NCBI GenBank assembly: GCA_026416535.1
Contig: JAOAFA010000104.1
Span: 1 to 64,000, forward strand
DNA: 64,000 nt
DNA from: Deltaproteobacteria bacterium
GTDB lineage: Bacteria > Myxococcota > SpSt-1050
Reading direction: 5' to 3'
A program made the position numbers and the translations under genes. Shown here piece by piece: positions 1 to 64,000 of the stretch. The number at the start of each line of letters is the position of its first letter. Position 1 is the stretch's first letter. A model generated the notes under the pieces. That model was not told the origin of the DNA, did no database searches, and worked only from the letters and a program-made list of their open reading frames with translations.

Positions 1-19
1 AGATGTGTATAAGAGACAG
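1..19. other. Tn5/Nextera mosaic-end adapter (artefact)
   Basis: Bases 1-19 read AGATGTGTATAAGAGACAG, the 19-base Tn5 transposase mosaic end used in Nextera-type libraries. This is not host sequence. It shows that the window starts at a contig end and that the first assembled read was not adapter-trimmed. Anything that seems to run off the left edge is truncated by the assembly and not by biology. Confidence 0.95.
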
Positions 20-183
20 AGCCTTATCTGATTAATATTCTGCGTCTTCCACGTATTTCCTTCCATTTTCAGACTCATACTACCATCAAACTTATCCCCT
101 GTAAAGAGTATCACACTACCTCCTGCAATTGAACCTATATTTTTTTCTGAATAAACTACACGATAGATAGATAGGTGTGAGAA
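20..183 (-). pseudogene. Open reading-frame fragment at the contig edge
   Basis: On the minus strand a frame stays open from a stop at 184-186 down to the adapter, about 54 codons. It includes the stretch GSIAGGSVILFTGDKFDGSM, which looks like real protein. There is no convincing start codon with a ribosome binding site near its upstream end, so it may be the interior of a decayed gene or a frameshifted piece of a gene continuing past the lost contig end. I do not recognise the family. It is missing from the ORF track because it lacks both a start and an end. Confidence 0.3.
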
Positions 184-577
184 CTAAATTTTATAACCTC
201 AGGCAACTCAACCCCCCTTGCTGACAGGTAGGAGTTAAAATTTTAAGAAGGGCTCAGGAAAAGCATTACTTAGGGTAGGATAAGAAGTGGGGGTAATAGA
301 TGATTGATCTAAAATTTTATATGTATAGATTTCATCAGGGCATAGTTTTTTACATAGCAAAACACTCAAAAATTTTTCTCATTGGTTGGCAAATATTTAA
401 CTATTTATCTTAGCAAACCCCACAACATGATTCGCAGATGTAGGATTTTGTGGAATTTTGTCTTTGTATCTGAAATAATTATAAGTGGTGGCGTTTAAGG
501 GATTTGGCCTACTTTTTAAACCTTTGCCTTTTGCGATGTCGACGAGTAAAATTGTGTAGATGGTTTGGAGTAAAGAT
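184..577. other. Gene-free stretch upstream of the SPASM radical SAM gene
   Basis: AT-rich sequence with stops in all frames. I see no tRNA, no strong terminator and no recognisable promoter hexamer pair. It holds the leader of the radical SAM gene, whose GGAG at 567-570 is the only clear signal. Confidence 0.5.
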
Positions 578-1621
578 ATGTCAGATGAGACAAGGCTTAA
601 TAATCATAAGGATGCAGTATTCAGAGAAAAGATAAAGAGCGATAGGGCATCTCTCTATCCTGAAGGTCTAATGCTTGAATTTTCATCTATCTGCAATCTC
701 AGGTGTGAATTATGTCCCGCAGGCAGCAAGGAAGCGGATGATCACAGGGGGGTTATGTCAGATATTCTTTTCAATGATATTGTGCGGGAGATCAAGCCAT
801 TTCTTTATAGTGGGATTTTGATAAACGGGCAGGGAGAGCCTCTCACCGATCCCAACTTTATCTCCAAAATCAATACCCTGAAAGAAAACGATATCACTGT
901 CAAGACCCTTTTTACTAACGGAACACTACTAAAAAGATTTGCTGAGGAGATAGTTGAGAGCGGTATAATCCTCACAATTGCAATTGGAATTGAAGGGGCG
1001 ACACAAGAGACCTATGAGAAGTACAGAAGAGGCGGAAGGTTGTGTGATGTCATTGAAGGCATCAGATTCATAAATGAAAAAAAGAAAGAAAAAAATACAA
1101 AAATTCCCAGAATTCAGATAAACACAGTTGTCTTTCGTTCAAATGAGGATGAAATTGAACATATAAGAGAGATGGCAATGCTACTAGATGCAAATTTTTC
1201 TCTCAAATCATCCTGGTTTTTATCCGCTATTATGGGAGAAATAAAGGTTGACAGTAAAACACTTGAATGGCTGCCTAAGGACAAAAATATGTGGGCATAT
1301 CCCGTGAAGGAGACTGAGAACGGAGATATAGTTATTGACATCAATCATCCATTGAGATACAGGGGTTGCCACTGGCAATACAGAAATACATTTATTAGAT
1401 ACAATGGAGAGATCTATACGTGTGACTGCGACCAGACTCACAGTTTTCTTAGAATGGGACAATTAAGTTATCCTGACACTGGTATCCGCGAGATATGGAA
1501 CAATGATGCCTATCGTGAACACAGAAGAAAGATAAATACAGACATTACATCCCATCCGTTTTGTAGGGTGTGTCCCAGATTTTTTGGTAGAGTTAGATTT
1601 TCAAAATCAAAACAGACCTAA
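578..1621 (+). CDS. Radical SAM protein with SPASM-type C terminus
   Basis: About 347 residues. A radical SAM 4Fe-4S motif CNLRCELC (C-x3-C-x2-C) lies near residue 40, followed by the SAM-binding-like segment INGQGEPL, the counterpart of GGEP. The C terminus carries further cysteines (CHWQY, YTCDCDQTH, FCRVCPR), as in SPASM/twitch auxiliary-cluster proteins. Such enzymes cleave S-adenosylmethionine to make a radical and often modify peptides or sugars; the substrate cannot be told from sequence. The ORF track starts at 560, but ATG 578 has GGAG seven bases upstream and gives a better N terminus (MSDETRL). No precursor peptide is evident beside it: 900 gene-free bases follow. It stands alone and may be the last intact gene of a decayed cluster. 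Confidence 0.85.
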   Translation: MSDETRLNNHKDAVFREKIKSDRASLYPEGLMLEFSSICNLRCELCPAGSKEADDHRGVMSDILFNDIVREIKPFLYSGILINGQGEPLTDPNFISKINTLKENDITVKTLFTNGTLLKRFAEEIVESGIILTIAIGIEGATQETYEKYRRGGRLCDVIEGIRFINEKKKEKNTKIPRIQINTVVFRSNEDEIEHIREMAMLLDANFSLKSSWFLSAIMGEIKVDSKTLEWLPKDKNMWAYPVKETENGDIVIDINHPLRYRGCHWQYRNTFIRYNGEIYTCDCDQTHSFLRMGQLSYPDTGIREIWNNDAYREHRRKINTDITSHPFCRVCPRFFGRVRFSKSKQT

Positions 1622-2549
1622 TATTCATTATACATGTTAACACAAGATTCTTCCCTATATTACTCATCAATAACAAATTTTGGCTCTCCAATTTGGCTTT
1701 TCCTTTCTACCTTAATGCGTTTGACACGAGCGACTTATCATAATCATACTCTCCTGCACAAAGGATGTTTGTCATCATCCCAATCTTTATAGATAGTTCT
1801 TTACCAAGTTGGTTCTATCAAATGGAAAGTTTTATGTCCATCTTTCACAGATCTATGTATCTATATATCATTCAATCTCTGCTTTCCTAATCTTTTGATT
1901 TGTATTGATTACATCATCTATCGTCTGCAAAATGATTGTGGAATTGTCACCAGTCTTAAAAAATGCCTCTTCTTTCAATCTTAACATTCTCTACTATAGT
2001 TAGCCTCTTATATATGGTTATTCATTTGTTGCATTTATATCTCACACAGTACCAGCGGCTCCTTGTGACGGTGGTCTTCTGCTACAGAATACACGAATAG
2101 ATAATTATGAATATATGCGTTTAGTTGGTGCAAAATACTTAACTTTATTTAGGTAAAAATTTGAGTCAGTATTGAGTAAACAGATAGAGAAGTCCATATA
2201 GGTACTTGAGATGATTGGGTAGAAGGGTAAAAGGATTGCCCTACGGGATAGTATCTTTTAATGCTTATTGTATAACATAGGGGGGTTAGCTCCTAAGTTT
2301 GAATATTAACCGAGAATTTAATAACTTTTGTTGTAGGTGCACACTATAATGCGAAGATTACGGGTAGAGGTGAGGAATTTTAGGGGGGAATACTGAGTTT
2401 AAAAAATGAAAAGATAGGTTGAAGCTAATGCCATGATCTAACATAGTGAGTTTTTCTCTTTTAGAGAAGCTCTTTTTACATTGTAGAACTTTTCTAATAA
2501 AACTAAAAGAAGCTTGATTATAGGTAATTGTTATGTAATAAGGCTTATT
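1622..2549. other. Long gene-free stretch with a decayed minus-strand coding trace
   Basis: About 930 bases without an intact gene. The minus strand between about 1660 and 1987 shows consecutive open pieces in shifting frames: a 39-codon piece starting at 1987 (MLRLKEEAFFKTGDN...), then NQLGKELSIKIGMM..., then VERKSQIGEPKFVIDE. This is the pattern expected of a pseudogene with several frameshifts. I do not recognise the family. The remainder (2000-2549) is AT-rich with no recognisable feature. Confidence 0.4.
1868..1987 (-). pseudogene. Fragment of a decayed gene (39 codons)
   Basis: ATG at 1987 reads 39 codons to TGA at 1868. The composition (K, E, I, T and D rich, few C or W) resembles the local proteome. 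Further open pieces follow downstream on the same strand in other frames, which suggests a frameshifted pseudogene and not a small gene. No ribosome binding site stands before the ATG. Confidence 0.25.
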
Positions 2550-3704
2550 ATGGGATTAGTAGAAGGCATGTCATATAAAAAGGCTTTTGTTAGGATAATG
2601 TTATTGTTTCTGGTATGGCGAGGAGGGTTATTCGTATTTGATTTCATAGGGATGAATTTTACTTTTGAGCGGGTAAACAATACTAACAAAGATTACCAGG
2701 CTTATCCACAAAAGGAGAGGTACTTCTTGGATGGCTGGTTTAGATGGGATTCTGGATGGTATAAGAGGATTGCAGAAAAGGGATATTATATAGAAGGGCG
2801 ACAGAGCAATGTTGCATTCTTTCCCCTCTTCCCATATTTATCTAGATATTTGGGTTACATAGTTGGTTCGCATTTCTTGGCTGGGTTTCTTATCTCTAAT
2901 TTTTCTACGCTCTTTGCAACTTTCTTTATGTATTTAATAGCCTTATCAATGACAGATGAAGAGAGGGCAAAGAGAGCTGTAATACTGCTTCTACTTTTTC
3001 CGACCTCTTTCTTTTTTTCTGCATATTATACTGAGGGACTTTTTCTACTTACTATTACTGGGAGTACATATTTCTTTCTGAAAAAGCGATATATTCTTAG
3101 TGGATTATTTGGGATGGCGGCCATGTTAACCAGATCCACAGGAATAATACTATTTTTTGCATTTGGACTATTTCTTCTATACGAAATAATAAAAAAAAGA
3201 GAGAAGTTTTCCCCGCAAATGCTTTCTTTACTATTTATTCCTATGGGTTTACTTGCTTTTATGCTTATTTTAAAATTTCAGGTAGGAGACCCGTTTGCAT
3301 TCTCGAAGTATCAGGCGGGATGGGGGAGACATTTTGTCTTTCCCCTACTCACGCCTTTCTTAGAACTCTACAGAGTTGACTGGTCATTCCCTAGAGATGA
3401 TGTAAACATGCAAAAGTTCATGGAGTCGATTACTTCGATAATTTTCCTTATAATAGCAATAGCAATGATGATAAAGCGTTACCATCCTGTTCTTTGGATG
3501 ATCGTCCTCTTTGGTACTCTGATGCCTCTTTCAACAGGTAAAGTAATGTCAATGATTAGGTTTTGTGGGGTCCTGTTTCCTGCATTCTATTATATCGCAG
3601 ATTTATGTGAAGATCGCAAAACGGAGAGGTTTGTCATATTTCTTTTTGTATTTTTTCTTGCATTGTATAATCTTAGATTCATGAATTGGTTCTGGGCAGG
3701 GTAG
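2550..3704 (+). CDS. PIG-V-like membrane mannosyltransferase
   Basis: A polytopic membrane protein of about 384 residues with roughly ten hydrophobic segments. It carries the PIG-V/GT-C hallmark, an acidic first-loop motif (WFRWDSGWYKRIAEKGY) followed by AFFPLFPYL. Family members transfer mannose or other sugars from a polyprenyl-phosphate donor on the outer face of the cytoplasmic membrane. The ORF track start at 2514 is a TTG without support. ATG 2550 has AAGG six bases before it, and ATG 2568 is the other option. The stop lies two bases before the next start, so it heads a tight five-gene group with the tandem radical SAM protein, two small exported proteins and the transpeptidase. The context points to envelope glycan modification; acceptor and donor are unknown. 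Confidence 0.75.
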   Translation: MGLVEGMSYKKAFVRIMLLFLVWRGGLFVFDFIGMNFTFERVNNTNKDYQAYPQKERYFLDGWFRWDSGWYKRIAEKGYYIEGRQSNVAFFPLFPYLSRYLGYIVGSHFLAGFLISNFSTLFATFFMYLIALSMTDEERAKRAVILLLLFPTSFFFSAYYTEGLFLLTITGSTYFFLKKRYILSGLFGMAAMLTRSTGIILFFAFGLFLLYEIIKKREKFSPQMLSLLFIPMGLLAFMLILKFQVGDPFAFSKYQAGWGRHFVFPLLTPFLELYRVDWSFPRDDVNMQKFMESITSIIFLIIAIAMMIKRYHPVLWMIVLFGTLMPLSTGKVMSMIRFCGVLFPAFYYIADLCEDRKTERFVIFLFVFFLALYNLRFMNWFWAG

Positions 3705-3706
3705 AT

Positions 3707-5278
3707 ATGCATTTTGTGATCAGATTTGAGACATCAGAAAAAAATGATGTAAACTATGATATATCCTCTAAGGTTAGAGTTGTTTTCCCTGAGACCGAAC
3801 TAAGAAAAGGTGATGTAGTGACCTTTGTAGGGGAAGAACCTCTCACAAGATCAGAGTTTTATGAAATCTCAGATGATCTCACCTCAAAAGGCGTTGATAT
3901 AAGATTTGAGACATGGGGCACAACCTTTAATAACTCTGATAATATAAAACATATATTTACAAAGTATAAAGTCAAAGAGGTCTTAATAAAGATATACAGC
4001 CTCAATTCCCCAGATAATGATCGTTTCTTCTCATATGTTGGTCTTGCATTTAAGACTCTCATGGGATTGGCAAATCTACTCAGAACGGGATACAAAGATA
4101 TTAGTATTCTAACCTATATCACAGATTCAAATTATATAAGCCGGATAAGAACCTTGTATAGATTTAAGGTCAAGAATAATCTTAGGTTTTTATACATTGA
4201 GTTGGGGAGAAGTATACCTATCGAACAGAGAATTGAGGTGTGTAGAAAGTTGTCATATGAATTTGCTGGCGCAGAGGATGTTATACTAAGGAATAATTGC
4301 TTTGAGATTAGACTTGGTGCTCCAAGGAATCAGAATGTCGAGATAAAGACAGATAGGGAAAATGGAGTAATGAATATGGTTTTAAAAAACTCCTGTACAA
4401 ACAATTGTGTTTATTGTACAACTAGGATAGTCCAGAGCGCGTATAATTCTCCCCTCCCTTATGATTCCAAAACGGATGTGATTACAGCAATAAAGGATAA
4501 CTCGAAAAGTTTAAAAAAGAAGAGTTGGTTTGAGATTGTTGCAGTAGAACCATTAGAACACCCTGATATTTTAGATATTTTGAGTGAGATAAAGGAATGT
4601 GGCTTTCAGAGCATCAGACTTCTTACTCATGGAAGACCTCTTAAAGATAAGGCTCTCTTGAAAAGACTAAAAGCAACCGGAGTAAGGGAACTCGTAATAC
4701 CAATTTCATTTCACTCGGAAGGGTCTGCAGGTGTATGTGTAGGCGATAAGGGTGCATATTCCGATATCATAAAGGTATTTGAAAACATAAAAGAAGAGAC
4801 ATCAATATCCTTTGTCTTCAGTATAATGATTTTTAGACAAAATTACAGAGAGATTGATAAAATAGTGGATTTTTTGAAAAAATATAAAATAATGGATTGT
4901 GGATTTAATTTGGCTCTTCCATCAATAGAGGATGAGAGATTCTATTTACCTTACGCCCTTCGCTTTAACGAGTTGATGGAAGGTATAGAGAAGATAAAAG
5001 ACAGGAGACTAGCAGCCAAAATAATATCTGCCCTTTCTTATATAATCCCACCATGTGTCGTGTATAGATACTATAGCCCAAGTCTTATTCGGAAAATTAA
5101 GAGTGCCAGAGTCTTTAATACGAAGGTATCCCTTGCATCAAAAAGGGAATTTTCTAAATTCAAGGCCACAGAAAGATGTAAGGACTCCAAAATTTGCATT
5201 TTTGGGAATTTCTGCGCGGGTGTAAATAGGGTTTACCTTAAAACATTTGGAGATGAGGAATTTAAGGTTGTGAGATGA
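3707..5278 (+). CDS. Radical SAM protein with a degenerate N-terminal second barrel
   Basis: About 523 residues. The active radical SAM motif CTNNCVYC (C-x3-C-x2-C) is central, near residue 230, instead of N-terminal. Residues 1-200 look like a second radical SAM barrel without the cysteines: FVGEEPLTRSEFYEI mimics the GGEP region and FETWGTTF the following strand. The C-terminal half repeats the pattern (VAVEPLEHPDI, LLTHGRPL). The end holds CKDSKICIFGNFC, a probable auxiliary iron-sulfur or SPASM-like site. Start: the track begins at 3686, but ATG 3707 follows AGGG at five bases and lies just after the previous stop at 3704. The next gene overlaps by ATGA. Radical chemistry on a peptide or glycan is the family expectation; the substrate is unknown. 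Confidence 0.7.
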   Translation: MHFVIRFETSEKNDVNYDISSKVRVVFPETELRKGDVVTFVGEEPLTRSEFYEISDDLTSKGVDIRFETWGTTFNNSDNIKHIFTKYKVKEVLIKIYSLNSPDNDRFFSYVGLAFKTLMGLANLLRTGYKDISILTYITDSNYISRIRTLYRFKVKNNLRFLYIELGRSIPIEQRIEVCRKLSYEFAGAEDVILRNNCFEIRLGAPRNQNVEIKTDRENGVMNMVLKNSCTNNCVYCTTRIVQSAYNSPLPYDSKTDVITAIKDNSKSLKKKSWFEIVAVEPLEHPDILDILSEIKECGFQSIRLLTHGRPLKDKALLKRLKATGVRELVIPISFHSEGSAGVCVGDKGAYSDIIKVFENIKEETSISFVFSIMIFRQNYREIDKIVDFLKKYKIMDCGFNLALPSIEDERFYLPYALRFNELMEGIEKIKDRRLAAKIISALSYIIPPCVVYRYYSPSLIRKIKSARVFNTKVSLASKREFSKFKATERCKDSKICIFGNFCAGVNRVYLKTFGDEEFKVVR

Positions 5279-6207
5279 AGGGATGTGCAACCTTTTTATT
5301 GGTAATTTTTACTTTTTGTTGCACTAAAACGGACTATTATAGTAAGGTAAAAAGGGATTGTAATTTTCAATCAGCGAAGAATTACTATGAGGAGTTGAAG
5401 CATAAAAATAGGGCAGATCTTTTCAAGTTAATAGAGGCTATGGTCGATTGTAAAAGTGAAGAGATGGAGAGATTTTTAACTGAGGAGTACACACAGTCAC
5501 CAGAGAGCACGAAGGGGCACATTTATAAGTTACTAATCCAGAGTAGAAGCAAGGCGTTTCTCGAAACAGGATTTAATATTTTGATTAATAAGATCCAGAC
5601 AAATATGGATTATAAAAGTGAGCTTGACTATATTAACAATACAGACCCCTATTTCCTTGAGCGTAAGTACAAGGAACTCTCCACGAAACTCGAGGATGCA
5701 AAGAGAAAAAAAAATGTGATAGCTATCGAGGTGTATTCTGATACGTTAAAATCGCTTTCTAAGGTGCTAAACAAGAACAACTATGATGACAAAAATTCTT
5801 TAGATGCTATTAGGTCTATAAAATCAGAGAGGATGCGTGAAGAACTGTATTCAGACTTCATTGAATCGGCAACGAACCAGCGAATGACACACTTGTATAG
5901 TATCTTTAAGGAATTGAAGAAGCAGAATCTTATCCAGAATAATGAAAAGACAAGAAAGCTTGAAGAAATACTAATCCATATTTCAACTGTGGAGGATAAG
6001 TTTTATGAAACAGCAAGTAGACAAGATGCCCTAATGATAGAAATTGAGAAAGAGAAAAAAAGGGGGGATATGCAAAGGGTAAAGGAACTTGAAGAAGAAC
6101 TTAAGTATGTTAAGTCTGAGATGGTATTTAGAAAGAGAGCACTGGACAGAGCCTCCAAGAAATTGGAAGTGGTTAGAGAATTGTTTGAAGAGGTAAAAAT
6201 AAAGTGA
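5275..6207 (+). CDS. Hypothetical exported protein, helical/coiled coil
   Basis: 310 residues of no family I recognise. The N terminus (MKGCATFLLVIFTFCC) is hydrophobic and ends in Cys-Cys, a poor lipobox, so it may be a lipoprotein or have a simple signal anchor. The rest is charged and helical, with K/E-rich heptad-like stretches toward the C terminus (about residues 240-305) that look like a coiled coil. It overlaps the radical SAM gene by ATGA and the next gene by GTGA, so it is almost certainly co-translated with them and acts in the same envelope-associated process. Confidence 0.6.
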   Translation: MKGCATFLLVIFTFCCTKTDYYSKVKRDCNFQSAKNYYEELKHKNRADLFKLIEAMVDCKSEEMERFLTEEYTQSPESTKGHIYKLLIQSRSKAFLETGFNILINKIQTNMDYKSELDYINNTDPYFLERKYKELSTKLEDAKRKKNVIAIEVYSDTLKSLSKVLNKNNYDDKNSLDAIRSIKSERMREELYSDFIESATNQRMTHLYSIFKELKKQNLIQNNEKTRKLEEILIHISTVEDKFYETASRQDALMIEIEKEKKRGDMQRVKELEEELKYVKSEMVFRKRALDRASKKLEVVRELFEEVKIK

Positions 6208-6785
6208 AGAGGATTTTATATATCTTAGTAGTAGTTGGGCTTGTTATTTTTACAATAATTATGACGATAAATAGATATTACATTCCAATTAAGTGCATTT
6301 ACTCAAGTGAAGAGGAATGTGTTCAGAGTGCAACAAAATCAAATAGTCCTAATTTGTTAAAGAGGGTTTGTCAGAGGATAAGTGAAGATATGTGTATTTC
6401 CCTGTTAGGTAAGCTACATCTAAATTCAATGGATAGTCTTATCCCTTTTATTAGTGATGAGAGATGTCACTTAAGTAGATCTACATTTTGTGCTTTTTCA
6501 TCCGTGGCTTACACTTCAACGGGTGATTATCACAACGCACATAAGTTTGCCGTTTTGGGGTGTGATTTAAATGAAGGTGTGAGTTGTGCAATCCTCGCAG
6601 CAGTGGAGCTTGACAACAATAAGAGAAGTGAAGCGCTAAAGACCTCTCTTAAAGGTTGTCTATTAAATTCAGCGGCCGCATGTGCAATAGCGGGAACTAT
6701 TCTGATTGAACAGGGAAATGAAGAGGAAGGCATTCAGTTTATAAATAGATGTTGCCAGCTCGGTGGTGAAGATTGTTGTAATTAA
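6204..6785 (+). CDS. Membrane-anchored Cys-rich Sel1/TPR-like protein
   Basis: 193 residues with a GTG start overlapping the upstream stop (GTGA), and GAAGAGG about ten bases before. An N-terminal membrane segment (LYILVVVGLVIFTIIM) is followed by a domain with many regularly spaced cysteines. The C-terminal half has helix-turn-helix repeats (AHKFAVLGCDLNEGVSCAI, then TSLKGCLLNSAAACAI) resembling Sel1/Hcp Cys-paired repeats. It probably resides in the periplasm, tethered to the inner membrane, with disulfide-linked helical hairpins. These repeats usually serve in protein binding. It sits directly before the transpeptidase, so it may be an assembly partner; this is inference from position. Confidence 0.55.
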   Translation: MKRILYILVVVGLVIFTIIMTINRYYIPIKCIYSSEEECVQSATKSNSPNLLKRVCQRISEDMCISLLGKLHLNSMDSLIPFISDERCHLSRSTFCAFSSVAYTSTGDYHNAHKFAVLGCDLNEGVSCAILAAVELDNNKRSEALKTSLKGCLLNSAAACAIAGTILIEQGNEEEGIQFINRCCQLGGEDCCN

Positions 6786-6840
6786 AAACCATTCTTGTCA
6801 TTTTTTTGACAGAAGTAAAATCTGAATTATAAATTAAAGT

Positions 6841-8187
6841 ATGAGGGACTCAGTCATAAAAATTGTTAGAAGAGCAAGTAACAAGGGTAGAAAGATATTT
6901 AGGATTTACCTAACCTTTATAGCGTTTTTAATATGTATAATCTTCATTTGGGGACTTACCAATGTAAAGAGAGAACTGAGTATTGATGATAAAATAATTC
7001 AGAGATTTGAGTATAGCAATCCCCGAGAGTATCTGGAGTCAAAAGATGCGATTTGTGGTTTGGACATAACGCAATATAAGATAGATTTGAGAGGAATTTT
7101 CGAGCAATGTGGAGAATACTTCTATAGGTTTAATGACGGGAAGGTAGCAAGGCTTACTCTTAATAAAAGTATTCAGGAGATTTTAAAAAATAGGCTTAAT
7201 ACCTATAAACTACCTTTTGCTGGTGCAGTTATCATGGATGCCCAGAGTGGAAGGATATTGGGAATTTATGAAAGCAAAGGACAGAATAACCACTACTCAC
7301 TTGGTAAGACATATAAATCCGCGTCTATATTTAAGATCATTACCATGGAGGCAATCCTTTCAGATAGTAAGATTAATACATTGGATAAAGTTTGCTATCA
7401 TGGTGGGAGGAGAAGGTTAAACAGAAATCTTCTTATTGATAATCCTAAGAAGGATCACAGGTGTATGGAGATTGATAAGGCCCTTGGATATTCAGCCAAT
7501 GTCATATTTGCGAGATTGGCATATAGGTATTTAGATAGAGATACATTGGTTAGGCATTCTTTATTATTCGGGTTTGATGAGAGATTGCCTGTTGAATTTG
7601 ATACTGAGACAAGCAATGTGGATATCCCCGATAATCGGGAGGAGCTTGCTTATACAGCTGCTGGTTTTGGAGAGACATATATTAGTGTACTTCACGGTGC
7701 GGTAATTGCCTCTATAATTGCCAACAAGGGTATGTATATAAAGCCTTCAATTATTGAAGATATAAGAGATTTAAATGATAATATTCTCTATTCTCACTCT
7801 ACTTTTGAGGTAAGAAGAGTGATGAAAGAAGATGTTGCTATTAAGTTGGGTGACATGATGAGATATACTGTTACAGAAGGGACTGCTCATAAGTTTTTTG
7901 CTAGAAGAAAACCTGTGGATTTTATTGGCCAGGTACCAGTTGCAGGTAAAACTGGTTCACTTGCAGATAGAAATGGTGAGTACACAGAATATAACTGGTT
8001 TGTGGGTTTTGCCCCGTCAAGTAGTCCGAGATATGTCATATCTGTGTTAACAATTAATTCCGAGAATATTTCAGCACGTGCTGTATTATTTGCGAGAAAG
8101 ATACTCGATGATATTTTTACACAAGACAAGCCTCAAAAATCGATTGTAAAGTCTATTTCGAGGAGCCGTTATTTAAGCAAAAGGTAA
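6841..8187 (+). CDS. Penicillin-binding protein, transpeptidase
   Basis: 448 residues. One N-terminal membrane segment (about residues 22-40) is followed by a short linker and a penicillin-binding transpeptidase domain. All three active-site motifs are visible: S-x-x-K as SIFK near residue 162, S-x-N as SAN (YSANVIFAR), and K-T-G as AGKTGS. No glycosyltransferase domain is present, so it is a monofunctional PBP, shorter than FtsI or PBP2. It would cross-link peptidoglycan in the periplasm. It lies 55 bases after the Sel1-like gene in the same direction. The start codon at 6841 has no clear Shine-Dalgarno. Which septal or elongation role it plays cannot be told. Confidence 0.85.
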   Translation: MRDSVIKIVRRASNKGRKIFRIYLTFIAFLICIIFIWGLTNVKRELSIDDKIIQRFEYSNPREYLESKDAICGLDITQYKIDLRGIFEQCGEYFYRFNDGKVARLTLNKSIQEILKNRLNTYKLPFAGAVIMDAQSGRILGIYESKGQNNHYSLGKTYKSASIFKIITMEAILSDSKINTLDKVCYHGGRRRLNRNLLIDNPKKDHRCMEIDKALGYSANVIFARLAYRYLDRDTLVRHSLLFGFDERLPVEFDTETSNVDIPDNREELAYTAAGFGETYISVLHGAVIASIIANKGMYIKPSIIEDIRDLNDNILYSHSTFEVRRVMKEDVAIKLGDMMRYTVTEGTAHKFFARRKPVDFIGQVPVAGKTGSLADRNGEYTEYNWFVGFAPSSSPRYVISVLTINSENISARAVLFARKILDDIFTQDKPQKSIVKSISRSRYLSKR

Positions 8188-8217
8188 CTCTGCCTTGATT
8201 TATTCACTATCAGAGTT
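8186..8217. terminator. Inverted repeat between convergent genes
   Basis: AACTCTG (8186-8192) and CAGAGTT (8211-8217) form a perfect 7-bp inverted repeat with an 18-base loop, exactly between the convergent stops of the PBP gene and tsaD. No U-tract follows on either strand, so it is at best a weak bidirectional terminator or a transcript-end stem. Confidence 0.25.
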
Positions 8218-9205
8218 CACTTGAGGGGGATGCTGTAAGTGAGAATACATCATCAAAAGAGCCTTCCTCGATTCTTCTAACAGAGGCAGCTGCAATCATA
8301 GCGGCATTATCTGTACAGAATCTCTTTTCTGGGAAGAAAATCTCGAGGTCGTGATCAACTGAGTGAGCCAAAAAATAGTCTCGGATATAACTGTTAAAGG
8401 CAACCCCCCCTGAAAAGAGAATCTTCTTTATTCCAGTAATGTTTGAAGCAAGCACAGCCCTCTCAAAGAGAGTCCTTGCTACCGCCAGTTGGAAAGATGC
8501 AGCTATATCAAATTTGTCCTGCTCGCTATTTATAGGATTCTTCTTTAGGTAATCAATTACAAAAGTCTTAAGACCGGAGAAACTTACATCGATTCGGTCA
8601 GGCATTACAGATGGGAATTTGATTAGATCCTCATTGCCATATTTTGCATATCTCTCAATCTCAGGACCTCCAGGATAACCAAAACCTAATAACCTTGATA
8701 CCTTGTCAAATGCCTCACCTGCTGCATCGTCAAGTGTTGTCCCTATCTGTGTATATTCACCCCATTTTTTGACCTCATATATATTTGTATGTCCACCCGA
8801 GACAACCATTCCAACAAAAGGGGGTTTTAAGACATCGGATGAGAGCCTGATAGCTGCCAGATGTCCCTCTAAGTGATTTACTCCTATCACCTTCTTTTTA
8901 GAGGCATATGCAAGTCCATTTGCAAACGTTACACCTACTAATAGAGAACCCATTAACCCAGGAGATCTTGTGACAGCTATTACTTCTATATCCTCGAAAC
9001 TAAGTCCTGATTTTGAAATAGCCTCTTCGACCACAGAATATATTTTTATTATGTGATTTCTTGAGGCGATCTCTGGTACAATCCCTCCATATTTTGAGTG
9101 AATCTCTGTCTGGGAGGCCACTACATTTGAGTAGACATTAAATGATGTGTCAATTACAGCCGCACCTGTCTCATCACAAGACGTTTCAATCCCCAATATG
9201 TACAT
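8210..9205 (-). CDS. tsaD: tRNA threonylcarbamoyladenosine transferase TsaD
   Basis: About 331 residues once the start is moved to the ATG at 9205 (MYILGIETSCDETG); the track start at 9226 overlaps the GH57 gene. Family marks are the ASKHA N terminus GIETSCDETGAAV, the metal-binding HLEGHLAAI, SGGHTN and the late nucleotide-binding GGVAFNS. TsaD transfers the threonylcarbamoyl group to A37 of ANN-decoding tRNAs together with TsaB and TsaE, which are not in this window. The gene starts one base after the GH57 stop, so it is translated as the tail of the DUF4912-GH57 operon. Length and motifs are ordinary and nothing suggests loss of function. Confidence 0.95.
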   Translation of the reverse strand: MYILGIETSCDETGAAVIDTSFNVYSNVVASQTEIHSKYGGIVPEIASRNHIIKIYSVVEEAISKSGLSFEDIEVIAVTRSPGLMGSLLVGVTFANGLAYASKKKVIGVNHLEGHLAAIRLSSDVLKPPFVGMVVSGGHTNIYEVKKWGEYTQIGTTLDDAAGEAFDKVSRLLGFGYPGGPEIERYAKYGNEDLIKFPSVMPDRIDVSFSGLKTFVIDYLKKNPINSEQDKFDIAASFQLAVARTLFERAVLASNITGIKKILFSGGVAFNSYIRDYFLAHSVDHDLEIFFPEKRFCTDNAAMIAAASVRRIEEGSFDDVFSLTASPSSEL

Positions 9206-9206
9206 T

Positions 9207-10793
9207 CTACTTAAAATATTCGACATTAATCTCAGGGAAGATATTGTCTCTCTCTTCTATGGTTTTTAACCAATCGAGATTAACCGAGTGGGATTTGACT
9301 TCATTATATATCCTTGTAAATCTAAGAATGTGGTCTGTGAATCTCTTGTGAGCATATCCGACTGCAGTTCCAGTCTTCATGATAAATGCCCAATCACTAC
9401 TTTGTGCCAGAAGAAGCTCACGAGCCGCCTGACGAATAGCCCTGTCTTCGACCTCACTTCGTCCATAATAGTAGTTAGCTAATTCATTCATCCTTCTCTC
9501 TGCAACATGTAGGTGTGGATATATCCACGAATTTGACCCTTCTACCCACACCTCGTAATATCCTTTATTGCCCCAGCTTGAGCGCGCGGGGTTTACTATT
9601 TGTTGAGTCGGGAACTGCCTTAGATAGTTAGATAGTAGTGTCGTCTTAAATATCTTTTGATCATAACATGATTTTCTGAAAAAGTAGTTTAAGAATTCAG
9701 GTCCTTCAAACCACCAATGCCCGAAAAGTTCTGCATCATAGGGAGCCAGAACTATTGGTTTAATACCAAGTTTTGAATGTAGATATTCAATCTGCCTTTC
9801 CCTATTAAACATGAAGTTGCCCGCATGAATGGCGGCCTTATTTAAGGCGGCGTCTCTAATATATGGTTGCTTGTGCTTGGTCTTCCCCGTAATTCTATAA
9901 TATTTAACTCCTGTGAAAATTCGAATTCCATCAGGATGGATATACGGCTTTATGTATTCGTAATCGAGGTCAAAACCAACATCTCTATAAAAATCTCTGT
10001 AGTCAAAATCTCCGGGGTATCCTTCCTCCGCGCTCCATACCTGTTTTGATGACTCAGGGTCCCTTCCATAGGCAGCAATTCCATAGGGTGTGAATATGGG
10101 GGCATAAACTCCGTAAATAGGGGTTGGTTTACCAAATAGTAGTCCATGTGTATCTAAGATAAAATATCTTATTTCTGCCTCAAACAGAAATCTCTCTACC
10201 CCATTGAAGTATGCACACTCAGGCAGCCATATCCCTTTAGGGTCCCTTCCAAAGCACTTGCGATGATAGTCTCTAGCCGTTAAAATCTGCCCTCGGATCG
10301 CCCAAGGGTGATCCTCCATTAAAGGGAGAAAACCATGGGTAGCTGCTACTGTTAGAATCTCCAAATATCCTGCATCTTGAAGTCTTTTTAGTTGAGAAAT
10401 GATATCCCTATTGTATTTCTCTTCAAATAAATATCTTAAGTGTTGAAAACGGGTGTGATAAAACCAGGCCAAATTATTAAAGTCAGGCTGGTGCCTTGTT
10501 CTTTCAATCTCCCTTCCTGTCAGATCAATAAGTCTATAGAGGTGTTTTAAGTATCTACTGCGTAGTAGTTCATCATTCATCATCGAGGCGAGAGAAGGAG
10601 ATATGGTAATGTTAACCTTAAAATTAACTCCATCTTGTGCTAGATTTTCAAATATATCAATAAGAGGAAGGTAGGTCTCGGAGACTGCCTCATAGAACCA
10701 ATCCTCTTCTAAAAATTCATCAAACTCTGGATGCCTTACATATGGGAGATGGGCATGAAGTAATATTGCTAAGAATCCCTTTTCATCAAACAC
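9207..10793 (-). CDS. GH57 1,4-alpha-glucan branching enzyme (DUF1957 type)
   Basis: 528 residues. The N terminus has LLHAHLPYVRHPE, typical of GH57 branching enzymes. The catalytic glutamate lies in WLPECAY and the acid aspartate in APYDAELFGHWW. The C-terminal helical domain characteristic of this subfamily follows, with the WAFIMKTGTAVGYA region. The enzyme cuts alpha-1,4 glucan and makes alpha-1,6 branches, so it acts in cytoplasmic glycogen synthesis. The start is GTG at 10793, with GAGG nine bases upstream inside the end of the DUF4912 gene (five bases between stop and start). Pairing with a DUF4912 protein recurs in many bacteria. No glycogen synthase or phosphorylase lies in the window. 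Confidence 0.9.
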   Translation of the reverse strand: MFDEKGFLAILLHAHLPYVRHPEFDEFLEEDWFYEAVSETYLPLIDIFENLAQDGVNFKVNITISPSLASMMNDELLRSRYLKHLYRLIDLTGREIERTRHQPDFNNLAWFYHTRFQHLRYLFEEKYNRDIISQLKRLQDAGYLEILTVAATHGFLPLMEDHPWAIRGQILTARDYHRKCFGRDPKGIWLPECAYFNGVERFLFEAEIRYFILDTHGLLFGKPTPIYGVYAPIFTPYGIAAYGRDPESSKQVWSAEEGYPGDFDYRDFYRDVGFDLDYEYIKPYIHPDGIRIFTGVKYYRITGKTKHKQPYIRDAALNKAAIHAGNFMFNRERQIEYLHSKLGIKPIVLAPYDAELFGHWWFEGPEFLNYFFRKSCYDQKIFKTTLLSNYLRQFPTQQIVNPARSSWGNKGYYEVWVEGSNSWIYPHLHVAERRMNELANYYYGRSEVEDRAIRQAARELLLAQSSDWAFIMKTGTAVGYAHKRFTDHILRFTRIYNEVKSHSVNLDWLKTIEERDNIFPEINVEYFK

Positions 10794-10798
10794 GATCT

Positions 10799-11953
10799 CT
10801 ACCTCTCTTTTATTAAATTATCAGATGACGAGAGATTCCATTTTAGTGCCTTTCTAAGTCTCTCTAAAATCTCTTCGGAACCTTTTAAGTATCTTCTTAT
10901 ACCCTGTCCGTCTGGACCCCATAGCTCTTCGAGTAGGATGACCCCTTCCGGTAGTGGTGAAACATATGGGAAAGGTAACTCCGTTCCTTCCTCTTGAAGC
11001 TTAGAGAGTAGGTATGCAAGCTCTGAGATATCCCTCAGCCTTGGTCCTACAATCTCTTTTATCCTTGCAAGAGGTATATCAAACGGGATGGTTACAAACC
11101 TTACCTCTCCACTGGAGGTAGTTGACGGAGGCATCCTTACCGTTTTTGAACGAAGTATGGGTAAGAATCCATGCCTACTTTTTACAACGATCTCAACAAC
11201 GAAATCTCGCTCAGGGGAATCTACAAATGCATACCAGTTTTTTGTCCCATAAGGTATTTCATACAAAAGATACCTATTGGCATTACCACCATCATAAATA
11301 ATGTTGGTCACATCACTTATTTTGATGTATAACCTGTTGTCTATACTCTGAGTTAGATAATGTCTAATCGTATCTCTCGAGATGTCCCAGTAGCAGAAAA
11401 TCCATTCTGGATCCCTTGCAATGACGAAGATTGTGTCAATATCATAAGACTCTGGGAGCGTCCCTAATGCCTCTTCGACAAACTTTCTTCTAGACATATC
11501 TCCCATATCATATTTGGAAGGCTCTACATCTCCAGTTCCATGAACGGGCTTTGTGGATATCTGTTCTAAAACTATCCGTGCTTCAGGTTCATCCCTACCT
11601 TTCTTTCTAGCGAGTGTTGTTCTTTTCAATATATTTACACTTCTCTGAATTCCCTTTGATACGGATTTAACCTTTTCAGCAACCCTCTTTGTCTTTTCAA
11701 TTTGACTCTTGGCAACCCGTTTTGTCTTTTCAATCTCTTTTTTAGCCTTCTCTTTTGATTTTTCGATATGCATTTTAGCTATTTTTTGGGCATCCTCTGC
11801 CTTAGAGGTAAGATCGCTAATTATCTTCACCAATTGTAACTTAGTCATGCCCTTCTTAACATCCGCACTTAGTCTCTTGGCAAGCTTTAGTAGTTCTTCT
11901 TTGGATTTTTTCAATAAGCCTTTACTCTCGTCTGTCTCTTTCCTTTGAGGCAT
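10799..11953 (-). CDS. DUF4912 protein with Rho-N/coiled-coil N terminus
   Basis: 384 residues. Residues 1-50 form a SAP/Rho-N-like helical segment (LLKLAKRLSADVKKGMTKLQL). Residues 50-110 are a Lys/Glu-rich coiled coil with a short internal repeat (AK..IEKTKRVA occurs twice). Residues 150-330 are the DUF4912 domain (ARDPEWIFCYWDIS), a beta-rich fold related to carbohydrate-binding modules. The gene has a strong AAGGAGG before its ATG and stops five bases before GH57. The arrangement suggests a glycogen- or starch-binding accessory to the branching enzyme; this is inferred from neighbour and fold, not shown. The basic N terminus could also bind nucleic acid. Confidence 0.8.
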   Translation of the reverse strand: MPQRKETDESKGLLKKSKEELLKLAKRLSADVKKGMTKLQLVKIISDLTSKAEDAQKIAKMHIEKSKEKAKKEIEKTKRVAKSQIEKTKRVAEKVKSVSKGIQRSVNILKRTTLARKKGRDEPEARIVLEQISTKPVHGTGDVEPSKYDMGDMSRRKFVEEALGTLPESYDIDTIFVIARDPEWIFCYWDISRDTIRHYLTQSIDNRLYIKISDVTNIIYDGGNANRYLLYEIPYGTKNWYAFVDSPERDFVVEIVVKSRHGFLPILRSKTVRMPPSTTSSGEVRFVTIPFDIPLARIKEIVGPRLRDISELAYLLSKLQEEGTELPFPYVSPLPEGVILLEELWGPDGQGIRRYLKGSEEILERLRKALKWNLSSSDNLIKER

Positions 11954-12015
11954 TACTAAACCTCCTTGATAAGTGTAAAAACAAAGTCCTGGACCATATT
12001 GAGCTAAACCAAAAT

Positions 12016-12393
12016 TTATGCCGGTATATCACTCCTCTTTTCCTCTCTAATCAAGGCTAGGATTGAATGATGTGGTATTATTAGATATTTCTTCCCCTGA
12101 AAATCTATTTCTACTGATGACTCCTTTACAAATATTGCATAGTCGCCTTCTTGTGCCTGAAGTGGGATATATTTAACATCTTTTAGTTTGGCACCGCTAG
12201 GGAGTTCGTAAACCGAGCCGGGGTCATATACGGCATATCCGGGACCTGTCTTGACTACTCTACCAGACAGGACCTTTTCCTTTTCTTTAACTGTGGGCGG
12301 TAGATAGAGTCCTCCGTCGGTTTTTAAATTCTCCTCATCTGGTTCTATAAGAACCTTATCGCCTACAACTATGATATTCTTTTTAACATCCAT
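12016..12393 (-). CDS. Divergent GroES-family co-chaperonin-like protein
   Basis: 125 residues, longer than the usual 95-100. It has the GroES core: an N-terminal VVGDKVLIEPDE, a mobile-loop-like TDGGLYLPPTVKEKEKVLSGRVVKTGPG, and a C terminus with VEIDFQGKKYLIIPHHSILALI. An inserted segment (about residues 58-85) accounts for the extra length. No groEL stands beside it, so it is probably a second, specialised copy and not the housekeeping co-chaperonin. The ATG lacks a Shine-Dalgarno, and the likely promoter's start point falls within a few bases of it, so the mRNA may be nearly leaderless. It lies 62 bases upstream of the DUF4912 gene in the same direction. Confidence 0.75.
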   Translation of the reverse strand: MDVKKNIIVVGDKVLIEPDEENLKTDGGLYLPPTVKEKEKVLSGRVVKTGPGYAVYDPGSVYELPSGAKLKDVKYIPLQAQEGDYAIFVKESSVEIDFQGKKYLIIPHHSILALIREEKRSDIPA

Positions 12394-12402
12394 AGCAAAT
12401 GA

Positions 12403-12430
12403 AATATATAACCCAATTAAAAAAATGCAA
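12403..12430 (-). promoter_or_regulatory. Probable sigma70-type promoter of the GroES-like gene
   Basis: On the minus strand TTGCAT (12425-12430) and TATATT (12403-12408) are separated by 16 bases. Transcription would start around 12396, only a few bases before the ATG at 12393, giving a leaderless or near-leaderless transcript. In an AT-rich genome such matches also arise by chance. Confidence 0.4.
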
Positions 12431-12508
12431 CAGTAAATTTTTAATAATTATGAATTCAAGAATATGATAATTTTATCTCTCCTTAGGTTTTGGGAAATTA
12501 TTAGCTAC

Positions 12509-14410
12509 TCACCTCTTAACCAACTTTTCGAGTTCCTCTATTCTCCTAGTAAAAATATTGAATGCCTCCTCATAAGGTTCTTTAGACATCATATCAGCAC
12601 CAGAGCGCCTTAATAGCTCAAGTGGATAATCTGAAAATCCGCCTTTCAATAGGTTTTCTACGTACTCCTTGCGGGCATTCTCTCCTTCTCTAAGGACCCT
12701 TTCACTTAGATACAGAGCAGCAATATATCCCGTAACATACTTATAGACATAGAAGTTGTAGTAAAAATGGGGAACATACGCCCATTCAACGGCATATAGG
12801 TCATCTATTTTAACTACCCCTTTCGAATCACCATAGTATTTTTTCAAAAGTTCAAGATAAGTCTTGTTCAAAAAATCCGCCGTAATGGGTTCTTTGTTTT
12901 CTGCAGATTTGTATATATTATACTCGAATTCTGAAAACATCGCCTGTCTAAAAACAGTGGTACGCATTGTTTCAAGAGATTCTCCTAAAAGGATCTTCCT
13001 TTTTGTAATGTCCTTTTCTTTTGATAGCATGTAATTTAATAGCAGATTTTCATTGAAGGTAGATGCTACTTCTGCAACGAAGATAGGATAATTAGCTTTA
13101 GCAAATGGCTGAGTCTTATTGGAATAGTATGAATGCATTGCATGACCAAGTTCATGAAGCATCGTGGAGACAGAGTTATAATTGTCGTTGTAGTTTAGTA
13201 GCATATAGGGATGGACATCGTAGTGATCACCAGTCATATAGGCACCAGATCTTTTTCCTCTATTTGGATAGACATCAGTCCATCCACTTCCAGGGCTCAG
13301 GGCCTCAATAGCAATTTTGACATATTCATCTCCCATAGGCTTAAGTGTTTCACCTGCTATTTTTACTGCCTCTTCATACGAATATGTATCTTGAATACCC
13401 GTTGTAATAGGTGCATAAAGGTCATAATATCTAAGTTCACTTAGACCAAGAATTTCTTTCTTCAGTATCAAGTATCTGTGTAAAACATTAAGATTTTCAT
13501 TTATCATCTTTATAAGATTTTCATACAATTCGACAGGGATGTTTTCATAGAATATAGAGGCCTCAAGGGCCGATTTATACCTTCTCGTCTTTGCATAAAA
13601 TATATTGGCATCAATCTGAGAGGCAAGAGATTGGGCAAGTGTATTCTTGTATTTCATGTAAGTAGAGAAAAATTCAACAAAGATCTTTTCTCTGTCACTC
13701 CTTATTGTGGACTCCCTATACTTGGTGTAGTTAGCCTGGTTGAGTTGGACCTTTTCTTTTGTAGAGAGTTCTACCTCTGGGAAATTTAGCTCTCCTCCAG
13801 TAAATGCCGAATATATGTTATACCCTGCACTCGCAAAAGTAGCAGTTCGTGCAAGGAGCTCCTCCTCTTTCCTTGATAGAATGTGAGACTTTTTCCTCAA
13901 TAAGTTCTTTAGAAACATATCATAGTCTTTGAAATCTTTGTGGGATATAAGTTTCTTAATAGTTGCTTCAGGAAGAGAAATAAGTTCGGGTTCAATAAAA
14001 GCCGTTGCCTCTCCAAAGTCAGCAGAGACCTTCTCCGCTATAGATTTAAGTGCCAATGTCTCAGAGACCCGCGTGTCTTGATCATAGGACATCATTGCAT
14101 AACCACTAATACGGTATAGTTTGTGCATTAACTTAAAATATAGATCAAGCACCTTCTTTATGTCTTCAGTCTTCTTGAGTTTACCCTTATACTTCTCAAA
14201 TTCTTTTAAGTTATTTAATATAAAATCCTTATCTTTTCTCCACTCCTCGATATTTTTATAAAGATGCGTCAGATCCCATTTATACTTAGAATCTATCTCA
14301 CTCCTTTCTTTTATTTCACCCTTTTTCATAATAGGTCCTCCTTGTTGATAGGCTGCTATCAAAATGATTGCGATGATGAAAACAAAAAACGAAAGACTAA
14401 TTCTATTCAC
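12509..14410 (-). CDS. Oligoendopeptidase F (M3), with dual starts
   Basis: Up to 633 residues. It is a zinc metallopeptidase of family M3: HELGHAMHSYY holds the HExxH pair, and the downstream glutamate lies in FVAEVASTFNE. Members cleave short oligopeptides. Two starts each have a full Shine-Dalgarno. GTG 14410 (AGGAGG, six-base spacing) gives a signal-peptide-like N terminus, LSFFVFIIAIILIAAY. ATG 14329 (GGAGG, seven-base spacing) gives a soluble protein starting MKKGEIKERS, which matches the normal cytoplasmic PepF N terminus. The gene may therefore make an exported and a cytosolic form. It has its own promoter candidate upstream and is followed by 115 bases before the GroES-like gene. Confidence 0.9.
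   Translation of the reverse strand: MNRISLSFFVFIIAIILIAAYQQGGPIMKKGEIKERSEIDSKYKWDLTHLYKNIEEWRKDKDFILNNLKEFEKYKGKLKKTEDIKKVLDLYFKLMHKLYRISGYAMMSYDQDTRVSETLALKSIAEKVSADFGEATAFIEPELISLPEATIKKLISHKDFKDYDMFLKNLLRKKSHILSRKEEELLARTATFASAGYNIYSAFTGGELNFPEVELSTKEKVQLNQANYTKYRESTIRSDREKIFVEFFSTYMKYKNTLAQSLASQIDANIFYAKTRRYKSALEASIFYENIPVELYENLIKMINENLNVLHRYLILKKEILGLSELRYYDLYAPITTGIQDTYSYEEAVKIAGETLKPMGDEYVKIAIEALSPGSGWTDVYPNRGKRSGAYMTGDHYDVHPYMLLNYNDNYNSVSTMLHELGHAMHSYYSNKTQPFAKANYPIFVAEVASTFNENLLLNYMLSKEKDITKRKILLGESLETMRTTVFRQAMFSEFEYNIYKSAENKEPITADFLNKTYLELLKKYYGDSKGVVKIDDLYAVEWAYVPHFYYNFYVYKYVTGYIAALYLSERVLREGENARKEYVENLLKGGFSDYPLELLRRSGADMMSKEPYEEAFNIFTRRIEELEKLVKR
14337..14341 (-). promoter_or_regulatory. 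Internal Shine-Dalgarno for the short oligoendopeptidase form
   Basis: GGAGG on the minus strand, seven bases before ATG 14329 and inside the signal-peptide coding part of the gene. It equals the site before the outer start in strength, so it decides between two protein forms. Confidence 0.6.
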
Positions 14411-14453
14411 AGTAAACCTCCTAAATAGTTATTGAAGGAATAACCACCATAAA

Positions 14454-14481
14454 AATATAATCAATATTTTACTTTGAGCAA
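14454..14481 (-). promoter_or_regulatory. Probable promoter of the oligoendopeptidase gene
   Basis: On the minus strand TTGCTC (14476-14481) and TATATT (14454-14459) are separated by 16 bases, about 45 bases upstream of GTG 14410. The spacing fits sigma70-type promoters, but the -35 box is only a partial match. Confidence 0.35.
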
Positions 14482-15174
14482 GGAAATTTTGCTAACTGTG
14501 ATCATTATTTTGTAGAGAAATCCCGCCATGGCCGATAGGGAAGCCCAGTTTTTATGAGTGGTAAAAAGACCTTCTCTATTCCTCTCTTCTATCGAAAAAA
14601 CTTAAAGTTCTCCTTCTTATATACTATGAATTTTCAAACTATCTATCTCTGCCACAGGTGTCTTTAATCTTCTTTCAAAAAATCTACTCCTACATCCCCA
14701 TCTTCATAACAAAACATAGTTCTCTCTTCTAAAAAGGGCCATTTTTACACCTTCTATAGTCTCGGCTTTCAAGTACTTTCTTTTGTTGGAATAGTGTTTA
14801 ATTTGTTTAAGGTTTTGTAATAGTGTTTCCATACCTGCTTTCATAGTCTATGTTTTTGGTGTTTAGGATAATATTGTGAGAGTTTAATATGTTGTTGAAT
14901 TTTTAGAGTTCACTTTCTCCATTTTTACCTCATCTTCCAGAGCACACACAGTTTCTATTAATACTAACTTTATGTGTAGATTAATTTCCCTCTCTTCGAC
15001 AGTTAATACATAAAGTATTAAAGGATATAAAAATAAGACACCGCATATAAAATTTGTAAAGGCACAAAGAGAAACTTGCGATGGTATAGATGAGTATAAA
15101 AGACCTATTATCTTGTGTTTTTACACCGATAGGGAGCTTAGGTATAGCGTACTTTGCCAATCAACCCATATATT
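14482..15174. other. Gene-free stretch with a decayed minus-strand trace
   Basis: No intact gene. On the minus strand, ATG 14844 opens 46 codons (MKAGMETLLQNLKQIKHYSN...) to a stop at 14704. The same frame then continues with only three more stops toward about 14520, with protein-like pieces such as RRLKTPVAEIDSLKIHS and TTHKNWASLSAMAGF. This looks like a gene that has decayed by nonsense mutations. I cannot name the family. Bases 14850-15174 show nothing recognisable. Confidence 0.35.
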
Positions 15175-18100
15175 CTATTGGGTGAATTGAGCCTTTCTAA
15201 GCTCCTTGATGATTGATAAAATTTCCGGATCCTTTATTTTATCCTCACCCACTTTACTCAGAACCTCCCTAATTTTCACATAGTTTTCCTTGTAGTAATA
15301 ACGCTTAATTGCGAGGGATATTACCTTAAGCCTCTCGTTTTCATTCAGGAGGTTAGATGAGAGTAGGCTATCTGTGACAGATTCAAATCCATCTGTGTCG
15401 TCAAGGAAGAAGTAAATGTTTTGTATATATTTGAGGATATCTTTGTTATGTTCATAAGCTATACATTTATTTAAGTGATAAAATATATTTGAATTTTGAG
15501 TTTTGTAAAAAATCGAAGCCGATAGTTCTATATATTTCAATATGTTTTGAAGCAGACTTAGACATTTTTCAATGCTGTAGGCTTCGGGTTGTTTTGGAAA
15601 GTCATTTATAAAGGTGTAAAGGGCGAGTAACTGAGGATATGCGTTTGTGATATGTATATTCTCTTTGTCTACACCCTTTTCTAACAAGTAAAGATAAGCA
15701 GATCGAGCAACTTGCCTCTGACCTCTAATCTCACAGGATTTTATAAAATCGAGAATCTCTTCTTTACTCATTAGAGAGAACGAATCCTTGATCAGTTCTT
15801 TAGTTGGCAACCTGCTATACTCATAGATAACATTTGCTTCCGATATAGCAAAAACAATATCTGACGGCATTCCGATGAAAAATGCCTTTGGCGCCTCATA
15901 TTCTATTATAGGGAATTTATCCTCATTAACTAGGAGATTCTCATCGCCTCTCCCAAAATGCATCCTAAATCTTCGGTCGCCTATTAAGTTCATTGACACA
16001 AACTCATATATCGTATCTGGAATCCCTATTGAGTTTTTATCCCTTATGGCAGAATAAAATACGGGATCGCTGAATTTCTCATAAATCCTTTGCTTATTAA
16101 AGTTCAAAGGCTTTTCAGATGCAACTATTAGAAGATCCAGTGCAGCGGGTGCAAATACATAAGCGTAGTTGAATACATGTCCTATTGTATTGAACATAAT
16201 ATTTACAATTCTGTCATTTGTTTCGTATGCCTGGAACCACTGAATAAATATCCCATCTTCTTTTAGGTGCGATTTTACTTCCTCAAAGTATTGAACAGTA
16301 AAAAGGCTTGCAAGCCCTGCTATCCACGGGTTCGATGGTTCCGAGATGATAACATCATACTTTTTTTCCGGATTTAATCTGAGATACTCTCTTCCATCAG
16401 AATTAATAATTTTAACTTTCTTGTTATTTAATACATCAAAGTTAAAGTCCTTAAACAGAATCCCCGCTTCAATTACCTCCTTTGATACCTCAAGTAGTTC
16501 AACATTTTTAACCTCATTATTAATCGCTGCTACACCAGCGGTGACTCCACTACCCATACCAAGGACAAAGATATCCTCAGGGTTATTGTGAAGCAAAACT
16601 CCCAAAAGACCTGACCACAATTGAGTAGGCATGTCATACTCAGAGCTGGCATCAGGTTTTCCATTTATCCTCAATATTATGGTTCCCTTCTTGTTTTTTG
16701 TAACTGATACTAGTGAACCCTTCCCTTCTTTATAGTACAAAAGTTTCTCACGGTTCTTATCGTTTATGAATTCATCAAAGGATCGAGCCACTCGTTTTCT
16801 GATCCTGAAACTGCCTCGCTGAATATATTCTCTGTCTATGAACTCGTAAGATATAATAAAGATTAGCAATGGCACAGATATAATTGATAAACCTATTTTA
16901 AAATTCCTCTTTACTCCTGTGATATAAAATAGTATTATCCCTATTAAAAGGTTAATGACGACCCCTACTTTCATTGAGCTTTCCATACCTATCAGGGGTA
17001 ATAGTAGGAAGCCTGTAAATAGAGAACCAAATAAGTTACCAAGCGTGTTTATGGAAAATGTATCTCCAATGCCTACCCCAACCTTAGTTATGCTTTTTGT
17101 ATTTATATGACTTGCTAAAGGCAATGTCATACCAATAAATAGTGTCGGCAAAAACATGACAACAAAACAGATGATAATCTTTGTAATCTCGTAGAATATG
17201 AACATTGACTCTGTCTTTGGTATAGCGCTCCCAATTATATTGAAATAATAAGGCAAGCGCATATATAGAGGCAAGGCGATAATTATTGACAATGCTATTA
17301 GTATTTCAATGATAGCAAACCAGAAGAGATGATTGATCCTTTTTGAAAGCGCTTTATGAATTATATAAGAGCCAACAGCAATACCAGTTATAAAAGTAAA
17401 TAACATAACAGCAAAGGATTGGACTGCTGACCCTATAATTAATGATAACATCCTTGTCCAGACTACTTCATATAACATTGAGACAAAACCACTAATTCCT
17501 ATCATTATTAAGACAACCTTTATATCAGAATCGGAGTATTTTATCTCAGGACTAATATTATTTGGGGTAGTATCCATCTCATCTATACTATCCATGGTCT
17601 TTTCACTTACCTTTTTACTTAAGTAGAATGTTACAACACCCACTAATATATTTACGAAAGAAAAGAGCTGGATTGAGAGGTCTGTCCCAAGGGTGTGAAT
17701 AATAAAGTACCCTCCAATCAATGTCCCTGCAATAGCACCTACTGTATTGAGAAAGTACAATAATCCAACCTTCGCTCCCACATCAGCTATGTGTTTTATA
17801 ATGAACTTACTCATTACTGGGAGTGTCCCTCCCATAAATGTTGTTGGAAGTAAAATTGTCATTATGCTAAAGATGATTTTTAACAAGAGATTACTTATTG
17901 AATTAGGGACAGAACCTTGGGCAAGTGTAAAATAAAGGTCAAATAGAATATCAAAGTAGATCGGGAAGAGTGCACAGGTAATACCGATCCCAAATTCGAG
18001 GTAAGAATAAAGTTTGAGGGGATTCTTGTATCTGTCTACGAATTTTCCGAAGATGTGATTTCCAAGGGCGAGCCCTCCCATGAATGTAGACAGAAGGATA

Positions 18101-18216
18101 GCAACAGAGTATGAAGTAATCCCTAAAAATAGATTAAAATACTTAGACCAGACCACCTGGTATATCAAACCGGCCATCCCAGATAGGAAAAAACAGACAT
18201 AAATGGCAAATTTCAT
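15175..18216 (-). CDS. Membrane-fused spermidine synthase-like protein
   Basis: About 1013 residues. Residues 1-465 form two MFS-like blocks of hydrophobic helices (each with a FMGGLALG or FITGIAVGS type motif), split by a charged loop near 215-235. Residues 500-770 are a spermidine-synthase Rossmann domain with the SAM/decarboxy-SAM loop VLGMGSGVTAG, the acidic VELLEVSKE and the catalytic-region ISEPSNPW. The last 220 residues are helical, probably TPR-like. Such fusions are common in deltaproteobacteria and have uncertain substrates. The track start at 18228 is GTG; ATG 18216 has GAGG seven bases before it and is preferred. No speD or other polyamine gene lies nearby, so the polyamine role is only the family default. 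Confidence 0.8.
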   Translation of the reverse strand: MKFAIYVCFFLSGMAGLIYQVVWSKYFNLFLGITSYSVAILLSTFMGGLALGNHIFGKFVDRYKNPLKLYSYLEFGIGITCALFPIYFDILFDLYFTLAQGSVPNSISNLLLKIIFSIMTILLPTTFMGGTLPVMSKFIIKHIADVGAKVGLLYFLNTVGAIAGTLIGGYFIIHTLGTDLSIQLFSFVNILVGVVTFYLSKKVSEKTMDSIDEMDTTPNNISPEIKYSDSDIKVVLIMIGISGFVSMLYEVVWTRMLSLIIGSAVQSFAVMLFTFITGIAVGSYIIHKALSKRINHLFWFAIIEILIALSIIIALPLYMRLPYYFNIIGSAIPKTESMFIFYEITKIIICFVVMFLPTLFIGMTLPLASHINTKSITKVGVGIGDTFSINTLGNLFGSLFTGFLLLPLIGMESSMKVGVVINLLIGIILFYITGVKRNFKIGLSIISVPLLIFIISYEFIDREYIQRGSFRIRKRVARSFDEFINDKNREKLLYYKEGKGSLVSVTKNKKGTIILRINGKPDASSEYDMPTQLWSGLLGVLLHNNPEDIFVLGMGSGVTAGVAAINNEVKNVELLEVSKEVIEAGILFKDFNFDVLNNKKVKIINSDGREYLRLNPEKKYDVIISEPSNPWIAGLASLFTVQYFEEVKSHLKEDGIFIQWFQAYETNDRIVNIMFNTIGHVFNYAYVFAPAALDLLIVASEKPLNFNKQRIYEKFSDPVFYSAIRDKNSIGIPDTIYEFVSMNLIGDRRFRMHFGRGDENLLVNEDKFPIIEYEAPKAFFIGMPSDIVFAISEANVIYEYSRLPTKELIKDSFSLMSKEEILDFIKSCEIRGQRQVARSAYLYLLEKGVDKENIHITNAYPQLLALYTFINDFPKQPEAYSIEKCLSLLQNILKYIELSASIFYKTQNSNIFYHLNKCIAYEHNKDILKYIQNIYFFLDDTDGFESVTDSLLSSNLLNENERLKVISLAIKRYYYKENYVKIREVLSKVGEDKIKDPEILSIIKELRKAQFTQ

Positions 18217-18840
18217 TAATTTCCTCACAGATGGAGCACAATTTTTATATTATAGATCATGTAAGTTGTAAATTTAATTTTTTAAACTCCTTTATATAGC
18301 TATCTAATGTAGAATAGCTAAGGGGAAAATTTTCAACGTTAATTAAGTCAGTTGAAATTAGGTATTCCTCAGCAGAGGTTGTTGTAGTCCTTATCTATGT
18401 TGTCATCATAAGCTTTTTACTGAGCCTCTTAGATGATTGGTAGAATTGTAGACACACTGTAGGTATTTTGTTGTAAGGAAAGTTTATGTAGAGTAGAATT
18501 TTGTGAGCAGAGCAGTCGAAAAAGGATCTTTGACCTTACCAATAACTCACAGGGAATTTTTCAGGTGAATCCTACGACAATTCGATGCGCTTTCATACGC
18601 CATTATTAGGCAGGTGTATTCCAACTTACTGTCTTGAAAAAGATGATAGGCTATAGGTCTCAAAATTATGCCCTACTCCAGGTTTTGTTCTTATTATTAA
18701 AGATCCGTAGGTGCCGTGTGAGGATTACTTTTTGTAAACATACAAATGTTTTATGTTATATTAATTGATAAAACACAAATTTGGAGTTATAAAGTGATGT
18801 TACGGCGATCGGTGTACCGTATTTGACGTGGAGTATAAGA
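18217..18840. other. Gene-free stretch between divergent genes
   Basis: This stretch separates the divergently transcribed spermidine-synthase-like gene and the dCMP deaminase/rib run, so it must hold promoters for both. A loose pair TTGTAA (18732-18737) / TTATAT (18756-18761), 18 bases apart, could serve the rightward run. The spacer contains an AACAT-ACAA-ATGTT palindrome that could be an operator. I looked for an FMN riboswitch (RFN element) ahead of the rib genes and did not find its conserved blocks. No RNA gene was seen. Confidence 0.4.
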
Positions 18841-19296
18841 ATGATAGAAGAGAGGATTTCCTGGGATGAGTACTTTTTGTCTTTTGCACAACTAGCTGCG
18901 ACCCGCTCAACTTGTTTAAGGAGAAAGGTAGGAGCAGTAATTGTAAAAGACAAACATATAATATCTACTGGTTATAACGGAGCACCTAAGGGAATTAGGC
19001 ATTGTAGTGAGGTAGGTTGTATTAGAGAGGCTGAGAAGGTTCCATCAGGTCAGAGACATGAGCTCTGTCGCGGGCTTCACGCTGAGCAAAATGCAATTAT
19101 TCAAGCGGCCTTATACGGTGCCCAGACTGATGGTGGCATCATATACTGTACCAATCAACCATGTGTGATCTGCGCAAAGATGATCATAAATGCTGGGATA
19201 AGATCTGTTGTATTTAGTGAAGGATATACCGATAGTCTTGCCCAAGAGATGCTCACAGAGGCCAATATAAAATTGATAAAATTTGATAGGAAATAA
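18841..19296 (+). CDS. Deoxycytidylate (dCMP) deaminase
   Basis: 151 residues from ATG 18841, which has GTGGAG seven bases upstream; the track's TTG at 18823 has no support. The zinc-deaminase motifs are present: HAEQNAI (zinc His and catalytic Glu) and PCVICAKM (two zinc Cys). The insert between the first strand and the HAE motif ([18 protein letters not shown]) is typical of the dCMP deaminase/ComE-like group. The enzyme converts dCMP to dUMP for dTMP synthesis. It leads directly into nrdR with no gap between stop and start, and this pair ties nucleotide supply to the flavin genes behind it. Confidence 0.9.
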
Positions 19297-19776
19297 ATGA
19301 AATGCCCATTTTGCAAATCGTCAAATACAAAAGTAATTGATTCCAGAGTATCTAAAAACGAGTTGTCTATAAGAAGAAGGAGGGAGTGTGTAGCTTGTAA
19401 AAAAAGATTTACAACATTCGAGATAGTGGAGTTTGAACTACCATCTGTTGTCAAAAAGGATGGGAGGAGAGAGCCTTTTGATAGGCAGAAGATCTTAGCC
19501 GGGCTCAAGAAAGCATGTGAGAAGAGACCAATTCCTACAACGACCCTTGAAGAGATTGTCACAGAAATAGAGAGGATGTTGATGGAGTCAGGTGATAAAG
19601 AGGTGAGTTCAAGTTTTATAGGTGAGTTGGTCATGCAACGACTAAAAAATCTAGATAAAATTGCCTATATAAGATTTGCAAGCGTCTATCGAGCTTTCGG
19701 TGACATAGAGGATTTACTCAACGAGGTCAGAGGTATGCTTAAGGGAAAGAGGAGGAGGTCTCACAATAGTGAATAA
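19297..19776 (+). CDS. nrdR: Transcriptional repressor NrdR
   Basis: 159 residues. An N-terminal zinc ribbon (CPFC ... CVACKKRFTTFE) is followed by an ATP-cone domain (PSVVKKDGRREPFDRQKI). NrdR senses ATP/dATP and represses ribonucleotide reductase genes. The length is close to the usual 150-160. It starts right after the dCMP deaminase stop (TAAATG) and overlaps ribD by eight bases. nrdR-ribD linkage is widespread in bacteria. No nrd genes or NrdR boxes were recognised in this window. Confidence 0.97.
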   Translation: MKCPFCKSSNTKVIDSRVSKNELSIRRRRECVACKKRFTTFEIVEFELPSVVKKDGRREPFDRQKILAGLKKACEKRPIPTTTLEEIVTEIERMLMESGDKEVSSSFIGELVMQRLKNLDKIAYIRFASVYRAFGDIEDLLNEVRGMLKGKRRRSHNSE

Positions 19777-20944
19777 TGACGCAAGGTTAGATGAATTTTT
19801 TATGTCTGAGGCGATAGAATTAGCCAAGAGAGGAGTAGGACTTACATCTCCGAATCCCTATGTTGGAGCAGTAATTGTCAAAAACAACAGGATTATTGGA
19901 CGTGGGTTTCACAAGAGGTGTGGTCTACCCCATGCTGAGATAAATGCGATCAAAAATGCGACCTGCTCTATAAAAGGGACAACCATGTATGTTACACTAG
20001 AGCCATGTATCCATTATGGTAGGACACCTCCTTGTGCTGAAGCCATTGTGAAAGGAGGAATAAAAAGGGTCGTTATTGGAGAGGTGGATCCAAATCCCGC
20101 AGTTAATGGTAGAGGCATTAATTACCTGAGGAGACATGGTGTTATTGTGGATATCTACTCTAATAGAGATGAGATCAGGTCACTCAATTGTGGTTTTAGA
20201 AAATGGATTAGGAATAAGATTCCATATATTATCTTAAAAGTTGCCTCATCACTTGATGGGCGAATAGCCGATAGAAGAGGATGTGCAAAGTATATAACCT
20301 CAGAGAAGTCCAGAGAGTTTGTTCACTTCATAAGGTATATCTCTGACGCAATACTTGTGGGTGCTGGGACAGTAAAAAAAGATGACCCTATACTTGATTT
20401 TAGATTTTTTGGAACTCTAAAAAAGAAGAACGTTACAAGGGTCATTTTGGATGGCAATCTTTCTCTACATCCAAAATATAGAGTCTTTAGGGAAGATGGT
20501 GCGAAGAGGATAATCTTGACGTCTCATGCTGCAATACAAAATAAAAAACACCTTGTAAAAGCGCTTATCAACAAAGGTGTAGAGATTATCCCATTTAAAA
20601 CCAAAAAGGGAAGAATTTCAATAAAAGATATTCTTGAATATTTAGGAAGTATTAATATATTATACTTGTTGGTCGAAGGAGGAAGGGATGTCTTTACGGA
20701 TTTTATTGATTCAAAAGAGGTAGATCTGTACATACAGTTTTTAGCACCAAAGCTTTTGGGAGAGGGTGGTTATGGGTTCTATGGGAGAGACCGTGATATC
20801 AATAAATGTATGACAGAGCTCGTGCTTAAAAACATATTGTCATTCAATAATGACGCTGTGCTTTTTTACGCAAGGAAGGATACAGATGTTTACAGGATTG
20901 ATAGAATCTACAGGCAAAATCTGGAACCTGAAAAAAAGGGATAA
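19769..20944 (+). CDS. ribD: Bifunctional pyrimidine deaminase/reductase RibD
   Basis: 391 residues with a GTG start and GGAGGAGG eleven bases ahead inside nrdR. The N-terminal deaminase domain has HAEINAI and PCIHYGRTPPCAEAI (zinc ligands). The C-terminal reductase domain has VASSLDGRIADRRG and VEGGRDVFTDF. It carries out the second and third steps of riboflavin synthesis, deaminating and then reducing the pyrimidine from GTP cyclohydrolase II. The last 59 bases overlap the ribE start, so the two are translationally coupled. Confidence 0.96.
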   Translation: MNNDARLDEFFMSEAIELAKRGVGLTSPNPYVGAVIVKNNRIIGRGFHKRCGLPHAEINAIKNATCSIKGTTMYVTLEPCIHYGRTPPCAEAIVKGGIKRVVIGEVDPNPAVNGRGINYLRRHGVIVDIYSNRDEIRSLNCGFRKWIRNKIPYIILKVASSLDGRIADRRGCAKYITSEKSREFVHFIRYISDAILVGAGTVKKDDPILDFRFFGTLKKKNVTRVILDGNLSLHPKYRVFREDGAKRIILTSHAAIQNKKHLVKALINKGVEIIPFKTKKGRISIKDILEYLGSINILYLLVEGGRDVFTDFIDSKEVDLYIQFLAPKLLGEGGYGFYGRDRDINKCMTELVLKNILSFNNDAVLFYARKDTDVYRIDRIYRQNLEPEKKG

Positions 20945-21524
20945 AGGACTTGAACTTTATATAGAAGACCACTTCGTCGCTTCTAATGTGAAAGAGGGTG
21001 ACTCAGTGTCAGTAGATGGTGCATGTCTAACAGTAAATGGTATTAACGATAAGATAGTCTCTTTTGATGTCTCATTTGAGACCATACACCGAACTATAAT
21101 CTCTGACTACAAAGTAGGTTCTATTGTAAATTGTGAATTATCATTACGGGCAGATAAGAGAATAGGAGGACATATCGTCACAGGTCATGTAGATACTGTC
21201 GGGATTGTGAAGAGGTGTAGTTTAAAAGGAGATTTTCTCTTGTTATCGATTAATTTTGACAAAGATTATTCGCCGTTTGTTGTTGAAAAAGGGTCGATAG
21301 CCATAAATGGAGTGAGCCTTACTATAAATGAAGTTGGGAGTGACTTTGTAACTCTCTTGTTAATACCACAGACCATACAGAGAACAAATCTAAGATTTAT
21401 GAAACCTAATGATAGAGTCAACATTGAATTTGATATTATTGGCAAATATGTGGTAAAGTATCTTGCTGCCAGAGATACTTCCGATAGTCGTTTGAAAAGA
21501 CTTCTTGAAGAGGAAGAATTATGA
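20886..21524 (+). CDS. ribE: Riboflavin synthase alpha chain RibE
   Basis: About 212 residues from ATG 20886, giving the invariant N terminus [10 protein letters not shown]; the track start at 20850 is too far upstream. Two lumazine-binding repeats are visible: the first with [13 protein letters not shown], the second with [13 protein letters not shown]. The enzyme dismutates two 6,7-dimethyl-8-ribityllumazine molecules to riboflavin. It overlaps ribD by 59 bases and ribBA by ATGA. Called ribC in some species. Confidence 0.96.
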
Positions 21525-22738
21525 GAAAGATTGAACCATCTCTTGAGACGGTAAAAAAGGCTATAAATGAGTTAAGAAAAGGTAAGATGGTTATATTGGT
21601 AGATGACAAGGATAGAGAGAATGAAGGTGACCTATGCATAGCCGCAGAGTTTGTTACTCCGGAGGCTATAAATTTTATGGCAAAGTATGGTAGAGGACTT
21701 ATATGCCTTGCTCTGACAGAAGAGCAAATAAATAAGCTCAGACTCCCGATGATGACCTATGATAACAACAGTAAGTTTGGAACAGCGTTTACTGTCTCGA
21801 TTGAGGCAAAACGAGGGGTAACAACGGGTATATCGGCCTATGATAGGGCAACAACTATCTTGACAGCTATAAGGGATGATGTGACGCCTGATGATATTGT
21901 TGTTCCTGGACATGTTTTTCCTCTTAAAGCTCGTAATGGAGGAGTCCTTTCGAGAACAGGTCAGACAGAGGGGAGCGTTGACTTGGCAAGACTCGCTGGT
22001 CTTAAACCAGCCGCTGTGATATGTGAAATAATGAATGATGATGGGACAATGGCAAGGATGCCTGATTTAATCAAATTTGCTAAAAGGCATAAGATGGTCA
22101 TAGTTTCCATTGCAGATATAATAAAATATAGATTGCAAAACGAATTACTTGTTAAGAGGGTTGCTGAGGCGAGATTGCCCACCGCATATGGGGGAGAATT
22201 TAAGATCATAGCCTATAGATATGAACTCGATAACAATGAACATATTGCTCTTGTAAAAGGAGAGATAGACCCTAAAAAACCGACACTCGTAAGGATTCAT
22301 TCGGAGTGTCTAACAGGTGACACATTTGGTTCGCTGAGATGTGACTGTGGCCCCCAATTGCATAGAGCCATGAAGATGATCGAGGAGGAGGGGCGAGGTG
22401 TCCTAATCTACCTCAAGCAGGAAGGTCGTGGTATAGGGCTCGCCAATAAGATCAAGGCATATGCCCTACAAGATCAGGGGTTGGATACCGTGGAGGCAAA
22501 TGTGGTGCTAGGATTTAAGCCAGATCTGAGGGATTACGGTTTAGGTGCCCAAATTATGTTTGAGTTGGGTTTGAAAAAAGTTAGATTGATGACGAATAAT
22601 CCAAAAAAGATAATTGGATTGTCCGGTTACGGGATAGAGATCGTAGAGAGGGTCCCAATTGAAATTAAACCCAATAATATAAACAAGGAGTATCTTGTTG
22701 TAAAAAAGAAGAAAATGGGACATATGTTGAAAGTATGA
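21521..22738 (+). CDS. ribBA: RibBA: DHBP synthase / GTP cyclohydrolase II
   Basis: 405 residues. The first half is 3,4-dihydroxy-2-butanone-4-phosphate synthase ([11 protein letters not shown] and GHVFPLKA motifs). The second half is GTP cyclohydrolase II, with zinc cysteines in [14 protein letters not shown] and the QEGRGIGL loop. The fused protein supplies both starting branches of riboflavin synthesis. Both active sites look intact. It starts within the ribE stop (ATGA) and is followed after 15 bases by ribH, which has a strong AAGGAGG. Confidence 0.97.
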
Positions 22739-22753
22739 GAAGGAGGTATTTGT

Positions 22754-23221
22754 ATGCCTAATATCTATGAAGGTTCGTTTGATGCAGGTGGTTTAAAATT
22801 TGGGATCGTCGTATCCAGATTTAATCATTTTATCTCTGACAAACTTTTGTCAGGGGCAATGGATGCCATCTTTAGACACGGAGGGAAGGAAGAAGATATA
22901 TCCATTTATAGGGTGCCAGGTTCTTTTGAGATACCACCTGTTGCTAATAAGCTTGTGGAAAGTGGAAAGTTCGATGCTATTATATGCCTGGGCGTTATAA
23001 TCAGGGGGGATACTCCTCACTTTGATTACATCGCCTCAGAGGTCTCAAAAGGAGTTGCTAATATCGCTATTAATTCTGGTATACCTGTTATCTTCGGTAT
23101 TATTACAGCTGATACCATAGAGCAGGCAATTGAGCGGGCGGGAACAAAGCATGGGAACAAAGGATTTGATGCCGCAATGGCAGCCATAGAGATGGCTAAT
23201 CTTTACAAAAGTATTAAATAG
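22754..23221 (+). CDS. ribH: 6,7-dimethyl-8-ribityllumazine synthase RibH
   Basis: 155 residues, the normal length. Motifs include [16 protein letters not shown], the substrate-binding PGSFEIP, the phosphate-binding [12 protein letters not shown] and the late [12 protein letters not shown]. It condenses the RibB and RibD products to the lumazine precursor, usually as an icosahedral or pentameric shell. It completes an unbroken ribD-ribE-ribBA-ribH set. nusB follows after ten bases, the usual order in many bacteria. Confidence 0.97.
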
Positions 23222-23231
23222 TGTCCAATGT

Positions 23232-23630
23232 ATGAGACCCGAATCCCGAGCACGAGAGCGAGCATTTCTTTGTGCATATGCCGTTGATATGAAAGGCTCA
23301 ATATCACCAGATATAATCAAAGAACTTCAAAAGGATGATTCAGAGGAAGTGAAGAGTTTCTCTGATATGCTGTTTACAGGCATGAGCAGCCGAATTCCGC
23401 AGATTGACAACATAATAGGCAGACATTTAAAAAATTGGACCGTAGAAAGGCTTAGCTCTGTTGATCGCTCATTACTGAGAGTAGCAGTATATGAGATGCT
23501 TTACTATAAGAAGACCCCTCCAAAGGTAATCTTTGACGAATATGTGGAATTGGCGAAGAGATATGGAGATACAGATTCGGGTAGCTTCGTTAATGCAGTA
23601 TTAGACGCAATTTATAAGGATAAAGATTAA
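23232..23630 (+). CDS. nusB: Transcription antitermination factor NusB
   Basis: 132 residues, all-helical, with N-terminal RARERAFLCAYAVD and C-terminal LLRVAVYEMLYYKKTP...VIFDEYVELAKRYG...FVNAVLDAI, which define NusB. It binds boxA RNA with NusE in rRNA antitermination. An upstream out-of-frame ATG at 23228 is ignored. The stop overlaps the next start by one base (TAATG). Confidence 0.94.
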   Translation: MRPESRARERAFLCAYAVDMKGSISPDIIKELQKDDSEEVKSFSDMLFTGMSSRIPQIDNIIGRHLKNWTVERLSSVDRSLLRVAVYEMLYYKKTPPKVIFDEYVELAKRYGDTDSGSFVNAVLDAIYKDKD

Positions 23631-24172
23631 TGGAGATTGTCTTTTCAAGGCTTCAGAAGAGAAGAATCTCAAGGAATTGCTGCTCACTTTTGCTTTGCTT
23701 CTACTATGAAGATGAGAGACCACTAAATAGATTAGCGGGAATTATAGACTGGAAGGTAGACTGTTTTTTGTCAAGACTTATCAAGGATAAAAAGCTATAC
23801 GGTAATGAGGGAGAGATTATACTATTTGCATCAGAAGAGAGATTTGGGAGCATGCCGATACTTATATGTGGATTGGGGAAGAAAAGATTCTTTTCATTGA
23901 CAACCATTAAAAATGTGACAGATTCGCTTGTTAGAAGGATATATGATATGAATATAAAAGATTTTGGTTTTTCCCTGCCTGACCTCTCATCAACTAATAT
24001 TAGTTGGCTTGATGGATTTAATGCCTTTATTGATAGTTTTTCGAAGTGTGAGAATATCGAAAAGATTTATTTGTTCGAAGAAAAGGACAAAGAGCTTTTC
24101 TTCAGAGGAAATATCAATGACTCATTTAAGAGGAGGTTTTACTTCTCCTCAGAGTCAGAGGAGGAAAAATGA
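23630..24172 (+). CDS. Stand-alone M17 N-terminal (macro-like) domain protein
   Basis: 180 residues. The arrangement RPLNRLAGIIDWKVDCFLSRLI, then a GEIILFAS strand and ILICGLGKKRFFSLTTI, resembles the N-terminal domain of leucyl aminopeptidase (M17). The catalytic C-terminal domain with its NTDAEGRL and metal-binding residues is absent, and the gene is complete. It is therefore probably a binding or regulatory relic and not a peptidase. It sits between nusB (one-base overlap) and the barrel gene (ATGA overlap). The assignment rests on pattern reading and needs a profile search. Confidence 0.55.
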   Translation: MEIVFSRLQKRRISRNCCSLLLCFYYEDERPLNRLAGIIDWKVDCFLSRLIKDKKLYGNEGEIILFASEERFGSMPILICGLGKKRFFSLTTIKNVTDSLVRRIYDMNIKDFGFSLPDLSSTNISWLDGFNAFIDSFSKCENIEKIYLFEEKDKELFFRGNINDSFKRRFYFSSESEEEK

Positions 24173-25656
24173 AAAGATTTATTTATTTAGTTATTCTTTT
24201 TGGTATCACTCCGTTATTAGGGGCAAGCGATTTTGTTGATACCCGCGTCTCATTCATACTAAGTAATGATAACATCCTGGTAGGCCCGGGCGAGACCAAT
24301 CCATCTAACCCTGGTACCAGATTTGGGAGTGCATCCAGCGGAAATACATTTTTTTACGACAACTATGAGACTAAATATACTGGGTATGAATCACTCTCGC
24401 ATTTGGTTCTTTACAAAAAGATGCCCTCATATTTTGAGAACTTGACAACAGAGGCATCATTGGCTTTGTTGGTAATTCTCTTGAGCGAGTATTCTGTTGG
24501 TTTTGGGGACTCAGGCTCCTATTTAAGATTGACATATGCCTTCGACAAAGAAGAGAACTCCAGACAGAATATCCAATTGACTCTTTTCCCGTATTCATCT
24601 GATAGGTTTCGTCTGGGTTATTCATATCAGATTTCATGGGGTGGTTCTGATATATTCCCCAAACAGGATCCCGACATAAACAAGAAAAATCCCGTGCCAG
24701 GGGCAAAGCTTCAATTGAACTACAATGATTTTTATGCATTCACGGGTGCTAAGTCTTCACTTTTACAGAGAAAGCGAGATATAAATGACCCGACAGAGCT
24801 TGAATCCTTCTGGGGTTTTATGGGTGGTGCCGGTTGGGATAATGGATTCATAAGAGCTGAGGTCAACGGAGGGTTTTTTAGAAGGGGACTAAATCCTAAT
24901 AACTCTGTAATGGGTGACCCAGTAGATTCACTAGGACTATCTATACAATTGGGGCTCCAAAGGGGATTGCGCATTGGAAAATCAATAGACTTTGCCCTAT
25001 ATAAAAACGATCCAAATGAAATCGTGAATTTTTTCAAACCAGAGGAGTATGGGACTGGACTCTCATGGGTAATTTCTGCTGAGTTCACAAACATCTACAC
25101 TAGGCTTGAAGACGCGGATAGGCCCGGTAGCACAGTTTATCAAAGGGCTGTAGCCGGGGATATTAATTTGAAACTCAAATATAATTATACCAAGTTTGCA
25201 ATAGATGCCGTCTATAAGGATCTGGCGTTCATACTCTTGAATGTCCCATCTCTCACACCTTATCAAAGTTTCCCTAAAGAACTGAGGATCTCGCCAGCTA
25301 TTTTTTATGCCGTTTACTTAGACCATCATCTGCCCTCTTTGCATCTGACTCCAGGTATTTCATTCGGTATGGAGTGGCCTGCCTACTTTGAAGACAAAAC
25401 GAATACTGTCACTGTAGTGCGATCTATCTCCAATAGAAACTCGCTTAAAACAGGAGATGAGATTGTGCCAATAGTGGCAACAAAGTTTTATTCAAAACTC
25501 GACATTTCAGAGATGTTGGCAATGATATTTGAACTTCGTTTTCAAATTGATAACAATATGACTACTTTCAAGCAAGATATTAACGGAGAAGTTATTATGG
25601 ATTATACAGAGCCATATCTATTTGGGTTTAATCTTGTTTTTCAGGGGAGATTTTAG
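24169..25656 (+). CDS. Putative outer-membrane beta-barrel protein
   Basis: 495 residues of no named family. A signal peptide (FIYLVILFGITPLLGAS) is cleaved near residue 20. The mature part has no membrane helices and has alternating polar/aromatic strands rich in Tyr, Phe and Gly (for example RFRLGYSYQISWGG). The protein ends in FNLVFQGRF; a terminal Phe is the BAM-recognition mark of outer-membrane barrels. GGAGG lies just before the ATG, which overlaps the previous stop (ATGA). It is likely a channel or surface protein; the cargo is unknown. Confidence 0.6.
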   Translation: MKRFIYLVILFGITPLLGASDFVDTRVSFILSNDNILVGPGETNPSNPGTRFGSASSGNTFFYDNYETKYTGYESLSHLVLYKKMPSYFENLTTEASLALLVILLSEYSVGFGDSGSYLRLTYAFDKEENSRQNIQLTLFPYSSDRFRLGYSYQISWGGSDIFPKQDPDINKKNPVPGAKLQLNYNDFYAFTGAKSSLLQRKRDINDPTELESFWGFMGGAGWDNGFIRAEVNGGFFRRGLNPNNSVMGDPVDSLGLSIQLGLQRGLRIGKSIDFALYKNDPNEIVNFFKPEEYGTGLSWVISAEFTNIYTRLEDADRPGSTVYQRAVAGDINLKLKYNYTKFAIDAVYKDLAFILLNVPSLTPYQSFPKELRISPAIFYAVYLDHHLPSLHLTPGISFGMEWPAYFEDKTNTVTVVRSISNRNSLKTGDEIVPIVATKFYSKLDISEMLAMIFELRFQIDNNMTTFKQDINGEVIMDYTEPYLFGFNLVFQGRF

Positions 25657-25661
25657 ACCCC

Positions 25662-26129
25662 GTGGCAAAGAGGTTGTTGGTCCTCTTCCTTGGTAATATC
25701 CTGAGAGGAGATGATGGAGTTGGGATTGAACTTTTGAAGAGAGTGTCTAATAAAATTATGCCGGATAATGTGAAGCTCGAAGAGGGCTCGACCGGAGGTA
25801 TGATCCTGCTTGGAATATTTAAAGATTATGAAAAACTACTTATAGTTGATGCAATTGATACTGGGGATTATTCAAAAGATGTAGTGATATTCTCTCCATC
25901 AGATATCTTCGATGATGCTCACAATGTATTTTCGTTGCATTCAATAGGAATAATAGATGTATTAAGGCTCAGCAAAAGATTAGAGGAGAAAATACCAGAA
26001 GTAACAATATTTGGTATACAAGTTCGTGATACATCAGAACATATAGGATTAAGCCCCGCCATATTGAAGATATTAAACGATTTGGAAGAGAGACTTTACA
26101 GACTTATTTTAGAATTGTCTAGAGCTTGA
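25662..26129 (+). CDS. Hydrogenase-maturation-type protease (M52)
   Basis: 155 residues with a GTG start and GGGGAG about twelve bases before it. Features of HyaD/HycI-type endopeptidases are visible: LFLGNILRGDDGVGIEL near the N terminus (with the metal-binding Asp/Glu), LIVDAIDTGDY, and a late SLHSIGIIDVLR with a candidate metal His. These proteases trim the C terminus of NiFe-hydrogenase large subunits after metal insertion. No hydrogenase structural or hyp gene lies in the window, so its target is elsewhere or it processes something else. Confidence 0.8.
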   Translation: MAKRLLVLFLGNILRGDDGVGIELLKRVSNKIMPDNVKLEEGSTGGMILLGIFKDYEKLLIVDAIDTGDYSKDVVIFSPSDIFDDAHNVFSLHSIGIIDVLRLSKRLEEKIPEVTIFGIQVRDTSEHIGLSPAILKILNDLEERLYRLILELSRA

Positions 26130-26178
26130 TTTATTTGAGACAAAATGGGTTTATCCCTTTGAGAAACTTATTTTTAAT

Positions 26179-26207
26179 TTGACTTTTCAATATGTAGCAT
26201 TTATACT
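26179..26207 (+). promoter_or_regulatory. sigma70-type promoter of rpsO-pnp
   Basis: TTGACT (26179-26184) and TATACT (26202-26207) are separated by exactly 17 bases, about 30 bases before the rpsO start. This is one of the two best promoter matches I found in the window. It fits a separate start of transcription for the ribosomal protein and PNPase. Confidence 0.7.
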
Positions 26208-26238
26208 GAGAGTTCTCTTGTAAGGAGGATATGAGAAG

Positions 26239-26508
26239 ATGGAACTGGACGCGAGGTTAAAAAAGGAGATCATCGAAAAGTTTAAGACACATGATAGGGA
26301 CACTGGTTCCCCGGAGGTTCAAATAGCACTCCTAACCGAAAAGATAAAGAATCTCACAGAGCACTTTAAGGTTCACACCAAGGATTTTCATTCTAGAAGA
26401 GGACTTATTAAGCTTGTGAGTAAGAGGCGTAAGCTATTGGACTATCTAAGATTAAAAGATTTCAATAGATATCAAAGGTTAATTACTGAGCTTGGAATCA
26501 GAAAGTAG
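26239..26508 (+). CDS. rpsO: 30S ribosomal protein S15
   Basis: 89 residues, the standard length. The signature H[10 protein letters not shown] is present as [19 protein letters not shown], and [12 protein letters not shown] holds the rRNA-binding helix. AAGGAGGA stands ten bases before ATG 26239; an earlier out-of-frame ATG at 26231 is not used. pnp follows after 85 bases, the classical rpsO-pnp order. A structured leader for S15 autoregulation is possible but I could not fold one confidently. Confidence 0.98.
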
Positions 26509-26593
26509 CATTTATAAATTTTTTATCAAAGTGAGGAGGAGTAAATTTTTTACAAGTAAAAGTTTTATCTCTCTGTGTATATGAGGATGAGCT

Positions 26594-28693
26594 ATGTATA
26601 TAAAAAAGAGCGCAAGACTAGGTGAGAAGGATGTGATATTCGAGATAGGCAAAATGGCAAAGCAGGCAGATGGCTCTGTCCTTGTTTCTATGGGAGATAC
26701 CTCTGTTCTTTGTACAGTGGTCCTTGGGTCAGAGTCTGAAGAGACACTGGATTTTCTCCCACTGACAGTTGATTATATTGAAAAGACATCTGCAGCTGGC
26801 AAGATCCCGGGCGGCTTTTTTAAGAGAGAGGGTAAGCCGACCGAAAGGGAAATACTTAATTCAAGGATAATAGATAGATCAATCAGACCACTATTCCCTA
26901 AAGCCTTTAATAGGGAGATTCAAGTAATAACAACGGTGCTCTCAGCTGATCCAGAATACGACCCTGATATTGTAGCATTAACCGGTACATCGCTAGCCCT
27001 TCTTATATCTAATGCACCTTATGAAACACCTATAGCAGGCCTGAAGATAGGATATAAAGATGGGAATTTTCTTTATAATCCTAGGACATCGATATTGCAG
27101 ACAAGTGAGATGGAACTGACAGCCGCCCTATCTAAGGATGCGCTTATTATGGTTGAGGGAGGGGCGAATATCATAGAAGAAAACATAATAGTCGAAGGAC
27201 TATTTGGTGCATTTGAGGTTGTAAAAGAGGTTATATCACTGCAGGAAGAAATAAGAAAAGAAGTTGGCAGAGAAAAATTAACTTATATTTCACCATGTAA
27301 TTTGGGTATCAAGGATAAGCTTGTAGATAGATATGGGGAAGCGTTGAAAAAGATTTTGCTGATATCAGGGAAAAAGAGAAGAAACGAGGAATTTAGGAGT
27401 TTCGTAGATACCGTCAAGCAGGAGATTTTAGCAGAGAAGATAATCAGTGAAGAAGACCCAGTTAATATAGAGGGGATCCTTGAAGATATCAAACGTGATC
27501 TTATTAGAGAAATGATTGTAAAGGAGGGTAGGAGGATTGATGGTAGAGGAGTCAATGATATAAGGCAAATATCTTGTGAAGTGGGATTGTTTCCTAGGAC
27601 ACATGGTTCAGCTCTCTTTACGCGAGGAGAGACTCAGGCCCTGGTAGTGACCACACTTGGAACAGCTGAGGACGAACAAAAGATAGAGGCTCTTGGTGAG
27701 GAGAGTAGCAAGAGATTTATGCTTCACTATAATTTTCCTCCATTTTCTACAGGTGAGGTCAAGTTCTTAAGGGCACCCTCAAGGCGAGAGATCGGACATG
27801 GCAATCTGGCAGAGCGTGCACTTTCAAAAGTAATCCCATCTGAGGAAAAATTTCCTTATACGATCCGTGTTTTATCTGACATACTCGAATCAAATGGCTC
27901 TTCTTCTATGGCCACGGTCTGCGGTGCTACCCTCTCCCTTATGGATGCAGGTGTTCCTATATCGGATCCAGTAGCCGGCGTCGCGATGGGACTAATTAAA
28001 GAGGGCGAAAAAGTTGTCGTACTAACCGATATACTCGGAGATGAAGATCACTGTGGTGATATGGATTTCAAGGTGGCCGGTACTCGTAAAGGGGTTACTT
28101 CAATTCAGATGGATATTAAGATAAAAGGTATATCAAAGGAGATAATGACAAATGCATTAGAGCAAGCAAGGGAGGCAAGATTGAAAATCTTAGATGTTAT
28201 GAATGAGACGATTGCCTCTCCAAGACCAGATATCTCACCCTATGCACCAAGGATTACAACAATAAGTATTAAACCTGATAAAATCCGAGATGTCATCGGT
28301 AGTGGTGGTAAAGTCATAAGGGAGATCATATCAAAGAGTGGAGTTATAGCCATTGACATAGATGATAATGGTTTGGTAAAGATAGCAGCCAATAATCAAG
28401 AGGCTGCCCAAAAGGCGGTTGCAATGATCGAAAACTTGACACAAGAGGTTGAAGTAGGTAAAGTCTATATGGGTAAGGTAAGCAAGGTAGTCGAGTTTGG
28501 CGCATTTGTAACACTTTTTCCTGGAACCGATGGCCTGGTCCACATATCAGAGTTATCTGATACAAGAGTTAATAAGGTAACAGATGTAGTAAGAGAAGGA
28601 GAGGATATCTTAGTAAAAGTCATTGGGATTGATAAGCAAGGTAAGATAAAACTCTCAAGAAAAGAGGCACTAAATCATCATAAAAAGAAATGA
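26594..28693 (+). CDS. pnp: Polyribonucleotide nucleotidyltransferase (PNPase)
   Basis: 699 residues, full length. Two RNase PH domains are visible (GGFFKREGKPTEREILNSR in the first, FSTGEVKFLRAPSRREIGHG in the second). Next come a KH domain (DKIRDVIGSGGKVIREI) and a C-terminal S1 domain (GKVYMGKVSKVVEFGAFV). It degrades RNA 3' to 5' with phosphate as part of the degradosome. The stop overlaps the next gene by ATGA, coupling an exported glycosidase to an RNA-decay enzyme, which is an odd pairing. Confidence 0.98.
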   Translation: MYIKKSARLGEKDVIFEIGKMAKQADGSVLVSMGDTSVLCTVVLGSESEETLDFLPLTVDYIEKTSAAGKIPGGFFKREGKPTEREILNSRIIDRSIRPLFPKAFNREIQVITTVLSADPEYDPDIVALTGTSLALLISNAPYETPIAGLKIGYKDGNFLYNPRTSILQTSEMELTAALSKDALIMVEGGANIIEENIIVEGLFGAFEVVKEVISLQEEIRKEVGREKLTYISPCNLGIKDKLVDRYGEALKKILLISGKKRRNEEFRSFVDTVKQEILAEKIISEEDPVNIEGILEDIKRDLIREMIVKEGRRIDGRGVNDIRQISCEVGLFPRTHGSALFTRGETQALVVTTLGTAEDEQKIEALGEESSKRFMLHYNFPPFSTGEVKFLRAPSRREIGHGNLAERALSKVIPSEEKFPYTIRVLSDILESNGSSSMATVCGATLSLMDAGVPISDPVAGVAMGLIKEGEKVVVLTDILGDEDHCGDMDFKVAGTRKGVTSIQMDIKIKGISKEIMTNALEQAREARLKILDVMNETIASPRPDISPYAPRITTISIKPDKIRDVIGSGGKVIREIISKSGVIAIDIDDNGLVKIAANNQEAAQKAVAMIENLTQEVEVGKVYMGKVSKVVEFGAFVTLFPGTDGLVHISELSDTRVNKVTDVVREGEDILVKVIGIDKQGKIKLSRKEALNHHKKK

Positions 28694-30249
28694 AGACGGC
28701 AAAGATAATTTTCCTTATAGCTGCTTTTGCTTTGTTTTCATCAAAAGGTAACTCTATTGATTGTACCCCTCCAAGTTGCACAAAGACAGAGCTAAAGAAA
28801 GGGGTAATATGGTATCATAAGACTTACTCAAATTTGCTCGGGGGTCCACAGGATGTTAATATTATCGATATCGACAATAATGATCCCCATATTGTAATAA
28901 AGCCTGTATATAAATCTTCATCTTCTTGTGAGAGAACCAGCTCTATGGGGAAGAGGACCGGGGCTTTAGCCGGTGTAAACGGTGGATTCTTCGACAGCGG
29001 AAGTGGCTGTACTCCTTTGGGATTGTTGAAGATTGATAACAAAGTCATTTCTTATGCTGTCTCTTATAGACCACCAAGGTCGGCAGTTGGTATCGCGCTT
29101 GACAAAACGATAATTTTTAGGAGGACAGGCTCTAACGACCCCTTTCCTGAAGCAATTCATGCACTCGGAGGTATGCCAAACCTTGTCAAGGATGGTAAAA
29201 AATATGTAACTATAACGGAAGAGCAGGCAGAGTCCATAGCAGGGTTAAATCCACGAACGGCGATCTGCAAAACCCCTAACAATCATTTCTTGATGATAAC
29301 TGTGGACGGAAGGGCTACAAATAGAACTGGGATGACCCTTGATGATCTGGCGCAATACCTCCTTTGGCTGGGGTGCAGTGATGGTATAAATCTTGATGGT
29401 GGTGGTTCCACTACAATGTGGATAAACCAGTATGGAGTGGTAAATCATCCTTCTGATGGCACTGAGAGATATGTGTCCAATGGCCTTTTTGTGTATTACA
29501 TTGATAATCTGCCTCCTGTAATAGAACATACCCCCATAAAAGAGAGTGCAAAAATGGATATAGTAATAAAAGCGAGAGTCACAGATGACAATGGATTAAA
29601 GGCGGTCAACCTTAAATTCAGAAATAAAGGAGATATCAGCTTTGTCTCAAGAAGCATGATTGACAAAGGGAATGATATTTTTGAAGGCACTATATATACA
29701 GATGAGATAAAGACAGATCTAATTCAATATTATATAGCTGCCTGGGATGGGACATTGAGAACTGTATTACCAGCAGATGCTGAAACTAATAATGTATATT
29801 TCGAAATATCTATTAAAAACTATTATATTGACGCCGGCCATGATGAAAATAATATAGGAGAAGAGATCCCAGTCCATGATGTTGCAATGAATAATGATGT
29901 AACAGAGATCAAAGATGTGTTCATCGAGAATGATATTTACTCGTATGGGGATTCCATTGGTGATTGGGATGACCACAGTGATGCTGAGAGGGATTATGGA
30001 TATAGCGACTATTTTTTTGGTGATACTGAACAGAAAGATTCTACTCAATGGGACACTTCTTTTTCTGACCTATATGATGTGCATGGTGATGACTCAAGCT
30101 CTTCAACGAGCGAGGATATACAATTGATAGATCATTTTTTGCCCAAAGACATAGGAAACCTTGCCGATATAAAGGGTGACAAGGAGATAGGAAGCCCTCT
30201 TTTAGAGAATAATGAGCAATCTGGTTGTAGCTGCGGACTTGTCGAATAG
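28690..30249 (+). CDS. Exported phosphodiester glycosidase (NAGPA) with CSC tail
   Basis: 519 residues. A signal peptide ends near residue 23. Residues 45-275 form an NAGPA/DUF2233 domain: AGVNGGFFD, the central NPRTAIC and the signature INLDGGGSTTMWI. Family members cleave phosphodiester-linked sugars, classically GlcNAc-1-phosphodiesters. Residues 280-365 form a beta-sandwich-like region. Residues 375-510 are an Asp/Ser-rich low-complexity linker. The extreme C terminus is SGCSCGLVE, matched by the VWA/MopE protein (SGSSCSCNLIE). No transmembrane tail follows and the stop is clean. It overlaps pnp by ATGA and is followed twelve bases later by the hydrolase gene. Confidence 0.85.
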   Translation: MKTAKIIFLIAAFALFSSKGNSIDCTPPSCTKTELKKGVIWYHKTYSNLLGGPQDVNIIDIDNNDPHIVIKPVYKSSSSCERTSSMGKRTGALAGVNGGFFDSGSGCTPLGLLKIDNKVISYAVSYRPPRSAVGIALDKTIIFRRTGSNDPFPEAIHALGGMPNLVKDGKKYVTITEEQAESIAGLNPRTAICKTPNNHFLMITVDGRATNRTGMTLDDLAQYLLWLGCSDGINLDGGGSTTMWINQYGVVNHPSDGTERYVSNGLFVYYIDNLPPVIEHTPIKESAKMDIVIKARVTDDNGLKAVNLKFRNKGDISFVSRSMIDKGNDIFEGTIYTDEIKTDLIQYYIAAWDGTLRTVLPADAETNNVYFEISIKNYYIDAGHDENNIGEEIPVHDVAMNNDVTEIKDVFIENDIYSYGDSIGDWDDHSDAERDYGYSDYFFGDTEQKDSTQWDTSFSDLYDVHGDDSSSSTSEDIQLIDHFLPKDIGNLADIKGDKEIGSPLLENNEQSGCSCGLVE

Positions 30250-30260
30250 AGGGAGTTTTT

Positions 30261-31199
30261 ATGATCTACAGACTGACAGAGGGATATTTCAATTCATTTG
30301 ATGGCACAAAAATTTACTACAATTATGCAGGCAAAGGGACGTCTTTGATATGCTGTGACGGTATTGCCTGTGATATGTATGCATGGAAATACATCTTCGA
30401 ACATTTTGTAAAAGAATATAAGATTGTTAGATGGAATTATAGGGGTCATGGTCGTTCCGAAAAACCAACTGATTTTGGTAACCTGAGAATAGAGGATCTG
30501 GTTGAGGACTTGAGGATCCTAATGGATACAATCAGAGTTAAAAAGGCTGTCTTGTTGGGGCATTCGATGGGGACACAGGTCATTCTTGAATTCTGGCATA
30601 AGTACCCTGACAGAGTAATTGGGCTTATCCCGATCTGCGGTAGTTTTGAATATCCGCTTAGGACATTTCATAATAGTGATATTCTTGAAAAAACAGTCCC
30701 GTACTTAGCAAGGTTGTATGAGAGGCACGAGGCATTGTTCCGCACAATCTGGTATCAAATTCTTCCAACTAAATTCTCATTTTGGCTTTCAGTCCTCGTA
30801 GAGATCAATTATTTTCTTGTTAAGATGGAAGACTTTATGCCTTATCTCGAACACCTAGCAAAAATGGATTTGAGGCTGTTTTTTACAATGCTACAAAATG
30901 CCAACAAGCATTCGGCAAGGGATTACCTCAGAGAGATTAATGTGCCAGTCCTAATCTTTGGCGGAGAGAAAGACAAGTTTACTCCACTGTGGCTCTCTAA
31001 ACAGATGCACAACATGATTCCAACATCCGAACTTCAGATTCTTCCTCTGGGTACACACACATCTCCGATCGAACACCCAGATCTTATATGTCTCAGGATA
31101 GAGAAGTTTTTAAAAGAAAAAATTGGTAAGAAGGTCAAGAGAGTTGCTAAAAAGGAAAAAAAGACATCAATAGATACTCCAGCCTCTGGGAATGAATAG
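30261..31199 (+). CDS. Alpha/beta hydrolase
   Basis: 312 residues. It is an alpha/beta hydrolase fold with the nucleophile elbow GHSMGTQ, an acidic residue in FGGEKDKFTPL and a His in LPLGTHTSP, plus the strand motif RWNYRGHGRSEKP. The C terminus is a Lys-rich tail. The substrate is unknown; lipases, esterases and haloalkane dehalogenase relatives all share this pattern. GAGGGAG stands before the ATG. The last 33 bases overlap the convergent dgt gene on the other strand. Confidence 0.85.
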   Translation: MIYRLTEGYFNSFDGTKIYYNYAGKGTSLICCDGIACDMYAWKYIFEHFVKEYKIVRWNYRGHGRSEKPTDFGNLRIEDLVEDLRILMDTIRVKKAVLLGHSMGTQVILEFWHKYPDRVIGLIPICGSFEYPLRTFHNSDILEKTVPYLARLYERHEALFRTIWYQILPTKFSFWLSVLVEINYFLVKMEDFMPYLEHLAKMDLRLFFTMLQNANKHSARDYLREINVPVLIFGGEKDKFTPLWLSKQMHNMIPTSELQILPLGTHTSPIEHPDLICLRIEKFLKEKIGKKVKRVAKKEKKTSIDTPASGNE

Positions 31200-32219
31200 C
31201 TTCTCATATAATTCCATAGCAAATCCATCGGTCATACCTGAAATGTAGTCAACAACGGCTCGGTCTAATTCCTCAGATACACAATATTTCATGGAATAGC
31301 GTTCATAAAATTCATCTTTATGGGAGATAAAATAATTATATAACTCCTCTATTACCCTTTGCGCCTTTACTAACTCTGCATTGACAATGGGATTTTCATA
31401 GACCTTTTCAAATAGATAATCTCGTAGTTCTTTTAGAGCTATGTACATCTTATCAGACATCCTTATATGAGGCTCTTTATCAAATATTGAGTTTTGAATT
31501 GTATCTATAACGAGGTTATTGATTCTCTCTGAGTGTGTCTTGCCTATTATGTTGAGAAGCCTTGATAGTCTTTCATCGACTTGCAGTATACCTGCTCTTA
31601 AGGCATCATCGATATCGTGATTCACATAGGCTATTAGATCGGAAAGACGTACAATCTCGCCCTCTAAGGTTTCTGGATTTGAATTGTTTTCCTTCTGACC
31701 GTAGATATTCCCCTTCCCCTTACTATGTTTAAGAATACCGTCTCTCGTCTCATATGTGAGATTCAGACCATTTCCATCTCTCTCAATGAGGTCAACAACT
31801 CTCAGAGACTGAACTGTATGGTGAAAACCTCCCTTGTCTTTTAGGATATTATTCAATACCCTTTCACCTGCATGCCCAAAAGGTGTATGTCCCAGATCAT
31901 GTCCTAAGGCTATTGCCTCGGTGAGGTCTTCATTTAACCTAAGTGCCCTTGCAATTGTGCGGGCAATTTGTGAGACTTCAAGCGTGTGGGTTAACCTCGT
32001 CCTATAATGATCGCCAACTGGTGCAAGAAACACCTGGGTCTTATGTTTTAGCCTTCTAAATGCCTTACTATGTAGAATTTTGTCTCTATCGTGTTGAAAG
32101 GCGGCTCTGATTGGACATGGTCTTTCCTCCCTTAACCTCCCCTTCGACTTATCTGAGAATGTTGCATATTCGCAAAGAATTATATGTTCTATTCTCTCAG
32201 TCTCTTCTCTGATTTTCAT
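31167..32219 (-). CDS. dgt: dGTP triphosphohydrolase-like HD protein
   Basis: 350 residues. The N-terminal FRRLKHKTQVF plus the HD motif TRLTHTLEVSQIARTIAR and GHDLGHTPFGHAGE are those of the dGTPase family (type 2, like many bacterial dNTP hydrolases). It cleaves dNTPs to nucleoside and triphosphate and so helps control nucleotide pools. AAGGTGG precedes the ATG. Its 3' end overlaps the alpha/beta hydrolase tail-to-tail by 33 bases. A terminator separates it from the lipoprotein gene upstream, so it has its own promoter. Confidence 0.92.
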   Translation of the reverse strand: MKIREETERIEHIILCEYATFSDKSKGRLREERPCPIRAAFQHDRDKILHSKAFRRLKHKTQVFLAPVGDHYRTRLTHTLEVSQIARTIARALRLNEDLTEAIALGHDLGHTPFGHAGERVLNNILKDKGGFHHTVQSLRVVDLIERDGNGLNLTYETRDGILKHSKGKGNIYGQKENNSNPETLEGEIVRLSDLIAYVNHDIDDALRAGILQVDERLSRLLNIIGKTHSERINNLVIDTIQNSIFDKEPHIRMSDKMYIALKELRDYLFEKVYENPIVNAELVKAQRVIEELYNYFISHKDEFYERYSMKYCVSEELDRAVVDYISGMTDGFAMELYEKLFIPRGWSIY

Positions 32220-32276
32220 TGGAACACCACCTTAGTTTTCAATATCACCGATATTGTTAAAATGCAAGGATATGAA

Positions 32277-32302
32277 ACAAAAAAGCCCACCTTGAAGTGG
32301 GC
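32277..32302 (-). terminator. Rho-independent terminator of the Cys-rich lipoprotein gene
   Basis: On the minus strand GCCCAC-TTCAAG-GTGGGC forms a perfect 6-bp GC-rich stem with a six-base loop, directly followed by TTTTTTGTT. It lies 35 bases after the lipoprotein stop. It is the clearest intrinsic terminator in the window. Confidence 0.9.
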
Positions 32303-32336
32303 CTCTCAAATAAAATATTTCAATCTTTCAATTTAA

Positions 32337-32903
32337 TTATTTCATTCCTATTAGATCTTCCATGCATTTGCCCAAATCGTCCTCAATCGTTTGACAATTC
32401 GCCTTCTTCATACATTCACCAAGGTCTGAAAAGGCTTTATCAGTTAGACATCTAACTATTTCACCTTCATTTATCTCTTTGTCTAACGCATTTTTAAATT
32501 CGGTTGTACAGGTATCTTTAGTTGTACCTAACCCACACTCAATGTGTTTATCACAGGCAGCACTGACAAAGGGCATATAATTTGGAGCTTTACATGAACC
32601 TGTCCCTTTCTCTACACAACTATCAATTTCTGGGCAAGTTTTGTCATAACAACTATTTATCGTCTTAATGATTGTATTTTGGAAGTATCCACTCCTTGAG
32701 ACCCCATCGCACTGCGTCTTACACTCTCTGAGATCGTCATCTGTCATTTCCTTGTTGCACTCCTTCTCTTTGTTACATATCTTATCACAATCCAATTTTA
32801 CCTCTTCTTCCTCATCATCTAAAATTCCACACGATGAGATAACAAAGGGTAATGAGGCTACTACGACAGTCACAACTAATGAAATTAAAAACCTAATCTT
32901 CAT
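32337..32903 (-). CDS. Cys-rich lipoprotein
   Basis: 188 residues. The N terminus (VASLPFVISSCGILDDEEEE) is a lipoprotein signal with lipobox ISSC and then an acidic run. The mature part has about 16 cysteines in pairs (CDKICNKEKEC, CKTQC, CYDKTCPEIDSC), suggesting several disulfides and small helical repeats. Similar Cys-rich lipoproteins are frequent in Myxococcota-like genomes, but I do not recognise a named family. It is monocistronic: a strong terminator follows, and nearly 400 bases without a gene precede it. Confidence 0.75.
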   Translation of the reverse strand: MKIRFLISLVVTVVVASLPFVISSCGILDDEEEEVKLDCDKICNKEKECNKEMTDDDLRECKTQCDGVSRSGYFQNTIIKTINSCYDKTCPEIDSCVEKGTGSCKAPNYMPFVSAACDKHIECGLGTTKDTCTTEFKNALDKEINEGEIVRCLTDKAFSDLGECMKKANCQTIEDDLGKCMEDLIGMK

Positions 32904-33277
32904 CTCTACTCTCCTTTTGAAATAGTTGCGAGAGCTTACCTTAGTATTATTTATATGTCAAAATAAAAAGGTACAATAATTAATATCTTTTCCATCAAGG
33001 GCGGCATGAATTCTGTATTTTTGCTACTTATTACGTATCCCACGGCAAATAGATAAAGTGAACATGAGCAGATCTAATAAATATTTACGCACTTGTTAAT
33101 AAAGTCCTACTATTTAGTATTTCTAACAAGTTGTTTATTCGAACCCGCAAAAAGTTAGATTTACCAAAATTGTTATTGAAGTACTTAGGAAATAAACGTT
33201 TGGAATTTACGAAAGACGTGTTTGATCTCTTTTAAGTTATATTCTCTGGGTAATATAAGGGGCATCTATATTTGTTG
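32904..33277. other. Gene-free stretch
   Basis: About 370 AT-rich bases between the lipoprotein gene and the epimerase stop. It must hold the lipoprotein promoter; TTGACA is present near 32960 on the minus strand without a good partner -10 box. No tRNA: the TTCGAACCC near 33139 lacks pairing arms. Confidence 0.4.
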
Positions 33278-34171
33278 TTAGTGTTGGACTAGATCTTTTA
33301 CTATATCCTCAAGGAATTTAAATTTAAATTCAAAGCCGGCCTCAGTTAGTCTCTTTGGTATTGCCCTCTGGCTAAATAGTAGAGTATCGGCAAATTCTCC
33401 TAAAATAAGCTTTAAGAGATTTGATGGAATAAAAGGAATTATTATGGGTCTCTTTAGAATTCTGGATATTGTGTGGGTTAATTCCCTATTAGTCACAGGA
33501 TTTGGTATCGTAAAATTGAAGACTGATGCGTTTGGTGCTTTATTAATTAGGAAGGAAATAGCGCTGTATATGTCCTCTATGTGGATTGAAGAAAAGTACT
33601 GGGTTCCATCCCCAAGAACAGAACCTAAAAACAACTTGTGATTTTTTATAAGTTTTATGAATGCTCCACCATCCCTTGATGCAACAACTCCAAATCGCAT
33701 AATATAGACTCTTGCACCTTTATTCTTTGCTACTAACGCCTCATCTTCCCACATTTTACATACTTTAGAAAGAAAATCATCTTTAGGAGGTTCATCTTCC
33801 GTTAAGATTTTCTCTCCACAGTTCCCATAGTATCCTACTGCCGAGGCATTAAACAGGATTTGGTTTTTTGACATACTAGCTACAATGTTTTTTGTTGTTA
33901 GGATTCTACTATTGAGGATCTCTTCTTTGTATTTGACATTCCATCTTCTTCCTATATTAGCACCTGCAAGATTAATTATGATTTCATATTTTTTGATGGC
34001 TTCTATCCATAAGCCTATTTTTGTGGTATCTGCTTCAATATGTTCGTCAAATACCCTATTTTTTATATTCCTTGCAATTATTCCAATAATACTCCCTTTC
34101 AATTTAAACTGTTGGGCCAAGTAACTTCCTATTAATCCACTGCCACCAATTATTAAAATCTTACTCTTCAT
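33278..34171 (-). CDS. YfcH-type NAD-dependent epimerase (SDR family)
   Basis: About 297 residues from ATG 34171 (MKSKILIIGGSG); the track start at 34231 would lie deep in the permease gene. N-terminal Rossmann motif GGSGLIGSYLAQ, then NLAGANIGRRW and FNASAVGYYG, are the marks of the TIGR01777/YfcH group (atypical extended SDR). The exact substrate in bacteria is unsettled. It overlaps the permease stop by eleven bases and is the last gene of the regulator-thiolase-permease group. Confidence 0.88.
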   Translation of the reverse strand: MKSKILIIGGSGLIGSYLAQQFKLKGSIIGIIARNIKNRVFDEHIEADTTKIGLWIEAIKKYEIIINLAGANIGRRWNVKYKEEILNSRILTTKNIVASMSKNQILFNASAVGYYGNCGEKILTEDEPPKDDFLSKVCKMWEDEALVAKNKGARVYIMRFGVVASRDGGAFIKLIKNHKLFLGSVLGDGTQYFSSIHIEDIYSAISFLINKAPNASVFNFTIPNPVTNRELTHTISRILKRPIIIPFIPSNLLKLILGEFADTLLFSQRAIPKRLTEAGFEFKFKFLEDIVKDLVQH

Positions 34172-35843
34172 ACTTTTCAAGCCTATGTGAGGCATAATTG
34201 AGCATGAATATAGTAGAAAATAGTAAAACAAGGAGTATCAAGGCAATATTTAGTCCTACGATGATATAAACTTTTATGCCCAATTTTGCAGCATATTCTG
34301 GGAATCTTATAAATGATGTCGGCCAGATAGTCAGTAAAATAAGTATGATTATTGCTGTCATCGATAAGATCATGTAAATTACTCCGCCTATTGATGCCGG
34401 GATGGAGGCTATATCAACTTCTTTGAAATTTGGGTAAATGGCACCTATAGATATACCAATCCCAGAGACAACAAGGGCAATAATAACAGACATGAGAACT
34501 GATATGGTGAAGTATTCCCATGTAGAATCCAAGATCATATTACTAACTAATGTAACAACTCCGCTTGTGACCGTTAGGGGTATTGAATATATAAAGAATT
34601 TGGAGTACACGAATTTCTTCATGCTAATTGGAGATACCTTGTAGATATAAAAGGAATTTCTTTCAAGGGATATAGCTGGGAATATAAACCTCGCTCCAAG
34701 GGCAGCAATTACAAATCCGCAAAGTCCCATATTTAAAAAATATAGGCCCCATTGGGATATCAGACCGGTGAGTTGGATATTTTTGAAATGCTTAAAATTA
34801 TAGACATAAACTACAAGCAGAGCGAAGAGAAGGATTAACTGTGACCATTGAGATGGTTGTCTTACAAATTCTAGAAGGTCTTTGTACAGGATTACCTTTG
34901 GAAGTTGCGATATGGGTATAAGTCTGGAAAATCTATATGCCAGTAGGCTTTTGGTAAGTCCTTTCTTTTTACCTTCATTTGCCCTCGAGAATCCCTCGAG
35001 GTAGAACCTATCTATAAAAATAGCGGAGATAAATATTAATGCAATAGATGTAGATGTTAGTGAGATGAGGATAATAGTATTGATCTTAGTGCCTTTTATG
35101 GATGCAAAGATGAGCTCAGAAACCCATGTAGAGGGTATGAGTATAGACCCTGGCACATCGAATCTAATTATAAACTCTATCATGGTAGAGAGCCCATCGG
35201 GATTCAGAAATCTCTCTGGTTGAAACATTCTAAACCATATATACATTAGGGAAAAGATTATTATACCGATTACAACCAAGACCTCTTTAATTCTCGTGGC
35301 TGGGAATAGCCTTACTATGACTGTAATAATCATTGAACCTAAAGTGACGGGTATGATAAAAAAGAGGACCAATAAAAAAATTATAAGAATATATGTAAAG
35401 ATTTTTGCTCCAAAAGTTGACGCAAATCCAAATACTACTGGTAGTATAAATCCCAAAGGCATCCATGATGAATTAATGAACGATCTATAGATCCGAGAGA
35501 AAAATATAGACTCAAAACCAATCGGTAGTGATAGTATAATGTTGAGGTCCTCTGCTGTATAAAATGCAGTAAGTGATGTAACTAATGCTGAAAATAAAAC
35601 CAGAAAAAAGATGGTCATGAGCAACATAGAAAGAATTCTTTTGGCAACAAACTCACCTATTATGTCAATTGATAAGACCTTTGAGGTTATGAACTGGGAT
35701 AAAAAAAATAAGGTTATTATAAATGATAATCCCAGGACAAGAAAAAATACATTTTTGATTCTACTCTCTCTTCCAAGAGAGAGGTATATTGAATTTTTTA
35801 ATGAGTATAGGTGAGGTAGAAATATATATTTATTAAAGTGCAT
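34161..35843 (-). CDS. ABC-2-type exporter permease (no ATPase beside it)
   Basis: 560 residues with about twelve hydrophobic segments. It has the two-half layout of putative ABC exporter membrane subunits: TAEDLNIILSLPI and later LERNSFYIYKVSPI are typical. The expected ATP-binding subunit is not adjacent, since the gene lies between a thiolase and an epimerase; either the ATPase is elsewhere or the protein is an orphan. No Shine-Dalgarno is evident before ATG 35843. The transported substrate is unknown. Confidence 0.65.
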   Translation of the reverse strand: MHFNKYIFLPHLYSLKNSIYLSLGRESRIKNVFFLVLGLSFIITLFFLSQFITSKVLSIDIIGEFVAKRILSMLLMTIFFLVLFSALVTSLTAFYTAEDLNIILSLPIGFESIFFSRIYRSFINSSWMPLGFILPVVFGFASTFGAKIFTYILIIFLLVLFFIIPVTLGSMIITVIVRLFPATRIKEVLVVIGIIIFSLMYIWFRMFQPERFLNPDGLSTMIEFIIRFDVPGSILIPSTWVSELIFASIKGTKINTIILISLTSTSIALIFISAIFIDRFYLEGFSRANEGKKKGLTKSLLAYRFSRLIPISQLPKVILYKDLLEFVRQPSQWSQLILLFALLVVYVYNFKHFKNIQLTGLISQWGLYFLNMGLCGFVIAALGARFIFPAISLERNSFYIYKVSPISMKKFVYSKFFIYSIPLTVTSGVVTLVSNMILDSTWEYFTISVLMSVIIALVVSGIGISIGAIYPNFKEVDIASIPASIGGVIYMILSMTAIIILILLTIWPTSFIRFPEYAAKLGIKVYIIVGLNIALILLVLLFSTIFMLNYASHRLEKYEE

Positions 35844-35863
35844 CTATTTGTAATCTATGGGGA

Positions 35864-37042
35864 TTAGTTTCTATTTTTAATGATTATTGCCTTACCCATC
35901 CCACCGCCCACGCAGAGTGTGGCAAGACCAAATTCGACATCTCTCCTCTTCATTTCATATATGAGGCTTACTACTATTCTTAGACCAGTGCATCCGACAG
36001 GATGTCCAAGTGCAATGCCCGAGCCATTTACATTTGTTATATCCCTGTTAAGACCTAATAGCTTCTCACAGGCGAGATATTGAGCAGCAAATGCTTCATT
36101 GAGCTCTATTAACCCTATATCCTTAAGCGTAAGTCCTGCCTTTTTGAGTGCCTTCTGTGTTGCGGGGACAGGTCCATATCCCATGAGCTCAGGCTCAACA
36201 CCAGCCACAGCATGAGAGACTATCTCCGCCAGTGGCTTTATGCCGAGTGACCTAGCCTTTTCCTCTGACATAATCACAGAAAAGGCAGCCCCATCATTGA
36301 TTCCAGAGGCATTCCCAGCAGTTACCGTCCCATTCTCCTTAAATGCTGGTGGCAATTTTGACAGTGATTCCATAGAGATATCTCTTCTTGGATGCTCATC
36401 CGTATCCAAAACCTTATCACCCTTTTTGCTCTTTATTACAACAGGCACTATCTCATCCTTAAACCTACCACTGTCAATAGCAGCTATCGCCCTTTTGTGA
36501 CTAAGAAATGCTATCTCATCTTGTTCTTCTCTTGAGATATTATATTTTTCTGCAAGATTTTCAGCAGTTATGCCCATAATCTGTCCTGTGAGAGGGTCTG
36601 TTAATCCTTCCCACAACATATCTGTGAGTTCTGTATGCTTGAGTCTCGTCCCCCATCTTGCTGTCTTGATGGCATAGGGAATCCTACTCATGTTCTCTAC
36701 ACCCCCAATTAACACTATGTCATTCTCTTCCGCCATTATTTGTTGTGCACCAAAGACCAGGGCCTGCATACTTGAAGAACACTGCCTTTGGATTGTAACA
36801 GCTGGTGTTGTAAAGGGAATCCCACTCTTGAGAGAGATACACCTTGCAATGTTGATCTCATCTGTTCTCATAAAGCAATGTCCTACGATAACATCTTGAA
36901 TATCTTTCTTCTCAATATTTGCCCTTTTGATAGCCTCTTCCGCTGCCACGACTCCAAGGTCTACTGCTGAGATGTCTTTGAACATACCTCCAAATGATCC
37001 TATGGCAGTTCTAACTGCACTCACTATTACTACCTTTTTCAT
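35864..37042 (-). CDS. Acetyl-CoA acetyltransferase (thiolase)
   Basis: 392 residues, the usual thiolase length. The acyl-binding Cys is in QRQCSSSMQAL, NEAFAAQ follows, the His is in GHPVGCTG, and the second Cys is in LCVGGGMGKA. It condenses or cleaves acetoacetyl-CoA or longer 3-ketoacyl-CoA; chain length cannot be read. AAGGAGGGAG precedes the ATG, 25 bases after the sigma54 regulator stop, so the two are co-transcribed. Confidence 0.93.
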   Translation of the reverse strand: MKKVVIVSAVRTAIGSFGGMFKDISAVDLGVVAAEEAIKRANIEKKDIQDVIVGHCFMRTDEINIARCISLKSGIPFTTPAVTIQRQCSSSMQALVFGAQQIMAEENDIVLIGGVENMSRIPYAIKTARWGTRLKHTELTDMLWEGLTDPLTGQIMGITAENLAEKYNISREEQDEIAFLSHKRAIAAIDSGRFKDEIVPVVIKSKKGDKVLDTDEHPRRDISMESLSKLPPAFKENGTVTAGNASGINDGAAFSVIMSEEKARSLGIKPLAEIVSHAVAGVEPELMGYGPVPATQKALKKAGLTLKDIGLIELNEAFAAQYLACEKLLGLNRDITNVNGSGIALGHPVGCTGLRIVVSLIYEMKRRDVEFGLATLCVGGGMGKAIIIKNRN

Positions 37043-37067
37043 AGTCTTACTCCCTCCTTACACCTTT

Positions 37068-38426
37068 TTATTTAATACCATATTCTTTTAACTTATAAAG
37101 CAAAGTCCTATGACTTATATTCATTATCTTTGCCGCCTTTGTTCGGTTTCCTCCTACGGATTGTAGTACTTTGATTATAAATTTTTTTTCGAATCTGGCA
37201 ACTGCACTTGCGAGGCTTAAATCCTGAGAATCGAGATCAATATCAATATCTGATGCCCTGGAGATCGATTCATTAGGAAAATACTCCATACCGAGTATAT
37301 CAGAATCACACATTATAATTGCACTTTCCACGGCATTTTCAAGTTGCCTCACATTCCCCTCCCATTTTAGTTTCGAGAGATAAGAAATCAGTTCCTTACT
37401 AATGTTTGGAATTTTCTTATTATGTTTAGTAGCAAATTTTTCAACGAAGTGTTTAAGAAGAATGGGAATGTCATCTACCCTTTCTCTTAAAGGTGGTATA
37501 GAGATATTAAAGACGTTCAAACGATAAAATAGGTCTTCTCTAAATCTACCGTTTTTTACATCATCAGGTAGATTCCTAGAGGTCGCGGCGATGATCCTGA
37601 CATCAACCTTTCTGTCCTTGTTTTCACCGATTCTTCTTATCTCCTTGGTTTCTATGGCTCGTAAAAGCTTTGTCTGAAGTGTAAGTGGCAGTTCTCCTAT
37701 CTCATCCAAGAACAGTGTAGAACCATTTGCATCCTCAAACAATCCGACTTTATCTGCTTGAGCATCCGTAAAAGCACCTTTTGTATGTCCAAATAACTCG
37801 CTTTCAATTAGATTTTCTGGAATCGCGGCACAATTTATTGTTATCATGGGTCTATCAGACCTCTTACTAAGATTGTGAATGGCTCTGGCTACCAACTCTT
37901 TGCCTGTGCCTGATTCCCCATTTATAAGGACGGTTACATCAACTCCGGCGGCCTTCTTTATCCTTTCTTTAAGGTTCTGTATAGCAATCGAATTTCCAAC
38001 AATGCTATCAAGACCGGACTCTTTTTTTATCTGCATCTTAAGAAGGCTATTCTCCCTCTTTAAGTTCTCCCGCTCCTCAGCCTTTTTTAATAAGAGAAGT
38101 AGTTCCTCTGGGTTAAACGGTTTGGCAATGTAATCATAAGCTCCTCTTTTGACTGCCTCAATAGCTGTTTCATAGGTCCCATAGGCAGACATAACAACAA
38201 TGATCAGATTAGGTTTTATCAAGAGAGCCTCTTCCAAAAATCTTAATCCATCCATCTCTGGCATTCGAATATCAGTAATCACAAAATCAAAGTTTTGCTC
38301 TCTTATTAAGTTCAGAGCTCTTTTAGGTGAATTAGAGGTATCAGCCTCATAGCCCTCCATAGAAATGAACGTGGAGAGCATATTGGTAAATTCGAAGTCA
38401 TCGTCTACAAATAATACCCTTGGCAT
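37068..38426 (-). CDS. NtrC-family sigma54-dependent response regulator
   Basis: 452 residues. A receiver domain (FVDDDFEF, phospho-Asp in VITDIRMPEMDG, Lys in AKPF) is followed by an AAA+ domain (Walker A GESGTGKE, Walker B LFLDEIGEL) and a Fis-type HTH (RTKAAKIMNISHRTLLYKL). The sigma54-contact loop is GAFTDA, a common variant of GAFTGA. It should activate sigma54 promoters upon phosphorylation. No histidine kinase is adjacent; the PAS kinase at 51-52.7 kb is a possible but unproven partner. Confidence 0.94.
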   Translation of the reverse strand: MPRVLFVDDDFEFTNMLSTFISMEGYEADTSNSPKRALNLIREQNFDFVITDIRMPEMDGLRFLEEALLIKPNLIIVVMSAYGTYETAIEAVKRGAYDYIAKPFNPEELLLLLKKAEERENLKRENSLLKMQIKKESGLDSIVGNSIAIQNLKERIKKAAGVDVTVLINGESGTGKELVARAIHNLSKRSDRPMITINCAAIPENLIESELFGHTKGAFTDAQADKVGLFEDANGSTLFLDEIGELPLTLQTKLLRAIETKEIRRIGENKDRKVDVRIIAATSRNLPDDVKNGRFREDLFYRLNVFNISIPPLRERVDDIPILLKHFVEKFATKHNKKIPNISKELISYLSKLKWEGNVRQLENAVESAIIMCDSDILGMEYFPNESISRASDIDIDLDSQDLSLASAVARFEKKFIIKVLQSVGGNRTKAAKIMNISHRTLLYKLKEYGIK

Positions 38427-38446
38427 AAACTATTAACCTCGCTTGT

Positions 38447-38475
38447 CTTATATACAAAAATTTAATAACTGTAAA
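38447..38475 (-). promoter_or_regulatory. Probable promoter of the sigma54-regulator operon
   Basis: On the minus strand TTTACA (38470-38475) and TATAAG (38447-38452) are separated by 17 bases, about 20 bases before the regulator start. It would drive regulator, thiolase, permease and epimerase. Confidence 0.45.
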
Positions 38476-38822
38476 GAAATTGAATACTGTGGTTCTACCA
38501 TCTACCTGCCTATTCGCTAGGATATTTAAAAAATAATACCTTATAGTTGTGTAAAAATCATGCCACCAAAAGAGGTCTGAAAATCCTCATGAAATCTTAG
38601 TCGGATTGTAAACCATAAGAGAAATAGAATATTAACTCACACCATAAGCTTTATCAACAATCCATAAGTAATTAGGATAGATTTAATAGGTTTGACATCT
38701 ATTGGGCTATTTATGCAAAAGTTTACAATATTGAGCAGGATAATTAGATTATCTTATATCTTGGGTTTGGCTTGAAAATTTTAACAGGTTTAGTATATAT
38801 GGACTCAAAGAGGAGGTCAATT
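38476..38822. other. Gene-free divergent region
   Basis: Lies between the divergent regulator and permease genes. I looked for a purine riboswitch ahead of the purine permease and found none of its conserved loops. No RNA gene or strong repeat was seen. Confidence 0.4.
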
Positions 38823-40124
38823 GTGATTAGAGGTTATTTTGAATTTGATAAATACAACACGACGTTTACCAAGGAGATTATAGGCGGAGCAACAACTTTT
38901 ATTACAATGGTTTACATAGTAGTAGTTAACCCCAAGATATTAGAGGCTGCAGGGCTTCCATTTGGTGCATCAATGGTGGCAACCATTCTTACTGCATTTC
39001 TGGGGACACTAATTATGGGTATATATGCGAGAATGCCTATTGCGATTGCACCCTATATGGGAGAAAATGCCTTTATCGCCTATACAGTAGTTAAGGTGAT
39101 GGGGTACTCTTGGCAGACTGCGCTTGGTGCGATATTTATCAGTGGAGTCTTGTTTATAATCATCACAGTGCTAAAAATTAGGAGTTGGCTTGCCAACTCA
39201 ATTCCTCTTTCACTGAAGATAGGTTTCTCAGTGGGTATAGGGCTCTTTATGACCTTCATAGGTCTTAACAACGCTGGAATCGTCACCTTAGGTGTTCCAG
39301 GGGCACCAGTCCACATAGGGAACTTAAAAAACATAAGTGTTATCCTATCAATCCTAGGATTTGTTGTTATGTCATTATTAATAATTAAAAAGGTTCCTGG
39401 TGCGATCCTCATAAGTATTATTGTTACTACCCTGCTCTCGTTTATTCTCAATGTTGCCCCTCTCCCTGAAAGTATATTGTCCATGCCACCCAGCTTTTCC
39501 GAAATATTCTTAAAATTGGATATTGTCGGTGCATTTAATTTCGGATTTATTTCAGTAATACTAACACTCTTTATAATGGCTTTTATTGATACCATTGGCA
39601 CACTGATAGCCCTAGGTATGAAGGCAAATCTTTTAAATGAGAAAGGAGAACTTGAAAGAATTGAGAGACCTATGCTTGCTGATGCTATAGCTACAACATT
39701 GGCATCTTTATTTGGTACTACAACGAGTGGTGCATATATCGAATCAGCAACAGGTATTGAGACAGGAGCACGTACCGGTTTTGCAAGTATCATAACGGCA
39801 ATCCTTTTCTTACTCTGTCTTTTCTTAGCCCCACTATTTTCATCTGTCCCTGCTTGTGCGTACTCGCCAGCCCTTATTGTAGTAGGAATGCTCATGCTAT
39901 CTCCTATCACAAGTTTAAATTTTGGGGATCTTTCGGAGGTAATTCCAGCTTTTACTGTTGTAGCACTAATGTCCTTTACATACAACATAGGTATTGGGAT
40001 GACAGCAGGTTTTGTAATTTATCCAACAATAAAAATCCTAACGGGCAAAACAAAAGAGATCCCTTCTGGACTTTGGATTTTATTCGGTATCTCAGCCATA
40101 TTCTATATCTTTTATCCGTATTAA
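38823..40124 (+). CDS. AzgA-type purine (adenine/guanine/hypoxanthine) permease
   Basis: About 433 residues with roughly 12-14 membrane segments. N-terminal TKEIIGGATTFITMVYIVVVNP, then PYMGENAFIAYTVV, and the central FIDTIGTLIALG and TTTSGAYIESATG are those of the AzgA branch of the NCS2 group. It imports purine bases by proton symport. The start is moved from TTG 38772 to GTG 38823, which has GAGGAGG six bases upstream. It stands alone; the next stretch is a decayed transposase. Confidence 0.9.
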   Translation: MIRGYFEFDKYNTTFTKEIIGGATTFITMVYIVVVNPKILEAAGLPFGASMVATILTAFLGTLIMGIYARMPIAIAPYMGENAFIAYTVVKVMGYSWQTALGAIFISGVLFIIITVLKIRSWLANSIPLSLKIGFSVGIGLFMTFIGLNNAGIVTLGVPGAPVHIGNLKNISVILSILGFVVMSLLIIKKVPGAILISIIVTTLLSFILNVAPLPESILSMPPSFSEIFLKLDIVGAFNFGFISVILTLFIMAFIDTIGTLIALGMKANLLNEKGELERIERPMLADAIATTLASLFGTTTSGAYIESATGIETGARTGFASIITAILFLLCLFLAPLFSSVPACAYSPALIVVGMLMLSPITSLNFGDLSEVIPAFTVVALMSFTYNIGIGMTAGFVIYPTIKILTGKTKEIPSGLWILFGISAIFYIFYPY

Positions 40125-40379
40125 CCATAATCCTAAAAGTTGTGGACGGACTCTTAGACTAAATTCCTATTTCTCATGGGAGAGGCGAAAGGAGTAGTAG
40201 ACACAATGATGATCTATAGAGGGGTTTAAATCATTTGAGATATTAGAATTTAATAGATCACTATGCAAATACGCCTATAATCTTTTATTGGAACACCTGG
40301 GCGGGATCATGTAATGGGTCTTATCAATATCCTTTATAGCATTGAGATTTGCAATGAAATTGAGGAGTAGCACATCAAG
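40125..40379. other. Gene-free stretch before the IS256 relic
   Basis: AT-rich with many stops. It may hold the decayed left end of the insertion sequence, but I see no terminal inverted repeat or target duplication. Confidence 0.3.
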
Positions 40380-41095
40380 GAGTGGGAATAACTAAAGTTT
40401 TATAAGGAATATAAGAGAGAAAATACGAGGGTAGGGCGCTCAACCATACCTTATAAGATCAGCAACCTTATAAAATACATGAGAGATGATCATGTGTAGG
40501 GAAAGAATAACGAAAACCTCCTCTAGATGGATCAAAGGTGTTAAACTATGGAGACTTTTAAAACTTAGAGATAAACATCTGCCTGATGAGTGGATTTTTT
40601 ACTGAACCTCGTGCTTGAGAGTTATTCTCCAAACAAGATAAAATCCTTGCTCAAGTTAATGAATCTTCTGCATTCAACAGATAAGATAGAAGAGAGTATA
40701 CATCAAGGCAAGAGAATTGAGAACAAGGGAATCGAGCAAGTCCCTTCTATTCATAGACACATATCATACAAGTATCAAGGATAAGGACATAGAAAGGGTT
40801 AAGTATGCTGTAATTTGTGTATATGCATATGGATAGATTTGGGAAGTGAAGAAGAGTTTTTTAGGGCACCATATTTTATTTGGGTAGTGATTCCATGGAT
40901 GAGTGGTTGGATATTTTAGATGATTCTGTTAAGAGTAGTCTTAAGCTGTGATGCTTTTGGTATCTGATAATTTTAGTGTATTAGGTCAAGTAATTTACAT
41001 CTTTTTTCCAGAGGTAGAAAATATCAACTTTGTTTTATTTACTTGAAGAGAAATCTTATGACGTTCTCGACTGTATCGCTATACATGTATACAGT
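40380..41095 (+). pseudogene. Decayed IS256 (Mutator)-family transposase
   Basis: Broken frames on the plus strand spell an IS256-type transposase. In order: a piece with KLWRLLKLRDKHLPDEW, then YSPNKIKSLLKLMNLLHS (the region before the DDE domain), then SLLFIDTYHTSIKDKD with the first catalytic Asp. Next come GSDSMDEWLDILDDSVK after a frameshift and AVMLLVSDNFSVLGQ with the second Asp, then IFFPEVENINFVLF. At least three frameshifts and several stops are present and the C-terminal third is missing. The ORF at 40590-40784 in the track is one piece of it. No inverted repeats were found. Confidence 0.8.
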
Positions 41096-41181
41096 AATCT
41101 AAATTACTCCCGTGTTTTTAGAGTTTAAGGTTTTTTTTGACTTTAATAGGTAATATTATTATTATATATGGCGTTTTTTTT

Positions 41182-43023
41182 ATGAATAGGATGGCTAAGA
41201 TAATAACATTTTTTTTAATATGCAATTTGAATCTGCTATCTGCGGAGCCTATAGAAGAAAAATTTTTGGAGTTAAAAAATAGATTTGCAGAACTTAAGCA
41301 GGACAAAAAGAAGAGGCTATATAGGGTTCATTGGTCAAAGGTATCAAAAGAGCTTCTGGAATTAGCTGAAAAAGCTGAGCCAAAACTTAGAGTTAGGATA
41401 TATTTTGTCCTCGGGGAACTTTATAGAGAGTTAAGGAAGATAACTTTGTCCCCTTACGACTTCGAATCAGCTGTTGAATATTACAAGAAAGTCTCTTTTG
41501 AATTTCCAGAGTCTAATTTGGCAGACGACGCACTTTACTATCTAGGCAAGTTATATCTTGAAGTAGAGAACGATACAGATATGGCTATTAAATATTTTAA
41601 GATGATTAAAGAGAAATACCCTAAGGGGGATTACTTCGATAAAGCTATTACGATATTAAATTCGGTGCCAGATGCATATAACTTAGAGACACAAGGAGCA
41701 GAAGTAACTGACAGTGGGATTGAAGTAAAAGATACTGAGGACAAAACTGTGAAAGCTAAGATGTCCGAACAAGGCGTAGAAGGCGAGCCAACTAAGACCT
41801 TATTCACTTTAAACGAGATTAAGCTTCAAGTAGGAGAAAAGGGCGCTATATGCGAGCTATTTGTAACTGGGCAGGTTAGATATCTCTATAAAGAGTTGCC
41901 TGAAGATATAAAGGCTCAAAAGCCTCCAAGGATCTACATTGATTTGATTGATACAAAGCTTTCTGAGGGGATAAATAAATTTTATGCAATCGAGAGAGGG
42001 TTCTTGAGAACTGTAAGGGTTGGTCAGTTTGCTGACAATACAGTAAGGATTGTATTTGATTTATTGAGCATTCAAACCTATCTTATATATTCAGCAGAGA
42101 AACCCGAGAGAATAATTATTCACTTTGGAGAGCTCACAGACCTAAAACCATACGAATTAAAAAAGACAGAGATAAAAAGAACCTCAGACGTTGATTCCCA
42201 AACATTATCAAAGAGAGAGAATAAATCTCAAGAAAGCCCTGAGGAGGAGATTAACAAAACGATTGTAGAATCAATAAAAAACGATCTCAAGAAGAATATC
42301 AGTGAGAAGAAAACTGATACAATACCACTCTCAAAACAATTGGGGTTGAAGGTAAAAAAAATTGTGATTGATCCCGGCCATGGAGGTGACGATCAAGGGG
42401 CTGTAGGCAAAACCGGACTTAAAGAAAAGGATGTTACATTAGATATTGCCATCGAACTCGCAAAAATTATCAAAAAAAACACTGACATTGAAGTCATTTT
42501 AACCCGTGATTCAGATGTAAATGTAAAACTCTCAGAAAGGGCTGCAATTGCGCGAGAGAAAAAGGCCGATCTATTCTTATCTATTCACGTAAATGCAAAC
42601 AAGAATAAGAAATACTCAGGAGTGGAGGTTTATTATCTGAATAACACAGATGATAGAGCATCTCAAAAGGTCGCTATGCTTGAAAATATAAATTCTGACA
42701 AGAGCATAAGCGATCTGAAGATGACTCTCTTGGATCTCGCAATATCTGCAAATGTTGATGAGTCAATGCGACTTGCCCAGTTCGTTCAAAGTGGAATTAT
42801 CAATAAGGTGAGGAAAAAGTATCCAGATGTCAAAGACAGGGGTGTGAAATATGCACTTTTTTACGTCCTGTTTGGGACCGATATTCCGAGTATTTTGATA
42901 GAGGCCTCGTTTATTTCAAATCCCGTTGAGGAGAAGAGGTTAAAGACCAGAGAATATAAAAGGCTTATAGCTGAGGGAATATTTGATGGTGTGATGAGAT
43001 ACATAAACATATCTGATGAATAA
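41182..43023 (+). CDS. N-acetylmuramoyl-L-alanine amidase with TPR and AMIN domains
   Basis: About 613 residues. The signal peptide is IITFFLICNLNLLSA. Residues 25-165 form helical tetratricopeptide repeats (ESAVEYYKKVSFEFPESNLADDALYYLGKL), residues 220-330 an AMIN domain that targets peptidoglycan. Residues 400-610 form an amidase_3 domain with zinc ligands in IDPGHGGDDQGAV and SIHVNAN and the catalytic Glu in LIEASFISNP. It cuts the bond between MurNAc and L-Ala in the periplasm, as AmiC does in cell separation. The start is moved from 41137 to ATG 41182 (MNRMAKI); ATG 41191 is possible. No strong ribosome binding site is seen. folE2 follows after 15 bases. Confidence 0.9.
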   Translation: MNRMAKIITFFLICNLNLLSAEPIEEKFLELKNRFAELKQDKKKRLYRVHWSKVSKELLELAEKAEPKLRVRIYFVLGELYRELRKITLSPYDFESAVEYYKKVSFEFPESNLADDALYYLGKLYLEVENDTDMAIKYFKMIKEKYPKGDYFDKAITILNSVPDAYNLETQGAEVTDSGIEVKDTEDKTVKAKMSEQGVEGEPTKTLFTLNEIKLQVGEKGAICELFVTGQVRYLYKELPEDIKAQKPPRIYIDLIDTKLSEGINKFYAIERGFLRTVRVGQFADNTVRIVFDLLSIQTYLIYSAEKPERIIIHFGELTDLKPYELKKTEIKRTSDVDSQTLSKRENKSQESPEEEINKTIVESIKNDLKKNISEKKTDTIPLSKQLGLKVKKIVIDPGHGGDDQGAVGKTGLKEKDVTLDIAIELAKIIKKNTDIEVILTRDSDVNVKLSERAAIAREKKADLFLSIHVNANKNKKYSGVEVYYLNNTDDRASQKVAMLENINSDKSISDLKMTLLDLAISANVDESMRLAQFVQSGIINKVRKKYPDVKDRGVKYALFYVLFGTDIPSILIEASFISNPVEEKRLKTREYKRLIAEGIFDGVMRYINISDE

Positions 43024-43038
43024 TAGAGGATTCTTATA

Positions 43039-43821
43039 ATGTTTGAGAGGTTACCTGATATTCAAAACCGAATTGATGGGCGCAACATACCGATAGATCA
43101 AGTTGGTGTAAGTGGGATAAGACTTCCTATAACAGTCTTGGATAAAGAAAGGGGCGTTCAACATACTATAGGAGAATTTCACATAACAGTCGATTTACAG
43201 CGAAATATAAAAGGAACCCATATGAGTCGATTTATAGAGGAGATAAATAACTTCAGAGAAGGCTTATCAACCAGAAATATTGGGAACCTTGCAGAAAACA
43301 TCAGAAAGAGATTTGATGCAAAGAGCGTGTCAATATTTGTCTCCTTCCCTTTCTTCAAGATAAAAGTGGCTCCAGTCTCAAAGGTTCCGTCGTTGATGGA
43401 GTATAATTGTAAATTATACTTCTCACGTAGGAAAAAAGATGATATCGTAATCCAGGTAGATGTGCCTGTAACCACATTATGTCCTTGCTCAAAAGAGATA
43501 TCCCGCTATGGTGCACATAATCAACGAACGATTGTGTCCATAGCTGTCAGATACAAAAAGTTCATCTGGATTGAAGAGCTGATAAAACTTGCGGAGTCAG
43601 CTGGTAGTTGTGAAATCTATAGTCTTTTGAAGAGAGTGGATGAGAAATATGTTACAGAAAAGGCATACAGAAATCCAATGTTTGTTGAAGATGTAGTAAG
43701 GAAGCTTTCCGAAAGGCTTAGTAAAAATGAGAAGGTTAAGTGGTTTATGGTAAGGGCAGAGAGTATAGAATCTATACATAATCATAATGCCTTTGCCTGT
43801 ATCGTAAAAAGGAAGAGATAA
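43039..43821 (+). CDS. folE2: GTP cyclohydrolase FolE2 (type IB)
   Basis: 260 residues. N-terminal LPDIQNRIDGRNIPIDQVGV, THMSRFIEEIN and the metal-site region PCSKEISRYGAHNQR are diagnostic of GTP cyclohydrolase IB. It makes 7,8-dihydroneopterin triphosphate for folate and queuosine-type products. It can use metals other than zinc, and many bacteria keep it for zinc-poor conditions. GAGG precedes the ATG. It lies behind the amidase in one transcript and ahead of a GT2 gene. Confidence 0.95.
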   Translation: MFERLPDIQNRIDGRNIPIDQVGVSGIRLPITVLDKERGVQHTIGEFHITVDLQRNIKGTHMSRFIEEINNFREGLSTRNIGNLAENIRKRFDAKSVSIFVSFPFFKIKVAPVSKVPSLMEYNCKLYFSRRKKDDIVIQVDVPVTTLCPCSKEISRYGAHNQRTIVSIAVRYKKFIWIEELIKLAESAGSCEIYSLLKRVDEKYVTEKAYRNPMFVEDVVRKLSERLSKNEKVKWFMVRAESIESIHNHNAFACIVKRKR

Positions 43822-43889
43822 AATGAAACTAAGTCTCAAAATTCTATCGAAAGTATTGAACTTAAATTATATAAGGAGAGTATAGGTAT

Positions 43890-44606
43890 ATGGAAGACAA
43901 TAAGATTGATATATCAATTGTTATTCCAGTGTATAACGAGGAGAGTATACTACATAAGTCTATTGAAGAACTTCACAGTATGATGGTTGGTTTTGGGCGG
44001 AATTTTGAAATTATTATCTCCGAAAACGGCTCCAAGGATAAAACTAGGGAGATACTTGAAGAGCTATGCAAAAAGTTTAAAGAGGTGAGGTACTTGACAT
44101 CAGAGAATCCTGACTATGGGGCAGCCTTGAAAAAAGGTATACTTGCAGCAAAAGGCGACATAGTCATCTGTGACGAGATCGACCTGGGGATATACAACTT
44201 CTACAAAAGTTCTATCCAGATTTTGGCTAATGATGAGGCTGATTTGGTCATAGGCTCCAAACTTTTGAGTGGCGCCAGGGATGAAAGACCTTTTCTTAGA
44301 CATCTTGCAACAATCATTATAAATCTACTTTTAAGACTCCTACTCGGTTTTAAGGGCTCTGATACCCATGGGCTAAAATCGTTTAGACGTGAAAAGTTAT
44401 TACCGATCGTTAATAAGTGTTTAGTAACAAAGGATCTCTTCGCTAGTGAATTTGTAATAAGAGCTGAGAGAGAGAATATTAGGATTAAGGAGATACCACT
44501 TGATGTCAAGGAGAAGAGGACACCGTCCATAAACCTTTTTAGAAGAGTTCCTAACGTCTTAAAAAACTTGATAAAACTTTTTTATGTGTTAAGAATTAAA
44601 GGATAA
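43890..44606 (+). CDS. Family 2 glycosyltransferase
   Basis: 238 residues, soluble. GT-A start SIVIPVYNEE, the nucleotide-binding ISENGSKDKT and a late GSKLLSGARDERP are typical of GT2 enzymes near dolichyl/polyprenyl-phosphate mannosyl- and glucosyltransferases. The expected DXD-type site reads CDEIDLG, an atypical version. No membrane segment follows, so it would work at the inner face of the membrane. AAGGAG stands eleven bases before the ATG. Six bases separate its stop from the PilZ gene's Shine-Dalgarno region. Confidence 0.82.
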   Translation: MEDNKIDISIVIPVYNEESILHKSIEELHSMMVGFGRNFEIIISENGSKDKTREILEELCKKFKEVRYLTSENPDYGAALKKGILAAKGDIVICDEIDLGIYNFYKSSIQILANDEADLVIGSKLLSGARDERPFLRHLATIIINLLLRLLLGFKGSDTHGLKSFRREKLLPIVNKCLVTKDLFASEFVIRAERENIRIKEIPLDVKEKRTPSINLFRRVPNVLKNLIKLFYVLRIKG

Positions 44607-44633
44607 GATCAATTGAAAGGAGGGCAAAAGATA

Positions 44634-44960
44634 ATGATTCAGGAAAGGAGGAAGGAAGAAAGAAAGAGTTGCTATATTGAGGCTCATTATGAAAGTCCCA
44701 CACTTAGTCTTAATGTAGTTGTCAGAAACATATCAAGTGGAGGATGCTTTATTAATACTCCCTATCTAGACATAGTTGGAACATGTGGAATGCTCTTTTT
44801 AAATCTTCCACAAAAGAGAGGGACAATAGCAATTCCATCCAAGGTGATTTACACAAGAGACAGAGACATAGATAACTCTGGGATGGGCATAAAGTTTTTA
44901 TATTATTCCTCAGATGATATCCTTAGAATTAAGGAAATTTTAAATGAGCTGGAGTACTAG
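44634..44960 (+). CDS. PilZ-domain protein
   Basis: About 108 residues from ATG 44634, which has AAAGGAGGG nine bases upstream; the track's TTG at 44613 overlaps that site. The PilZ marks are the basic N terminus RRKEERKSCYIE and NISSGGCFI (N in place of the usual D of D/NxSxxG). It probably binds cyclic di-GMP and relays it to a partner, perhaps the neighbouring glycosyltransferase. The stop is eight bases from the convergent C45-type gene. Confidence 0.78.
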   Translation: MIQERRKEERKSCYIEAHYESPTLSLNVVVRNISSGGCFINTPYLDIVGTCGMLFLNLPQKRGTIAIPSKVIYTRDRDIDNSGMGIKFLYYSSDDILRIKEILNELEY

Positions 44961-44968
44961 ATGTAGGA

Positions 44969-46300
44969 TTACTTTATAACGTCGGGTACTGGTTCTGGTG
45001 CATCTTTGTATCCTAAAAGTTTTCTTAAAGAGAATCCCACAAATGGTTGTTGAGGGACGGGGATCTTCCCAGCTGCTATCCATACCAGGCCCTTCTCTGG
45101 GTCGAAAACAATGGCGAATAGCGCACCATATGTTGCGATACTTTTACCATTATCAAACTCATCTATGGGTGATTCTTCCCCAGTGTATGGGTTTATCCTA
45201 TCTCTTAAGACTTTGACTAAATTCTCTGGGTCAAGCATTCCATAGAGCGTGTCCTTACCATTGGGTTCAAGCAGTTGTGCATATCTGTCATATCTCAGGA
45301 TATTTGCCTCTTTTGTAGGTTCTTTGTCATAGTCTTTAGTCTCTTCAGCTAAGAAATGATTAGTAACGTATATAACACCATTCGAGTCCATTCTCCTCTC
45401 ACCTATATGCTTTGCTGTCATCTCAAATACTGATGCGGTCTTATTTTTACCATCAGCAATCATGAATATCTCTGTGCTCATATGCCTTTCTTTCAGTATT
45501 ATATCTCTAGCCTCATCAAGATTGTGAGCCTCTCTTACAATCTTAGCAAGCATCTGTACATGGCTTCGACCCTCGAGGGATGTCTGAGAAACATCTCTTG
45601 GATGAGCCTCATTAGATGCAATAGAGATACCCTCTACATTCATTGCAGAGTACGGGCTCAGATTCGCTGGGAATCCTATATACATGTGGGGTATCCCACC
45701 CTTAGGTTGCCTTACAAATATCGTCGGATTTTCAAGTATGTAGTCAATCTTAGACCAATCAAGTATCCTCCCGTGGTAAAGCCTCTTATCTCTTGTAGCA
45801 TTATGTGCTACCGCCGCTTGAGAACAGGCCTGCTTTGGCATACCATTCAAGAGATACTCCATAAACACATCCCCAAAATTTAAAATTATACACTTCTGAT
45901 AGGACCAACCAGTATCTTTTGCTGCATCTACAAGACCCTTGCATTCTTCTATGATCTCGGGATAACTCTGTTTAATAGCTATGTCTATCACCCCCATATC
46001 CCTTGCCATCTCCTCCTGCTGAGATAAGATAGGGTCTTTTTTGATAAACTCAAGACCTTTTTTTAGCTCATCTCTCAAAAGGGTTCCGTGTTGGTAACCC
46101 ATCTCATAAGGGGTCCCTTTTAGCCAAACAACCTTAAATATTCCTATCTGTTCTTTCTTTGGCTCAACAGATGGATATCTGGAGTCTTCGCCAATTGTTG
46201 AATCAAGGAAGGCATCCGAAAAATCAGGATGTGTATCGGTATCTCTATTTGAACAACCAAAAGTTAATAAACACAATAAAAGAAATAACCCCTTTTTCAT
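44969..46300 (-). CDS. C45-type acyltransferase/peptidase lipoprotein
   Basis: 443 residues. The lipobox LTFGC after MKKGLFLLLCL makes it a lipoprotein. GTPYEMGYQHG and the nucleophile region KQACSQAAVAHN, with LYHGRILDW behind it, are typical of the acyl-CoA:6-aminopenicillanic-acid acyltransferase (C45) / phospholipase-B-like Ntn group. The Cys becomes the N terminus after self-cleavage in this family. It would hydrolyse amides or transfer acyl groups in the periplasm; the substrate is unknown. It follows GH4 by twelve bases with GGGGAG before its ATG, as the last gene of the VWA-flippase-GH4 operon. Confidence 0.8.
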   Translation of the reverse strand: MKKGLFLLLCLLTFGCSNRDTDTHPDFSDAFLDSTIGEDSRYPSVEPKKEQIGIFKVVWLKGTPYEMGYQHGTLLRDELKKGLEFIKKDPILSQQEEMARDMGVIDIAIKQSYPEIIEECKGLVDAAKDTGWSYQKCIILNFGDVFMEYLLNGMPKQACSQAAVAHNATRDKRLYHGRILDWSKIDYILENPTIFVRQPKGGIPHMYIGFPANLSPYSAMNVEGISIASNEAHPRDVSQTSLEGRSHVQMLAKIVREAHNLDEARDIILKERHMSTEIFMIADGKNKTASVFEMTAKHIGERRMDSNGVIYVTNHFLAEETKDYDKEPTKEANILRYDRYAQLLEPNGKDTLYGMLDPENLVKVLRDRINPYTGEESPIDEFDNGKSIATYGALFAIVFDPEKGLVWIAAGKIPVPQQPFVGFSLRKLLGYKDAPEPVPDVIK

Positions 46301-46312
46301 AAGAGCTCTCCC

Positions 46313-47647
46313 CTATTTATAACCAGAAAAATACTTACTGTGGACACAAAGAAATTCCTTTAGTATTTTACCAGCAACTCTCTCTCCTATAAGTGGATGA
46401 ACTGATAGTGCCTTCTCAGCAAGAGTGAGAGATTTGTTGAGAATAGCCTGGGCCGCCACATTTTCATATTCAGCAACCCTTTTTACAGTCTCAATAACAC
46501 TTTCAGGTAATTCAAATTCAATCTGCTTAGAATTGATACTCCCTCCTCTTATATAGCAGAACTTCTCAACCACGTATTCATCAGGTAAAAAGTTAAGTGT
46601 CCCTTTGTTGGGTAGAATCATTGGTATATTCAGATCTTTCTTCTCTCTTATTGCGGATATAATTCTCAATGCAACCTCGGCATACCCCTCTGACTCATTT
46701 TCAACAACCCGTCTCTTAATATTGTGGTATGCATAAGACATATATGTTTCGAATCGGTTATTGAGGTATTTCTCATATATCTGAATAAGTCTCTCAGGAT
46801 TTTCTTCCTTTAACAGATTTTCGACAAGCTCTCTATTGACTCTAAGCAGGTATTCTCCCCTTGTCTCAGCCTCGCTCATCATTCCTTTTAGTGCATCCTG
46901 TGAGCAGTAGTAATAATAGAGATATTCATTCTTAAAGAGTCCATCCTTTACAAAGATAGACCTTTCGAAAGGCCCATGGGCGATATTATAAAATTCTTCA
47001 CTCATTATGAGCTCTGGTAGTATATCTCTTGAGTCAGACAGTAGTCTTGTAGTCCAGCTAAGATGGTTTAAGCCCACTATCTCTGATTCAAAACTAAATC
47101 TATCTCTTTTAAGGAATTCTGAGGCATAAATCCTACAAGCATCGGCTGAATCACAGATGCCTATAACATCTTCAAAACCGGCAATATTAAGTGCTCTCAC
47201 AACAATTCCAGCGGGATTCGTAAAGTTGATAAGAATACAATTTGGACTCCTCTTTCTTATCTCTTCTGAATAACTAATGAGAGAAGGGATGCTCCTTGCT
47301 GCAAATGAAAACCCTGCAGCACCCGTAGTCTCTTGACCAATTATATTATATCTTAAGCAAATCCTCTCATCTATGGCCCTACCTTCCTCAAAACCCTCTC
47401 TAATAGTGAATACTACCGCATCAAGATTGTCAGAGAATTCTTCAATAGAACTACACTTGATAAGATCAATTTTCTTACCACTCTTGCTTATTATTGCTGA
47501 GGCAAGTTTGAGGATTGCATCTGTCTTTCTTGCATCGATGTCATATACTCTTACTTCCTCGAGCGCCTCTCCAAAATTGAAATCACTGAGCATCCTAATG
47601 ATTATTGGTGATCTAATACCCCCACCACCCAGAATTCCAATATTCAT
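46313..47647 (-). CDS. GH4-family 6-phospho-glycosidase
   Basis: 444 residues. NAD-binding N terminus GILGGGGIRSPII, then INFTNPAGIVVRA, the Cys-containing VIGICDSADA and GLNHLSW are the landmarks of GH4 enzymes (CelF/LicH type). GH4 uses NAD and a divalent metal with a redox mechanism to split phosphorylated glycosides. The Cys metal ligand is present in an unusual CDS context instead of CN. No PTS gene is adjacent, so the source of a phosphorylated substrate is unclear. It overlaps the membrane-protein gene upstream by ATGA. Confidence 0.9.
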   Translation of the reverse strand: MNIGILGGGGIRSPIIIRMLSDFNFGEALEEVRVYDIDARKTDAILKLASAIISKSGKKIDLIKCSSIEEFSDNLDAVVFTIREGFEEGRAIDERICLRYNIIGQETTGAAGFSFAARSIPSLISYSEEIRKRSPNCILINFTNPAGIVVRALNIAGFEDVIGICDSADACRIYASEFLKRDRFSFESEIVGLNHLSWTTRLLSDSRDILPELIMSEEFYNIAHGPFERSIFVKDGLFKNEYLYYYYCSQDALKGMMSEAETRGEYLLRVNRELVENLLKEENPERLIQIYEKYLNNRFETYMSYAYHNIKRRVVENESEGYAEVALRIISAIREKKDLNIPMILPNKGTLNFLPDEYVVEKFCYIRGGSINSKQIEFELPESVIETVKRVAEYENVAAQAILNKSLTLAEKALSVHPLIGERVAGKILKEFLCVHSKYFSGYK

Positions 47648-48630
47648 TTGGATACCTCCGCTTGCTTTTTTATATCTCCTAATAAGAACAATCCCTTGTT
47701 TAGGTAGTACAAACCCATAATTACTTGACCTAAGATAAAGACCATATTTGAGGCAAATGTAGAGGCAAGTATATCAGCCTTCTCTCCATATCTTTCCAGG
47801 AGTATAAGGCTCATGCCTTGGAATGTCCCCAGTCCAGATGGAGTTATCGGTATGGCCCCTATAAAAAGTGATAAAATAACTAAGGAGATACCCTCTGAAT
47901 AAGGAACCTTTATATTAAAAAACCATAGCGCCATGACCATGTAAAACGCCTTCAAAAAGATCCTGGGAATTCTTACTATTAATATTGTAATCAGGTCTGG
48001 AAATGGGATAAGAATCAGAGCCCCAAGGAGTTGTCCTATTTTGTTGGACATGAGAAGAGATGAGACCCTCAGTTTATCATTTTTGAATAGCCACATAATC
48101 GAAAATCTCACGACAAGATACACAGGTATAACCATCATTAGACCCATAATTAGATAAGGCACAAAACTCGCTACGCCAATAACCTCTTTTTTGATACTCA
48201 ATCCCAAAGCAATTGTAAGGGATACAATATCTATAAACAACAGCAGCAACAGTGCCCCACCCACATAAAAGAAAGGAAGGCCCGATTTTTTATGATAGTA
48301 ATATCCAATACTCATTTGCCCTATTGCCTGATTTAAAAACCCAATAAGTCCCGAAATAGATTTTACAATGAGCATCTCATTAAAACTTGTATAGATTACC
48401 GATTTATCAATGAGCAGTTTAGTTCCTAAAACATCTACCAAAAAGACAATAAAAAAGAACACAATGCTTGCAGGGATGAAGTAATCATATCTCCCTCTTG
48501 ATAGAGAATCTACAAATCTCTCTAAAGAAACTACGTTTATTAGGTATAGCAGTATGACTATTCCTAATATGTAAGGAAAGAGTTTCCTGCCATAGTGCAG
48601 AAGTTTATTTTTACCTTCAATATTACCCAC
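47644..48630 (-). CDS. LPG-synthase/flippase-like membrane protein (UPF0104)
   Basis: 328 residues with seven to eight membrane helices. The layout (GLIGFLNQAIGQMSIGYYYHKKSGL in the middle and PITPSGLGTFQGMSLILLERYG near the end) is that of the lysylphosphatidylglycerol-synthase transmembrane/AglD family. Relatives move or modify polyprenyl- or phospholipid-linked compounds. The start is GTG 48630 with AGGA five bases ahead, ten bases after the VWA gene stop. Its neighbours suggest a role in exported glycan handling; this is inference. Confidence 0.8.
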   Translation of the reverse strand: MGNIEGKNKLLHYGRKLFPYILGIVILLYLINVVSLERFVDSLSRGRYDYFIPASIVFFFIVFLVDVLGTKLLIDKSVIYTSFNEMLIVKSISGLIGFLNQAIGQMSIGYYYHKKSGLPFFYVGGALLLLLFIDIVSLTIALGLSIKKEVIGVASFVPYLIMGLMMVIPVYLVVRFSIMWLFKNDKLRVSSLLMSNKIGQLLGALILIPFPDLITILIVRIPRIFLKAFYMVMALWFFNIKVPYSEGISLVILSLFIGAIPITPSGLGTFQGMSLILLERYGEKADILASTFASNMVFILGQVIMGLYYLNKGLFLLGDIKKQAEVSK

Positions 48631-48639
48631 AATATCCTG

Positions 48640-50790
48640 TTACTCAATTAGATTACAAGAACATGATGAGCCTGAGGTCTCATCTGACCCATAAATATCC
48701 CTTGAAATACCACCATCTTTTTCAACGTAAACATCAGGATAAGGTAAGCTACCATCTATTGAAGTGGTATCTTTCATAGGTACATCAACAGATATGTCAA
48801 GTGCCGGACCAAAATCATATCCCGCATCCTGAATAGGAACCTCTTTCTCGTCAATACACTGACCATCATAGCAAACCGCCGGTTCAGGACAATCTATTCT
48901 AAAACACGGATCATCCACACATTGGCCATCCTTACAGATTCTCCCCCATGCACAAATAACACCCCAGCATCTATCCTCAACGCAATTCCCCTCAACACAG
49001 GTCTTACCGAATTCACACCTTACATTAAAACATTTATCTTCGACACACTCCCCGTCAACACATCTCTTGCCACTTTCACACTTAACCTGATAACAACTCT
49101 TTACACAGAAACCATCACGGCAGAACTCATTTGGTTCACAATTTATATTCTTACATGGATTATCTATGCAGTTACTGTTTTTACATACCTTCCCTTCTTC
49201 GCACCCCATCACATAGCATGTTCCATCTAAACAAGCTCCATTTTTGCATATCCAATTTTCCGGACATACGAGAGACTCACAGGGGTCGATACATCTCCCG
49301 TCCTGACATATCTTCCCTTCTGGACATTCTACATCAAAACACTTATCATCTTTTAAGCACCATCCCTCTTTATTACATCTTCTACCTGTCGGGCACTCAT
49401 TATTAACACATGCAACTACGCACTGCCCTTTATAGCAGACCGCCTCTCCTCCACAGAGGTCCTTCCCCTCATCTACTTTTCCATTACAATTATTGTCAAC
49501 CCCATCACAAACTTCTTGTGGAGTGGGACCACACCCCCCACAACCATTATTCGGCAAGGGCGCATCACAGGACTTTTCATCCCATTTGCCATTTAAACAA
49601 TATTCATAGCCAGTTCCACATTGATTTGCACAAGGTCTCCTCATGACCTGATTATTCTCGTTCTCATCTGTAAATCCATCGCAATCATTGTCTATTCCAT
49701 CACATTGTTCTTGTGAAGGGGAGTATATTTGGATGCACTTCAAGACACTCCCCTCACACCTGTTTATTCCATATTTGCATATTCCAAACTTACCTGTATC
49801 ACATTCTTTGTTCTCATCTTCGTAAGATGGAGCGGTGCAATTAACCCACTTCCCCCTTTCGCAGCTTTCTACCCCTTTAGTGTTGCAAGCCCCCTCACAT
49901 TCCCTAGTAAGACCATCGTCTGTCTTGCCATTACAGTCATTATCTATCCCATCACAAATCTCTTTTGGAATCGTGATATTAAGAATTTTATTAAGTTCGT
50001 TTGCAAGTGTCTGTGGATCACTTGCGTTATACGCTTTATTATTAACTGCTGTCCCACCTGCTATTGCCATATCATTTAATGATTGGGCCCCTTTCGTGTT
50101 GTCACCATAGCCTATGACAAACGTCTTGATATCATAATAATTAGACTGGTATTGCGTAGCTCTAAGTTTAAGTACGGCGCCTACGGGATCACCACCGCAC
50201 GTCTCCTCACCATCAGTTAGAAGTATAACAAAATAAGGTCTACAATCTCTTACAGGATCTGATGGGAGTAGTTGGTTTACAAAATAATCCCTCATTGACA
50301 AGAGGGCCTTATCAATAGGTGTTGAACCATCAGCTCTCAATTCCTTATTCTGAGGATAGTTTTCATTATTATCCATCCATGACAAAATCTCCTGGGTATT
50401 TCCATCTCTTATTGGCACAAGAACCTCTCCTCCCTTTAGGCAGTTCTCACTTCCATCATAGTTAATAGTTCTTCCGCCATAAGCACTAGAAGGATTGCTC
50501 ACACCCTCTTTCTGATAGAACCTCCCAAGTCCAAATGTTATTTTATTTTGGAACGATTGAACCACTGAAGTCAAAACACTCTTTGCAGTGTATATCTTTG
50601 AGTTCTTACCCTCTCCATTACATGGGCTCCCATTTGAACCGTCACAATATTGTTCTACACCCTGCGGATTTTCAGTCATAGAGCCGGATGAGTCAAAGAG
50701 AATAAGCACATACGGCTTAATTGTCTGTGCATCGAGAACGACAGAAAACATTACAAATGAAACTAAGAGATAAAGATATTTCATTTTCAT
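48640..50790 (-). CDS. VWA / MopE-repeat / Cys-repeat exported protein with CSC tail
   Basis: 716 residues. A signal peptide (YLYLLVSFVMFSVVLDA) is followed by a VWA domain (about residues 25-270) with the metal-site DSSGSMTEN. Three MopE-type motifs come next (CDGIDNDCNGKTDD, CDGIDNDCDGFTDE and CDGVDNNCNGKVDE). Then there are nine repeats of about 20 residues, C-x4-C-x5/6-C-x4-C, for example CFRIDCPEPAVCYDGQC. An Asp-rich linker and the extreme end SGSSCSCNLIE follow. MopE motifs bind metal, and VWA domains bind ligands through a metal ion, so a surface adhesion or metal-binding role is likely. The Cys tail matches the NAGPA protein. It is the first gene of the operon with the flippase-like, GH4 and C45 genes. 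Confidence 0.85.
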   Translation of the reverse strand: MKMKYLYLLVSFVMFSVVLDAQTIKPYVLILFDSSGSMTENPQGVEQYCDGSNGSPCNGEGKNSKIYTAKSVLTSVVQSFQNKITFGLGRFYQKEGVSNPSSAYGGRTINYDGSENCLKGGEVLVPIRDGNTQEILSWMDNNENYPQNKELRADGSTPIDKALLSMRDYFVNQLLPSDPVRDCRPYFVILLTDGEETCGGDPVGAVLKLRATQYQSNYYDIKTFVIGYGDNTKGAQSLNDMAIAGGTAVNNKAYNASDPQTLANELNKILNITIPKEICDGIDNDCNGKTDDGLTRECEGACNTKGVESCERGKWVNCTAPSYEDENKECDTGKFGICKYGINRCEGSVLKCIQIYSPSQEQCDGIDNDCDGFTDENENNQVMRRPCANQCGTGYEYCLNGKWDEKSCDAPLPNNGCGGCGPTPQEVCDGVDNNCNGKVDEGKDLCGGEAVCYKGQCVVACVNNECPTGRRCNKEGWCLKDDKCFDVECPEGKICQDGRCIDPCESLVCPENWICKNGACLDGTCYVMGCEEGKVCKNSNCIDNPCKNINCEPNEFCRDGFCVKSCYQVKCESGKRCVDGECVEDKCFNVRCEFGKTCVEGNCVEDRCWGVICAWGRICKDGQCVDDPCFRIDCPEPAVCYDGQCIDEKEVPIQDAGYDFGPALDISVDVPMKDTTSIDGSLPYPDVYVEKDGGISRDIYGSDETSGSSCSCNLIE
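48850..49415 (-). repeat. Nine tandem ~60-bp repeats coding Cys-rich units
   Basis: This coding repeat specifies nine copies of a 4-Cys unit in the VWA/MopE protein. The units share CxxGKxCxxGxC-type spacing but have diverged, so DNA identity between copies is moderate. Copy number may vary between strains by slippage or recombination. Confidence 0.75.
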
Positions 50791-51182
50791 ATCACCTTCT
50801 CCTTAAAACATATAAATATTATCACAACTTTACCCTAATATAAATAAAATTCATAAAAAAGATATTATGCCGTTTTATACTGTTACCGCCATAAACTACC
50901 TTTAGATAAGGATAAACAAGTGAGTAAGATGGGTTTTGAATAGATAAGTTTGCAGTTCGAAAACCAACCCGTAAACTTTATTTCGCTACTATTATCTCTC
51001 TAGCTGACACATAAAAATAGTCTTTGGTAATATGAAATGGAGTATTTCATTTTTGATGACTCGAACAGTATAAGGTAATGTATCTTTAGATTGAATAAGA
51101 CTTTGAACATTTATGTTTAAATGTAAGGATTCTTAATATTTTGAGAGGGGAATTAAGAGGGTAGGAAGACTAATTAAAACAT
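50791..51182. other. Gene-free stretch
   Basis: About 390 AT-rich bases between the VWA gene start and the histidine-kinase stop. No RNA gene or recognisable promoter pair seen, though the VWA operon's promoter must be here. Confidence 0.4.
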
Positions 51183-52667
51183 TTATTTAAACCGAGGCAG
51201 TATTACTTCAAATCTCGTCCCCTTTTGTTCGACCGATTCAACAAATATACCACCGTTGTGGATCTCAACGGCATTCTTCACAGATAACATTCCAAGACCC
51301 TTGCCATACGATTTCGTAGTAAAAAATGGTTCAAATAGTTTACTCATTGTCTGCTTACTCATACCACAACCATTATCCTCAACTACTATGTAGACATATT
51401 CATCTTCCACAATGTTGGTGGAGGCAAGGTTGTTGCTTATCTCAGCTTTGCTGTAAAATCTTCGCCCAGTTTGAATTATTATTTCTCCGCCCCTATTCCC
51501 TATTGCCTCGATAGAATTAAGTAAGAGATTCATTACTATCTGTTGTATCCTAAGAGGATATCCTGATATAACTATCCTCTTTTCAGTGCGATTAAACATA
51601 ATCTTTATATTCTCTCTTTGCTTTGGTTTAAGCCATCTTATAATTTCATCTATTAGGCCATTTATTTCTACTTCCTGAGGTCTTTCTAATCGACCATTCA
51701 CAATATTAATTATAGAGTCGGAAAATCTCCTTATCTTTTCCATCGAATTTTTTAATTGAATAAACATTGGATCTCTCAAAAATTCTTCTCTATTTATTAA
51801 ATCAAGTAAACCCATGGTTGTTGTAATAGCGTTGTTTAAATCATGAATCACACCTGGAACAATATTTTGCATCGACTCCGCCCTCTCGAGAAGATTCACC
51901 TTGTCATCAAGGGTCTTCTTGACCTTTTCATAAAACAACTGCTCCGAGATATCCCGCACAGTAGCCAATAGATAACTTGAGTTGTTTATTGTAATTTTCT
52001 TCAAATGAACTATTGCATCGACTGGATTCCCATCTTTGTCTATGTGTTGCCAGTAAAACTCTTGTTCAACCCCGGATAAAGCCATATTAATAAGCGTATT
52101 GCTCTTTTCAAAGGAGCTACTCCCATCAGGTTGATAGAGCGGGGAGAAGTCAGCAGGTCTTTTACCTATTATATCGCTCTTATTGCATTTAAATATCTCG
52201 GCCATTCGATCATTTGTATCGAGGAAAATCTCTCTCATAATTATTTGACCATCTTTGGAAGCATTAAATAGCTCTCTAAACTTAGATTCACTATCCTCCA
52301 AGCTTTTTATTAGACTTTTGTAGTTTGTGATATCTGTGGCTAGATGTGCAAAGCCTTCAATATTTCCTTCATTATCAAGTATAGGATCAACAGTGACCCT
52401 AAAAACTCTGTCTCCGACTATCATCTCCATCTCTTCCCGCTTCCTGCTCCCCTGCGCCTTCAATAATGGGCAGCCTTCTACATGAAACCCAGTTTTGTGA
52501 ACAACCTCAAAACATCTTTTACCAATAACATCCTCTTTTTTTAAATTGAACATAGACAAGAAAGCCTTGTTGCACTCTAAAACAACCCCTTCCTTACTCA
52601 AGAACAGCATCAAGTCGTTTGATGCATTAAAGAATACCTCATACAAATCGGACTTTAGCTCTTTCAA
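51183..52667 (-). CDS. PAS-PAS histidine kinase
   Basis: About 494 residues. Two PAS domains (about 10-115 and 125-250) precede a dimerisation helix with the phospho-His in VIHDLNNAITT and an HATPase domain with NLLLNSIEAI, VEDNGCGMS and FFTTKSYGKGLGM. No membrane segments, so it senses something in the cytoplasm. The preferred start is TTG 52667, nine bases after AAGGAG; the track's GTG 52685 lacks such a site. No response regulator lies beside it. The NtrC-family regulator at 37-38.4 kb is a candidate partner by absence of others, not by evidence. Confidence 0.88.
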   Translation of the reverse strand: MKELKSDLYEVFFNASNDLMLFLSKEGVVLECNKAFLSMFNLKKEDVIGKRCFEVVHKTGFHVEGCPLLKAQGSRKREEMEMIVGDRVFRVTVDPILDNEGNIEGFAHLATDITNYKSLIKSLEDSESKFRELFNASKDGQIIMREIFLDTNDRMAEIFKCNKSDIIGKRPADFSPLYQPDGSSSFEKSNTLINMALSGVEQEFYWQHIDKDGNPVDAIVHLKKITINNSSYLLATVRDISEQLFYEKVKKTLDDKVNLLERAESMQNIVPGVIHDLNNAITTTMGLLDLINREEFLRDPMFIQLKNSMEKIRRFSDSIINIVNGRLERPQEVEINGLIDEIIRWLKPKQRENIKIMFNRTEKRIVISGYPLRIQQIVMNLLLNSIEAIGNRGGEIIIQTGRRFYSKAEISNNLASTNIVEDEYVYIVVEDNGCGMSKQTMSKLFEPFFTTKSYGKGLGMLSVKNAVEIHNGGIFVESVEQKGTRFEVILPRFK

Positions 52668-53090
52668 GATAAAACACTCCTTCACTCAGAGAAAAATTGT
52701 CAATAACCCTTCCTTTTAATATTAATATCGCTCCTTTTACTTTATATGTCAAGAAATATAATTTTAGTATCTTGGTAAACTAAAGCTCATCAGTTTTATG
52801 CTTTGCCATACTTATAGGCACACCTATGTATTGAGACTCATCAAGAAAAAATCATGTACCTTTTCTTTGTTGGATTTAGAGATAAACGTTTGCAGAGGTT
52901 TCTTTGAAAGAGGTAAAGACTTTTCAGATTACTGAAGAGGAATAACTATCCCTAAAATGGCAACTGGAATATAACTCTGAATCAAACCCTACTCCAATGT
53001 TATAAGTAAGACGCGTAAACATAACAGACTCACGATTATGATCGATAGAGTTATATTGAACTAGATTTAGTCCATGATGTGTTCAACAAT
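52668..53090. other. Gene-free stretch
   Basis: About 420 bases with frequent stops in all frames. Nothing recognisable. Confidence 0.4.
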
Positions 53091-55121
53091 TTATTTCAGA
53101 TAAAACCTCCGATACTTTGTCTGATGAAGATGCCTTATGAATTCCGGGTTTATATTTAAAATACCCTGAGAGAGACCTTCTCTTCCGAAGTCTATTTCTG
53201 GTCCCGTCCACTGTGATTTATCAATCAAGAACACAAAATAATAGTCGGGGTCAATTGTGATATGCCGAGGCGAGGAAGAAAGTCGCGTACTAATCTCTTT
53301 GACATCACCCACATTGCCTATGTCTACAGACACAATTTTCTCTTCATAATTGGTAGATATATGTATCTGTAGATTTTTCAGTTCTTGATTTCCTGCTGTC
53401 TTCATAATCTTAAAAGACAGGTTTCCATTGACGAACTCAAAGTCAAACACTTTTAGTGTTGGACAGGGGGTCGAGTAGATCCATTCATTAAAAAATTTTT
53501 CCCAAAAATCGTAGTTGTTTGTGAAATTGATTAGAAATTCTCTCAAATCCTCGGTTGTGACACGTTTATGTTTAAATTTTTCATACCATTTCCGTAAAAA
53601 TGCATATCTATTTATATTAAAATCTCTTTCGAGCCTCAGCAAAATCATCTCAACAATTGAGGATCCGTACTTATAAAACTGGTCCAAGACATCATTAAAA
53701 TAGTTCATTATATCCTCTGAATCTGAGAATCTCAGGGGGACACCATATTGTGAGTATTCCTCCGCGGCAAACAACCGCCAATAATATTTCAACTTATCTA
53801 CTGTCTGTTTCTCAGTAATCAAAGGCATTATCTCATATATTGTGCTCCACTCAGTAAAGCCCTCTGCAAGCCAAAAGTGCGGCCAATCATAAAACATAAC
53901 ATTATTACCCCACCAATGATGGACAACCTCATGCGCTGTCACATACTGAGACTCTATTGGCTGAGCATTTATTATGCTGGAGCCTATCCAAATAATAGTT
54001 ACATGTTCCATACCACCGCCAAACTCTGGGATATCCGCCAACTGAAGTATCTTCCCAAAGTCATATTTACCCACAATCTCCTCCATCCTGTTTATGGTCT
54101 TGATTGCAGATGCAAATGCCTGCTTTGCCCTCGACAGATTAGATTTTAGAGCTATACCCTTTACTTCTATATCAGATTCAGTTTTCCCAATGCTAAATTC
54201 ATTATAATAATTGCTTGCCGCAAAGCTCAATGAATAGAGAGGTATTGGGGTGCTAAATTCAAAAGTGTAGATATTATTCCCATAATTTCTTATTCCCCCT
54301 ATACTATAGACCTTCCAATAATTGTCAGGAACTTTTATTGAGAGGGAGACTCTGTTTAGTATAATATTAAAATCATATTGTGGGGCGATACTGTAGCTCG
54401 ATTGGGGTACAAACAGCCAATAATGTGTGAAATAAGGCTCTGTAAATGGTCCTATTACAGATTCTTGGTAGTTTAACCTCCACCTCCTTAGTCCGAAGAG
54501 CTCGTTATTGGAATTTACAACGAAACTCATCTTTGTAGTTATTTTGTCACCCTTCTTATAGGGGGAGACACAAATAGTAATTTTAGAACCTTCATATACA
54601 TACTCTCCATCCACCGCTGTGATTAAATGATTATTACCAAAAAGAGTTATTGTATCACCATCAGATTCAGCTTCAACGGACACAATCTCATCTATAAAAT
54701 ACCGAGATGCCTTAAAATCTCTCAAATCTACTACTATGTCGAGTTCCAGCCCATTTGTATGAACTCTCTCTTCATATGAGCACTTGTGAACACCTACATC
54801 ATCTTCTAATGACAGATCAGAAAACTCTAATTCCTTACCTATTATATCATCGCTCACGTCCATATTCGTAAGATCCTCAATTACATCTTCAATATTGATA
54901 TCACTTAATTCAACATCTTGACCAATATCGAGCACCCCTTCACTATCCAGACTATCCCTGCTAGTGTCATTAATTATCCAATCGACATCTTGAAATACGG
55001 GCTCAACCATATCTGACCTATTTATATCACCTATGTTATACTCAACTTCACTATGTGAGCACCCCCACATTATTAAAACACATGTAAAAACAAGAAAAAC
55101 CACAAAGAAATCCTTTTCCAT
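53091..55121 (-). CDS. M1-family metallopeptidase lipoprotein with Asp-rich linker
   Basis: 676 residues. A hydrophobic N terminus ends in IMWGC, a weak lipobox. Residues 30-105 are Asp/Glu/Ile/Ser-rich and without order, as in many Myxococcota-like lipoproteins. The rest has the M1 aminopeptidase plan: a beta-sandwich N domain and the zinc site HEVVHHWW with the downstream Glu in WLAEGFTEW. The exopeptidase motif GAMEN is replaced by GGGMEH, keeping a Glu. It would digest peptides at the periplasmic or outer face. It stands alone between two gene-free stretches. Confidence 0.85.
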   Translation of the reverse strand: MEKDFFVVFLVFTCVLIMWGCSHSEVEYNIGDINRSDMVEPVFQDVDWIINDTSRDSLDSEGVLDIGQDVELSDINIEDVIEDLTNMDVSDDIIGKELEFSDLSLEDDVGVHKCSYEERVHTNGLELDIVVDLRDFKASRYFIDEIVSVEAESDGDTITLFGNNHLITAVDGEYVYEGSKITICVSPYKKGDKITTKMSFVVNSNNELFGLRRWRLNYQESVIGPFTEPYFTHYWLFVPQSSYSIAPQYDFNIILNRVSLSIKVPDNYWKVYSIGGIRNYGNNIYTFEFSTPIPLYSLSFAASNYYNEFSIGKTESDIEVKGIALKSNLSRAKQAFASAIKTINRMEEIVGKYDFGKILQLADIPEFGGGMEHVTIIWIGSSIINAQPIESQYVTAHEVVHHWWGNNVMFYDWPHFWLAEGFTEWSTIYEIMPLITEKQTVDKLKYYWRLFAAEEYSQYGVPLRFSDSEDIMNYFNDVLDQFYKYGSSIVEMILLRLERDFNINRYAFLRKWYEKFKHKRVTTEDLREFLINFTNNYDFWEKFFNEWIYSTPCPTLKVFDFEFVNGNLSFKIMKTAGNQELKNLQIHISTNYEEKIVSVDIGNVGDVKEISTRLSSSPRHITIDPDYYFVFLIDKSQWTGPEIDFGREGLSQGILNINPEFIRHLHQTKYRRFYLK

Positions 55122-56293
55122 GTAGTGCTCCCTAAATAGATTAAGAAGTATAACCGAAATTTGCTATTCATGAATTGAGTAATATCATATTTTCACTATC
55201 AAAGATAATTTTGTCATATCTATAACCTCAATCTAAGTATAACAATGGGTCAAAAGAGAAAGCTTTCATACATACCCCATGTCACGTAAATAAAAAGAAA
55301 GGAAAACAAATCTAAAAATCTACATTATCATTCAGACAGAGTATTAGTCATCACTCTCTGCATATACCCAAGGGGAGCCAAATAGAGAACACCCCTGCCC
55401 ATTTTCGCTATAAGGTTTATAATTAACAAGAGTAAAAAGAGAGGAAAATCTGCGTCGAGGTGATTCACAAGGTAAATTACCTATCCACAAAGTTTGTGGG
55501 CTAAATAAGGGATTAATAACATTGTAACATAGACGCACTTAAGGTCCAACAAGTAAATCTTTTACGCTCAGTTCTGGGTATTCCACAAGTGGAGTTTTGT
55601 TAAATTAAAAAAGAGAGACTCTGAGTTTAAATCCTACAAGACCCCCAAGAGTGCGATAATCTCAAAGACATTAAAATCCAATTGATGCTGAGAGCCTTTA
55701 TTTTTGTATCTCAACTGAGTGTGAAGACAAGGAAAGAAATAGAAAATCAAAGGATACTCAGACACTCAGGATGTACTTAAGGTTACATCCTTTTTACTTG
55801 TAAGCCAAGGTAGATCTGCTAAAAAGGCTTTGCCGGCACAAGATTTAACGCTCGAATGAAATCAATAATGGATGCTACAAATGGATGTTAAATAGCATGT
55901 TCCAAGGGAGTGTAATAAGAATTTGCCTTTTATGGTCTTATGTAAATTTTGCCTCAAAACAGAATGTCCTATTCATTAATAGTTATCTGAAACTTAAAAC
56001 AACAACTCACTATTTATGACAATAAAAATGTTGTGCTGGATAAACATTAAAACAATGACTTGATTAAAGTCATCCAATTTCATCTCAACTTACTCTTTGC
56101 TTCCAAATAGTTAGTTTTTTGAAAGTGATTATCTTGTGAATATATACACTAGAAGGCTCCACCTTGGATCGCGGCTAAAAGAGGCGGTATTTCGGTTTGT
56201 TGCTTGAAGATCGAGTCAATGTTGGCTCGCAGTCCTTCATTCAGTAAAATCTTGAAGAGAATATGGTGTTGAGATAGGAAATAACTACACACC
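55122..56293. other. Long gene-free stretch
   Basis: Nearly 1.2 kb with only short open frames (the 64-codon minus-strand frame at 55344-55538 has no ribosome binding site or recognisable features). No IS fragment, tRNA or strong repeat could be recognised by eye. It lies between the M1 gene start and the TetR-SDR operon end and is probably decayed sequence. Confidence 0.4.
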
Positions 56294-56803
56294 TCATCCA
56301 ATATTTAAGCCTTTTATCCTGAGACTTAACAAAAACGAGGGGATAGTAGAATATCTAAAAAAGACAACCGAGCGAGAGACTAGTCTCCCTGAGTCTTTCT
56401 CCAAGATGGTTCCAAAACACGTGGTGTGAGATACGGGTAGATTCCAAGGTTTTATATTCACCTTTTCTCCAACATATACATACAACTTGTTGTCTTTCTC
56501 AAATTCAAATTTATATCTAATCTTGAACTCGGTAAAATATTTGAGTTCCAATGTCCCTTTAACCTCCGCGTTCTCACAAAACCCTCCCACTGTAATATGC
56601 CCAGATAGATCATTCACTAAGAACCTTTCACTTTTCGGATTTATCCAATCAAGGATGTTACTTGTCCCCCAAACTACGTCAAACTCAATAGGGAATACAC
56701 CATCCGGACCATAGCCATTTTCAAATCTATGAGTCCCATTCATCCTCTCTCGCATCTCAAAGCCTATTTGTCTCCCCATTATTAGTTTAACAATATTCCA
56801 CAT
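56294..56803 (-). CDS. Hypothetical protein in a TetR-SDR operon
   Basis: 169 residues, beta-rich, with RERMNGTHRFE near the start, LSGHITVGGFCENAEVKGTLEL centrally and NLPVSHTTCFGTI and RLVSRSVVFF near the end. It vaguely recalls accessory domains attached to GMC-type oxidoreductases, but I cannot assign it and give no function. GAGG stands seven bases before ATG 56803, nine bases after the SDR stop; ATG 56779 is a second option. Co-transcription with an SDR and a TetR repressor suggests lipid, steroid or xenobiotic metabolism. Confidence 0.6.
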   Translation of the reverse strand: MWNIVKLIMGRQIGFEMRERMNGTHRFENGYGPDGVFPIEFDVVWGTSNILDWINPKSERFLVNDLSGHITVGGFCENAEVKGTLELKYFTEFKIRYKFEFEKDNKLYVYVGEKVNIKPWNLPVSHTTCFGTILEKDSGRLVSRSVVFFRYSTIPSFLLSLRIKGLNIG

Positions 56804-56812
56804 TACAAGACC

Positions 56813-57619
56813 TCACTTTCTTTTTGTAAGTAATAGGGCTGACGTAGTTGCTATTATATCCTGGGCAAAAGGCACAACCTGTGAATAAAACCCGATCTTA
56901 TTAAATATTGAAACCTTTTCAACCCTTTTCTCCTGTTTAATAGCCTTTAATATTATCCTTGCTACGGTCTCGGGTTTCATTGAGTAATACGGTACAAGTT
57001 TCATTGAAAGTTTAGCTCCCCACGTCTCACCCTCGATCTCTCTGTAAAAAGGGGTATTTACCATAAAGGGGTAGATGGTAGTTACAGTTATTCCGTACTT
57101 TTTTAATTCGTAGTACAATATCTCGGAATAGACACCAAGCGCAGCTTTCACACTCGCATATGCACCCCAGCCAGGTAGCTTAAAAAATGCCTGACCTGAT
57201 GATACATTTACAATTTGCCCTCTCTTAGCATTACGCATTGATTCTAAGAAGGCATTGATGTGGTAGATTGGTCCAAAGAAGTTCACATCGACAAGCCTTT
57301 TCCACACATCAATAGGTGTATCTGCGAGGTCATTTGAATACCCAATCCCGGCATTGTTTACCAGTATATCTAAGTCTCCTTTTGACAAAGTCTCTTCAGC
57401 GGCTGATTTTACTGCTTCAAAATCAGAGACATCATATGCAAAATAGGTAACATCAGCTCCATTCGATATTAATTCGTCTGCGAATTTCTTGAGCTGTTCT
57501 TCATTAATATCTGAAATATACAAAATTGCACCTTCCCTTGCCAAGAGTTCACAAAGACACCTTCCAATACCACTTGCGGCCCCTGTTACAAAAGCCCTTT
57601 TTGATTTTATACTTTTCAT
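56813..57619 (-). CDS. Short-chain dehydrogenase/reductase
   Basis: About 268 residues from ATG 57619 (MKSIKSKRAFVTGAASGIG); the track start at 57730 lies inside the TetR gene in another frame. Rossmann TGAASGIG, the NNAG motif, catalytic Ser in IVNVSSGQA and YASVK (Tyr-x3-Lys) are all present: a classical SDR. GGAG stands about seven bases before the ATG, which overlaps the TetR stop (ATGA). The C terminus is hydrophobic (VVPFAQDIIATTSALLL) and may touch the membrane. The substrate is unknown. Confidence 0.92.
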   Translation of the reverse strand: MKSIKSKRAFVTGAASGIGRCLCELLAREGAILYISDINEEQLKKFADELISNGADVTYFAYDVSDFEAVKSAAEETLSKGDLDILVNNAGIGYSNDLADTPIDVWKRLVDVNFFGPIYHINAFLESMRNAKRGQIVNVSSGQAFFKLPGWGAYASVKAALGVYSEILYYELKKYGITVTTIYPFMVNTPFYREIEGETWGAKLSMKLVPYYSMKPETVARIILKAIKQEKRVEKVSIFNKIGFYSQVVPFAQDIIATTSALLLTKRK

Positions 57620-58266
57620 AGCTCTACTCCTTTTGGATTTACCGACCCAACAAGACCAAAAAACGCAAAGTCTATAACTTCGGTAATTATATCGTCTACA
57701 TCCTCCTCCTTTATTATACCCCCAAGCCACATATTCAGAAGCGAAAACCCAAGCCCTACTATTGATTTAGAGACAATATCAGAATTGCACCTTCGTGCGA
57801 ACCCTTTCTCAATAGCGTGGTCTAAATAGTATTTTGCAAGCTGGGCAAATCTTATTTGAAACTCGTAGATCTTGTTTTCAAGCTCTTTATCAACTGTAAT
57901 AGCCTCTTTGATATAGATTTTTACAAGTTCTTTATTTGCAACGACAATATTTATCATCCTTTTTATTGCCCTGATAGAGGCCTCTCTATATTCATTGCTA
58001 TTCTGGGGGAGCTCACTACTCATATCCGAAAAAGATGAAAGGAGCTTCTCCGTAAGCTCATTCAGTAAATTTTCAAATATGTCTCTTTTATCCTTAAAAT
58101 TTCTATAAAACGTCCCTTGACCTACTCCCGCACCTTTTACAATATCCGATACTATCGTATTATGATACCCCTTCTCTGCAAATATCTTCTTAGCAACCTC
58201 AATGAGTCTTTGCCTCGTAGCATCTCTTCTAGCTCTATTCTTTAACCTCCTAAGCTCTGTTATCAT
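57616..58266 (-). CDS. TetR-family transcriptional regulator
   Basis: 216 residues. N-terminal HTH TIVSDIVKGAGVGQGTFYRNFKDKRDIF is typical of TetR/AcrR. The C-terminal ligand domain is not classifiable. AAGGAG precedes the ATG. It heads the operon with the SDR and the hypothetical gene and most likely represses it in response to a small lipophilic ligand. A strong promoter lies just upstream with a GTCCGTCCG repeat in its spacer, a candidate operator. Confidence 0.92.
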   Translation of the reverse strand: MITELRRLKNRARRDATRQRLIEVAKKIFAEKGYHNTIVSDIVKGAGVGQGTFYRNFKDKRDIFENLLNELTEKLLSSFSDMSSELPQNSNEYREASIRAIKRMINIVVANKELVKIYIKEAITVDKELENKIYEFQIRFAQLAKYYLDHAIEKGFARRCNSDIVSKSIVGLGFSLLNMWLGGIIKEEDVDDIITEVIDFAFFGLVGSVNPKGVEL

Positions 58267-58290
58267 CCAATCTTACTCCTTAACTAGGTA

Positions 58291-58319
58291 CTTATAAACC
58301 AAACGGACGGACTTGTCAA
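58291..58319 (-). promoter_or_regulatory. Promoter and likely operator of the TetR-SDR operon
   Basis: On the minus strand TTGACA (58314-58319) and TATAAG (58291-58296) are separated by exactly 17 bases. The spacer holds GTCCGTCCG, a tandem repeat of GTCCG/TCCG, which is where a TetR repressor would block RNA polymerase. The start codon is about 25 bases downstream. Confidence 0.65.
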
Positions 58320-59587
58320 TCTCGTTTTTAAAACTTTTTCACCAAGTTCTTATAACCCCCACAAAGTAGCCTGGTCAAAAAACTTTGCCTTAAACCGCCT
58401 TTTTCTTATAAAAAGTTGATTTAACAAATGGCTTAAACCCCCTCTTCCATTTGGTCCTCTTCACCCCACTTAATGTCACATACATCGCAATACTGCCCAC
58501 CTCATACACTTACAAAACATCCCCTATACCCACCTACTCAAAAAACCTAAACCTTTTATCACAGTATGCTATAAATCCTGCCCATAACCCTCTCCTATCC
58601 CACAAATTGAAGATTAAGATCAAAAATACTTATGAAAAATAAGATGATTAAAAGTTCATAAAATGATTAAGGAGTTAGGATTAGAAAGATCGTTGATTGG
58701 AATATCAAAGATGGACAAACAGTATGGTAAAGTTTTGTAACAGCCTTATTGATAGGTGAGCATGTGAAGAAGGAGGTTTAATGGGCTGAAGCAAAGCCTT
58801 CATGTTAGTGTAGGAATAACTCAGAATCGTGTTTCAGATAAACTGATTGGAAATATGCATATTGTCTTTTTTCATTTGTTAGGTAATATGGAGTGACGTA
58901 GTTCTTCTTTTCGATCTCCGAGGATGGAAAGCTAAAAACAAGGCTAATTTTCTTTTGTAGTATCCGTTGGCTTTATTATTGATGGTTTTTCTCAAGTAGA
59001 GTTCTTTTTCATAAAGGCATTAAAAAGGAAGTGGGGATAAGCCTTTTACCTTCTCGGGAGTCGATTTTTGAAATATGCTCAAGAATTCCTTATAAAGATT
59101 TTTCACTATTTATTGTAGACCTACTCCTATAATTTTTCGTAAACAAAAAGCTTAAAGATGGTTGACATACGAACACAATATTACCTGCCTATGGATATGG
59201 ACACTTAGCATGAATATTTTCAGAGATTAGTAAATAGACAATAAGGTATTTTTTGAAGAAATAATACAGGCAGATACTCGATGACTTCAGAGTATATGTT
59301 GGAACATACAAAGTGTAGAGAAGGATGAGCTATAAGTACTATAAAGACTTTGGTATGCGAAAATCTGGTCTTAAAGTGACCAAAATATACTCAATTTATC
59401 CTCAAGCTTTAATCTAGGACAATTGAAGGATAATTATCCTCTCATCTTACTCTTTATTCCCTTAGTATTTCCCTAATCGCTCTTCAATTAAGCCTGTACA
59501 ACATTAAGTAGAGAATTTATCTCTTCTCTCATTCGCCTTAAACTAAAAAATCTGGCTTGAATATAGCAGAATTTTACAAATTATTTT
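58320..59587. other. Long gene-free stretch
   Basis: About 1.3 kb. The ORF at 58451-58642 is Pro/Thr/Tyr-rich without a ribosome binding site and looks accidental. Around 58760-58880 a plus-strand frame is open for about 40 codons (RFNGLKQSLHVSVGITQNRV...), again like a decayed gene piece. No transposase motif, tRNA or terminator was recognised. Confidence 0.4.
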
Positions 59588-62362
59588 TCAGTTCTTTAAA
59601 GTCAGTATAGGTTTTAAGAATTGTGCGGTATATGACTTCTCAGATTTGATTATCTCTTCTGGTGTTCCTTCGGCAACTATGAAGCCACCCTCCTCTCCCC
59701 CTTCAGGTCCAAGATCAATGATATAGTCAGCACATTTAATCACATCGAGGTTATGCTCAATTATAACAAATGTATTACCTGCATCTACAAGCCTATGAAT
59801 TACATTCATAAGTTTTTTTATATCTGCAAAATGCAATCCTGTAGTCGGTTCGTCCATTACATATAAAGTAGAGGTATCATGTCTTTTCCCAAGCTCTGAT
59901 GCAAGTTTTATTCTCTGAGCCTCTCCACCTGAGAGATTTGTTGCAGGCAACCCTATTTTGAGATATCCAAGTCCAACATCATCAAGTGTTTGGAGTATTC
60001 TAGATATCCTTTTATGATTCTCAAAGAATCTTAGTGCCTCGAGAACGGACATATTTAAGACGTCAGCGATCGTCTTACCTTTGTATGTGATCTCTAGTGT
60101 CTCTCTATTATACCTCGACCCTCCGCACTCATCACATGTAACATAAACATCCGGCAGGAATTGCATCTGTACAGATATCACACCAGCACCTTCACAAACC
60201 TCACATCTCCCCCCTTTTACATTAAAGCTAAATCTACCAGCCTTGTAGCCCCGTGACTTGGATTCTATTGTCATAGAGAATAGTTCCCTTATGGGGGTAA
60301 AGAGGCCGGTATAAGTTGCGGCATTACTCCGTGGTGTACGCCCTATGGGAGATTGATCAATTTGGATGATGCGAGAGATGCTTTCATATCCTTTTATTGA
60401 GTCATAAGGCAGAGCATTCTGGTTTGAGATGCCAAGCTTATTTAGAAGAGCTGGGTATAGTGTATCCATTATCAAGGTACTTTTGCCCGAACCTGAGACT
60501 CCGGTAACAACTGTTAAGGTTCCGAGAGGAATTTTTATGTCTATGTTTTTTAAATTGTTACCTCTTGCCCCTGTGAGAACAAGGAAGCCTTTGCCTTTTC
60601 TCCTCTCTTTCTTGAAATCTATCCTCTCTTCGCCCCTTAAGAAACGAGCTGTTATCGACTCCGGATTCTTCATGAGCTCGTCAAGTGTCCCATTTGAAAC
60701 TACATAACCACCGTACTCTCCTGCCCCAGGTCCCATGTCAATAACCAAATCTGCTGATCTGATAGTAGCCTCATCGTGTTCTACCACAATAACAGTATTA
60801 CCCAAGTTCCTTAAATTTATGAGTGTCTTTATGAGCCTTATATTATCTCTCTGATGTAAACCGATTGACGGTTCATCAAGCACATAGATTACACCAGACA
60901 AGGCTGTCCCTATCTGCGTTGCCAATCTTATTCTCTGATACTCCCCTCCTGATAATGTGGATGATGCCCTTGATAAAGTGAGATATCCCAGTCCAACATC
61001 CCTCAAGAATGATAATCTATCTTTGATCTCCTTCAAGACTATTTTTGAGATCTCACTTTCTCTTTTTGTGAGTGTGAGAGTACTAAAGAACTCTATGGAC
61101 TTATCGATTGACAGCTCTGTAACGTCAATTATGTTTTTCCCATTTATGTACACACTTAAATACTCTGGTCTTAATCTCTTCCCATTACACTTTGGACATG
61201 GCTTATAGCTTATGAATTTCTCAAGATTTTCCTTTACGCTCATTGATTCCGTCTCTTTATACTTCCTTTCGAGAAACGGTATCAGACCCTCAAAATAGAT
61301 TTGATCACCTTCGCTGCTTCCATATATAAGGATCCTTTTTACTTTATCAGAGAGTTTAAAAAATGGAGTATCAGGATTGACCTTTAACAGATGGAGTGCG
61401 GTATAAACTTCATCAATAAAGAATGTATGGATCTGGGAGAATACGGAGAAGGCGCCATTACTTATAGAGAGCCTCTGATCAGGGATAATCTTATCAGGAT
61501 CAAAATAGTAGAGATTTCCTATCCCAGTACAATGAGGACAAGCGGCTTTTGGATTATTGAAAGAGAATAGGGCAGGCTTTATCTCAGGAAGAGATAGACC
61601 ACAGCTTATACACGCATACCTCTCAGAAAATATCTTAGATAGGTTGATCTCTTCTGATTCAATCTTTACAAGCCCTTTAGCTAGTTTAAGTGCAGTCTCA
61701 ACAGAATCTGTTATTCTACTCTTCTCATCTTGGGATACAACCACCCTATCGATTCTTACATCAATATCGTGCTTTTTGTTTTTGTCAATCTCAATCTTTT
61801 CATCGAGGTCATACAAGACTCCATCAATTCTAATCGTAGAAAAACCACTCTTCTTAAAGGATGCTATTTCCTTCTTATATTCTCCTTTCTGCCCCATTAC
61901 TACTGGTGCATATACTACTATGAGCTTATTATGTGCTAATTTGAATATTTGATCAAAAATCTCCTGAACAGTTTGCCTTGTAATCTCTCTTCCACATATA
62001 TGACAGTGAACCTTTCCTATAGCAGCATACAACAATCGAAGATAATCGTATATCTCTGTTACTGTTCCTACGGTTGAGCGGGGGTTATGGCTCAGTGTCC
62101 GTTGTTCTATAGATATTGCTGGTGACAGACCCTCAATAGAGTCTACGTCTGGTTTTTTCAGCTTCTCTAAGAATTGTCTAGCGTAGGCAGAGAGTGATTC
62201 TATGTATCTTCGCTGACCCTCTGCATAAATTGTATCAAAGGCAAGTGATGATTTCCCTGATCCCGATACACCGGTTATAACAACAAGCTTGTTTTTTTCA
62301 AATGAGAGATCAATATTTTTTAAATTGTGTTCTCTTGCACCTCTAATTTTTAAATATTCCAT
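59588..62362 (-). CDS. uvrA: Excinuclease ABC subunit A (UvrA)
   Basis: 924 residues, near the usual 940. Two ABC modules are visible: Walker A GVSGSGKSSLAFDTIYAEGQ near residue 33 with signature TLSGGEYQRI, and GVSGSGKSTLIMD near residue 640 with NLSGGEAQRI. Zinc-finger cysteines are present (CHICGREI; CISCGLSLPEI with CPHCTGIG; CEVCEGAG with CDECGGSRY). It finds bulky DNA damage with UvrB. Its start overlaps the pdxA stop by 13 bases, so it is the third gene of the surA-like/pdxA/uvrA transcript. Confidence 0.98.
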   Translation of the reverse strand: MEYLKIRGAREHNLKNIDLSFEKNKLVVITGVSGSGKSSLAFDTIYAEGQRRYIESLSAYARQFLEKLKKPDVDSIEGLSPAISIEQRTLSHNPRSTVGTVTEIYDYLRLLYAAIGKVHCHICGREITRQTVQEIFDQIFKLAHNKLIVVYAPVVMGQKGEYKKEIASFKKSGFSTIRIDGVLYDLDEKIEIDKNKKHDIDVRIDRVVVSQDEKSRITDSVETALKLAKGLVKIESEEINLSKIFSERYACISCGLSLPEIKPALFSFNNPKAACPHCTGIGNLYYFDPDKIIPDQRLSISNGAFSVFSQIHTFFIDEVYTALHLLKVNPDTPFFKLSDKVKRILIYGSSEGDQIYFEGLIPFLERKYKETESMSVKENLEKFISYKPCPKCNGKRLRPEYLSVYINGKNIIDVTELSIDKSIEFFSTLTLTKRESEISKIVLKEIKDRLSFLRDVGLGYLTLSRASSTLSGGEYQRIRLATQIGTALSGVIYVLDEPSIGLHQRDNIRLIKTLINLRNLGNTVIVVEHDEATIRSADLVIDMGPGAGEYGGYVVSNGTLDELMKNPESITARFLRGEERIDFKKERRKGKGFLVLTGARGNNLKNIDIKIPLGTLTVVTGVSGSGKSTLIMDTLYPALLNKLGISNQNALPYDSIKGYESISRIIQIDQSPIGRTPRSNAATYTGLFTPIRELFSMTIESKSRGYKAGRFSFNVKGGRCEVCEGAGVISVQMQFLPDVYVTCDECGGSRYNRETLEITYKGKTIADVLNMSVLEALRFFENHKRISRILQTLDDVGLGYLKIGLPATNLSGGEAQRIKLASELGKRHDTSTLYVMDEPTTGLHFADIKKLMNVIHRLVDAGNTFVIIEHNLDVIKCADYIIDLGPEGGEEGGFIVAEGTPEEIIKSEKSYTAQFLKPILTLKN

Positions 62363-63345
62363 ATCAAATTCCCAGTCACCCCTTTGGATAGCCTAAACGC
62401 AACCTCCAAAGCATTATAAGCCCCTTTATACTCGGCAATCCCTTTCCCAGCTATCTCAAATGCAGTTCCATGAGCTGGAGATGTCCTGATTATTGGCAGA
62501 CCCAATGTTATATTTACAAACTTTGAGATACCGAAAAGTTTGACCGGTATAAGGGCTTGGTCATGATACATTGCTAATACCGCATTGTATTTTCCATTAA
62601 AAGCTCTATAAAAGATTGAATCAGATGCAAAAGGACCACTTACATTAATACCTTCCCTACTGGCTACCTCAATAGCCGGGGCGATAACTTCGCTTTCTTC
62701 TTTCCCCAACAAACCACCTTCACCGGCATGCGGGTTTAATCCACAGACAGCTATACTTGGATCCCTGATTTTAAATAGATTTTTCATGGCAAAATTGAGC
62801 ATCCTCAGGTTTCTAAGTATAACATCTTTGTTTATTATTTTTGGCACTTGTGAGAGAGGTACGTGTGTCGTGGTTAACGCTATAAGTGGTTTCCCCTTCA
62901 TCTCGAATAACATTTGAACAAAACTAACACTTAGTAATTTCTTGAATAAGTCAGTATGACCAGGGATCTCTATTCCTTCCCTTAGAAGCCCAATTTTTGA
63001 TATGGGCATTGTCACTATAGCTGAGAGTTTGTTAATATTTCTTATAGCCTCCTTAATAAATTCAATTTGTGCTATATTGCCTTCCTCAGACGGGAGTCCT
63101 GGCTGAAAATCATCTGCTTTGAGATCCCCGAGATCTGATATACCTATTCTACCCTCTTTTATAAACTGTAAAAAGTCCTTTCCAGTCTCGACTATAGAAG
63201 AATAGTGGTCAAGAACTCTTTTACTACCAAATATCAGAAGGCTAACACTTTTATTCTTTCTTATAAATCTCGTAGATGACTTGATCAGTATCTCAGGACC
63301 CACCCCAGACGGGTGACCCATAGTAACTCCTATAATCTTAGACAT
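62350..63345 (-). CDS. pdxA: 4-hydroxythreonine-4-phosphate dehydrogenase PdxA
   Basis: About 331 residues from ATG 63345 (MSKIIGVTMG), with GGAG eight bases before it; the track start at 63354 is a GTG. Motifs: TMGHPSGVGPEI (His where Asp is usual), GHTDLF, GLNPHAGEGG and MYHDQALIPVKL (metal ligands). It oxidises 4-phosphohydroxy-L-threonine in the DXP-independent-of-PLP-salvage (long) pathway to pyridoxal phosphate. It lies 17 bases after the SurA-like gene, an arrangement also known from enterobacteria. Confidence 0.96.
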   Translation of the reverse strand: MSKIIGVTMGHPSGVGPEILIKSSTRFIRKNKSVSLLIFGSKRVLDHYSSIVETGKDFLQFIKEGRIGISDLGDLKADDFQPGLPSEEGNIAQIEFIKEAIRNINKLSAIVTMPISKIGLLREGIEIPGHTDLFKKLLSVSFVQMLFEMKGKPLIALTTTHVPLSQVPKIINKDVILRNLRMLNFAMKNLFKIRDPSIAVCGLNPHAGEGGLLGKEESEVIAPAIEVASREGINVSGPFASDSIFYRAFNGKYNAVLAMYHDQALIPVKLFGISKFVNITLGLPIIRTSPAHGTAFEIAGKGIAEYKGAYNALEVAFRLSKGVTGNLIWNI

Positions 63346-63362
63346 GGGTATCACTCCAAATG

Positions 63363-64000
63363 TTATTTTAAGTTTACATAGATTGTATACTTTTTCTTTA
63401 GGGTATCTATAACATAAGAAAATTGCTTATTTGTCTCCTTCTCAATAAGCATTTTTTTTATATCTTCTTTGGCCTCATCGAATTCCTTGATTTCTGGATA
63501 TGAGATCTTATTAACCTTGAAGACATAAAAACCCTCAGGACTCTTAATTATCTCTGATATCTCTCCTTCACCAAGGCTGAATATTATTCTTTCAAACTCC
63601 TCCCTCATATCACCCTTAGAAATTTTACCTATATGCCCACCTGAGGCTGCACTTGGGTGATCAGAATACCTCTTTGCAAGTTCTGCAAAATCAGAATTCA
63701 TTGCGAGTTCCCTTCTTACTGATTCTATTTTTTCAAGTGATCTCTTCTCATTAGCTTTATCGTTTAGCGAAGAGACAAAAATTACCGATATGTCGTATAA
63801 TTTTTTCATCTTACTTGGGTTAAACTCTTGGTTATAAAACAATTTCGCATCTTCATCTGTGACCTTCACTTTCTGGCGGATACGAATCTCCATAAATTTG
63901 GTCCTTCTTAGTTGTCTCCGCAACTCATCTTTGTACTGTTCAAATGAGAGACCCTCTTTTATCAGTAGCTCAGCAAACTTTTCGTCCGAGAGTCCTCTCT
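63363..64000 (-). CDS. SurA-like periplasmic chaperone/parvulin (truncated by window)
   Basis: The minus-strand frame is open to the window edge; the first Met offered by the track (63923) is internal. The visible 212 residues include a SurA-N-like part (LSDEKFAELLIKEGLSFEQY just before the edge), then a parvulin/PpiC domain (about 65-160 of the visible part, with FAELAKRYSDHPSAASGGHIG). The end is LKKKYTIYVNLK. It would help outer-membrane proteins fold in the periplasm. The 5' end and signal peptide lie beyond base 64000. It leads the pdxA-uvrA group. Confidence 0.88.
   Translation of the reverse strand, partial: RGLSDEKFAELLIKEGLSFEQYKDELRRQLRRTKFMEIRIRQKVKVTDEDAKLFYNQEFNPSKMKKLYDISVIFVSSLNDKANEKRSLEKIESVRRELAMNSDFAELAKRYSDHPSAASGGHIGKISKGDMREEFERIIFSLGEGEISEIIKSPEGFYVFKVNKISYPEIKEFDEAKEDIKKMLIEKETNKQFSYVIDTLKKKYTIYVNLK

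Follow-up and report, generated by a model that had tools for sequence, protein, structure and literature searches.

The gene for an oligoendopeptidase on the reverse strand of the window, i.e. the whole stretch of 64,000 nucleotides analyzed here, raises the question of whether a single open reading frame specifies one protein with one cellular address or two proteins with different addresses. It can be read from a GTG at position 14410, yielding a protein of 633 aa with an N-terminal leader (12509..14410), or from an ATG at position 14329, yielding one of 606 aa with the canonical PepF N terminus (12509..14329), both readings ending at the stop at 12509. Direct reading of the DNA places the two codons in frame, 27 codons apart in the same ORF, and bears out the Shine-Dalgarno (SD) sequences that a sequence-only reading had assigned to them: AGGAGG (14417..14422) lies 6 nt from the GTG with a duplex energy of -10.9 kcal/mol, and AAGGAGG (14337..14343, with the GGAGG at 14341-14337) lies 7 nt from the ATG with -11.4 kcal/mol. 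Throughout, SD strength is given as the energy of the duplex with the anti-SD in kcal/mol. Both elements are partly paired in local RNA structure predictions, which counts against dual initiation. A scan for a promoter between the two starts returned fewer promoter-like sites than shuffled sequences, and a second promoter there was accordingly rejected. An Rfam search of the whole window yielded no match to any RNA family. The approximately 760 bases upstream of the gene (14411-15174) are devoid of ORFs of at least 80 aa, as well as of Rfam matches.

The product is identified as oligoendopeptidase F by its family score and zinc site, and is predicted to cleave oligopeptides. It scores 579.3 bits against the TIGR00181 pepF profile (curated cut-off 490.55), matching positions 1-591 of the 591 in the model, and displays the Pfam M3 and M3_N domains, with the peptidase M3 domain proper (PF01432) spanning 12557..13717 (residues 232-618 of the long form) and the HExxH motif of M3 peptidases being readable as HELGH at 13142..13156. 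These features, namely the score above the cut-off, the HELGH motif and a canonical N terminus at the internal methionine, are common to it and the known oligoendopeptidases F (TIGR00181, MEROPS M3B; structures 3ce2 and 2qr4). When compared with the solved structure 3ce2, the long form shows similarity from residue 29 onwards, one residue past the internal methionine; hence, the short form corresponds to a normal PepF, as had been proposed from the sequence, and the extension is an addition. Whereas the classical PepF is leaderless, the version in the window has an additional leader besides the internal start. Its plasmid-borne homologues are mostly firmicute pepF genes with less than 60% identity. 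The extension, MNRISLSFFVFIIAIILIAAYQQGGPI, combines a positive residue near its start with a hydrophobic core, small residues and polar residues, in agreement with the earlier view that the GTG start adds a signal-peptide-like leader. The leader itself, MNRISLSFFVFIIAIILIAA (14351..14410), owes this label to a simple hydrophobicity criterion and to visual inspection, and the latter also points to possible cleavage after Ala20 (IAA/YQQ).

The sequence-only reading had itself put forward a check, in that relatives with only one of the two starts would refute it. We ran this check on a genome of the same genus (G001, 89% identity), one of the same order (G002, 53%) and further genomes of the phylum, mostly draft assemblies, and it did not refute the proposal: in the closest relatives, neither start and neither SD has been lost. 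A leader followed just past its end by an in-frame ATG with an SD is encoded in G001, G002 and seven genomes of f5, another family of the phylum, at about 42-89% protein identity. G001 has ATG at both starts, SDs of -11.6 and -11.4, and MTRISLILLIVTGIILSAAYQQGGTS before the internal methionine; both starts are kept even as 12 of the 27 aligned leader codons differ in amino acid between the two genomes of the genus. In G002 the leader ends in AAFG and is followed by EKEVV, with the ATG placed behind AAAAGGAGG. The linkers of the seven f5 genomes (SGEEK, AGEDA, KTEAN, GEEKGAK, AKEKS, SGEVWE and QEGK) each encode an SD-like word. All ten dual-start genes have an SD at the leader start (-5.3 to -11.6); those at the internal ATG range from -7.4 to -12.3 in G002 and the f5 genomes, and the internal SD is the stronger of the two in seven of the ten. 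Its spacing is poorer in two relatives, being short in G002 (L004) and long in G005 (L008). As the linkers are unlike each other and nevertheless all encode an SD before the ATG, it is simpler to assume selection acting on the RNA. The same-genus genome L032 (DYEF01000110.1) was deposited as 'Bdellovibrio sp. isolate Tomsk_43_40', a name that looks doubtful given that its relatives are presumably Myxococcota.

How often such an arrangement arises by chance was gauged in a background sample of about 1.04 Mb of stretches from these genomes, which holds 98 ORFs with a signal-peptide-like start and an SD. Any ATG past the hydrophobic core is present in 31 of these, and an ATG with a properly spaced SD of -7.4 or better in three, including pepF itself, i.e. 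about 2 of 97 others, one of the two looking like a misplaced start. Finding ten of ten at this rate would naively have a probability of about 1e-17, or about 1e-5 when only three independent lineages are counted; these values are to be read with the fact that -7.4 is the weakest value among the ten and that the ten genes were picked out by the dual-start feature itself. A fair count is 10 dual rows out of the 14 in the clade, the ten constituting all its leader-bearing single-copy genes. Interior ATG codons in the sampled ORFs of the window's genome have a properly spaced SD of -7.4 or better in 2.2% of instances and one of -9 in 0.7%; for interior ATG codons more generally the former figure ranges from 2.2 to 5.1%. 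Apart from pepF, sampling of the window's genome turned up a single gene resembling a dual start: a 485-aa ORF (L072 17686, G000:C14) that opens with a lipoprotein-like leader and whose codon 27 is an in-frame ATG preceded by GGGAG (-7.7). The argument that a second SD in the right place is improbable has two sides. Taken alone, the element is less improbable than had been claimed: Gly-Gly written as GGA-GGN yields GGAGG, random synonymous recoding of YQQGGPI matches the observed strength in 24% of trials, and codon choice lends weak support to selection on the internal SD. What stands is that ten related genes combine a leader with the ATG and the SD, far above background. Chance formation of the SD from GGA-GGA codons is plausible for a single gene, and we reject it for the clade on account of the background and the unlike linkers.

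A broader form of the same idea holds that PepF is only secreted and that a linker rich in glycine, glutamate and lysine, of a composition shared by the relatives, mimics a start together with the methionine that follows it. The codons for these residues do easily form SD-like words, and synonymous recoding across the dual-start genes retains the SD in 17-71% of trials, indicating that the amino acids often permit it; the pairing of ATG and SD in all ten genes, set against the background rate, and the differing linker sequences speak against this explanation, which we regard as improbable. Slightly better placed, and the main rival, albeit still unlikely, is the proposal that the internal SD programs a ribosome pause past the leader that aids engagement of the export machinery, with only the exported form being made. 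Early SD-like elements have indeed been tied to elongation pauses in the targeting of membrane proteins in E. coli (PMC4359368), and pepF shares with those cases an early SD-like element in a Sec-targeted protein, positioned after the leader in 10/10 genes. However, a pause has no need of a start codon, and the pepF genes always have one at initiation spacing, whereas any ATG at all in that region is seen in only the above-mentioned third or so of the background ORFs; moreover, the sister PepFs with leaders are without the SD. The conserved ATG hence argues, as far as sequence can, against a targeting pause as the sole role of the element.

The opposite simplification, that ATG 14329 is the only start, that GTG 14410 is incidental, as is its SD, and that PepF is purely cytosolic, agrees with the canonical N terminus at this ATG and with an SD at least as strong as that of the GTG. 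Against it, all ten genes keep a hydrophobic leader whose start has an SD of its own, and leaders are the rule among the sister PepFs of the phylum; we hold this reading to be very improbable. We instead favor, with good if incomplete confidence, two initiations on one pepF mRNA that would supply both an exported and a cytosolic enzyme.

All ten dual-start rows fall in one clade of the tree (support 87/93), which unites f1+f2 (100/100) with f5 (100/100). The four f5 rows lacking the dual arrangement belong to two genomes: in G014, L012 is a pepF that lacks a leader and has a strong SD, and L025 is part of a secreted tandem protein without an internal ATG; in G026, L014 and L026 are likewise parts of such tandem proteins, and the secreted kind of pepF is the only one found. 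These exceptions within the clade fit dual addressing. Given its leaderless pepF alongside a secreted tandem pepF with no internal start, G014 appears to have divided the two addresses between two genes. Rows of the sister clades mostly encode a leader and lack an internal ATG bearing an SD; what is listed as a match there is either the leader start itself, the only start of a gene lacking a leader, or, in L028, one GTG. The idea that a leader was fused on recently and left an older start behind was also considered, and we rejected it because the clade is deep and the sister genes already have leaders. The tandem proteins (L026 and L014 in G026:C278; L025 and L129 in G014:C81) are of approximately 1250 aa with a leader; their first domain reads HEVGN or HELGN where HExxH would be expected, and the second domain retains HEFGH. 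The first half has thus lost the second zinc histidine and probably has no zinc peptidase activity.

The M3 peptidases of the window's genome bear on what the short form might contribute. Besides the single PepF, the search found one further M3 gene, on contig C65 (L132, G000:C65:16449-17435), coding for about 570 aa behind AGGAGG and a lipoprotein-like leader, MSRDLISLSILFLFFLGC. As this second protein starts with such a leader, the short form of PepF would be the sole cytosolic M3 peptidase; were only the long form made, this search would find no cytosolic M3 peptidase at all. A similar lipoprotein-like M3 gene is present in G026 (L130).

Eukaryotes offer well-known cases of genes that serve two addresses through alternative initiation, and few bacterial examples are known to be conserved across families. 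The closest precedent is the arginine decarboxylase gene speA of E. coli, where an in-frame internal start cuts away 26 aa containing the secretion signal to give a cytoplasmic rather than a periplasmic isoform, with internal initiation having been observed by Ribo-RET and INRI-seq (PMC9825163). The pepF gene shows the same design at a nearly equal distance (26 aa versus 27 codons), with two in-frame starts with credible ribosome-binding sites, a signal-peptide-like segment between them and both starts retained in ten genes of one clade; it differs in encoding a different enzyme and in that its initiation is predicted from sequence and conservation. In Salmonella, ribosome profiling has revealed pairs of proteoforms with and without a signal peptide, among them those of OmpX, PagC and YfhG (PMC11005335). 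The production of both forms from one gene is common to these and to the pepF proposal, but in Salmonella the products are outer-membrane proteins or a lipoprotein, whereas PepF is a soluble enzyme that we propose to be active in both places. We found no report of a two-start PepF in the literature searched, where coverage of subscription journals is thin. The design, alternative-start isoforms, is thus a known one that would be new here for PepF and that comes with broad conservation.

Both starts and both SDs exist in this gene and are kept across a clade of relatives above background. From this we infer the use of both starts, the cleavage of the leader and the roles of the products. Initiation at GTG 14410 would give a preprotein that the leader directs to Sec export, and leader cleavage would leave the enzyme outside the inner membrane; initiation at ATG 14329, by ribosomes bound to the internal SD, would give a leaderless enzyme that stays in the cytosol. 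Of the membrane or exported form envisaged alongside a cytosolic one in the sequence-only reading, the pair as such is supported as a prediction, and the leaders end in small residues, as at signal peptidase I sites, which favors an exported form with a cleavable leader over a membrane form. The recurrence of two well-formed starts in divergent relatives suggests that the same enzyme is probably present on both sides of the inner membrane, where it may serve in peptide scavenging outside and peptide turnover inside. As only a few residues at the N terminus would distinguish the mature forms, one gene would provide two compartments with the same activity in peptide degradation, and an annotation choosing one start would hide half of its likely output. 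It is also conceivable, at somewhat less than even confidence, that dual addressing of PepF was ancestral to the clade and that a duplication in G014 resolved it, leaving one gene for the cytosol only and a tandem gene, devoid of the internal start, for secretion only. If so, G014 would represent a natural experiment in the division of a two-address gene into two one-address genes.
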